From positions 1 through 35,064 of the IMG/VR virus record IMGVR_UViG_3300017928_000007: DNA of 35,064 nucleotides; one strand, written 5' to 3'. This stretch comes from a virus. The notes below the pieces were generated by a model, which ran no database searches, was not told where the DNA came from, and saw only the letters and a list, made by a program, of their open reading frames with translations. The position numbers and the translations under genes are program-made. Shown here one piece after another: positions 1-35,064 of this stretch; positions within the stretch are counted from its first letter, which is position 1, and each line of letters opens with the position of its first letter.

Positions 1-1
1 G

Positions 2-97
2 GCGTGGGGCAACGCCACCGTCAGGGCGTGGGGCAACGCCACCGTCGAGGCGTCGGGCAACGCCACCGTCGAGGCGTCGGACAACGCCACCGTGACT
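2..97 (+). repeat. Four tandem 24-bp repeats encoding octapeptides
   Basis: Units at 2-25, 26-49, 50-73 and 74-97 share the core GGCAACGCCACCGT with few changes (GACAACGCCACCGT in the last). They lie in frame with the downstream gene and encode octapeptides of the type A-W-G-N-A-T-V-R. The low divergence between copies suggests recent expansion. More copies probably lie left of the window. Confidence 0.85.
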
Positions 98-607
98 GCA
101 ATTGCTCGTGCGATCGTGCGCGTACTCTCGGCGACCGTCACGGTGCATGCCAGCGACTGGGCGACCGTGATCCTGCACGCCGCTGCGACCTACGTCGCCG
201 AAGGCTCGGCTATCGTGATCGACCGGATCATTCGCACCGTGCAGGACTGGGCACTCGCGCACGGGGCCAAGCGCACCGACGACGGCAAGCTCACCCTGCT
301 CAAGTACGTGTGTGAAGACGGCACCTCGCGCTGCTTCGCGTACCCCGAAGGCCAGGAAGTCGAGGCCCCGGACTGGGACCCGAACCCGAAGATCGAGTGC
401 GGTCGTGGCCTGCACGCCTGCGCAAACCTGATCGACTGCGAAGGGTTCCACGATGAGCGCCCGCGCCTGGCCGTGCAACTCATCGTTGACCCTGCCGATT
501 GCCGCACGCCGCAGCCCGATGACCAGTTCCCCATGAAGATCCGCTTCCGTCGCGCGTTCGTGCAGCGCGTGTGGGACGCGGACAAGGAGCAGGCGAGCGG
601 TCAATGA
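2..607 (+). CDS. Beta-solenoid repeat protein, C-terminal part (5' end outside window)
   Basis: The reading frame is open from the window edge, so the N-terminus is missing. The first codons encode four near-identical 8-residue repeats of the form A-(W/S)-(G/D)-N-A-T-V-(R/E/T). They continue into more degenerate octads with a V at the same place up to about position 240, a pattern that suggests a beta-solenoid. After that comes a globular domain of about 120 residues containing CGRGLHAC and several Cys. Proteins with such repeats followed by this kind of domain are known in Gram-positive phages and lack an assigned function. It sits just upstream of the replication genes. Internal GTG codons (e.g. 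at 92) are not needed as starts because the frame is open upstream. Confidence 0.8.
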   Translation, partial: AWGNATVRAWGNATVEASGNATVEASDNATVTAIARAIVRVLSATVTVHASDWATVILHAAATYVAEGSAIVIDRIIRTVQDWALAHGAKRTDDGKLTLLKYVCEDGTSRCFAYPEGQEVEAPDWDPNPKIECGRGLHACANLIDCEGFHDERPRLAVQLIVDPADCRTPQPDDQFPMKIRFRRAFVQRVWDADKEQASGQ

Positions 608-699
608 CCGTCCGCCTGCGTCGATCCGCTACTACCTCGCATCCCAGTGTGCACAGGAACGACATTCGTTATTCAGGTTCAGGGAAGGAGGGGTAGGGA

Positions 700-1605
700 G
701 TGGCAGAAGCGCCGCGATACTTCCGGGTCGCCACCCGGTTCTGGACCGACGAGAAGAGTTCGTGCTGGGATGACGACATTAAACTGCTCGCTCTCTACCT
801 GCTTACGTGTCCACACCGTACCACTGAAGGCATCTTCCGGCTGCCAAAATCGTACGCGCTCGGTGACCTGGGTTGGTCGCAACGGCGACTGAATGCCGCC
901 TGGAAAGTCCTCGTTTCGGGCGAGTTTCTGCAGTACGACGACAAGGCGCAGGTTGCCCTGTTGACGCACGCACTGCGCTACCAAGCCCCTGAGAACCCGA
1001 ACCAAATGAAGGCGGCGCGCAAATCCTTCGAAACCCTACCGGCAACCCCTCTCAAAGCGAGGTTCCTGGAGTTAGCTAAACAGTTGGCTCCTGTGTTCCA
1101 TGAAGCGTTGACCAAACAGTTAGGGGAACCGTTGCCTAAACCGATTAGGCACTCTCCATCTCTTAACTCCATCTCTCAACTCAATAACTCCATCTCTGCT
1201 CCGGAGACTACGTCTCCTCCGCACGCGGCGGACTGTCCTCCGAGGGGCGAGACGCCGGTGCAGAGACTCACTGCATCATACCGAGAAGCCATAGGCAACG
1301 AGGATCCAAAGGACTTCGGACGCATCGGGAAGCTCGTCAAGCAGCACGGCGAGAACGCGGTCGGCTACGCCATCGGGAAGCTCGCGACCGCGAGTCTGGA
1401 CAGCACCATCGAGCGGCCCTTTGCCTGGCTGGCGAAGGTGGCCGCACAGGCCCCGCCGCCTCCGACTCCTCGGAGGCCGGAACCGACCATGGCAGAGGAA
1501 CTAGCGGCGATGGAGCACCGACGGCTGGCAACGGCAGCGAGGGAGGCGAGACAGCGTGCAGCAGCCGAGGCGCCGGCAGGAGGGGACGCAGGCGGTACGG
1601 GTTAG
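700..1605 (+). CDS. Phage replication initiator / helicase loader-like protein
   Basis: A 301-residue protein. The N-terminal ~110 residues (RYFRVATRFWTD...) resemble the winged-helix domain of phage DnaD/O-type replication proteins. The middle is Ser/Thr/Pro-rich and the C-terminal third is helical and ends in an Ala/Arg-rich tail. It starts with GTG at 700 behind AAGGAGGGG at 685-693. It overlaps the start of the DnaB-like helicase gene by 50 nt, the usual order initiator/loader then helicase. This suggests that it marks the origin and delivers the helicase. Assignment rests on the N-terminal pattern and context. No ATPase motif is visible, so a DnaC-type AAA loader is unlikely. Confidence 0.6.
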   Translation: MAEAPRYFRVATRFWTDEKSSCWDDDIKLLALYLLTCPHRTTEGIFRLPKSYALGDLGWSQRRLNAAWKVLVSGEFLQYDDKAQVALLTHALRYQAPENPNQMKAARKSFETLPATPLKARFLELAKQLAPVFHEALTKQLGEPLPKPIRHSPSLNSISQLNNSISAPETTSPPHAADCPPRGETPVQRLTASYREAIGNEDPKDFGRIGKLVKQHGENAVGYAIGKLATASLDSTIERPFAWLAKVAAQAPPPPTPRRPEPTMAEELAAMEHRRLATAAREARQRAAAEAPAGGDAGGTG

Positions 1606-2923
1606 GGATGCCGCCCTCGCCGCGAATCATGAGCGCTACGTCCTCGGCTGGATCCTCTACGAACAGGACTGCCGCGCGGCGTTCGGTCAGGCCGCGGAGC
1701 AGATCACGCCGGCGGACTTCGGTGACCCACGGCGAGGTGCGGTGTTCGCGGCGATGCAGGAGGTCGTAGCGGCGGGAGGCGAGCCGACGATGCAGCCAGT
1801 GCTGGACGTGCTGCAGCAGCGCAAGGACGCGGAGACGGTCGGCCCGTCGCAGCTTCTCGGCCTCCTGCGGGACTGGGTGCCGCTGGGCTCGACTGACTAC
1901 ATCACGGCCGTTCAGGGCGTGCGGCGGGAATCGCACCTGCGACAGTTGGCATACGACGCCCGCATGTTCTCCGATCGGCTGGCCGATGCCGACTACACCG
2001 AGGACGACGCCGCGCAGGCCCTTGAGGCAATGGCGCACGGTCAGGTCGGGAGACGCCCGCGCACGATGACTGAGGCTCTGCCAGGCGCGCTTCAGCAGCA
2101 GGCCACCCGGCCTCTCTGGTGCGGAATGCCGCACGCGGAGCAGTGGCTACGGGTGAGCCCTGGGCACCTCATCACCCTCGGCGCCGAGACAGGCAAAGGC
2201 AAGTCACAGTTGGCGCAGCAGATCGCCTATAGCCATGCGGCCTACGGCCTCGACGTCTACGTGGCGACCTACGAGATGACCGCAGAGGAGCTCGTTGCCA
2301 GGCAGCTGTCCAAGGAGTCCGGAGTGGCCCTGGACGTGCTGCTCTCGGGATCGCTGGAGGACGACGAGCAAGCCCTCGTGGCGGCTGCGCAGCAGCGAAT
2401 CGGTGAGTACGGCGGCCACATGGAGATCGACGACACGCAGCCGGACATCGACGAGCTCTCGCTGCGTGTGCGACTGGCGGCGGTGCGTAACCCGCTGCTG
2501 GGGTTGGTGGTGGTCGACTACCTGCAGCTGGTGCCGGTCGGCCACCACTCGGATCTGCGCGACGAGCGGCGGCAGCTGGAGTACATCACGCGCACCTTGC
2601 AGCGCTTGGGGCAGCAGACGCGCGTTCCCATCCTGCTGGTGTCGCAGTTCACGCGGGAGATCCGGCAGCGCCAGATGCGCAAGCCGACACTCGACGTTCT
2701 CCGGGGCACCGGGCGGATCGAGGCAGACTCCAACATGGTGCTTCTGCTCTGGCACCCCAAGGGCTACAACACGTCGTGGCTCCTGGTCGCCAAGGCAAGG
2801 AGCGGCCGATCCGGGAGGGCGATCCCGCTCACCTGGCGGCCGGAGATCCAGACGTTCGAGGACGGCCCCGCTGGGGAGCGACCGCCCGAGAAGGAGGCAG
2901 AAACGGAGGAGTGGCCGACGTGA
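1556..2923 (+). CDS. dnaB: Replicative DNA helicase, DnaB family
   Basis: A 455-residue protein with DnaB layout: an N-terminal helical domain from about residue 24, then a RecA-like helicase domain. The domain has Walker A GAETGKGKS (209-217), the ATYEMTAEELVARQ segment (237-250), Walker B LVVVDYLQL (317-325), LLVSQFTREI (360-369) and LRGTGRIEADSNMVLLL (382-398), which match the DnaB H1-H4 motif order. It would unwind DNA ahead of the replisome as a hexamer. Start GTG 1556 follows GGGAGG and lies inside the preceding gene. No better in-frame start precedes the conserved N-domain. The stop overlaps the next ATG (TGATG). Confidence 0.92.
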   Translation: MQQPRRRQEGTQAVRVRDAALAANHERYVLGWILYEQDCRAAFGQAAEQITPADFGDPRRGAVFAAMQEVVAAGGEPTMQPVLDVLQQRKDAETVGPSQLLGLLRDWVPLGSTDYITAVQGVRRESHLRQLAYDARMFSDRLADADYTEDDAAQALEAMAHGQVGRRPRTMTEALPGALQQQATRPLWCGMPHAEQWLRVSPGHLITLGAETGKGKSQLAQQIAYSHAAYGLDVYVATYEMTAEELVARQLSKESGVALDVLLSGSLEDDEQALVAAAQQRIGEYGGHMEIDDTQPDIDELSLRVRLAAVRNPLLGLVVVDYLQLVPVGHHSDLRDERRQLEYITRTLQRLGQQTRVPILLVSQFTREIRQRQMRKPTLDVLRGTGRIEADSNMVLLLWHPKGYNTSWLLVAKARSGRSGRAIPLTWRPEIQTFEDGPAGERPPEKEAETEEWPT

Positions 2924-3723
2924 TGGACATGGGGCTTCCGCCACCGCAGACGCTCACGACCTACACGCTGAGCCCGGAACAGTTGGCGGCCGAACTCAAA
3001 CGCTTGGGCGTGGGGCCCTACATCCCGAAACATCCGAAAAGGAGCGAAGCAGACATGGCACTTACGAGCGACGAGGCGCGAGATCTCGATGGGATGATCC
3101 TGGCCGGTACGTCGTTTCATGCGATCAAAAAGGCGCTCCGATTTGTGGGCAGCGCAACGATCAGGGCGCACGCCCGCAAGCTGGGGCTGGAGTGGATCGG
3201 CGAGCGGTGGGAGCAGATCGGCGGTCTACCTGATGGCGACGGAGCGGACGCCAACGAGGCACTTACCAAGGCTATCGCGGAGAGTATTGCTGCTGGATTG
3301 GCGCCCGAAACGATCGCGCAGCAGGAGCATGTCGAGCCTGGTGTTGTGTTCCTCCACGCTGCGGTCAAGGGCGTGGGCTGGGACGCTGGCGAGAAGCGGT
3401 GGCGGCCGTCGATCGAGTTGCCGCCGATGAAGGTGACAGACCTACCAGAGGAGCTAGAGGAGACGACGGCGGACCCGCTGGCTGCACCACAGGCGGGCGA
3501 GGGCGAGCGCAGCGCGGAGTTGCCCGACGAGCCGAAATCCGCAAGCCACATCGTGGTCACGTTCCCGTCGCCGGTGCTCCTCGGCCTCGATAAGCCCACT
3601 GCACTGCGGCACCTGAAGACCTGCGAACACCTGCGGGTGGAGACGTACCAGGACGGCTACACCGAGACGTTGCAGCTGATTGACACCGTGGAACCGCTGT
3701 TCGAGCAGATCCTGCTGGGCTAG
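2923..3723 (+). CDS. Uncharacterised protein with HTH-like segment
   Basis: A 266-residue protein not recognised as a known family. Residues about 48-85 (DEARDLDGMILAGTSFHAIK, then GSATIRAHARKLGLEW) read as a helix-turn-helix-like helical region. The C-terminal part is acidic and then forms a compact alpha/beta segment. The start is taken as ATG 2923, which overlaps the helicase stop and has GGAGGA at 2905-2910. GTG 2911 or 2920 are alternatives. Position right after the helicase suggests a replication or recombination accessory role, but nothing in the sequence proves it. Confidence 0.65.
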   Translation: MDMGLPPPQTLTTYTLSPEQLAAELKRLGVGPYIPKHPKRSEADMALTSDEARDLDGMILAGTSFHAIKKALRFVGSATIRAHARKLGLEWIGERWEQIGGLPDGDGADANEALTKAIAESIAAGLAPETIAQQEHVEPGVVFLHAAVKGVGWDAGEKRWRPSIELPPMKVTDLPEELEETTADPLAAPQAGEGERSAELPDEPKSASHIVVTFPSPVLLGLDKPTALRHLKTCEHLRVETYQDGYTETLQLIDTVEPLFEQILLG

Positions 3724-3737
3724 GAGGGACCGAGTTG

Positions 3738-3950
3738 GTGAGATTCTCAGCGAGTGTAGATAAAGCGACCGTCAAGCCGACATCGGATGGTATCGCGATG
3801 CAGGTGGTCCTGACGGCCGAGTACGACGGTGAAGTGTTGCGTGCCGTCGCGAGCCAGACCGGGCATGACGTGGTGGTGCAGATCCAAGAAGCACAGCTCA
3901 CCATCACCGGCGATCAGGCGCCGGACGGTCAGCTGCCGTTGGGGCAATGA
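3738..3950 (+). CDS. Small hypothetical protein
   Basis: About 70 residues, mostly beta-strand-like (VRFSASVDKATVKPTSDGIA near the N-terminus). A GGAGGG site at 3723-3728 serves either TTG 3735 or GTG 3738; GTG is chosen on spacing. Its stop overlaps the next start (ATGA). No family recognised. Confidence 0.6.
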   Translation: MRFSASVDKATVKPTSDGIAMQVVLTAEYDGEVLRAVASQTGHDVVVQIQEAQLTITGDQAPDGQLPLGQ

Positions 3951-4246
3951 GGGCACAGGAAGGGCACATCCCCTCGCGCGCTTTGGCCGGCAGAGCGGGA
4001 GACGTGCCGAGTACAGGATACCCGAAGGGGCGCGCAGCCGCGCGCCCCACTCCCAAGCAGATGGAGTGGCTGAGATTTCTCGCAACGTGGGGAATGGGCT
4101 CGCCTCAGAGCGGCCACGTCTCCATGAACATGGCCGAAACGTGCAGGCGTCGTGGCTGGACGCGGTACTTGGGCTTGGTGGTCAACGAGCGCGCGTATGC
4201 GCTGACCGACGCCGGTCGCGCCGCGCTCGCAGGTGCAGAGCGATGA
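3947..4246 (+). CDS. Small winged-helix-like protein
   Basis: A 99-residue protein whose C-terminal half (PTPKQMEWLRFL... to LTDAGRAALAGAE) has the helix-helix-wing ending 'ALTDAGRAAL' typical of small phage winged-helix proteins. It starts at ATG overlapping the previous stop and ends overlapping the methyltransferase start (ATGA at 4243-4246). A DNA-binding role is inferred, with no known target. Confidence 0.6.
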   Translation: MRAQEGHIPSRALAGRAGDVPSTGYPKGRAAARPTPKQMEWLRFLATWGMGSPQSGHVSMNMAETCRRRGWTRYLGLVVNERAYALTDAGRAALAGAER

Positions 4247-6180
4247 GCGACCTCGTCTACACCGTCTGGTGCCCGTTCGGCGGCGTGGGCGGAGGGGCCC
4301 TGGGGTTCCTGCGGGCGCGCCAGGAGCTGAGCGGACACCGCGGCAGGTTCGCCCTCCTTGGCGGCGCGGACTCCGACCCTGAAGCCTGCGAAGACTTTGC
4401 GCGCCTGACCGGCATCCCAGAGGCGCAACTCGACCTCTTCTCCCGCGACGACTATCGCGACTTCCACGGCTGCGAGCCACCTGAGGGCTGGGCGGAGGCG
4501 ACACCGGCAGACATCCGGGCGGCCGCGAACGGGATCCGGCCGGACGTGGTCTTCACGTCTCCGCCTTGCAAGGCGTTCAGTGGCCTCCTGCCGTCGAAGG
4601 CGGCCAACTCACCCAAGTACCACGCGCTCTCGAGACTCACTCTCCGCGGCATCGCCCTGATCCTGGCCGCGTGGCCCTACGATCCGCCGGGGCTGATCAT
4701 CCTGGAGAACGTGCCGCGGATCACGACGCGGGGCGCTGAGCTCCTGAAAGCGGCGAAGGCCCTCCTGCGCGACCGCGGCTACGTGTTCCACGAGGAGACG
4801 CACGACCTCGGCGAGACGGGCGGACTCTCCCAGCACCGCAGGCGCTACCTGCTCGTGGCACGGCGCCCGGCTCGGATCCCGGCGTTCCTGTACCAACCGC
4901 CCATCCGCAAGGTGCGGAGCATCGGCGAGGCCATCGGTCCACTGCCCATGCCCGACGACCCGCAGGGAGGCGCGATGCACCGCCTGCCGCGGCTCTCCTG
5001 GCTCACTTGGGTGCGCCTCGCGCTGATCCCAGCGGGCTCTGACTGGCGCGCCCTTCAGGGCATTGCCCCGGGCAGCTACGCCATCCGACCCGAGCGCACC
5101 CCGTTCAACCACATCTACCGGGTGACAGGCTTCGACCAGCCCCTTGGCACCGTCACGTCGAGTCGCGACCAGGGGATCGCCGACCCACGCCTAGGGCACG
5201 AGCCGCGCAAGGGCGTGTTCCGGGTGGCCCGCTGGGACGTGCCAGCCACCACGGTCGTGGGTGCGGCCAGCGTCCGCGGCTCCAACGGCGTGGCAGCGGT
5301 GCAGGATCCGCGCGTGAGGGAGCACGGCGCGAACTACCACGGCAGCCCTGGTCTGCTCGGCGTGATCCCGTGGGAGGGGCCCTCCCCAGCGGTCACGGGG
5401 AGCGCGTCCGTCTCAAGCAGCAACATGCCCGCAGCGGTCCAGGACCCGAGACTGCCGGGCGAGCACTTCCCTGGCCACATGGCGGTCACGCTCTGGGGCG
5501 ATCCCGCACGAACCGTCACAGGCCAAGGCGGCGGATTCTCCTCGAATTCCGGGGCGGCCGTGGCGGATCCTCGAGTGTCCGATCGGCACTCACGGCGAAG
5601 CGGCCAACTCTCTGTGCGTGGCTGGAAGCAGCCCGCCAACACCGTCACCCCGGAAGACACGGTCGGGAGCGGCGCCCCGTCCGTCGCCGATCCGCGGCTC
5701 TCGTGCAGCCCGCACAGTGGCGCGATGCGCGTGGTGGCCTGGGACGAGGCGGCACCGACCGTTACCGGGGCGGGCGATGTGCACGCCCAAGGCGCGGCCG
5801 CGGTTGCGGACCCTCGCCTGCCGCGGGATACGGAGAACGGCGCCTGGGTGATCATCGCCGAGGACGGCACGTGGCACCGGCCGCTCACCACGTTCGAGCT
5901 CGCCGTGCTGCAGGGATTCCCGACGCACATGCCTGACGGCAGCCCCCTGCAGCTCGTCGGGAAGTCGCAGGCCAGGGCGCGCGAGCGGATCGGCAACGCG
6001 GTCCCCATCCCCGCCGCCCAGGCGATTGCGGAGCAGATGCTGCTCAGTCTCATGGCCACCACCGAGCGGCAATGGCTCTGGTCGCTTTACGGCACTGCGG
6101 TGTGGGTGCGTCAGGAGACCCTGCGGCGACGGGTTGCGACCTACATCGCTGCACGGCGGAAGGCGGGTGCCCTCGCATGA
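4243..6180 (+). CDS. Cytosine-C5 DNA methyltransferase with internal DPR repeat array
   Basis: A 645-residue protein, longer than most phage C5 methyltransferases. The motifs appear in order: SAM-binding motif I PFGGVGGGALGF (11-22), catalytic PPC (107-109, Cys109), ENVP (155-158), QHRRRY (197-202), ELAVLQGFP (552-560) and motif X RERIGNAVPIP (580-590). Between motifs VIII and IX, where the target recognition domain lies, are about six repeats of 40-46 residues. Each carries W-x-x-P-x-x-T-V-(T/V) and ends in DPR (314, 355, 401, 442, 483, 523). It would methylate cytosines in phage DNA, probably to evade host restriction. No cognate endonuclease is next to it. ATG 4243 overlaps the previous stop. 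Confidence 0.93.
   Translation: MSDLVYTVWCPFGGVGGGALGFLRARQELSGHRGRFALLGGADSDPEACEDFARLTGIPEAQLDLFSRDDYRDFHGCEPPEGWAEATPADIRAAANGIRPDVVFTSPPCKAFSGLLPSKAANSPKYHALSRLTLRGIALILAAWPYDPPGLIILENVPRITTRGAELLKAAKALLRDRGYVFHEETHDLGETGGLSQHRRRYLLVARRPARIPAFLYQPPIRKVRSIGEAIGPLPMPDDPQGGAMHRLPRLSWLTWVRLALIPAGSDWRALQGIAPGSYAIRPERTPFNHIYRVTGFDQPLGTVTSSRDQGIADPRLGHEPRKGVFRVARWDVPATTVVGAASVRGSNGVAAVQDPRVREHGANYHGSPGLLGVIPWEGPSPAVTGSASVSSSNMPAAVQDPRLPGEHFPGHMAVTLWGDPARTVTGQGGGFSSNSGAAVADPRVSDRHSRRSGQLSVRGWKQPANTVTPEDTVGSGAPSVADPRLSCSPHSGAMRVVAWDEAAPTVTGAGDVHAQGAAAVADPRLPRDTENGAWVIIAEDGTWHRPLTTFELAVLQGFPTHMPDGSPLQLVGKSQARARERIGNAVPIPAAQAIAEQMLLSLMATTERQWLWSLYGTAVWVRQETLRRRVATYIAARRKAGALA
5116..5832 (+). repeat. 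Protein-level tandem repeat array in the methyltransferase
   Basis: About six diverged units of 40-46 codons. Each has a W-x-x-P-x-x-T-V-T element, a Ser/Gly/Asn-rich loop and A-V-(A/Q)-D-P-R. The spacing between successive DPR motifs is 41, 46, 41, 41 and 40 residues. The repeats fill the expected target recognition region. Confidence 0.85.
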
Positions 6181-6338
6181 CCCCGCTGCTCGCGTACATC
6201 CTCGGCCTCGCCACACTGCCCACGCTATGCCTCGTCGCCCTCGGTCTCCTGTTCTGGCGCGAGAGCCTGCCACGCCCCACGCTGCAGCGCACGCACGAGG
6301 GCAAGCACTTGCGGGTGATCGGGGGTGGGCGGACGTGA
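6177..6338 (+). CDS. Small single-pass membrane protein
   Basis: A 53-residue protein starting at an ATG that overlaps the methyltransferase stop (ATGA). Residues about 3-24 are strongly hydrophobic (LLAYILGLATLPTLCLVALG) and are followed by a short basic tail. No family recognised; coupling by overlap supports it as a real gene. Confidence 0.6.
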   Translation: MTPLLAYILGLATLPTLCLVALGLLFWRESLPRPTLQRTHEGKHLRVIGGGRT

Positions 6339-6559
6339 AGGTCCCCCAGTTGTTCCCACGCATGCGTCTCTACCAAGTCGAAACCAGCACCCCGTGGTCG
6401 CCCTGCTCTATCCGCTCGTTGGTGTACGTGTGGGCGCCAACGGCCCGCGAGGCCATCGCAGTCGTCAAGCCCAACGATGCGCCCGACCACTGGATCTACA
6501 GGGCGGCGCTGGTGCGGCCGATCAATGGACCTGAGGCGACAAGGGAGGCGCAGTCATGA
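6335..6559 (+). CDS. Small hypothetical protein
   Basis: A 74-residue protein from GTG 6335, overlapping the previous stop (GTGA). It has a beta-rich centre (RSLVYVWAPTAREAIAVVKP) like the small 'xxVxAxxxxEAi' domains found in many phage accessory proteins. The next gene starts inside its stop (ATGA). Function unknown. Confidence 0.6.
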   Translation: MKVPQLFPRMRLYQVETSTPWSPCSIRSLVYVWAPTAREAIAVVKPNDAPDHWIYRAALVRPINGPEATREAQS

Positions 6560-6723
6560 GCCCCTTCTGGTGGATCGTCATCGGCGTCGCAATGTCCTGG
6601 GTGATTTGCATCGCTCTGCTGGCTGTGCTGCTGGAGATCGAGGCGGTGACCGCACGCCGTGGTCGCCGCTGGCATCGGGACCGCACAGCCAGAAACCGGC
6701 TGAAGGTGATCAGGCATGGCTAG
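6556..6723 (+). CDS. Small membrane protein
   Basis: A 55-residue frame starting at ATG 6556 within the previous stop. Residues 4-30 are hydrophobic (WWIVIGVAMSWVICIALLAV) and are followed by an Arg/His-rich cytoplasmic-type tail. It overlaps the RusA-like gene start by 8 nt. The membrane segment and tight coupling are the only evidence for it. Confidence 0.55.
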   Translation: MSPFWWIVIGVAMSWVICIALLAVLLEIEAVTARRGRRWHRDRTARNRLKVIRHG

Positions 6724-7135
6724 GCAGCTCCGGATTGTCGTCCCGTGGGTGCTGCGCCACAAGCGGCGCAAGAAGGACGGCAAGCTCGTCGCGGTGCGGA
6801 CACAGCCCAGCCTCAACGAGTGGAGCCGATGGCATTGGCGGCAGCGGAAGGCGCACGTAGACCGCGTGTACGCACTCGTGGGCGATCTCGTTGTGGAGGC
6901 CGGGTGGCAGCCGCCGGCGATGCAGAAAGCGATAGTCACGTACACCTACTGGTTTCCGCGCAATGGGCGGTTCGACGCGGAGAACTACGGCGGCAAGTTC
7001 CTCTCGGACTCACTGGTGATGGCTGGCGTGATCGAGGACGACGACTTCGCTCACCTGGAGCCGCGCGTGCGAATGGGCGGCGTGGACCGGGAGGCGCCGA
7101 GGATCGAAGTGCTGGTGGAGGAGGTGCCGAGTTGA
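6716..7135 (+). CDS. rusA: RusA-family Holliday junction resolvase
   Basis: A 139-residue protein of typical RusA length. The RusA signature is visible: D87-x-x-N90 (RFDAENYGGKFLSD), K94, D98 and the acidic D108-D110 in VIEDDDF. It follows the family layout of an N-terminal beta region with basic residues and then the catalytic acidic cluster. It would cut four-way junctions made during replication or recombination and clear branches before packaging. ATG 6716 is inside the preceding membrane gene's end. Confidence 0.85.
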   Translation: MARQLRIVVPWVLRHKRRKKDGKLVAVRTQPSLNEWSRWHWRQRKAHVDRVYALVGDLVVEAGWQPPAMQKAIVTYTYWFPRNGRFDAENYGGKFLSDSLVMAGVIEDDDFAHLEPRVRMGGVDREAPRIEVLVEEVPS

Positions 7136-7425
7136 CAAAGAGAGCCAACGGATGGGAAGCGCCGGTGCTAAGCACAAGGACGGACAAGTGCCACGCCGAG
7201 GGTGGACTGCTGCGACCCTGTGAGGCTCTGCACAACGCAATCGAGGACGGAGCGCCATCGACCCACAAAGGGCTGATCCTCTTCGAGACGGTCAACTTCG
7301 AGACGCTCAAGCCGTCAAAGTCACTCGTCTACGCCCGCAGTGGCGAGTTCACGGCGTACGGCGTGGTGCTGCGGTACTGCCCCTTCTGCGGGGCCGACAT
7401 CTACTCGCACTGGGAGGTGGACTGA
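7132..7425 (+). CDS. Small zinc-ribbon-like protein
   Basis: A 97-residue protein from TTG 7132, overlapping the RusA stop (TTGA), with GGAGGAGG upstream. The C-terminal YCPFCGADI is half of a zinc knuckle. Further Cys residues lie in TDKCH and RPCEA. The middle has alternating strands (GLILFETVNFETL). Likely a small metal-binding phage protein; function unknown. Confidence 0.6.
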   Translation: MTKRANGWEAPVLSTRTDKCHAEGGLLRPCEALHNAIEDGAPSTHKGLILFETVNFETLKPSKSLVYARSGEFTAYGVVLRYCPFCGADIYSHWEVD

Positions 7426-7426
7426 C

Positions 7427-7678
7427 GTGCGGCCACTGACGGACAGCGAGCGCGCGATTCTGGAGGCGTTCGCGGAGCGGGACGTGTTCAGCGACGTGGA
7501 CGTGCGGCGACTCAACCGAGAGCGCGGTACGCGCTGCTCCGCCTATCGCGCGATGGATAAAGGCCTTGTGCGATTCCTGGGCCGCGCAGGCCACGACGGC
7601 TACGTCTACACCACCGGTCGCCTCTGGCGCGTCACAGTCCAGGGCCGTAAAGCGCTGCAGGACGGTGGAGTGCGATGA
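7427..7678 (+). CDS. Small winged-helix-like protein
   Basis: An 83-residue protein from GTG 7427, one base after the previous stop. The pattern LTDSERAILEAFAER, then GYVYTTGRLWRVTVQGRKAL, is helix-turn-helix followed by a beta-wing ending in 'T..GR.AL'. It resembles the product of 3947-4246 in fold type. A DNA-binding accessory role is inferred. The stop overlaps the next ATG (ATGA). Confidence 0.6.
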   Translation: MRPLTDSERAILEAFAERDVFSDVDVRRLNRERGTRCSAYRAMDKGLVRFLGRAGHDGYVYTTGRLWRVTVQGRKALQDGGVR

Positions 7679-8091
7679 GCGAGCAGCAGCCGATCACGTT
7701 CGGCGAAGGCATTGAGCACCGCGTGCTGTTGGTGTGCCGTGACAGTCGCGAACTGTTGCCGAGGCTCATGGCAACGCAGTGGTCATACAAGCACCTCGAC
7801 GAGGCCACCGACAGCGACCTGCGCGCTGCGGGGTACGTGCCCATGGGAGAAATCGTCAACTTCGACGACTTCGTTGCGCTGGCGAAGCAGAACGACACGC
7901 TGCGGGCGCAGGTGCTCAAGGCCTTGCTGCCGAGCGCGGAGGAGTTGGCCCAACAGATCCACGAGACGCACTCGCGTGAACGAGGGTATCCAGTGACGCC
8001 GTGGGCGAAACTGGCTCCGCTCTACCGGCAAGGGCTGCTCAATGAGGCCCTCGAGATGCTGCGAGAACTGACGGGAGGCGAGGAGCGGTGA
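7675..8091 (+). CDS. Hypothetical accessory protein
   Basis: A 138-residue, acidic, largely helical protein with no recognised family. It ends in TGGEER. The nucleotide junction at its end (8077-8091) is repeated exactly at the end of the next gene. Start ATG 7675 overlaps the preceding stop. Confidence 0.6.
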   Translation: MSEQQPITFGEGIEHRVLLVCRDSRELLPRLMATQWSYKHLDEATDSDLRAAGYVPMGEIVNFDDFVALAKQNDTLRAQVLKALLPSAEELAQQIHETHSRERGYPVTPWAKLAPLYRQGLLNEALEMLRELTGGEER

Positions 8092-8252
8092 CAGGCTGGC
8101 AGCCCTCGACCAACTTCGAGATCGAGCAACTAGCATTCCAGGCGCACGCCCATGTGGAGACAGTGGAGCGGATGCGCCGCAAGTACCCGGACGACACCTG
8201 GGAGCAGATGGCGGCGCGCCTGAAGGCGCTGGAAGGGGGCGAGGAGCGGTGA
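8088..8252 (+). CDS. Small hypothetical protein
   Basis: A 54-residue frame from GTG 8088, coupled to the previous stop (GTGA). It is helical (HAHVETVERMRRKYPDDTWE) and ends in GGEER like its upstream neighbour. No family recognised; supported by the overlap on both sides. Confidence 0.5.
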   Translation: MTGWQPSTNFEIEQLAFQAHAHVETVERMRRKYPDDTWEQMAARLKALEGGEER

Positions 8253-9136
8253 GCATCAAACTGCCAGCGTCCAAGGGCGTACATCAGTACGATGAGTACC
8301 CCTTCACGGAGTGGGTTATTGTCGACGCTGATGGCGGTGACACGCTTATTAGCAGCATCGATGAGAGCGAGATTGATCAGATCATCGCCGCCCTCAACGC
8401 CCAGCCCGCCGCGGGCGACGTGTCCACCTGCGGGACGTGCGCGTTCTTCGAGGACGACGGAGAAGGAACGGGGACCTGCCGCCGTCACGCCCCAGAGCGC
8501 ATGGGGTGGCCAGATACGGACATGAACCAGCGATGCGGCGATTGGGCAGCGCAGGCCCAGCCCGACGCGGGCGACGTGGAGGCGCTGCGCAGCGAGCTTC
8601 GGAGCAGGATGGCCCCTTTCGGTGCGTGGAGCGAGTGCTTGGACGCTTACCGTAGCGAATTCGGACGCACCGCGACTGAGGAGCAGAACGCAAAGCTGGC
8701 CGATCTCTTCGCCAGGCGCGAGAGCGCAGCAGATGCGGTCATCGACTACGTTATCAACCTGTTGGCCGCCCGCGAGGCGGTGGTGCGCGGGGCGCTGGAG
8801 CAAGCCGATAGCGCGCTCCACGATGCGCGAATGGCGGCGGATTGGGAGCAGTTCCTTACGATTGCACACCCAGGACTACGACCTGCGCACGAGTCCGTGC
8901 AGGCCGCCCTCGCCCAACCCGCATCCCCTGCTGCAGAACGGGTGATGGCGGTCGTAGAGGCGGCGCGTAAAACGGCAAACTACTTCTCTGCTTACGACGC
9001 CTACTGCATCGCCTGCGAGACGGACACGGACCCCATCGAGAGCGAGGGCCGGGACGAGATGTACCGTTGCCTGATGGACGAGTCGCTGCCCGCGTTGGCG
9101 AAGGCCCTCCGCACGCTCGATGGAGGCGCGAAGTGA
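8249..9136 (+). CDS. Cysteine-cluster phage protein
   Basis: A 295-residue protein from GTG 8249. It has a short N-terminal alpha/beta part, then a Cys motif CGTCAFFEDD...GTCRRHAP...QRCGDW (about 60-100). This is the C-x2-C...C...C pattern of small phage metal-binding domains. A long helical region follows, with a second Cys-rich patch near the C-terminus (CIACETD). It ends in LDGGAK, and the junction sequence at its stop recurs at the end of the next gene. Likely mosaic. Function unknown. Confidence 0.6.
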   Translation: MSIKLPASKGVHQYDEYPFTEWVIVDADGGDTLISSIDESEIDQIIAALNAQPAAGDVSTCGTCAFFEDDGEGTGTCRRHAPERMGWPDTDMNQRCGDWAAQAQPDAGDVEALRSELRSRMAPFGAWSECLDAYRSEFGRTATEEQNAKLADLFARRESAADAVIDYVINLLAAREAVVRGALEQADSALHDARMAADWEQFLTIAHPGLRPAHESVQAALAQPASPAAERVMAVVEAARKTANYFSAYDAYCIACETDTDPIESEGRDEMYRCLMDESLPALAKALRTLDGGAK

Positions 9137-9429
9137 TCTGCTACCACACGACGACGCGGGACCGATTGGCGTCTATCATGCGAGACGGGCTTTTGCCCAA
9201 CTCGGAACCAACGTGGTTTTGCACCCCCGCGCCTTACGTGATGCTCGGGCCGCAACCATGGCCGGGATTGAACGGTGAGCAGTCAGTCGTGCTAGAGATC
9301 GACGACCCCGCCATACCTGATGATGCTTTCGCTGACCCGGAAACGGGCCTTTGTCACCACGACGGGCTGTGGTGGCCGCATCGCATTGCACCAGAACACA
9401 TCCGCGCGCTCGACGGAGGCGCGAAGTGA
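9133..9429 (+). CDS. Small ADP-ribosyltransferase-fold-like protein
   Basis: A 98-residue protein from GTG 9133, overlapping the previous stop. It starts CYHTTTRDRLASIMRDGLLP, the 'H-T....L..I...GL.P' opening seen in small ADP-ribosyltransferase-fold and related phage proteins. A strand-rich part (VVLEIDDPAI) and an ending LWWPHRIAPEHIRAL follow. No full catalytic triad can be assigned, so an enzymatic role is only a possibility. It ends in LDGGAK like its neighbour. Confidence 0.45.
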   Translation: MICYHTTTRDRLASIMRDGLLPNSEPTWFCTPAPYVMLGPQPWPGLNGEQSVVLEIDDPAIPDDAFADPETGLCHHDGLWWPHRIAPEHIRALDGGAK

Positions 9430-9674
9430 TTACCCCAGGGCAGCAGGCATGGCGCCGCCATTTACTGCGCCCCCTACTGTGGCTGACTGGGCTCTGGCTG
9501 CCGATCTACGCAGGGTTCATCACCGTGTCGTGCTTGGCACAGGTCAGGCTGATCTGGTGGGTGATGTACGCCGAAGGGGCCGTGTTCGCGGCCCTCTTCG
9601 GGTGGATGGTCTGGCTCTGGTACAGCAACGAGCATGCGCTCGACGAGAAGGAGGGCGAGCACGATGCCGAGTGA
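9426..9674 (+). CDS. Small two-pass membrane protein
   Basis: An 82-residue protein from GTG 9426, coupled to the previous stop. Two hydrophobic segments (LLWLTGLWLPIYAGFITVSC and AEGAVFAALFGWMVWLW) are separated by a short loop, with an acidic C-terminus. It could be an inner-membrane phage factor. No lysis genes are near it, so it is not called a holin. Confidence 0.55.
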   Translation: MITPGQQAWRRHLLRPLLWLTGLWLPIYAGFITVSCLAQVRLIWWVMYAEGAVFAALFGWMVWLWYSNEHALDEKEGEHDAE

Positions 9675-9846
9675 CCGCGTGATGGTCAGCGCGGACGGCA
9701 AGATGCACGGAGCTGAAGTCTACGCGCCTGGGGAGAAGGAGCGGGCCTTGTGGAGTAACCGCCGTGAACGGCGCGCCTACGAGCGCAGCATGAAGGGCAA
9801 ATGCGACGCCCGCCGCATCATCGAGGCGCAGGACGCAGGGAGGTGA
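9664..9846 (+). CDS. Small basic hypothetical protein
   Basis: A 60-residue protein from ATG 9664, overlapping the previous gene by 11 nt. It is basic in its second half (NRRERRAYERSMKGKCDARR), as in small nucleic-acid-associated proteins. No family recognised. Confidence 0.5.
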   Translation: MPSDRVMVSADGKMHGAEVYAPGEKERALWSNRRERRAYERSMKGKCDARRIIEAQDAGR

Positions 9847-9850
9847 GTGA

Positions 9851-10252
9851 TTGCCCGATCTCAATGACGACTTCACCGGCGCCGACCCGGAGAACGTCCT
9901 GCTGACTGGTGAGAATGATTTCTGGTCGTACCGGACGCTGCAGGAAAAGATCGCAAAGTCTCGCCCGACTCCGGGGGGCAGCATCATCTGGTTCGAGCCG
10001 CACGGCACCACCCTGGGGTCTGCTCTCGACAAGCACGTAATGCGCGTGGAGGACGCCCTGGCGACCGTCGCCGCGGTGGACCGGACGCTGCGCAGGCTAA
10101 CGCCCCAGGAACGCCGCCTCGTGCAGATGCGGTACGTGCAGCAGCTCGCATGGCAAACGGTCGCGTGGCGGCTGCACATCTCAGAGCGCACGGCGCTGCG
10201 CATGCGCAACAAGATCCTCAGCACCTACTGGGCAGTAAGGCACCAAGGCTAG
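9851..10252 (+). CDS. Sigma region 4-like (ArpU/RinA-type) transcription regulator
   Basis: A 133-residue protein from TTG 9851 behind GGGAGG. Residues about 80-125 (LRRLTPQERRLVQMRYVQ, then ISERTALRMRNKIL) read as a sigma-70 region 4-type helix-turn-helix. This is the hallmark of the small late regulators of Gram-positive phages (ArpU/RinA/LtrC-like). As last gene of the early operon it is well placed to switch on the late operon that ends nearby and starts at 32.5 kb. The role is inferred from domain and position. Confidence 0.7.
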   Translation: MPDLNDDFTGADPENVLLTGENDFWSYRTLQEKIAKSRPTPGGSIIWFEPHGTTLGSALDKHVMRVEDALATVAAVDRTLRRLTPQERRLVQMRYVQQLAWQTVAWRLHISERTALRMRNKILSTYWAVRHQG

Positions 10253-10265
10253 ACAGGCCCCTGAT

Positions 10266-10294
10266 TTGACTGACGGCGGCTGGAACACTATGGT
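10266..10294 (+). promoter_or_regulatory. Sigma-A-type promoter for the secreted-protein gene
   Basis: TTGACT (10266-10271) and TATGGT (10289-10294) are separated by exactly 17 bp, about 20 bp ahead of the start codon's leader. It lies in the short gap after the early operon, so the next gene can be expressed on its own, for example in a lysogen. Confidence 0.65.
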
Positions 10295-10314
10295 GTCGCC
10301 AGGAAGGTGATACC

Positions 10315-11046
10315 ATGAAGCGCTGGATCGGAGCGGCAGCAAGTGCCGCGATCCTCCTGAGCGCGAGTGTTGCAGCCGCCGCCTCTGCGTACCCAAATGG
10401 CGTATACAGCATCCCGACGACTAAAGCAGGCTACGTCTGCGACTTCCCCAAGGTGAAGGTGACCGTCAACGGGCAGGCGCTCTCGACTGGCAAGGTTCCA
10501 GCGATCCTCTACGATGGGCAGACGCTGGTACCTGTGAGCGCGCTCGCGAAGGCCCTGGGCGGCAGCGTCACGTGGAGCGGCAAGACGTACACTGCGGCCG
10601 TCACCGCATTCCACGCCACGCCGGTGCTCACGGCCGCGGGGTACTTCGCACGATCGAATCCCATCCTTTCGAACGCCTCGGCGGCGATCTCCGATGCCAT
10701 GCACCGCGTGATCGCCTGGAAGACGGGGGCCCCGACCGCAACCGATGTGAGCGCGCTGTCTGCGGATGCGCTCGCGGTGACGACTGACGCAGGCGACATG
10801 ACGGGAATCGGCACGAACACCAAGGACCAGGCGCAGGTGGCGCTCGCTGCTGAAGAGACGCACTGGCTCTCGGATGAGGTGACCCTGCTCACCGACGCCC
10901 AGGTGGCCGCCAAAGACTACGTGGCGGGGAACGCGACCACATACAGTTCGCTGATGGGTACCGCCTACCAAGTGACGCTGGCAGACGAGACGGCCGTCTA
11001 CGGAGCCATGCAGACTGCCGCGGCAACGCTCCAAGCCGAAGAGTAG
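10315..11046 (+). CDS. Secreted protein with copper-amine-oxidase-N type stalk domain
   Basis: A 243-residue protein. Residues 1-25 are a clear signal peptide (KR, then AAASAAILLSASVAAAASA). Residues about 46-95 match the stalk domain pattern: KVKVTVNGQ, then ILYDGQTLVPVSALAKALGG and SVTWSGKTYTAAV. Such domains occur on Bacillota cell-surface proteins. The rest is an Ala/Thr-rich helical segment of unknown function. The gene has its own promoter and a following terminator and sits between the early and late operons in a position typical of lysogenic conversion genes. It probably alters the host surface. The start ATG has AAGGTGA upstream. Confidence 0.8.
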   Translation: MKRWIGAAASAAILLSASVAAAASAYPNGVYSIPTTKAGYVCDFPKVKVTVNGQALSTGKVPAILYDGQTLVPVSALAKALGGSVTWSGKTYTAAVTAFHATPVLTAAGYFARSNPILSNASAAISDAMHRVIAWKTGAPTATDVSALSADALAVTTDAGDMTGIGTNTKDQAQVALAAEETHWLSDEVTLLTDAQVAAKDYVAGNATTYSSLMGTAYQVTLADETAVYGAMQTAAATLQAEE

Positions 11047-11050
11047 AGCA

Positions 11051-11100
11051 AACGAGAAAAGGACCGAGCCGCCCGAAGGCGACCCGGTCCTTTTCTCGTT
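11051..11100. terminator. Strong hairpin terminator between convergent operons
   Basis: A perfect 16-bp inverted repeat: AACGAGAAAAGGACCG (11051-11066) and CGGTCCTTTTCTCGTT (11085-11100), with an 18-nt loop. The stem carries A and T runs on both strands, so it can stop transcription from both sides: the secreted-protein gene on plus and the late operon on minus. Confidence 0.85.
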
Positions 11101-11109
11101 GAGTGGAAC

Positions 11110-11658
11110 TTAGTTTGCGGAGGTTGGAGGGGGGCCTGCCTCTAGTTGTAGCCGGGAGGCAGGTGAGGGCGCCGAAACGTTTGTGGCTACATTGGTTTCC
11201 GGGGCAGGAGGCGATGCTGGCGGGGTGGGTGCTGCCGCCGGTGCTGGGGTCGCAGGTGCAGAGGTCGTCCCCGCCGCCACGGGGGTAGCCGGAGGAGGAG
11301 TAGGCGGCTGCGGCGACGGGGGCGGTGTCAGGTCCTTAGCGGCCGCAGCGCCGACGTCATGCGCGACCTGCTGACCGATGGACATCAGTGTGGCGAGCGG
11401 GAGCCCTGTTTCCTCGACGAGCGCGGCCCCGATCGGCTGCAGCACCTTTTCCACAAGCGGGACGGCCTCAGCGATCAGCGGAGCGAGTTCGCGCTTCCAG
11501 CCGGCGTAGGCGTTGACCTGGCGCTGATACCAGGTCTGCGCCTTGGTGAGTTCGCCGTGATTGCGCAGCCATGCCACGCCCTCTTTCGCGAGCCACACGG
11601 CCGCTGCAGTGCAGATAACGCCGACTGCCTGCCAGAACACGATGTTGCCTTGGATCAT
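11110..11658 (-). CDS. Membrane-anchored lysis protein, holin candidate (LLH-like layout)
   Basis: A 182-residue protein. A single N-terminal membrane segment (IVFWQAVGVICTAAAVWLA) is followed by a helical region (WYQRQVNAYAGWKRELAPLI), then a long Pro/Ala/Thr-rich tail. This order resembles holins of the phage LL-H type, though the Pro-rich tail is unusual. It is the last gene of the late operon, just after the amidase. ATG 11658 is chosen because AAGGAG lies 8 nt upstream; the GTG three codons earlier overlaps the Shine-Dalgarno sequence. It could instead be a spanin-like anchor. Confidence 0.55.
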   Translation of the reverse strand: MIQGNIVFWQAVGVICTAAAVWLAKEGVAWLRNHGELTKAQTWYQRQVNAYAGWKRELAPLIAEAVPLVEKVLQPIGAALVEETGLPLATLMSIGQQVAHDVGAAAAKDLTPPPSPQPPTPPPATPVAAGTTSAPATPAPAAAPTPPASPPAPETNVATNVSAPSPASRLQLEAGPPPTSAN

Positions 11659-11673
11659 TGCGACCACTCCTTC

Positions 11674-12351
11674 TTAGCTCCAAGTGACCGATTTGCAGCC
11701 GAAATCGATGGTGCAGGTGACGCCGTCAAGCGAAACCTGCGTGCGATGGTCGGGCGCTGGCGTGGAGGACGCCGCCGGCGCAGGGGCCGGATCCGGCGCG
11801 GGTGCAGGGGCTGGCGGGTTCAGGATCGCCGCCGCCTTCTCGATCAGATCCCGGAAAGGGAACGTCGGCCCCGGGCAGTTGCCACGATCAACGGAGTCGA
11901 TCTTGCAGTGCCCGATGATGTGATCCGCGTCAGCGGGGATGTTGTGCCGTGCGCAGAGGTATGCGGTGAGTGCCAGGGAGGCTGCGGTCTGCGCGGCCGG
12001 CATCGGCTGGTCTGGATAGCCCTCGTGCTCGATGGAGATCGTCAGGAAGTTCGGGTTGACCTTCGCCTCCACGGCTTCCTTGAGCCAAGGGATGGAGAGG
12101 TCGGGCCCCGCTACCGCGCCGTTGGCCCAGGCACTGTCCGTCTCCTGGACGTGCTGGCGGATCTCACCTGTCTTGGCAATCGAGAAGTGAGCACTCACCT
12201 GGCTCTTCACGTTGGCGAACCAAGCGTCCGTCCCCGCTTCGGTACCTGCCTCGATGTGCATGACGATGGCGAGCGGCTGGCGGCCACTACGCCCCGGCCA
12301 GAAGTTCGGGCTGGCGTCCCACGTGATGTTCGGAGCAGCTGGCTGGATCAT
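11674..12351 (-). CDS. Endolysin: N-acetylmuramoyl-L-alanine amidase (Amidase_2)
   Basis: A 225-residue protein. The N-terminal catalytic domain has the zinc ligands expected for Amidase_2: His32 in AIVMHIEAG, His148 in HIIGHCK and Cys159 in GNCPGP, with SIEHEG at 106-111. A Pro/Ala linker and a short C-terminal segment follow (about 205-225, CTIDFGCKS). It would cleave the amide bond between muramic acid and L-alanine in host peptidoglycan. It lies between two membrane lysis candidates. AGGAGG precedes the ATG. Confidence 0.92.
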   Translation of the reverse strand: MIQPAAPNITWDASPNFWPGRSGRQPLAIVMHIEAGTEAGTDAWFANVKSQVSAHFSIAKTGEIRQHVQETDSAWANGAVAGPDLSIPWLKEAVEAKVNPNFLTISIEHEGYPDQPMPAAQTAASLALTAYLCARHNIPADADHIIGHCKIDSVDRGNCPGPTFPFRDLIEKAAAILNPPAPAPAPDPAPAPAASSTPAPDHRTQVSLDGVTCTIDFGCKSVTWS

Positions 12352-12355
12352 CGGA

Positions 12356-12583
12356 TTACCCTCCTCCTAAGGTGCGGACCATGATGGCGACAGCCTTTTC
12401 CACGGATGGGAGCTGCAAAGCCCCCAACGCGATGGCGATCGCCAGAAACAACTCGAGACGCCCCAGGCGCGTCTCGATCTTTTGGAGGCTGCCGTTCTGC
12501 CGCTTTTGCCAGCGGGTCAGGCCCTCGATTTCCCCCGTGTGCCTCCCAACGATTCCTGCGAGCTCTTCCGTCGAAGCAGACAC
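12356..12583 (-). CDS. XhlA-like hemolysin/holin-type lysis protein
   Basis: A 75-residue protein from GTG 12583 with AGGAGGT 8 nt upstream. A soluble helix (EELAGIVGRHTGEIEGLTRW, then QNGSLQKIETRL) is followed by one membrane segment (LELFLAIAIALGALQLP). This is the layout of XhlA, which works with a holin and amidase in Gram-positive phage lysis. It lies directly before the amidase. Confidence 0.7.
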   Translation of the reverse strand: MSASTEELAGIVGRHTGEIEGLTRWQKRQNGSLQKIETRLGRLELFLAIAIALGALQLPSVEKAVAIMVRTLGGG

Positions 12584-12599
12584 CTCGCGCCACCTCCTC

Positions 12600-15488
12600 T
12601 CACGGTGTGTACGGCGTTGGAGCCGAGGTCCCGTAGTCGCGTAGGTAGCGGCGCAGCAGCGTCTTCAGGTTCTCCTGCTGCAGATATTGCACATAGGCGT
12701 TGTCGTACGCTGCCTTCTGCGGGTTGTAGGTGCCTGGGTAGAAGCCGAGGGCCTGCAGGACGGCCTGCGTCGCCGGCGAGACGCCGGCCATACGGGCGGC
12801 CTGCGGAGTCTGTGCAAGCTGCGAGAGCGGTAGGCTCAACGCCTGGAGCGGCGTGCCGATGGCGTTCAGGGCGACCTGCCACCGGGGGTCGATCATCGGA
12901 CCGGTGGTGCCGAACGCGGGAACCCGTTGCGGGGCCTCTGGCTCGGTCGGCGTGTAGAAGGTGGTCTGACCGTAGGAGCCGGGCCCCTCGAAGGGGTCCG
13001 GCATATCCGTCTGAAGTTCCACCGGCAGTGTGGCCAGCGGCGTGGCGCGGTTGAAGAGGAAGTCGAGCGGCCCCTCGTCAATCAGCTCCTCCGGGTCCTT
13101 CGCCGGCACGTTGAGGTTTGTGGCCAGGAGCTGACCAGGAATGCTCGTGGGCGCCAGCACGTCGTAGGGAGCGCCGGGCTTGCCCTGCGCCATTTGCGCG
13201 TCGTCGCCGGAGAGCACGTAATTGAGGTTCTGCACCGCCTGCAGCGGGAGCATCTGCTTGCCGGTCTGCTGCAGCCACGACTCGAACTGAATCGGGATGT
13301 TGTGGCGCTGCCAGGCGTAGAAGGGGAACAGCGTACGCATTGTGTCTCGCTCGAACGGCGTCAGGTCGCGGTAGTCGACCATGAACTTGTTGACGAAGTT
13401 CGCGGCCTCCCGGTCGGTGCTGCCGCTCTCCAGCGCCTTGCGGAACAGCGAGACGCGCATGACCTTGTCCGTCTGCCAGAGAGCGTCCTGCATCACCTGG
13501 CCGGCCTTCTGCAGGACGTTTGGCTGCTTGCCGCCCAGGCGTTGGATGGACTGCAGGACCTGTTTGTCACGCTCGAGCGACGGGCGAACGAGCGGCTCCG
13601 TCCAGTCCGAGATGGCGCCGGACTTCACGGCGCGCTGGTAGATCTCCGAGTCTTCGGGCTTTGCGACATCTTGGATGGCCTGGTAGAAACGCTTGCTGAG
13701 CAGCATGCCGCCGTCGCCCAGGTACGCGTTGTACAAGATGTTGTGCATGTGGAAAAAAGGTAAGCGGGTCATGCCCCACTTCCATGCCCCGTTGAGCTCG
13801 TCAAGTATGCCCGATAGGCCGGTCTGCACGTAGCGGCGCCCGGTCTCGCGCAGCGAGTCGGCTACGGCGCGCGGCAGGATGTAGCCACCTTGGCGCGCCA
13901 CGGCGACGCCGCTCTTGATGTCGCCGGGGTGGATGGCAATCAGCGTCGGCGACTCGATTGCGGTCGAGGTGGAGTCAAGTTCTTCAGGGCTCAGGTACCG
14001 TAGCGCATTCTGGAGCATCTGCGCCGGGAACATCCTGAGCGAGTCGGCCCGATAGACGCCCTGCCCGGCCTTGGCGAGCGCCGAGTAATCCAGCTTCCGC
14101 ATCGCCTTCGGGCTGACGTACCGGGCGCCGGCGAGCAGCTTGTTCATCATCGTCTGCGTCTCTTGGCTGCGGATGGACGCCTCGAGGCGTGGCCCCATCG
14201 ACTGCAGCCAGTTGGCTTCCCAGTTGCCGCCCTCGGCGTTCATGTGCTCTACGGTGTCGAGCAGCGAGCGGGCCTGCTTGAACTGCTGCGCGTGCAGCAT
14301 CCCCTGTGCCTCGCTGCCCAGCGTGCCGTACATCGTCGGCTGGCGGTAATCAAGGTTCAGGTGGCGCACGTAACCGGGGAGATCCTTGTTGCGTAGGCCA
14401 AGGTCTACTTCTGGATCCGTGACGTCTTGGGTGATGGCGTGCAGCTTCTCGGCGAGGTCGTACTCCGGGGTCCCTTCGGCGAACTGCGTTCCTTTCGGAA
14501 TCTCACGGCCCATCGCCAGCAGCTGCGGCCGGTAGTACTTGTCCTCTACGTGATAGGTGACGCCCTTCATCAGCTCGTCGCCGTCGTCCTTGCCCAGGGC
14601 TTTCCCTGTGGCTTTGACGTAGTCGCCGATGGCTGACTTCACGGCATCATGCAGGGCGTTGATCCGGGCTGCTGTGGTCGCATCCCGGTCCTGCCAGATC
14701 TCCTTCGCGGCTTTGGGGAAGAAGGCGAAGCGGGCAAATCGCCGCTCCACCTGGTAGCCCAATTCGTGCGCGGCGCCATACGCCTTCTCCACTGCGGCCG
14801 CCGCCTTGGGTGAGAGCTTCGACGTGTCGATCACGCCGTCTTGCGCGAACGCATCCGCGATCGGTCCGGCGATGGCCTTAAGCGGCTTGAGGATGTCGCC
14901 GAGTGGTGCATACGTGAGGGGGTTGGTCACGAACTCCAGACCTGTGCCGAGCACTGCCTGCGCGATGCCACTGCGGTTGCCCATGTCCCTGACGACTTCG
15001 CCGCCCGGGATCGCCTGAGTACCTTTGAGTGCTCCCGTGACGGCAGAGCGCACAGCCTTGTTGGACTGCGCGCTCTGCTTTTCGGGGGCTACGAACCAAC
15101 GGAGCAGCGATTCGCCTTTGGGTCGAGTCTTGAGCGAGGCATCCATGCCGCCAAGAATCGCTTCGCCGGGCCGGTTGATGAAGTTCAGCGCGGCCTCGAA
15201 CGGATGCGGCGTCAGCGGCGATGGAAGGGCCTGCGCCGCCGACTTGCCGCCCTTGATGTCGAAGTTCGCGATGCGGCCGTTGACCGCGTCGCTCAGCTGG
15301 GCGTAGGCGTCGCCACCGTAGGTGGCCTTGATGTAATCGGCATTGCTATCGACCCACTGCTTGACGCCCTTCACCCAGCTCGCATTATTCGACGTGTTGA
15401 TGTGGTCGAGCACCTGTGCAACCTTCCGGCCGCTAGCTCCTGTGAGTGGCCGCAGGCCAGGCTGCGCAAACGATGGTGCACCGGGCAT
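12600..15488 (-). CDS. Large internal virion / ejection protein
   Basis: A 962-residue protein, the longest in the window, in the tail end of the late operon before the lysis genes. It is mostly helical, with two aromatic clusters: LPFFHMHNILYNAYLGD near residue 575 and LFPFYAWQRHN near 723. Similar Phe/Trp/Tyr clusters occur in large phage proteins that are ejected or line the virion core. The C-terminal ~150 residues are Pro-rich. No lytic transglycosylase motif was found. In short-tailed phages such large proteins form a channel during DNA entry; that is an inference from size and place. AGGAG precedes ATG 15488. Confidence 0.65.
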   Translation of the reverse strand: MPGAPSFAQPGLRPLTGASGRKVAQVLDHINTSNNASWVKGVKQWVDSNADYIKATYGGDAYAQLSDAVNGRIANFDIKGGKSAAQALPSPLTPHPFEAALNFINRPGEAILGGMDASLKTRPKGESLLRWFVAPEKQSAQSNKAVRSAVTGALKGTQAIPGGEVVRDMGNRSGIAQAVLGTGLEFVTNPLTYAPLGDILKPLKAIAGPIADAFAQDGVIDTSKLSPKAAAAVEKAYGAAHELGYQVERRFARFAFFPKAAKEIWQDRDATTAARINALHDAVKSAIGDYVKATGKALGKDDGDELMKGVTYHVEDKYYRPQLLAMGREIPKGTQFAEGTPEYDLAEKLHAITQDVTDPEVDLGLRNKDLPGYVRHLNLDYRQPTMYGTLGSEAQGMLHAQQFKQARSLLDTVEHMNAEGGNWEANWLQSMGPRLEASIRSQETQTMMNKLLAGARYVSPKAMRKLDYSALAKAGQGVYRADSLRMFPAQMLQNALRYLSPEELDSTSTAIESPTLIAIHPGDIKSGVAVARQGGYILPRAVADSLRETGRRYVQTGLSGILDELNGAWKWGMTRLPFFHMHNILYNAYLGDGGMLLSKRFYQAIQDVAKPEDSEIYQRAVKSGAISDWTEPLVRPSLERDKQVLQSIQRLGGKQPNVLQKAGQVMQDALWQTDKVMRVSLFRKALESGSTDREAANFVNKFMVDYRDLTPFERDTMRTLFPFYAWQRHNIPIQFESWLQQTGKQMLPLQAVQNLNYVLSGDDAQMAQGKPGAPYDVLAPTSIPGQLLATNLNVPAKDPEELIDEGPLDFLFNRATPLATLPVELQTDMPDPFEGPGSYGQTTFYTPTEPEAPQRVPAFGTTGPMIDPRWQVALNAIGTPLQALSLPLSQLAQTPQAARMAGVSPATQAVLQALGFYPGTYNPQKAAYDNAYVQYLQQENLKTLLRRYLRDYGTSAPTPYTP

Positions 15489-15500
15489 GCGATCACGCTC

Positions 15501-16337
15501 CTATAGGCCAGGATTGGTGCCCCCGCCACTCTTGGGGGGCGCGCCCGGCTTGGCCGTCTTGGGTGCTGCAGCCTTCGGCGCAGTGCCTTTCGGGGCCGCA
15601 GCTTTTGGCGTGGGGGTCGTTGGGGCTGAGGGCGCTTTCGGTGTGGCCGCTGTGCCGCCTACCTGACTCATTGCCCAGTTCCATGTTGGCTGGGATGGCA
15701 GCACGATTTTCTGCTGCTTCAGGAACTGATCCAGGTTGGGGCCACCGCCAGTCGGATACGCCTTGCCGTACAGGGTCAAGGCGTTCTTGTAAGCGTTGTT
15801 GTATCGGTTCTGAGCAGCCGTGTAAACCTGGACCGCTCGCCCCAGCTGGTCGTAGCTGGATTGGTCGGAGGCCTTCAGCGCGTCGAGGCCCAGCGTCTGC
15901 TGCTTGATCTGCTCGTTCTGCTGCGCCACTGCCAAGTCGCCAGCGCTGATCTGCGCCCGTAGCCCGGCAATCTGTGCCTCGGCGTTGCGGTATGAGATCT
16001 CGCTGTTGGTGTTGGCCTGCGTCGTCTGCAGCTTCGCGGCATTGAGCGTGTCGTTGAACTGGTCCTGCTGCGCGGCCAGCTGGTTCTTCTGCTGATCGGA
16101 CGTGGTCTGCTCGTTGTAGTAGCCGGCGCGCGCCTGATCGGCCGACATCTCGGCCTGCTGGTAGGTGCTCGGGTGGTTCCATTGGTACATCTGAATGAGC
16201 GTCGGCAGCAATTGCATCATGTTCTGATACGCAGCCTGCGCCGCAGCGAGCTGGCCCTGAGAGGTGCCAACCAGCTGTGGCAGCTGCCCGAACGCGTTGC
16301 CGATGCCGGCCATCGAGGGAACCGGCGTGACAGCCAT
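15501..16337 (-). CDS. Coiled-coil virion protein with Pro/Ala/Lys tail
   Basis: A 278-residue protein. Residues about 25-190 are Gln/Ala-rich and helical with few breaks (QLAAAQAAYQNMMQLLPTL), likely coiled coil. The last 60 residues are low complexity (KAPSAPTTPTPKAAAPKGTA). Its start overlaps the stop of the SpeD-like gene (ATGA). Together with its large neighbour downstream it is probably an internal virion protein. No family was recognised. Confidence 0.6.
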   Translation of the reverse strand: MAVTPVPSMAGIGNAFGQLPQLVGTSQGQLAAAQAAYQNMMQLLPTLIQMYQWNHPSTYQQAEMSADQARAGYYNEQTTSDQQKNQLAAQQDQFNDTLNAAKLQTTQANTNSEISYRNAEAQIAGLRAQISAGDLAVAQQNEQIKQQTLGLDALKASDQSSYDQLGRAVQVYTAAQNRYNNAYKNALTLYGKAYPTGGGPNLDQFLKQQKIVLPSQPTWNWAMSQVGGTAATPKAPSAPTTPTPKAAAPKGTAPKAAAPKTAKPGAPPKSGGGTNPGL

Positions 16338-16702
16338 CAGTCAGTCCCCCTTTCCAGTCGGTGCGGCACGACGCGCTCCGGTCGGAAGACGCTGACGAGC
16401 TGCGAGATCGCCGCTGTCGCATCCGCCTCTTCGCCGCAGGTGAAGATGTCGATAGCGACATATTCCTCTGCTGGCCACGTGTGGATGGCACAGTGCGACT
16501 CGCGCAGCGGGATCATCAGCGTCAACTCCGACGTCCCGTAGGCGTTACCCCATTCAGCCTGCTTCAGCGAGCAGCCGACACGGCCGTGAACATGCAGTCC
16601 TGCTCGCTCCACCGCGCGGATGGAGAGCGGGGTGAGTTCCTTCTGCTCGCCGGGGCAGTAGGCGCAACCGTAGAGGTCTGCGGTGAGCAGCACGCCCTTC
16701 AT
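16337..16702 (-). CDS. speD: SpeD-like pyruvoyl-dependent decarboxylase (AdoMet decarboxylase family)
   Basis: A 121-residue protein, the size of class 1B bacterial AdoMet decarboxylases. The self-processing site is clear: RESHCAIHTWP with Glu68-Ser69 as the cleavage point and His74. Cys89 in IDIFTCGE matches the catalytic Cys of the family. Cleavage at Ser69 would generate the pyruvoyl cofactor. The family makes decarboxylated AdoMet for spermidine synthesis, but some relatives use ornithine or arginine. Two oddities: Ala78 stands where the family has Glu in IHTWPE, and about three extra residues precede the cleavage site. It overlaps the ATP-grasp gene upstream and the coiled-coil gene downstream by ATGA, so all three are translated together. 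Confidence 0.88.
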   Translation of the reverse strand: MKGVLLTADLYGCAYCPGEQKELTPLSIRAVERAGLHVHGRVGCSLKQAEWGNAYGTSELTLMIPLRESHCAIHTWPAEEYVAIDIFTCGEEADATAAISQLVSVFRPERVVPHRLERGTD

Positions 16703-18051
16703 TCGGCATCTCCGTCCTCTCCGGCGCCCGGGTGGGGTTGATCGAAGTCGACCCAGCCCCAGGATGCCAGGCGTGCCATGTCCTTCACGAAACCCTGGCC
16801 GATGTCGTGTCGCATGATGCGATAGGGGACCACCTTCAGGTGCTTCGCAGTTTCATAGGCCATCTTGATCGCGGTTTCCGGGTCGCGCCCCCGGGCCGTC
16901 ACCGCGCACATCATGCCCATGGGGCCGGCCGACATGATGTCGCCCTTGTTGTTGACTTGCACATCCAGAAGGTGGACGTGCTTCACGCCGACGTCCTTGA
17001 CGCCCTTCAGCATCAAGCCGTCGTTCTTTCCCTCGTCGTCGGCCCGCGGCCAAGTGCCGGAGGCGATCACGATGTTGCACAGGAAGTCCTTTGTGAACTG
17101 CGGCGCCAGCGGCCAGCAACCGGACATCCACTGGAGGCAGGAGGCGAAGTCGCTGTCGAGCGCTTCCGTGCAGCTCCACAGAGTGGGGTAGCCGGGGCGC
17201 GCGGTGAACTCCAGGGGCACCGTCTGGCTCGGTGTCGCAATCACGTTGACATCGATGAAGCCGGTGAATCCTTCCTTGGCGAGTAGCGGAGTCAGCCGGC
17301 CGAGGGTGCGAGTGGCGAGGTCCGGCATGTACTGGACCTGGTCCATTTCGCCCATCTGCCCTGTCGCGGGCCCCTCGTCGCCGTCCATCAGCTTCTTGTA
17401 CTCCTGGTTGACAAGGAAGTACGGGCTGAAGTGCGTGCCGTTGAAGAACCCCGTGCAGGCGATTTCGACTCCCTTCACGGCTTCCTGGAGGACGAAGTCC
17501 ACCTTCTTGCCCGGCGCAAGCGCCTGCCAGTGCTCCGCGAGCCAATCCAGGAAGCCCATCGCGGCGTCCGGCTTCCAGCAGACTGTGTTCAAGTCCCTGT
17601 CAACCTGCGCGTTGTGCTTGATAGCCCACGCGCCGCCCATCCTCTCGATGTAGCGGCGCGCGGTCTGGAAGTTGTGGAACCGGTACATCGGGACGGTGTC
17701 GACTCCATGTTGCTTCAGCGTCTCTTGGCCGAACATTCGGTCGTTCTCCAGACGATCCGTTAGCTCGGTGCCGCCGACGACCGGCTTGCCGGTCTGCCGC
17801 ACCTGCGTTGCCCAGCGGCCACCGCCGTACCGGGCCTGTCGGCCGGTGACCGCCTGCTCCACGTCGTCGAACCAGACGATGTCCGCCCAGGGAACGAGGT
17901 CCTCCCAGGACCGAACGCGATCCACCATGTTCTTGCCAACGTCCTGAGAGTCCTTGGTGTGGATGTAGTACTTCACGTCGTGGCCGTCGAGCATCATGCG
18001 CAGGGCAGCCGCAGTCGACTCGCCCAGCGCAGAGACAATGAGGATCTTCAT
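16699..18051 (-). CDS. PurD-like ATP-grasp ligase
   Basis: A 450-residue protein that follows glycinamide ribonucleotide synthetase (PurD) through its length. Visible matches are GPATGQMG (227-234) for the PurD GxNTGGMG, LEFTARPGYPT (280-290) for LEFNxRFGDPE, VTARG (384-388) and RHDIG (414-418). The N-terminal GGREHA of PurD, which binds phosphoribosylamine, is replaced by SALGESTAAA, and the KADGLAAGKGV loop is changed. It probably ligates an amine and a carboxylate with ATP but not in purine synthesis. It is coupled to the SpeD-like gene by a 4-nt overlap and sits between virion genes. Confidence 0.82.
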   Translation of the reverse strand: MKILIVSALGESTAAALRMMLDGHDVKYYIHTKDSQDVGKNMVDRVRSWEDLVPWADIVWFDDVEQAVTGRQARYGGGRWATQVRQTGKPVVGGTELTDRLENDRMFGQETLKQHGVDTVPMYRFHNFQTARRYIERMGGAWAIKHNAQVDRDLNTVCWKPDAAMGFLDWLAEHWQALAPGKKVDFVLQEAVKGVEIACTGFFNGTHFSPYFLVNQEYKKLMDGDEGPATGQMGEMDQVQYMPDLATRTLGRLTPLLAKEGFTGFIDVNVIATPSQTVPLEFTARPGYPTLWSCTEALDSDFASCLQWMSGCWPLAPQFTKDFLCNIVIASGTWPRADDEGKNDGLMLKGVKDVGVKHVHLLDVQVNNKGDIMSAGPMGMMCAVTARGRDPETAIKMAYETAKHLKVVPYRIMRHDIGQGFVKDMARLASWGWVDFDQPHPGAGEDGDAE

Positions 18052-18052
18052 C

Positions 18053-19372
18053 TCAGTACCCCATGCTGCTCAGGCCGGTCAGCGAACCGTTGCCAAGGTA
18101 GCTCGCAAGTAGAGACGGGATGGAGTTCAGCAGTTGCTGGTACGTGCCGAGCTGAGAAGAGGAACTGTAGGCGCCCGTCAACGCGGACATCAGCTGGCTC
18201 ATCAGGCCATAGTCAGTGTTCGCAAGGCCGCCTGACAGCGCGCCGCTCTGGTTGGTGGCCGTGTCTTGCAGGCCGGCGAGCGACATCAGCTGCTGGTACG
18301 GCAGGTTCGCGGCGTTGAGCGCCTCGTTGCCGAGCGTCCCCTGCGCCAGTGCGTTCTGCGTCTGATTCTGCAGGACGTCGTTCGCCAGTGTGGACTGCTC
18401 GTTGGCCGTGTTCCCAAGAACCTGTGAGAGCAGGTTGTTGTACGTCGCCTGCGGCGCGCCTCCCTGGGCGATACCCTGCGAGGCGAGTTGCGCGAGGTTG
18501 TTCTGGTATGCCGTCTGCATCTGACTCATGAGGTTGGCCGAGTATTGGTTGAGCGTGTTCTGCCCCAGCGCCGTCTGGCTGGCCGGTGACAACCCGTTCA
18601 ACGCATTCTGCATCTCCTGGTACACCGCGTTGGCGTCGGCCTGTGTCTGGCTGTTCAGGCCCTGCGCCGACGTCACGGACGAGTTGAGACCACTGCCGCC
18701 GGCCGCCAAAGTTCCAGCGGCCGCGGCTCCATTGTCTGAGTTCGCGCCGCCCGCGTTACCAGCCGCATTGACGCCGTTCTGCGCAGCGATCTTCTGGTTG
18801 TAGGCGTTCTGCGCGGCCGTTACCGAGTAGATGGGATTGCCGCCCGGGCCATTGCTGAGCGGCGTGAGGCCTGCGGTCGCGCTCGGCCCCCACAGCGCCT
18901 CGGCGTCCTGTGCTGTGATCCATTGCTGCCCCTGGTAGCTATAGACCGGGACCGTCGTGCCACCGACCGTCAGCTTGGTGGAGGCGAATTGCGAGGGGCT
19001 GCTGTTAGTGCCCGACGAGGTATTTGGCGTTGCCACCGTTGGAGTCGCGGGCTGCCCAACTGGCGCGTACGCAATGCCCGCCGCGTTCAGCAGGCCACGG
19101 TTGATGTTGGAGTTCGCCAGCGCGGAACTCGTCGAGGGTGCAGCCACGACCGGAGCGGCAGCGGCCGACGGAACACTGCTTGCTGGGGCGAAGTTCGCGG
19201 CCGTATTCGTTGCGGGCTTATTGAGCTTCGCTGAGTTCGTCACGCTTGGCCCGTTGCCGCCACCGCCAACCAGCGCCGCTAGATGCTGCGGCACATAGGT
19301 GCTTTTCGCTGGCGCCAGGGCCACCGGCTTCTGCGGCGTCGTAATGAGCTGGCTGCCGCTTTGAAGTGCCAT
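18053..19372 (-). CDS. Ala/Asn/Gln-rich virion protein with stalk-like segment
   Basis: A 439-residue protein. The first ~130 residues are low complexity (Ala/Ser/Pro/Thr). Residues about 133-163 (KLTVGGTTVPVYSYQGQQWI, then AQDAEALWG) resemble a short stalk-domain repeat. The C-terminal half is a Gln/Asn/Leu-rich helical region. It starts at ATG 19372 with AGGGAG upstream. It lies between fibre-like genes and the ATP-grasp gene, so it is probably an internal or tail-associated virion component. No family was recognised. Confidence 0.55.
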   Translation of the reverse strand: MALQSGSQLITTPQKPVALAPAKSTYVPQHLAALVGGGGNGPSVTNSAKLNKPATNTAANFAPASSVPSAAAAPVVAAPSTSSALANSNINRGLLNAAGIAYAPVGQPATPTVATPNTSSGTNSSPSQFASTKLTVGGTTVPVYSYQGQQWITAQDAEALWGPSATAGLTPLSNGPGGNPIYSVTAAQNAYNQKIAAQNGVNAAGNAGGANSDNGAAAAGTLAAGGSGLNSSVTSAQGLNSQTQADANAVYQEMQNALNGLSPASQTALGQNTLNQYSANLMSQMQTAYQNNLAQLASQGIAQGGAPQATYNNLLSQVLGNTANEQSTLANDVLQNQTQNALAQGTLGNEALNAANLPYQQLMSLAGLQDTATNQSGALSGGLANTDYGLMSQLMSALTGAYSSSSQLGTYQQLLNSIPSLLASYLGNGSLTGLSSMGY

Positions 19373-19388
19373 CTCCGCATCTCCCTTC

Positions 19389-19658
19389 TCAGTAGATCAG
19401 CAACTGCAGGATCGTGTTGGCGGCCGTGGCCTTCAGGTAGATATACTGGGCGTCCCATTTCAGCCCGGCGTCATAGACGTCGCAGGCCGCCGATTTGTAG
19501 ATGACGACCCAGCCGCGAGGTAGACGCCCCAGGCCGTGCTGCACGGAGAAGATCTGCCCCGCTGTCGCCGGAGCAGTCGTCAGAAATGGGCCAGCCGGGT
19601 CGGCACCCTGCAGTTGCGCGAGTTCGTTGAGCAGCGAAGGGTCCTGGTTGTAGCTCAT
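19389..19658 (-). CDS. Small virion protein
   Basis: An 89-residue protein, beta-rich, with the segment FSVQHGLGRLPRGWVVIYKS. The 'V.HGLG..P' pattern occurs in small phage tail/fibre-associated proteins of short-tailed phages. It lies just after the fibre-like gene. The ribosome site is weak (AGGT). Confidence 0.6.
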   Translation of the reverse strand: MSYNQDPSLLNELAQLQGADPAGPFLTTAPATAGQIFSVQHGLGRLPRGWVVIYKSAACDVYDAGLKWDAQYIYLKATAANTILQLLIY

Positions 19659-19662
19659 GGGC

Positions 19663-20607
19663 TTACCTGTTCTGGACGATCAGAGAAGCGTCGGTGATGT
19701 AGGCCGCGTACGAGGAATTGGAAGTCCAACATGTGACGCCATAAACGTGCCCCGGCGTCAGGGTAAACGATCCAGACCGGGTCACTGTTGGCTGTGTTGC
19801 GGACACCGTGATTTGGGATCCAGTGACCATAGTACCCTCGGTCAAGTCCCAAAGCTCGGCATACACGACGACGCCGCCGACCCCCCACAACGTTGCTTCA
19901 AATGCGTATCGCTGCAATGTCAACGCCGAAGCCGGGACTGTATACAAGAGCCGGCCGTTCCCCGAGGTAACCCCACTATTAATGGACTTTTCCAGGTAGG
20001 TCCCGGCTGCAGTTGCGGTGATTACGGCATACGTACCAGAAGAAATCCATAGGGGGATATACCGATCAGGGAAGTAGAGAGGCCCCCAAGTCCCTGGCGT
20101 CCCGGCCGTAATACACACCCAAATGGTCGGGGTGAAGCTGTCAAAGGCCCAGTCGCCGACCGCGAATGTCCCCGTCGTCGGTGCGCCTGCCGCAGCAGTG
20201 AACCCCACGAAGCGCCCGGTGCCTGTCGCGCCCGTCAGCCCTGTAAGCAGCAGCCCCAGCATGGACTGGATCTGGCTGAACGTGTTGGCGCCCGTGAAGG
20301 CGTTGGCGAGGTCGAGTGCCGGGTACACGCGCCACGCCGTTCCGGTCCAGTGCTTTAGGACGCCGCCCGTCACGCCGGTATCGATCCACGGCTGGTAGGT
20401 CGCCGGGGATGCGGGCAGCACTCCAGACTGCAGAACCTGCGCGGCCAGTGTCGCAGTCAGGTGCGGCAGGGCGACCACGCCAGACTGGATCTGCGTGCCG
20501 TCCACATTGTTGGCAGCCGCCATGAGTCCCTGCACTCGAGCGTTGACGTCCGACGCGCGGGCTACGGTGTTTGCAGCGAGATCGCCGGGGTACTGGTACT
20601 GTGCCAT
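19663..20607 (-). CDS. Tail fibre / receptor-binding-like protein
   Basis: A 314-residue protein from ATG 20607, which is 1 nt past the stop of the nozzle-like gene. The N-terminus is helical (ANTVARASDVNARVQGLMAA). Then comes a fibre-type region (NAFTGANTFSQIQ) and a beta-rich C-terminal ~130 residues that could be a jelly-roll-like head (ALTLQRYAFEATLWGVGG). The 'ANAFTGANTF' motif is common in phage fibres. It would contact the host surface. The longer upstream open frame is not used because it overlaps the nozzle gene. Confidence 0.7.
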   Translation of the reverse strand: MAQYQYPGDLAANTVARASDVNARVQGLMAAANNVDGTQIQSGVVALPHLTATLAAQVLQSGVLPASPATYQPWIDTGVTGGVLKHWTGTAWRVYPALDLANAFTGANTFSQIQSMLGLLLTGLTGATGTGRFVGFTAAAGAPTTGTFAVGDWAFDSFTPTIWVCITAGTPGTWGPLYFPDRYIPLWISSGTYAVITATAAGTYLEKSINSGVTSGNGRLLYTVPASALTLQRYAFEATLWGVGGVVVYAELWDLTEGTMVTGSQITVSATQPTVTRSGSFTLTPGHVYGVTCWTSNSSYAAYITDASLIVQNR

Positions 20608-20608
20608 C

Positions 20609-22486
20609 TCAATACACCACCTTGTCCACGCGCCACTGCAAATCGATCTGCTCAATGGCGAGAGAGTAGATACTGGATTCCTGGAGCGTGAAGCCGATCC
20701 GGAGGCCTGTCATAGTGTCGGGGATGCCGTAAGAGTTGCGGACGATGGAGCCGCCGCCCCAGTTCATCTCATCCCAGTTCCCCTCGTCCCAAATCAGCTC
20801 GTTCGGGTCGGTCAGCACGCAACTCTGCTGAAATTGCACCAGGAGGTCGTCCACAAAGACCGTCACCTGTGGCTGCGCCGACGAGTCTGCGCCTGAAAGC
20901 CAGAACGTGTGATACGCCTTGCTCATGCCTGCGCTCTGCAGAACAAACTGCTTCGTCGTCGCGCTCGCCGCGATGGGCTGCCCGAGGTCGGACGTCCCCT
21001 GATTGGCGATCGCCACGGTGCTGCTCCCCGCCATGCCGAGATAGACGCGGCCGGCCAAGAGATCTACGCACGCGGAGATCGCGCCCCAGGTGTAGAGCGT
21101 CCATGCACCGTGCCGGTAGTCAAAGACGACGCACTCCTGCGTGCCGTTCACTGTGCAGAGCAGATAGTACGTCCGGTCGAAGTACACGGCCTGGACCGGT
21201 TGCGACGTGTCAATGGTGACGATCAGCGGTTCCAATTTGTTGCGGCGCTGGGGCTCCTGATCGTCCGGGACCACGTCGCCTGTGTAGCCGTTCGTCCAGT
21301 AGAGGCCGTCCTGCGCGAGGTACGTCACGCCAGCAGGCGTCATGGCGATCGACCAAGGAGCGATGCATCCCTGCGGCACGACGGACTGCGAGATGGTATA
21401 GTTCGTCGGCGGCTGACCGTTCAAAGCCCACACGGACTGCGGCTTGAAGATCATGAGCTGCTGCGCGATCGGGTAGATACCGGTGATGTTGCCGGTCTGG
21501 TCTGGCGAGACGGCGGTCCAGTAGGTGCCATCACCCCAGGCCCACGGCTGCAGCACGCTGGTATAGTAGACGTTCGAGTCCTGTCCGGTGGAGGCCCAAA
21601 TGCGATCCTGATAGACGCCAGCGATCGCGAGCCCCGCAGGAGGCACCTCGTTGGTGAAGGCCAAGATCTCGTTGCCCAGGATCGAGGCGTCAGCCAGATT
21701 GTCCGTGTAGGTCGTGGTGCCGTTCGTTACGCTGCCAACCTTGATGCCCACGCCCGCGACGGTGCCGCCATTGCGATAGAGGTTGACGGTTGTGACCGTC
21801 GGATCCGTGGAGATCGGGATAGTTGTTAGCGCGGCGGCCTGGTGAGAACAGGTGATCGTGTTCCCGGCCGGCGACGGATTCGACTCCATGCCGTTGGCGC
21901 GCGCGAACGTGGCGTAGTAGTTATAGGTGCCGTTGAGGTTGCCGCTTCCCGAGGAACCGCTCGCCGCCGCAGTAACGGCCGCCGTCGGCGCGGTGACGCC
22001 CAAGGGGCCAAACGTGGTCCCATCGTAGAACCAGCCGCCGCCCGCGCCACCATCGAACACGACGAGGTAGCCGGCGAGCGCCAGCATGCAGGGCTGTCCA
22101 GTCGCCGTGAGTCCGCTGCCGATCTGCGTCACTGTGCCGCTAAGCAGATCCACGGAGACGAGTACACCCACGCCGCTGCTTGTGCAGACGGCGTAGAGCG
22201 TGCGCGCACCGCCGGCAGGCTGCCAAATGAGCATGGCACGCGCAGGACCCGGAAGCGTCGTAGTAAGGGCTTGAAGCCCCGGCCGCTTCGTCAGGCGCCC
22301 GACGTCGGAGAGCGAAAAGTTCGAAAGAGCCGCGACTTCGTTATCTTGGAGTTCGGCGTTGGCGACGCGCAGGTTGAGGCCGCCGCTGAAGTCGGCCCAG
22401 CTGTTTATCTTCCACCCGCCGTACGCTGCTCGGCTCTGGAGCCTCGACGCGAGGCCCATGCTGTTCGCCGCACGCCTCGCTGACAT
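20609..22486 (-). CDS. Tail nozzle / tubular-like protein (short-tailed phage)
   Basis: A 625-residue, beta-rich protein starting with the sequence INSWADFSGGLN and later LQDNEVAALSNFSLSD. 'F.GGLN......L.dnE...l.N' is the opening of many short-tail nozzle or head-stabilisation proteins. Repeating beta segments suggest a propeller-like body. It follows the adaptor gene and precedes the fibre, matching the order in podoviruses. Start ATG 22486 or ATG 22459; either overlaps the preceding gene by more than 115 nt. Confidence 0.75.
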   Translation of the reverse strand: MSARRAANSMGLASRLQSRAAYGGWKINSWADFSGGLNLRVANAELQDNEVAALSNFSLSDVGRLTKRPGLQALTTTLPGPARAMLIWQPAGGARTLYAVCTSSGVGVLVSVDLLSGTVTQIGSGLTATGQPCMLALAGYLVVFDGGAGGGWFYDGTTFGPLGVTAPTAAVTAAASGSSGSGNLNGTYNYYATFARANGMESNPSPAGNTITCSHQAAALTTIPISTDPTVTTVNLYRNGGTVAGVGIKVGSVTNGTTTYTDNLADASILGNEILAFTNEVPPAGLAIAGVYQDRIWASTGQDSNVYYTSVLQPWAWGDGTYWTAVSPDQTGNITGIYPIAQQLMIFKPQSVWALNGQPPTNYTISQSVVPQGCIAPWSIAMTPAGVTYLAQDGLYWTNGYTGDVVPDDQEPQRRNKLEPLIVTIDTSQPVQAVYFDRTYYLLCTVNGTQECVVFDYRHGAWTLYTWGAISACVDLLAGRVYLGMAGSSTVAIANQGTSDLGQPIAASATTKQFVLQSAGMSKAYHTFWLSGADSSAQPQVTVFVDDLLVQFQQSCVLTDPNELIWDEGNWDEMNWGGGSIVRNSYGIPDTMTGLRIGFTLQESSIYSLAIEQIDLQWRVDKVVY

Positions 22487-22658
22487 CGTCGCTCACCATC
22501 CTCAAGCCAAGACTCCGGAGCTGGTGCAGCAGGATCGACGCGTCCGATAGCGGGATGCTGCGCCGCTCGCCAGGGGCAAGCTGGACCTCTACACCGGCAA
22601 GCATTCCGGTCAGGGGATGTTCACTGGAGTTCTGGATTGTCACCATCACGGCCGCCAT
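22341..22658 (-). CDS. Small hypothetical virion-module protein
   Basis: A 105-residue frame from ATG 22658, with AGGAGG at good spacing. The first ~55 residues look like a folded domain (VTIQNSSEHPLTGMLAGVEV, LAPGERRSIPL). The last ~45, which overlap the nozzle gene in another frame, are Arg/Pro-rich and look less constrained. The real folded protein may be only the N-terminal part. Function unknown. Confidence 0.55.
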   Translation of the reverse strand: MAAVMVTIQNSSEHPLTGMLAGVEVQLAPGERRSIPLSDASILLHQLRSLGLRMVSDDVSEACGEQHGPRVEAPEPSSVRRVEDKQLGRLQRRPQPARRQRRTPR

Positions 22659-23287
22659 CGGACGCGCCTCCTCTCGTCGCCCCTGCCACGCAGGATGAAC
22701 GATGTGTACTTGGTCAACTGGTCGTCGTAGAGCGCGGCGAAGTCCTGCACCGGTTGCTGATCGCGCTCCCGCATGAGCATGCACACGGCATACACAAGTG
22801 CCGGGTGAAGCTCCAGGGGGATCGTTGGTACGTCGGTGTCTTGCGCCACGTCTGCGACCGCCGGGGTATAGGTGATCGTCACATTGTTGCCGTTCCCGTC
22901 ACGGCCCGGCGTTGGCAGGAAGCCGATCAGGTTGCCGAGCGTCGAGTCGTTCCGCCAGTAGTAATGGTCGGGCTCCCCGGGGCCGAGGAAGTAGTCACGC
23001 GCCGTGTAGTGGCTGGCCTTCAGCCTCAGGGGATAGCCCAGGTCCGTGACTTCGACGAGCTGGATCTGCGAGAGCCCCGCTGGCAGCTGGTATTCCTGCT
23101 GGTCCGAAATGTAGGCCACGGTCGCCTGCACATCAGGCAGATAGTCGGGCTGAAGCGTCAGCAGCCACCCGACCATCGCCTGCTGCGCCTGATTGATCAT
23201 GTTGATGATGTCGCTGTCCTGGGGGTTGGCAGAGGACTGATTGTAGGTGAGGCTGCGCGCTCGAGCGATGATGTCCGTCACCTGCAC
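22646..23287 (-). CDS. Head-tail adaptor-like protein
   Basis: A 213-residue protein from GTG 23287 with AGGAGG 7 nt away. The N-terminal helices (DIIARARSLTYNQ, then SDIINMINQAQQAMVGWLL) and a central beta part (YLPDVQATVAYI, GLSQIQLVEVTDLGYPLRL) match the layout of phage adaptor/head completion proteins placed between capsid and nozzle genes. It would connect the portal ring to the tail. Assigned by pattern and order. Confidence 0.65.
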   Translation of the reverse strand: MQVTDIIARARSLTYNQSSANPQDSDIINMINQAQQAMVGWLLTLQPDYLPDVQATVAYISDQQEYQLPAGLSQIQLVEVTDLGYPLRLKASHYTARDYFLGPGEPDHYYWRNDSTLGNLIGFLPTPGRDGNGNNVTITYTPAVADVAQDTDVPTIPLELHPALVYAVCMLMRERDQQPVQDFAALYDDQLTKYTSFILRGRGDERRRVRWRP

Positions 23288-23291
23288 AGCC

Positions 23292-23684
23292 TCACCTCCT
23301 CAATCCTTGCACGGTGAACGCGGTATGCATCTCGATGTCGTCCCGCAGCATCGGCTTCAGGTGCCGCCAGTTGTCGTGTACCACGTCGGCGATGCGCTGG
23401 CGGTTCGCCGCCTTACGGGCCTGCATGCGCTGCGCGTCGCGCTCCTTGAGCCATTGGCGGTAGCCCTTGAACCCGCCGCGGAGTCGGTGCATGTCGCGCT
23501 GATGGAGGTACTCGATGGTCCACTCCCCGGGATCCTCCGGCCCCAGCACGAGCTCTTCGAACCACTGACCGCGCGACCTGCGCCAGAGCACCCACACGCA
23601 TTCGGTGGGATTCCAACGCAGGTCGGCATCGGGGTCGTATTCGCGTAGGAGACGCCGGAAGTCCGGTGGGCAGTCGCGGGTCAC
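23292..23684 (-). CDS. Small head-region protein
   Basis: A 130-residue protein from GTG 23684, overlapping the previous stop (GTGA). It has a compact N-terminal part rich in Trp (CVWVLWRRSRGQWFEELV) and a long basic helical C-terminus (KERDAQRMQARKAANRQRIA). No family recognised. A structural or assembly role is likely from its position between capsid and adaptor genes. Confidence 0.6.
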   Translation of the reverse strand: MTRDCPPDFRRLLREYDPDADLRWNPTECVWVLWRRSRGQWFEELVLGPEDPGEWTIEYLHQRDMHRLRGGFKGYRQWLKERDAQRMQARKAANRQRIADVVHDNWRHLKPMLRDDIEMHTAFTVQGLRR

Positions 23685-24076
23685 CGTCGGCGCGCGGCAA
23701 TCCAAGCCGCTGCGTTGACGCTCGGAGTGGTGCCGCTGATGACGTATTGGACGGCCGTCTGGTCGGGGATCCCCCCTGGGAGTACCGGCAGCGCCACGGG
23801 GCCGGTCGCCGTGACCGTACCGAACGTGTTCCACTGCACCCAAACCGGGGTGGTCGGCGTCGAGAGAACCGGATCCTGGCACATGAGGTTCACGGTGAGC
23901 TGCGTGTCCGCGCTCCCGAGCGCCTGCACGTCGAGCATGAGGAGTCCGCCGTCGCAGTCGCGCAGGTCCACGGGGGAGCCGGTGCCATTCTTGCCGATGG
24001 GAACGGGGGCTGTGAAGGTGTCGCCGCTGGCGCTAGCCCCCTTCAGCAACAGCAGCGGTAGGCTCTGCCCAAGCAT
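23681..24076 (-). CDS. Small beta-rich head protein
   Basis: A 131-residue protein from ATG 24076, which shares a base with the preceding stop. It is strand-rich (LLMLDVQALGSADTQLTVNL) with no Cys motif. Such proteins after the capsid gene are often decoration or completion proteins. No family recognised. Confidence 0.6.
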   Translation of the reverse strand: MLGQSLPLLLLKGASASGDTFTAPVPIGKNGTGSPVDLRDCDGGLLMLDVQALGSADTQLTVNLMCQDPVLSTPTTPVWVQWNTFGTVTATGPVALPVLPGGIPDQTAVQYVISGTTPSVNAAAWIAARRR

Positions 24077-24498
24077 TAGTAACTCGTCCCTTGGACCGTT
24101 CCTGCCACATCGCGCGTGTCGGCGAGGTTGAACCAGAGCACAGCCTGAACGCCGCTGAAGTCTGGCGTGCCGCCGCCAGCGGTGACGCCAAGGTAGATCG
24201 TTTCACCACGCGCGGTGGCGACGTCGAACTCGCTGGTAACAAGGTTCGCGTGCCCTGCGGCGGTTAGGTTCGAGGTCGTGCCGAGGGCCCCGCTGATCGT
24301 GCCAGTGGCCGTGACGGCGAGCGTCGGCGTGGTGCCGGTGACCGCCGAGCAGTAGAGATCGATGCGCTTCAGCCTTGCGGTGAAAGGCAGCTGGAAGGCT
24401 GCGACGTCACCGGCGGTAGCGGAGACGGTGCCGAGGTTAATCGGCACCGCCATCTGCGCAACAGGGTTCAGGGGATCAAGATTCGCCCTGTTGATCAT
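24076..24498 (-). CDS. Small beta-rich head protein, possible decoration protein
   Basis: A 140-residue protein from ATG 24498 with AGGAGG 8 nt upstream. It has repeated Thr/Ala/Gly strands (LKRIDLYCSAVTGTTPTLAV). It immediately follows the capsid gene (1 nt gap). Beta-rich fold and position suggest a decoration protein; not proven. Confidence 0.6.
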   Translation of the reverse strand: MINRANLDPLNPVAQMAVPINLGTVSATAGDVAAFQLPFTARLKRIDLYCSAVTGTTPTLAVTATGTISGALGTTSNLTAAGHANLVTSEFDVATARGETIYLGVTAGGGTPDFSGVQAVLWFNLADTRDVAGTVQGTSY

Positions 24499-24499
24499 G

Positions 24500-25756
24500 C
24501 TATTCGACCTCCTGGATCCCCGCGATGCGGAAGTGGCTGTTGCAGCGGCGGGTGCCGAACTGCCAGTACGCCTTCGCCATCGCCCAGTAGGCGTCGGAGT
24601 AGGAGCCGGAGCCGGTGAGTCCCTGCTTCCAGATGTCGCCCGAGCGGTCGTCCCAGTCGAGACGACGCCACTCGAAGTTCTCCAGCTGCTCGAGCGTGAT
24701 GCCGAACAACACGCCGCGCGGACCGTCCTTGTCGACGACCCACAGAACCTTGCGGCCGGCGTTGGTGTAGGCGACCGCGTTGAAGCCACCGTCGATGTCT
24801 TCTGTGTCGACGTACCGGCGGTCCGGCTCGATCAGCGCAACGTAAGCATCGCGGACGCCAGGCGTCGAGATCATGTAGTCGACCTTGCCGCCCATCGCAC
24901 CGTTGCGCGAGAACGCCTGACGGATCTGCGCGAGTGACAGCGCCGAGGAGCCGCCCCAGGTGCCCCACGTCTGCGCCTTCCAGATCGGGTAGCTCGAGCG
25001 CGCGAGCCCCTGGAGGGTCGGAACGAACGTGCCGTCGTCGACAATTCCGAGGAGCCCCATCGGCTCAAGGAACGCTGCGCCCGAGTTGCTGTTGAACGCC
25101 GAGTTGGCGTTGAACAGGTAGTCGTTCGCCGACAGCGACGTGCAGAGCGTGTTGACGGTCAGGATGCCGTTCCCGTAGTCGACGTTCTGAACAATCATCG
25201 GGCCGCCAACGCGCTGGGAGCCGCCAGTGCGCTGCGTGTAGGCCGTCAGGCTCATGTTCTGGCGGAAGACGTACGGGTTGGTGCCGGCTGAGAGCGTGAT
25301 GGTGTAGGGGCCGCTGCCGCCGGTGGACCCGACCTGGCCCATGGCGCCGCTGCCGTCGTTGAACAGTGCGCGGTTCTTCTCGAGCGCGAGGTTCTCCATC
25401 ATGCCGTCGAGTTCGTCCTGCAGAAGCGAGACGTACGCGCCATCGCCCTGGCGGATCTGATCGGCGGCCGGCCCGGACACCTGCACGGTGCCGTACATGT
25501 ACATTGGGTAGACCTGCGACAGCGCGCCGGAGCGCACCCCAGGGGTCGGCAGCGAGCCGCCGTCAGGCTGGAACGCCGTAGCCTCCGAGTAGGCGATGCG
25601 CACAGGGAACTGTTGCAGGTTACCGGTGAGGTTCTCCTTGCTCTTTGCCTTGGCACACAGGGTGTTGAGGACGGTCGCGGTGTCGATCTGGTTCGCCGGG
25701 TCTTCGTACACCGTCTTGGTCAGATAGGCCAGAGCAGCGACGTTTGCACCTGCCAT
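24500..25756 (-). CDS. Major capsid protein
   Basis: A 418-residue protein directly after the scaffold gene. A long helical stretch around residues 105-135 (LLQDELDGMMENLALEKNRA) is followed by beta domains, and near the C-terminus YWAMAKAYWQFGTRRCNSHF. The size and order portal, scaffold, capsid are those of HK97-fold capsid proteins in short-tailed phages. The N-terminal segment MAGANVAALAYLTKTVYED is typical. GGAGGG precedes the ATG. Confidence 0.85.
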   Translation of the reverse strand: MAGANVAALAYLTKTVYEDPANQIDTATVLNTLCAKAKSKENLTGNLQQFPVRIAYSEATAFQPDGGSLPTPGVRSGALSQVYPMYMYGTVQVSGPAADQIRQGDGAYVSLLQDELDGMMENLALEKNRALFNDGSGAMGQVGSTGGSGPYTITLSAGTNPYVFRQNMSLTAYTQRTGGSQRVGGPMIVQNVDYGNGILTVNTLCTSLSANDYLFNANSAFNSNSGAAFLEPMGLLGIVDDGTFVPTLQGLARSSYPIWKAQTWGTWGGSSALSLAQIRQAFSRNGAMGGKVDYMISTPGVRDAYVALIEPDRRYVDTEDIDGGFNAVAYTNAGRKVLWVVDKDGPRGVLFGITLEQLENFEWRRLDWDDRSGDIWKQGLTGSGSYSDAYWAMAKAYWQFGTRRCNSHFRIAGIQEVE

Positions 25757-25759
25757 CGA

Positions 25760-26566
25760 TTACCCTCCGTTCTGCTGCGCCGCAAGGATCGCGGCGAGCT
25801 TCTGCATTGCTTCACGGCGTCCGCCCGGGGTGGCGAGCGCCGACCGATCGATGGGCGCCGCGGCCGCGCCCGAAGGCCCGAGCGTAGCCCCCGCAGCATT
25901 GCGGGCCCGCGCCTCCCGCAGGGCCTGGTCGGCCTGCTGGAAACGGGTCTGGTAGTGCTGATTGCTGGCGGCCATCGCCGCCTCGACGCTGACCTTCGGG
26001 TACTCCATCAGGAAGTCGACCACCTGATCGGCCTCTGCGAAGGGGTACTTTGCGGACAGGGCGCTCACTTGCGACTCGATCAGGCCCTGGCGCTGCTGCG
26101 TCTCAAGAGCCTGAGTCGTCTGTGTCACCTGGCCGAGCCGGTTACCGAACTCCTGCAGCGTCCGCAGAAGCTGGGGCGGCAGTTGGGCCGCAAGTTGCGT
26201 CGGATCTTGTGGCGCCGTCGGTGTGGCGACCGACTGCCCGGGCTGCACCCGGCGAGCGAAGGCCTCCTGCAACGCCTCGCGGAACGCGGGATCGTTGCGC
26301 ATGGCCTCGTCGATCTGTCGGGCCATCTCCAACTGCTGCGCCTGGGCCTGGATCTCTTGCTCCCGCGTCTGCAGCTGCTGGGCGTGGCCTTCGAAGTCCT
26401 CAGCGACCGCCCGCCACTGGGCGATCTGCTCCGGTGTCGGCTGATCAGCAGTAGGTACTCCGGCCGGCGGCGCGCCCGGATCGCCCTCCGCGAACAGCTG
26501 CAGATTCATGCCGCCCTTAAGCCCCCGCTGCGCCCGCAGGTCCCGGTCCTGGTCCTGGTCCGCCAT
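25760..26566 (-). CDS. Capsid scaffold protein
   Basis: A 268-residue protein from ATG 26566, with GGAGG 8 nt upstream; the earlier GTG overlaps that site. It is acidic and helical with Gln-rich coiled coil (EGHAQQLQTREQEIQAQAQQ). Near the N-terminus it has MNLQLFAEG, a sequence often seen in phage scaffold starts. It lies just before the capsid gene. It would guide procapsid assembly and then be lost. No protease domain is visible. Confidence 0.82.
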   Translation of the reverse strand: MADQDQDRDLRAQRGLKGGMNLQLFAEGDPGAPPAGVPTADQPTPEQIAQWRAVAEDFEGHAQQLQTREQEIQAQAQQLEMARQIDEAMRNDPAFREALQEAFARRVQPGQSVATPTAPQDPTQLAAQLPPQLLRTLQEFGNRLGQVTQTTQALETQQRQGLIESQVSALSAKYPFAEADQVVDFLMEYPKVSVEAAMAASNQHYQTRFQQADQALREARARNAAGATLGPSGAAAAPIDRSALATPGGRREAMQKLAAILAAQQNGG

Positions 26567-26879
26567 TCGGTGCACCTCCCGCTCCTTGTGCCCCCGTGGC
26601 GATCAGCTCGCGGAGGTCCTGAATGATTTGAGCCACCTTGGGGTTGCCGGGGAAGGTCCGCTGGAGCGTCTGCACGACGTCCATGATCTCCTGCCCCATA
26701 TCGCCTCCGGGACCGCCCGGAGCTCCTGGGCCACCTGGCCCTCCCGGTCCCATGCCGCCTGGAGGCATCCCCCCCGGCCCCATGTGCGCCGCCATCGGCG
26801 CGCCGCCGGCTTGGCTGGGGTCAACGCCGATCGCCACCTGCAACAGGTGCTTCGGATGCTTCTTGCTCGCGGCTGCCAT
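26517..26879 (-). CDS. Gly/Pro-rich collagen-like small protein
   Basis: A 120-residue protein from ATG 26879 with GGAGG upstream. Residues 34-62 are Gly/Pro repeats (GPGGMPPGGMGPGGPGGPGA). A short helical domain follows (QEIMDVVQTLQRTFPGNPKV, IIQDLRELIAT), then a Gly/Pro tail. It overlaps the scaffold gene by 50 nt. It sits between the portal and scaffold genes, so a head assembly or minor capsid role is possible. Function unknown. Confidence 0.6.
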   Translation of the reverse strand: MAAASKKHPKHLLQVAIGVDPSQAGGAPMAAHMGPGGMPPGGMGPGGPGGPGAPGGPGGDMGQEIMDVVQTLQRTFPGNPKVAQIIQDLRELIATGAQGAGGAPNGGPGPGPGPAGAAGA

Positions 26880-26896
26880 CGATCGATCCACCTCCC

Positions 26897-27109
26897 TTAA
26901 CGCGAAGCGCCCCGCTTCTTGCGGGGCGCCGACTTCTTCTTGCCCTTCGCCTTGGGCCGCCCCCTGGGCTGCGGCTTGACGTGCTCCGGGAGCTTGCCGT
27001 ACTTGCCCTTGGTGGCCTCATCGAACTCCTTCACGGTCTTGGCGCTGATCTTGCCCTCGGCAAGCAGCTCGTGGAACTTGGCCTGTTGCGCTCGCGACTT
27101 GTAGGGGAT
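26897..27109 (-). CDS. Small basic protein of the 'PYKSKAQ' type, with ATC in start position
   Basis: A 70-codon frame after the portal's TAG stop, in the same frame. It begins ATC, then PYKSRAQQAKFHELLAEGK, which matches the opening (M)P(Y/F)KSKAQ of a common small phage protein family, and later has YGKLPEHVKP. The C-terminal ~25 residues are nearly all Lys/Arg/Gly/Pro. The family starts with Met-Pro, and here the codon before Pro is ATC rather than ATG. A G-rich site (GGGGGGTG) lies about 8 nt upstream. Either ATC is used as start, or the portal's TAG is read through, or the base is a mutation or error. No other start exists before the conserved part. Confidence 0.65.
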   Translation of the reverse strand: MPYKSRAQQAKFHELLAEGKISAKTVKEFDEATKGKYGKLPEHVKPQPRGRPKAKGKKKSAPRKKRGASR

Positions 27110-29092
27110 CTACATCACCCCCTGTCCGGGCCCCGGCGGGGCGCCGGGCTGCTGGGGAGACGGCTGAGGAGGTGGGGCGCCTTTGCCGCCGCCCCCCGGA
27201 GGCTGTTGTGCCTGCTGCGGCTGTGCCGCGCCCGGCTGCGGAAGTGCGCCACCGTAGAACTTCATGTGGGTCTGGATGTGCGCGTCCATCTCCTGGAGTA
27301 CCGCAGGCTTGCTCGAAGGATCCATGGACGCCTTCTTGAACGCGTCGAGGTGACGCTCCAGGTGGACTTCATGATTGTCGAGCTGCCCCGGCGTGTACGA
27401 CTTGCCACCGAGCATGCCGCTGTTCTCTTCCTCGGCAATCTCCGCGTCAACGGACGCCGGCGGGTTGGACATCATCGCGCCCATGCCGGTGAACTGCAGG
27501 AACCTCTCGATGGTCTTCTCCTGGCCTGCCTGGCCGAAGATGCCCAGTTCGAGGAACTGCATGCCGACCTGGATGCGCTCGCTCCTGCTCATCGGCCCCT
27601 GGGTGTTCAGATTGACCTTCACATCCCAAGTCCCCTCAAGGTCCTTGCCCTCGAAGGCGTCAATCTCTGCTTCAATGCCGCTGCCGAAGCGCATCAGGCG
27701 GGGCTCCAGGTAGTGCGTCTTCACGATCTCGAGGCAATCGCGATAGAACCGCTGCAAAACGGATTTGACCTCCGCAAAGAACGGCGCCCGCGCCAGGTCC
27801 TCAATCTCGCGTTGGATCATCGCTTCGACGGCCGTCGACCGGCCGCCGCCCGGGGCGGACGCCCCCAGCGAGCGCAGCTGCGCGATCTGCGAAATGGACT
27901 GCTCGAGTTCTTGGACCTCGATCTGAACGTCTTCCGGCAGCGGCTGCATAGAGACGTGCTGGACTGCGCCGGTAGTCTCCTTGAAGATGACCTCGCCCGG
28001 CTCCGACGTGATGCTGTCCTTATCGATGTTGGCCGACCGGTCGACGATCCACTTGCCAGCAGCCATCATACGGACGTGCTCGATGCGCCGCGACCGCACC
28101 TCGTTGAGGTAGCGCTGCGGGTCGCGCAGCTGGTCGATTACACCCATCGGGTTGTTGGCGCCAGGGAGACGGATGAAGCCGACCTGCCGGATGGGCAGCC
28201 GGTGAGAGTAGGGGAGCTCCTCGTCGTAGCGCAGAAGAATCGGCTTCTCCTGGCCGACGTAGATCGCATAGCGCCCATCGGGGTATTTCGAAGACGGGCG
28301 CTCGAAGTACTCGCGCAGCATGACGCTGTCGCGGATGGTCTGCGGTCGGAGCCATAGACCGCTGCGCTGTGCGGAGCCGCTGCCGTTCGGCAGGGGGATC
28401 TCCGGCCGGAGGCTCTCCGGCTGCAGCTTCTTCGTCTCCTGCGGCCACGCCAGCTTGACCTCGTCGATGTTCCGGACGACTGTCCGAAAACACCAATGGG
28501 CCTGATCAAAGAGCGCCGCCGCGGGGTCCGCGAAGATCTCGAAAGGCGAAAGCACCAATGTCCGGACGTCGCCGACCTGCTTCAGGCCGCCCATCGTCTC
28601 GGCGTAGGCGTCCGGGTCCCAGTAGCCGTAGAGATAGACACAGCCGGCGGCGATCAGCCAGCCATAGAGCATCCACAACTGGTGCTCAAGCCCGAGCGCC
28701 CCGTCGTCACCCTCAAGAGAGTAGAGGTGATGGAGTATGCGGGTAGCCGCCCGGGCTGCGAGCGTGTTTTGTGGATCCGGCCCGACAGGGGTAACAACAG
28801 GCGTGATGGGGCTCGCCATGAAGCGGCCCAGCAGTCCTTGATAGACGCCCAGGACCTTGTTGTCGACGAGCCGCGCGCGCCACGAAGGCGACGGCAGGTC
28901 GCGCAGGTCCACAAAGACGTCTGGCTGCTGCTTGTCCTCGACCCACTGCAGGCCGGCGAGGTAGGCGAGGTTCAGCTTGAGGTTCTTGTCATAGGGCTTC
29001 CGGGCTTCCCGGGCGTACTGGAAGCGGTTGCGCAGCGACGCCGCCAACTGCTCGTCCATCTGCCCGAGGAGCGAGGCTACCGTGAGCGCCAC
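27110..29092 (-). CDS. Portal protein (podovirus type)
   Basis: A 660-residue protein in the expected place after terL. It has the N-terminal features of P22/podovirus-class portals: KPYDKNLKLNLAYLAGLQW, then VDNKVLGVYQGLLGRF, and conserved Trp/Tyr-rich helices (LWMLYGWLIAAGCVYLYGYW). The last ~60 residues are Pro/Gln/Gly-rich. It would form the dodecameric ring for DNA entry and bind the terminase. Start is GTG 29092 behind a G-rich ribosome site. Ends in TAG at 27110-27112, followed in frame by a small basic protein. Confidence 0.85.
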   Translation of the reverse strand: MALTVASLLGQMDEQLAASLRNRFQYAREARKPYDKNLKLNLAYLAGLQWVEDKQQPDVFVDLRDLPSPSWRARLVDNKVLGVYQGLLGRFMASPITPVVTPVGPDPQNTLAARAATRILHHLYSLEGDDGALGLEHQLWMLYGWLIAAGCVYLYGYWDPDAYAETMGGLKQVGDVRTLVLSPFEIFADPAAALFDQAHWCFRTVVRNIDEVKLAWPQETKKLQPESLRPEIPLPNGSGSAQRSGLWLRPQTIRDSVMLREYFERPSSKYPDGRYAIYVGQEKPILLRYDEELPYSHRLPIRQVGFIRLPGANNPMGVIDQLRDPQRYLNEVRSRRIEHVRMMAAGKWIVDRSANIDKDSITSEPGEVIFKETTGAVQHVSMQPLPEDVQIEVQELEQSISQIAQLRSLGASAPGGGRSTAVEAMIQREIEDLARAPFFAEVKSVLQRFYRDCLEIVKTHYLEPRLMRFGSGIEAEIDAFEGKDLEGTWDVKVNLNTQGPMSRSERIQVGMQFLELGIFGQAGQEKTIERFLQFTGMGAMMSNPPASVDAEIAEEENSGMLGGKSYTPGQLDNHEVHLERHLDAFKKASMDPSSKPAVLQEMDAHIQTHMKFYGGALPQPGAAQPQQAQQPPGGGGKGAPPPQPSPQQPGAPPGPGQGVM

Positions 29093-29104
29093 TGCGTCAC
29101 CCCC

Positions 29105-29386
29105 TTACTCGCGGAGCCCCATGATAGCGGCGGGCAGCTGGTCATGGACGGCCTGCTCGATGGCGGCCTCGGTCCGGTCGTCAAAGGCGTGCGCGACGTG
29201 TTCCCCCTGCTTGGGAGGCTCGTGGTCGTATGGCACCTTGCCTGTGACGTAGGCGACATGCCGCGCGTGGTCTTGTTCATAAGCCCGCTGCAACCGCCAG
29301 AAGTGGTGGGCGAAGAAGGCCGCCACGCCGAGCGCAGCGAGGAACGCCGCGAAGATCATCACGCAGCCCAGGATCAGGACTCCCAT
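29105..29386 (-). CDS. Small membrane protein between terL and portal
   Basis: A 93-residue protein from ATG 29386, 4 nt after the terL stop. Residues 2-30 form a membrane segment (VLILGCVMIFAAFLAALGVA). The rest is soluble, with many His and Glu residues (QDHARHVAYVTGKVPYDHE). No family recognised. It does not look like a holin because of its soluble C-terminal half and its position. Confidence 0.6.
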   Translation of the reverse strand: MGVLILGCVMIFAAFLAALGVAAFFAHHFWRLQRAYEQDHARHVAYVTGKVPYDHEPPKQGEHVAHAFDDRTEAAIEQAVHDQLPAAIMGLRE

Positions 29387-29390
29387 CGTG

Positions 29391-30824
29391 CTACCCCCAA
29401 TTCCGTTCATACCTAGATTGGGTACCGGATCGCCGCAGCTCCCGCGCCGGGTGAACGCGGTTCCACGGCTCCCGAACCGCCTGCCGCGGCAACCCTGCGC
29501 GCTCGCCATACCGGACCGCCATCACGAGATAGCGAAGCGCGTCGGCCGCGTGGTCGTCGCGCTTCAGTGGCTGCTCTCGGTTGGTCCCCGTCTTGTCGGG
29601 CGCCCATCGATACTGCTTGAGTTCCCGAATGAGGTGTGTGCACCGCGGGTGAATGCAGAGCATCGGGTATTCGTACTCCGCGACCTCGGGGTGCCGGATG
29701 CGCTCCTGCAGCCGCCGGCGGACTTCCTCAATGCCCAGCATCAGCGTGTTGTTGCCGGGGTTGAGGTAGATGTGCTCGTGCGCGAAGCGGTCTGCAACCG
29801 ACTTCCCATCAGGTGCCCGGTTCTGCGTGGACGGGTCGGCGACGGGCCGGTCAATGCCGCGCTCGCGCATCCACGCAGCCGCGTCCGGGATCACTGCCTC
29901 GCCGCCGTTGGGCTTGTAGAACTCGTCGTCGATCCAGAGGATGCCTTCAAAGTCCACGAACCCGTCCAGGACACATGTGGCATTCCGGATGCCGAAGTCG
30001 AGCGAGGCCACACGGATCTGATGCCCGTTCTTCCTCCACGGCTCCGGCACGCGGACGTGTGTGCGTTCGCTGAATCCTGGGTAGATCTGCCCCTCGAACA
30101 CGTCGAAGGAGGCGTCCAGGAACCGCCGGCCCCACTCATCCAGCGAGCCGTCAGGCAGCGTGTGTTGGGCGTACTGGTCTGAATAGTCCTCCGGCAGGTT
30201 GGCCAAGTTCTCCGACGTCTTCACGGTGAAGCAGGCGAAGCGGTCGTGGAGTTTCTCCGGGACCGCTTCCTTGGTCACGAAGTACTTGTAGATCCAGTCG
30301 TGACCGCCGGGGTTACTTGTGACAAAGCCGCGATTCGGGCCGTTGTGGCCGGAAAGGCGGCTTTGGAGGGTCTTGAATGTCGTCTCCGGGACCTCTGAGC
30401 CATCCGGCTCATGAGCCTCGTCAATCCACCACCAATCGAGCTCTAGGGACCCCAAAGGCCCCGGGTCGTCCAGGTGGTAGAAGAGTATCTCGCTGAACAC
30501 GTTCGGCTGGCTGGTGTTCAGCCACAGGTGCTGTTCGTGCGATCGCCAGTCGGCAATGAGCCCTTTCGGGATCATCTTGAACAGCGTGTCCTGCGTCGTC
30601 TCACCGAGAGCCTTCGCCGTCAGACGGCCGATCAGGCCCTTGCTGCCGGGGTAGAGCTGCGTCAGCTTGATCGCCTGGTAGGCACCGGCGACCGTCTTTC
30701 CCGACCGCATGCCTCCGACGAACGCCACATACTTGGCAGGGCACTGCAGGAAGGCCCGCTGATGCTCCAGCCAATCGTATCGTGGCATCTCCTGCGGGGA
30801 GCCGTGGACAATGCTATACGGCAT
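29391..30824 (-). CDS. terL: Terminase large subunit
   Basis: A 477-residue packaging motor. ATPase domain: Walker A GGMRSGKT (37-44), Walker B WWWIDEAHE (131-139) and the coupling motif TSNPGGHDW (169-177). Nuclease domain: SLDFG (274-278, Asp276), VADPS (328-332, Asp330) and DDHAADALRY (423-432) supply the acidic metal-binding residues. It cuts and pumps phage DNA into the procapsid through the portal. It overlaps the small-subunit gene by 11 nt. GAGGAGG precedes ATG 30824. Confidence 0.96.
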   Translation of the reverse strand: MPYSIVHGSPQEMPRYDWLEHQRAFLQCPAKYVAFVGGMRSGKTVAGAYQAIKLTQLYPGSKGLIGRLTAKALGETTQDTLFKMIPKGLIADWRSHEQHLWLNTSQPNVFSEILFYHLDDPGPLGSLELDWWWIDEAHEPDGSEVPETTFKTLQSRLSGHNGPNRGFVTSNPGGHDWIYKYFVTKEAVPEKLHDRFACFTVKTSENLANLPEDYSDQYAQHTLPDGSLDEWGRRFLDASFDVFEGQIYPGFSERTHVRVPEPWRKNGHQIRVASLDFGIRNATCVLDGFVDFEGILWIDDEFYKPNGGEAVIPDAAAWMRERGIDRPVADPSTQNRAPDGKSVADRFAHEHIYLNPGNNTLMLGIEEVRRRLQERIRHPEVAEYEYPMLCIHPRCTHLIRELKQYRWAPDKTGTNREQPLKRDDHAADALRYLVMAVRYGERAGLPRQAVREPWNRVHPARELRRSGTQSRYERNWG

Positions 30825-31296
30825 CGCCGGGCGCCTCCTCGGCCACCGCAGACTCCTCAGGCTTTGCAGGCTCGGGCGCAGGCGGCAGGCCGTCCGGAGA
30901 CAGCGTCGCCTTCAGCTGCTCGCGCTCCTGCGGCGACAGCTCGTCCGCTCCGAAGTTCAGCACAACGCCGCCGCCCGCGGTGATGCCACCAACGGACCGC
31001 TGCGTGTAGCCGTCGAAGTGGGTCAGGTACATCTCAATGGCCTTGTTGTCGCCCTTCAGCGCCTTCCGGACCAGCGCACCGTACACCTGGTGCAGATAGC
31101 CGCGGGCTTGGCGCTTGGCGAAGTCCCGGGACTGCTCCATAAACTCGTCGTTCTCGCGCCACTTGAGCAGCGTGTCGTATGGCACGTTGGCCTTCTTCGC
31201 GACCTGCTTCAGACTCAGTTCAAGGTTCTCGGGGTCTGCCATGACGGCGGCTGCGTGGATCTGCCGCGGAGTCAGCCCTTTCTTCCCTTCCGCCAT
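30814..31296 (-). CDS. terS: Terminase small subunit
   Basis: A 160-residue protein with an N-terminal helix-turn-helix (LTPRQIHAAAVMADPENLEL, then LKQVAKKANVPYDTLLKW) of the phage small-terminase type. A helical middle and an acidic Pro/Ala tail follow. It recognises the packaging site and loads the large subunit. It lies directly before terL. Start ATG 31296 is chosen because the HTH begins right after it. Confidence 0.85.
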   Translation of the reverse strand: MAEGKKGLTPRQIHAAAVMADPENLELSLKQVAKKANVPYDTLLKWRENDEFMEQSRDFAKRQARGYLHQVYGALVRKALKGDNKAIEMYLTHFDGYTQRSVGGITAGGGVVLNFGADELSPQEREQLKATLSPDGLPPAPEPAKPEESAVAEEAPGDAV

Positions 31297-31310
31297 AAGC
31301 CGGACCCCCT

Positions 31311-31529
31311 TCAGTCCTCTTCGTCGTCCTGGTCCGCCCATCCGTTGATCTCGCCGGCCAGGATAGCGAGCTTCACCCGCTCGAGTACGTAGACAGCTTC
31401 GCAGTGCGTGAGGCCCGCGGTGTCCTCCACGTAGTAACTGCCGTCCTGGCGCACGTGGATTACGAGCGATCCTCGGCACTCGCCGCCCTCAAAGTCCAGC
31501 AGCTTGCCGCCCTGCTTCGGCGCGGCCAT
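31311..31529 (-). CDS. Small hypothetical protein
   Basis: A 72-residue acidic protein with a strand-rich part (GSLVIHVRQDGSYYVEDTAG) and a helix (CEAVYVLERVKLAILAGEI). It lies immediately upstream of terS in the operon. No family recognised. Confidence 0.6.
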   Translation of the reverse strand: MAAPKQGGKLLDFEGGECRGSLVIHVRQDGSYYVEDTAGLTHCEAVYVLERVKLAILAGEINGWADQDDEED

Positions 31530-31532
31530 CTG

Positions 31533-31811
31533 CTACTTGCCCATGCCGAGGATGCTATGAGCCCGCGCCCGGATCTTCGCCTTCTCTGCGCTCGTCAACC
31601 CCTTGGCCTTCGAGAGATCGGCCAGCGCCAGCCGTGCATGCTGCTTGTCCGGCATCGGGAACCGCGCCTTGCCGCCCTTCTTGATCGTCGCCGATGCCTT
31701 GCGGGCCGACGCGGCCAGGGCACCCGAGGCGGTCCGCTTCACCTTCGCCCGCTCAGGCTTCTTCGCGGAGGCCTTCCTGGTTTTCGCGGCCGGCTTCTTG
31801 GCTGCTGCCAT
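31533..31811 (-). CDS. Lys/Ala-rich small protein with C-terminal helical domain
   Basis: A 92-residue protein. The N-terminal half is histone-tail-like (KKPAAKTRKASAKKPERAK). The C-terminal half (FPMPDKQHARLALADLSKAK, GLTSAEKAKIRARAHSILG) matches a small domain with a 'P..kaHA..AL..l....l...ek..I..rA' pattern seen in phage proteins. ATG 31811 has GAGAGGTG upstream. It may bind DNA; not shown. Confidence 0.65.
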   Translation of the reverse strand: MAAAKKPAAKTRKASAKKPERAKVKRTASGALAASARKASATIKKGGKARFPMPDKQHARLALADLSKAKGLTSAEKAKIRARAHSILGMGK

Positions 31812-31866
31812 GCTCAAACACCTCTCCGCGTTGTGGACATTTGCCCCAGTTTGTTCAAGATTGTCC

Positions 31867-32100
31867 CTATGAGACTAGCCCACGCGCCTTCCACTGAGCC
31901 CACACCGGCCCCCATGCCGACTGATCCACGGAGAGCGCGCAGAGTTCCGCGTAGGTCGGCGGGTCTGAGGTTGTCATGGCGGTAAGGGTGGCCTCGGGGT
32001 ACGCCAGAGCATCCCCTGGCCGGGCGATGTCCGTCGCTACAACAATGAATCCGTTGTTGTCCGGCGCTGGGAGGTTTGCAGCTATCCACGCGGCGGTCAA
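31867..32100 (-). CDS. Small hypothetical protein
   Basis: A 77-residue protein from TTG 32100 overlapping the previous stop. It has Trp and acidic residues (SAWGPVWAQWKARGLVS at the C-terminus). A longer frame (31814-32116) on the same strand is rejected because its sequence looks uncoded. No family recognised. Confidence 0.5.
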   Translation of the reverse strand: MTAAWIAANLPAPDNNGFIVVATDIARPGDALAYPEATLTAMTTSDPPTYAELCALSVDQSAWGPVWAQWKARGLVS

Positions 32101-32489
32101 TGCACATACACCCCAATCTTGTTGATTGTCACAGAGTTGACAGAGTCTTCGTTGATAAGGTTGGCATATACCTGTAGACCGCCGAGAGCCGACACCCCGG
32201 CATTGTCTGCAATGCTTAGCGTCCCCGTTCCGCTTGCCAAGTTTACCGCTGTACCATTGAACTGCGGGAATCCGCTGGAATCGTGCATGATGGTGTACAG
32301 CCTCAGGTTAGCTGTCGCAGTCACGGTCACACTCGCCGCTGCATGGAATGATGTGGCGGGCAGGCCAGTGGTCGATACAGGGGGTGTGCTGTATTGTCCG
32401 CTGGCTCCGACGACGATAGGACCAGCGACGAACGACGGAGGTTGCGCATTACTGCCAGTAAGCTGAACCCGAGGCGCTGAAGCAGACAT
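32097..32489 (-). CDS. First gene of the late operon: small beta-rich protein
   Basis: A 130-residue protein from ATG 32489 with GGAGGT 9 nt upstream. It is strand-rich with many Thr/Val/Ala (FHAAASVTVTATANLRLYTI). It resembles small beta-sandwich phage structural proteins. It follows directly after the leader hairpin at 32508-32534. Function unknown. Confidence 0.65.
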   Translation of the reverse strand: MSASAPRVQLTGSNAQPPSFVAGPIVVGASGQYSTPPVSTTGLPATSFHAAASVTVTATANLRLYTIMHDSSGFPQFNGTAVNLASGTGTLSIADNAGVSALGGLQVYANLINEDSVNSVTINKIGVYVH

Positions 32490-32507
32490 CTCGAATGCAC
32501 CTCCAGC

Positions 32508-32534
32508 AAATAGAAAATGCCGCCCTCTGGCGGC
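32508..32534 (-). terminator. Intrinsic terminator in the late-operon leader
   Basis: Read on minus: GCCGCC-AGAG-GGCGGC, a 6-bp all-GC stem with 4-nt loop (32534-32519), followed by ATTTTCTATTT (32518-32508). It lies only about 20 nt ahead of the first late start codon, downstream of the candidate late promoter. It could act as an attenuator needing antitermination. Confidence 0.65.
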
Positions 32535-32612
32535 CGTCGATGATACCCAGGGGGTTTGCAGGTGGTGGTGGAGTGAGTAGGGGAGAAGGCGCGCGTGAGA
32601 CTAGGGGGCATA

Positions 32613-32641
32613 AAAATATTTGACGACGTCGCCGCCGCCAA
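32613..32641 (-). promoter_or_regulatory. Candidate late promoter
   Basis: On minus: TTGGCG (32641-32636), 17 bp, TATTTT (32618-32613). It would start transcripts near 32605, running through the leader hairpin into the late genes. The match to consensus is moderate. Confidence 0.4.
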
Positions 32642-33171
32642 AGGGGTTTGCACGAGGCCGTTCGCGCGTCGTGGGCGGTCGATCCACGGCCTCCAGGTCG
32701 TCCAGGTAGGCCGGTCCGTGTCAACAGCAGGTCGACGGGGGTAGGTCGCGGCCGTGGCCGCCTACTTATTACCAGTCCGATAACAAGCATTATGTGGCGT
32801 CGCCGACCGATGCCGTGGTGTGAGCTCGTCGGACGGCCGTCGATGGACGCAGGTTGCGGCATCGAGGCGTCGTCGCTGGTGTTGGCGTGGCGTTCGGGGT
32901 GCGTCGCCGTGATGCATGAGAATCGCGCTGCATCGCCGTACGCACTGGATCACCTCCAACGATGACCTGGTGGTGGTAGACGAGTGGTGATGACGACGCA
33001 GGTGAAACGCAGTCGCAGAGCGGATCACGTGGAATGATGAGGAGTGATGCGGTGACCTGGTGGCGAGTGATACGTGACGAGGTCCTGCACCGGGCTGCCA
33101 CAGCAGCATCTCACGGCTCCGGATCGGCTCCGGCGGGGTACGATGGTGTCCACCGCGCTTCCGCTGGGCTC

Positions 33172-33180
33172 ATTTTAGCA
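33172..33180 (-). promoter_or_regulatory. Candidate extended -10 promoter
   Basis: On minus the sequence reads TGCTAAAAT: TG, one base, then TAAAAT, a 5/6 match to TATAAT. No clear -35 is present, as expected for extended -10 promoters. It would drive a transcript leftward across 33165-32508. Confidence 0.4.
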
Positions 33181-33292
33181 TGAATAGCTATTGACACTGA
33201 CAGGTTAGGTGACATCGAGGTGACAGAAGACTGCCAACTTTCGCGCTGCTCTTAAAGAAAGAACGCGAGGGCAAACCAATTTTCGGGCAGGC

Positions 33293-33375
33293 CGATGTTT
33301 CACGATGTTTCTCGGTTGTCCACAGCATAGAGGCGCGGTGGGCTGCATAACGGGATGTCCTGCGGATGTCCTGCG
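33293..33375. repeat. Two sets of short tandem repeats in the control region
   Basis: CGATGTTT occurs at 33293-33300 and 33303-33310 (10-bp period). GATGTCCTGCG occurs twice back to back at 33354-33364 and 33365-33375 (11-bp period). Helical-turn spacing suggests protein-binding sites upstream of the plus promoter. Confidence 0.55.
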
Positions 33376-33405
33376 GACGCCACGCAAGACGGGACGTGCG
33401 GGCTG

Positions 33406-33435
33406 TTGACAGTGACAACGGGGCCGTGTTACTGT
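33406..33435 (+). promoter_or_regulatory. Candidate promoter for the 33504-34373 genes
   Basis: TTGACA (33406-33411), 18 bp, TACTGT (33430-33435). The -35 is perfect, the -10 is weak. It lies about 70 bp ahead of the first start codon, with a 10-bp stem-loop in the leader. Confidence 0.45.
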
Positions 33436-33451
33436 TGGCGCAGACAACAGA

Positions 33452-33479
33452 GCCGGGCGGTGCTGGTAACACCCCCGGC
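33452..33479 (+). other. Leader stem-loop
   Basis: GCCGGG (33452-33457) pairs with CCCGGC (33474-33479) and GGTG (33459-33462) with CACC (33470-33473). One C bulges and the loop is CTGGTAA. It has no T-run, so it is not a terminator. It may control translation of the gene at 33504. Confidence 0.5.
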
Positions 33480-33503
33480 GATGGAGACAAGGAGATGTGG
33501 TCC

Positions 33504-33746
33504 ATGTCTCAGGTTCAGGTTACCCGGCACACGTGCGGCGGTCCAGTGTTTGGGCGGCTCGATCTCAGTTGCCCGCGGTGCCGCGAGCTGATGGAGGGTT
33601 ACCCGGCCAGGCGGTGGGATGGCGCACGTCGGTTCAACCGGTCAGACAGCGCCCAGGACATCCGCTCCGCTTACTGTTTCTGCCCTGATACCCCATTGGG
33701 CGTCGACCGTTGCCCGCGTTGCGGCAAGCGGCCGTACACCGACTAA
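33504..33746 (+). CDS. Small zinc-ribbon-like protein
   Basis: An 80-residue protein from ATG 33504; AAGGAG lies 9 nt upstream, and the ATG at 33495 is too close to it. Cys pairs CPRC (mid) and CPRC (near the C-terminus, RCPRCGKRP), with YCFCPD, suggest two zinc ribbons or a double knuckle. It is the first gene after the control region. A regulatory or nucleic-acid-binding role is likely; no family recognised. Confidence 0.65.
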   Translation: MSQVQVTRHTCGGPVFGRLDLSCPRCRELMEGYPARRWDGARRFNRSDSAQDIRSAYCFCPDTPLGVDRCPRCGKRPYTD

Positions 33747-33759
33747 GGAGGCGCATACG

Positions 33760-34197
33760 ATGACGACCTGCTACCGGATCCAGGAGCGCAGCCGCGACCC
33801 ACGGGAGCTGCTCAACCCTGAGAACTGGACATCGCACGTCTGGACCGGAGAAGTCTACCGCCAGTGCGCCACCTGCCACGGATCCGGCGAGGTGTGGACC
33901 GACGCAGACGCCGAGTACCCGGAGGAATGTCCGGAATGCGGCGGTCGGGGCGAGACCGAAGACGTGCGGCGCGGAATCAGCGTTTGCGACTCGCTTGAGC
34001 ACCTCGCCTGCTATTTTGCCGATCGGCACGCGGACCTGAAGGACGTCGTAGTCGTCGCACTCGCAGGCGACATTTCCGAGGACGACGACTGGGAGGCCGC
34101 AGACGGTGCGCTGCTGGTCTACCCGACGGCGATTGTGCGCGTGATGACACTCGCGGATGCCGGTCTCGACTGGCTGCGCGAGGAGGACGCCGAGTGA
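33760..34197 (+). CDS. DnaJ-type zinc-finger protein
   Basis: A 145-residue protein from ATG 33760 with AAGGAGG upstream. Residues about 29-56 contain CATCHGSGEV and CPECGGRGE, the CxxCxGxG repeat of DnaJ-type zinc fingers, but without a J domain. The C-terminal half is an acidic alpha/beta segment. It is coupled to the excisionase-like gene (GTGA). Such finger-only proteins are common in actinobacterial and other Gram-positive phages, with unknown role. Confidence 0.7.
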   Translation: MTTCYRIQERSRDPRELLNPENWTSHVWTGEVYRQCATCHGSGEVWTDADAEYPEECPECGGRGETEDVRRGISVCDSLEHLACYFADRHADLKDVVVVALAGDISEDDDWEAADGALLVYPTAIVRVMTLADAGLDWLREEDAE

Positions 34198-34373
34198 AAC
34201 TCTACGGCGTCGCCGAGATCGCGATGGCACTCGGAGTCGACCGCCGAAAGGTGGCAATGTGGCGAACGCGCGGGAAGCTGCCGCCACCGACGCAAGTTCT
34301 CTCCACGGGGCCGGTCTGGACGGCCGCAGACATCGAACCATGGATCGCTGACCAGATAGAGCGCCGGGGCTAA
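34194..34373 (+). CDS. Excisionase-like small HTH protein
   Basis: A 59-residue protein from GTG 34194, overlapping the previous stop. It reads VKLYGVAEIAMALGVDRRKV, then MWRTRGKLPPPTQ, VWTAADIEPW, the AlpA/MerR-like winged HTH typical of small phage excisionases. It lies directly next to the attachment region and opposite the integrase. It probably binds the phased repeats at 34578-34617 and directs excision. A hairpin terminator overlaps its stop. Confidence 0.75.
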   Translation: MKLYGVAEIAMALGVDRRKVAMWRTRGKLPPPTQVLSTGPVWTAADIEPWIADQIERRG

Positions 34374-34388
34374 TCACCCCGGCGCTCT
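34358..34388 (+). terminator. Hairpin terminator after the excisionase-like gene
   Basis: AGAGCGCCGGGG (34358-34369) pairs with CCCCGGCGCTCT (34377-34388), a perfect 12-bp stem with loop CTAATCA. The tail TCCTTGC has few T, so termination may be partial. It overlaps the stop codon at 34371. Confidence 0.65.
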
Positions 34389-34430
34389 TCCTTGCTCGTC
34401 AGATGCCCTACGTTGTCGAGTTACGGGACT

Positions 34431-34513
34431 TGTGTCTATGTCTGCGGCATGTGCTGGGCCGCTCAGGTGTAGATCACCGTCAACGCTCTGAGCCGCCCCT
34501 AGAGAAAGACACA
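34431..34513. repeat. Nested inverted repeat in the attachment region
   Basis: TGTGTCT (34431-34437) pairs with AGACACA (34507-34513). Inside, GGCCGCTCAG (34457-34466) pairs with CTGAGCCGCC (34488-34497) with one mismatch. It could be a structured RNA or DNA site; purpose unknown. Confidence 0.5.
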
Positions 34514-34541
34514 GATGGCATAACTGGCGCAGCGTGATCGC

Positions 34542-34563
34542 ATGGTCGCCGTTTGGTCGCCGA
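34542..34563 (+). repeat. Left arm-type integrase site
   Basis: Two TGGTCGCCG boxes 11 bp apart in direct orientation. The whole 22-bp segment is repeated exactly at 34772-34793 on the other side of the core. Confidence 0.65.
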
Positions 34564-34577
34564 ACTCGCAAGAATCA

Positions 34578-34617
34578 TACGGAATCCAGCGGAATCCTAC
34601 GGACGCCAACGGAATAA
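34578..34617 (+). repeat. Four 10-bp phased repeats (candidate excisionase sites)
   Basis: TACGGAATCC, AGCGGAATCC, TACGGACGCC, AACGGAATAA lie head to tail with exact 10-bp period, so all face one side of the helix. They lie between the left arm site and the core, next to an excisionase-like gene. Confidence 0.7.
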
Positions 34618-34665
34618 AAGAAACCCTGGAACCCGCTCCAACAGCGGATCCCGGGGCTTGAAAAT

Positions 34666-34710
34666 TGGTGGAGGCGAGGGGATTCGAACCCCTGACCTAT
34701 AGATTGCGAA
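34666..34710 (-). other. Attachment site core: 3' half of a tRNA-Ala(CGC)-like gene
   Basis: On minus it reads from the anticodon loop TTCGCAA (anticodon CGC), through the variable loop, T-arm GGGG-TTCGAAT-CCCC and acceptor CGCCTCC to ACCA. U70 in the acceptor and A73 fit tRNA-Ala. The match ends right after the anticodon loop, and the 5' half is absent, so it is not a tRNA gene. It is the phage copy of the integration target. CTGACCT (34692-34698) and AGGTCAG (34722-34728) form an inverted repeat across it. With phage genes on both sides it is best read as attP. Confidence 0.75.
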
Positions 34711-34760
34711 CACATAACCGAAGGTCAGAGAATCGCGCCACAAAGCCGTTATGCGCCCCG

Positions 34761-35064
34761 TTAGGACCCGGATGGTCGCCGTTTGGTCGCCGAGGCCTGC
34801 AGAAACTCATTCAACCGCTCGGCAGCTGCACGGTTGGCCTCCGGAGTGAGGTGGCCGTAGATGTCCGCCGTCGTCGAGATGTTCCGGTGCCCGAGGCGCT
34901 GTGAGACAGTCTCGATCGGCACGCCGGCAGCCATTTGCATGCTGGCGGCAGTGTGACGCAGGTCATAGACGCGCACCGGCGGCAGGCCGAGGCGGTTGCG
35001 AAGCCGGCGCCACGCGCGATCGACATGGTCAATGCTGACACCGCTCCCGGAGGCTGTGGCGAAC
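34761..35064 (-). CDS. int: Tyrosine integrase, C-terminal part (N-terminus outside window)
   Basis: About 101 residues, running off the right edge. The catalytic C-domain shows DLRHTAAS (Arg-His of the R-H-x-x-R region) and LGHRNISTTADIYGHL with His and the active-site Tyr. It would recombine attP with the host tRNA site. The gene's last codons contain the right arm site. It lies right beside the att core and opposes the excisionase-like gene, the common int/xis arrangement. The first catalytic Arg lies beyond the window. Confidence 0.92.
   Translation of the reverse strand, partial: FATASGSGVSIDHVDRAWRRLRNRLGLPPVRVYDLRHTAASMQMAAGVPIETVSQRLGHRNISTTADIYGHLTPEANRAAAERLNEFLQASATKRRPSGS
34772..34793 (+). 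repeat. Right arm-type integrase site
   Basis: Exact copy of 34542-34563 (two TGGTCGCCG boxes). It lies inside the 3' end of the integrase gene, about 60 bp from the core, mirrored by the left copy about 100 bp on the other side. Confidence 0.65.

Follow-up and report, generated by a model that had tools for sequence, protein, structure and literature searches.

The window analysed here, 35,064 nt in full, is a linear virus contig of ~35 kb (IMGVR_UViG_3300017928_000007) in which the genes of interest lie in a single late operon, all on the same (minus) strand. The operon starts with genes coding for the terminase large subunit (29391..30824; phrog_2, E 8e-33), the portal protein (27110..29092; phrog_156, E 3e-32) and the major capsid protein (24500..25756; phrog_14242, E 1.1e-38), followed by a structural protein gene, a gene coding for a 625-aa internal virion or stabilisation-type protein (20609..22486; phrog_511, E 2.5e-34, with matches to KF-1-like podoviruses), a fibre-like gene and genes for proteins of 89 aa and 439 aa (18053..19372 for the latter). 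Next come a PurD-fold ATP-grasp amide ligase of 450 aa (16699..18051) and a 121-aa SpeD-like homologue of the pyruvoyl-type class 1b AdoMet decarboxylases (16337..16702). Genes for proteins of 278 aa (15501..16337), 962 aa (12600..15488) and 75 aa separate this pair from the endolysin gene (11674..12351; phrog_1493, E 1.2e-19) that ends the operon, such that head and tail genes lie upstream of the pair and the endolysin gene downstream. At one end of the contig, four 24-bp direct repeats (1-117) encode a GNATVEA-type repeat protein. Towards the opposite end, the frames at 34761-34976 and 34194-34373 resemble, by eye, the C-terminal part of a tyrosine recombinase and a small protein of the HTH type, respectively, which is suggestive of a temperate phage.

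Both frames of the pair are complete and coding-like, and the key motifs reported in an earlier note on this DNA (ESH in SpeD, GPATGQMG and LEFTARPG in the ligase) were all found. The same note described 4-nt overlaps of the two genes with each other and with a virion protein gene. The former was confirmed, as the stop codon of the ATP-grasp gene and the start codon of the SpeD gene share an ATGA (16699..16702) that is also ATGA in a related virus record, L009, and GTGA in a prokaryotic genome, L089. The latter was not, since the SpeD and 278-aa genes have a single nucleotide in common (TGATG) and a 1-nt gap separates the 439-aa gene from the ATP-grasp gene. The location of the pair inside a virion gene block, also claimed in the note, holds for the operon as a whole; for the immediate neighbours we infer it, because the 439-, 278- and 962-aa proteins have no convincing PHROG match (a weak tail-needle match, 0.0033, for the 278-aa protein). 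The 439-aa protein, which is of low complexity, rich in A, G and Q and has a homologue at the same place in L009, is a probable internal virion protein, the 278-aa protein is a candidate virion protein, and the 962-aa protein, 66-68% identical in L009, is probably a large internal virion protein.

The SpeD-like protein matches the Pfam AdoMet_dc domain with 70.7 bits (E 1.6e-19) for a cut-off of 25. Its S69 (within ESH), H74 and C89 align with S63, H68 and C83 of the Thermotoga maritima AdoMet decarboxylase (1tlu), for which processing and the roles of catalytic residues have been described (PMC10407285), and the Ser, His and Cys are invariant in the SpeDs of all eight paired loci presented below. 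With 66.2 bits, the protein falls below the cut-off of 75.65 of the NCBIfam adenosylmethionine decarboxylase equivalog; consequently, we refer to the gene as SpeD-like rather than SpeD. A proline residue is known to separate AdoMet from arginine decarboxylases (PMC10407285), and the proline of the HTWP motif, retained in 8/8 paired SpeDs, may correspond to this gamma Pro, which would favour AdoMet as the substrate. The residue following HTWP is Ala in the window and Glu in T. maritima. Phage SpeD homologues can act on AdoMet, on arginine or on ornithine (PMC9992855). For the window protein, AdoMet is the predicted substrate on the basis of the signature, arginine or ornithine being possible as well. 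The SpeD of one paired virus record (L170:7243-7665) bears KSS in place of ESH, with Ser, His and Cys remaining, which makes its processing doubtful.

The ATP-grasp protein scores above the cut-off for Pfam GARS_A (E 1.4e-13) and below it for GARS_C (23.2 bits, cut-off 34.8), and has no match among PHROG families. Its closest PDB profile match is the GAR synthetase 2yw2 (E 6e-43), which is also the top Foldseek match (TM 0.73/0.77) of its AlphaFold model (pTM 0.84). Its relatives of phage and cellular origin retain residues K145, E196, K219, E281, R285 and R414-x-D416-x-G418, as does PurD. On the other hand, the phosphoribosylamine loop GGREHA, present in the PurD controls L203 and L204, is absent from the window protein and from the relatives displayed with it. 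Three PurD motifs are also modified: QDHKR reads QEYKK, EFN reads EFT or EWT, and GDPE reads GYPT, with loss of the acid. The paired ligases carry insertions of their own (N-domain, ~residues 66-80, and 178-181) that none of the 38 other members compared, phage or cellular, possesses. Since the 33 pair-specific positions are not enriched in the N-domain (6, versus 25 in the ATP-grasp domain), the argument for a rebuilt acceptor site rests on the loss of GGREHA and on these insertions, which fit a changed acceptor, albeit short of proof. The N-domain thus appears remodelled relative to PurD. In PurD, an arginine binds the carboxylate of glycine. As this arginine is retained, an amino-carboxylate is the likely donor by analogy, and the acceptor is likely the substrate that changed.

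Another explanation, an ordinary AdoMet decarboxylase and an ordinary GAR synthetase acquired from a host, agrees with the fold and domains of both proteins. We nevertheless give it very little credence, since the purD cut-off of NCBIfam is missed threefold (96.3 bits for a required 288), the phosphoribosylamine loop is gone, conserved PurD positions carry E for D and T for N, and SpeD misses its equivalog cut-off. An identification as ordinary PurD was rejected on the same grounds, as well as on the tree, in which PurD forms a separate clade (100/100) at the end of a long branch. The purD genes of two phage-labelled records, OQ572412.1 (L008) and CAKLQH020000004.1 (L203), were considered as phage genes; they stand beside purH in what looks like bacterial DNA, and were consequently used only as PurD controls.

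Related loci were not matched by single-protein searches and could be found only with alignment queries. A two-sequence alignment query retrieved at least 152 ATP-grasp relatives in viral contigs, 80 of 152 being retained. In nearly all of these contigs (L005 and L010-L088 were examined) no SpeD is found nearby. The ATP-grasp gene of such phages usually starts a few nucleotides from the end of a gene coding for a late protein of 400-1700 aa, and the gene that follows it often begins with a PIPQ...WR-x-WF motif. The core function of the ligase is therefore not always dependent on SpeD.

This translational coupling to large late proteins, often through ATGA and in many lineages, raises the possibility that the ligase modifies proteins, attaching amino-acyl or amine groups to a virion protein encoded nearby or to a host protein; the amine would then come from SpeD. 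Roles in protein modification have been predicted for some ATP-grasp enzymes (PMC4431377). However, the C-termini of the upstream proteins show neither a conserved motif nor a common tag, and the PurD fold with its retained carboxylate arginine rather favours a small-molecule substrate, making such a role quite improbable in our opinion.

The pair, either adjacent or within ~2 kb, was found in eight records: the window, L009, L089, L090, L170, L171, L176 and L178. The earlier note had named a search for conserved co-occurrence in phages as one way to check the association, and had regarded its absence from related phages as a refutation; the association proved to be conserved. L009 exhibits an unchanged gene order, with an ATP-grasp protein 72% and a SpeD 59% identical to those of the window, and pN/pS values between the two records (0.44 for ATP-grasp, 0.54 for SpeD) indicate purifying selection. 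A scan of GTDB genomes yielded L089, from a Bacillota MAG, and L090, from a Coprothermobacteraceae MAG (Coprothermobacterota). In both, SpeD is immediately downstream of the ligase and the surroundings are phage-like, with a large late protein gene before the pair and a gene coding for a GH25 lysozyme (L089) or a C1 peptidase (L090) after it. The four loci L170, L171, L176 and L178 came from two further scans, and a search of 398 genomes from the phylum of L089 revealed no further pair. Five loci of the clade (L009, L089, L090, L170 and L171) were retrieved by ATP-grasp alone, and SpeD is present at all five; L176 and L178 were retrieved through SpeD and consequently are not independent counts of pairing. 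Two genes separate the pair in L178 and one gene does so in L170, the latter being provisionally taken as an insertion. A papain-family protease fused to Cu_amine_oxidN1 is encoded at or near the pair in L090, L176 and L178 (detected with Pfam) and in L171 (by sequence likeness).

A ninth, distant pair was identified in a short virus contig, L179 (1022-3110), where SpeD precedes a very divergent ATP-grasp gene, in reversed order, upstream of or beside a prohead protease gene. Its SpeD reads HTWY instead of HTWP, and its placement in the trees is unsure; L179 might represent a second origin of the pairing. A domain search of whole records, several of the pair-bearing ones being fragments, detected AdoMet_dc in 7/7 pair-bearing virus records, L179 included. 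The 28 phage records that contain other ATP-grasp relatives, a large number of which span 38-49 kb, gave no AdoMet_dc match.

Phylogenetic analysis of 52 ATP-grasp sequences grouped the eight paired ligases into a single clade (100/100), outside which lie 17 further phage sequences (99/99), 21 of cellular origin (100/100) and PurD. The SpeDs of the same eight records also form a single clade (98/98), separate from host SpeDs and from those of other phages; given the weakness of the inner branches of the SpeD tree, we do not claim co-evolution branch by branch. Between the window and L176, L178, L171, L089, L090 and L170, the ATP-grasp proteins are 41-46% and the SpeDs 34-48% identical, whereas identity is down to 20-25% for the portal, capsid and stabilisation proteins, where these were detected at all in loci of which some are incomplete. 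A pair more conserved than the virion genes around it implies joint transfer, joint constraint or both. The coupling of the two enzymes put forward in the earlier note is therefore strongly supported, by its recurrence in eight records, by a single clade for each gene and by this excess of conservation. Since the eight records belong to a single clade, one origin may explain them all, and co-inheritance may stem from shared late regulation instead of shared chemistry.

Another possibility is that of two independent late functions that travel together by chance. SpeD would then raise the supply of dcAdoMet or polyamines for spermidine synthesis by the host SpeE, providing counter-ions for DNA packaging, and the ligase would work as in phages devoid of SpeD. 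The MAGs containing L089 and L090 encode their own speD and speE, a phage SpeD can restore spermidine (PMC9992855), and the ATP-grasp family is found alone elsewhere. Yet SpeD accompanies 8/8 members of the ATP-grasp clade, the two genes define matching single clades, and the divergent clade of the paired SpeDs includes none of the other phage or host SpeDs used for comparison. We thus deem independence unlikely. Spermidine synthase (PF01564) was not detected in the seven virus records, some of them fragments; a complete spermidine route encoded by the phages is therefore unlikely, although the host SpeE could serve.

The fact that distantly related phages keep both genes together makes it very probable that they belong to one small pathway. 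We propose that the pair is a two-step cassette made late, in which SpeD would produce an amine that the ATP-grasp ligase would bond, as an amide, to an amino-carboxylate; taken as a whole, this reading has in our view an even chance of being correct. SpeD would cleave itself at Ser69, generating the pyruvoyl group, and decarboxylate its substrate (AdoMet according to the signature, possibly arginine or ornithine) to an amine. The PurD-type ATP-grasp enzyme would phosphorylate an amino acid, or a similar molecule, on its carboxylate, then couple the activated carboxylate to the SpeD amine. The acceptor site, which holds phosphoribosylamine in PurD, would have been rebuilt in the paired clade to fit the amine made by SpeD. 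Synthesis of the conjugate, or its transfer to a protein, would coincide with virion assembly. The production of an amine followed by its ligation, as suggested in the earlier note, remains the best chemical reading, with substrates that we infer from signatures and retained residues. The further roles that the note put forward, namely attachment to a virion protein, a counter-ion in packaging and a packaged product, are conceivable. No third enzyme beside the pair hints at the product, and as most phage members of the wider family function in the absence of SpeD, the amine used by the ligase may have another source. More tentatively, decarboxylated AdoMet (or agmatine or putrescine) could act as the amine acceptor of the PurD-type ligase instead of as an aminopropyl donor, giving rise to an amide metabolite or a mark on proteins that has not been described hitherto, would be produced along with the virion and might be delivered in it; we find this specific scheme rather doubtful.

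Delivery by the virion would also apply if the pair or its product were packaged and injected early to alter the host or neutralise its defences, like the late-gene modules of polyvalent proteins. In related phages the ATP-grasp gene follows genes coding for very large late proteins of 500-1800 aa, among which the 1298-aa protein of L089 matches giant PHROGs and the 1805-aa protein upstream of the pair in L171 contains DdrB-ParB, a domain characteristic of polyvalent proteins that are injected. Such domains were described as injected and as adjoining virion genes (PMC5512222), and the L171 neighbour keeps this reading among the rivals of the proposed cassette. A recognised polyvalent domain was however found in just one upstream protein, metabolic enzymes could equally be explained by a need during assembly, and the pair consists of stand-alone metabolic-type enzymes, unlike the polyvalent proteins with which it shares a late position by virion genes and large neighbours. 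Packaging and injection hence seem improbable to us.

Both enzyme families, phage SpeDs, phage amidoligase clusters and injected late proteins are known; the coupling of SpeD with an ATP-grasp ligase is apparently new. It is not described in the literature searched, an earlier mention in Iyer et al. 2009 being possible. The ligase resembles PurD by its fold, its domain order (N, ATP-grasp, C), the ATP-grasp lysine, the glutamate of the EFN/EFT motif with its arginine and the C-terminal R-x-D-x-G, and differs by the missing GGREHA loop, the extra insertions, the motif changes and a context without purine genes. Likewise, SpeD shares the autoprocessing Ser, the His, the Cys, HTWP and its size with class 1b SpeD/SpeH and with phage arginine and ornithine decarboxylases (PMC9992855, PMC10407285); it diverges from them by its separate clade, its N-terminal half, its score below the NCBIfam cut-off and its link to an ATP-grasp gene in place of a SpeE partner. 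The amidoligase clusters of LUZ24-like and phiEco32-like phages (Iyer et al. 2009, as cited in PMC10580990) are comparable in that they encode phage amide-bond ligases, an ATP-grasp gene included, whose product is not known. Their representative in UFV-P2 (PMC3890496) is located among early genes, with a GATase, an Amidoligase_2 and a GGCT-like gene, whereas the PurD-type ligase of the window adjoins SpeD within a late operon. No GATase, Amidoligase_2 or GGCT was found among the subset of genes of the window and related loci scanned with Pfam. Glutathionylspermidine synthetase, an amide ligase as well, forms its bond between a polyamine and a carboxylate. It belongs to a different enzyme family and is likened to the pair by function alone, as its closest functional analogue; viral homologues of it have been mentioned (PMC9992855). 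What seemed an oddity of one genome becomes a conserved two-gene cassette that lends itself to direct tests, both enzymes being small. A chemical coupling, if confirmed, would add a new viral use of SpeD products and a substrate class for the PurD-like ligase family.

Members of this family are frequent among phage contigs from the environment, also occur in many archaea and bacteria, and easily receive an annotation as purine biosynthesis genes. Stand-alone PurD paralogues with a similar EFTxRPG-type motif (L091-L168) are widespread in DPANN, other archaea and many bacteria, where they exhibit no conserved neighbourhood and are probably easily mistaken for PurD. A viral member, located at 42140-43468 of the GenBank phage record MW202796.1 (L005:20001-21332), is present there as an unannotated gene.
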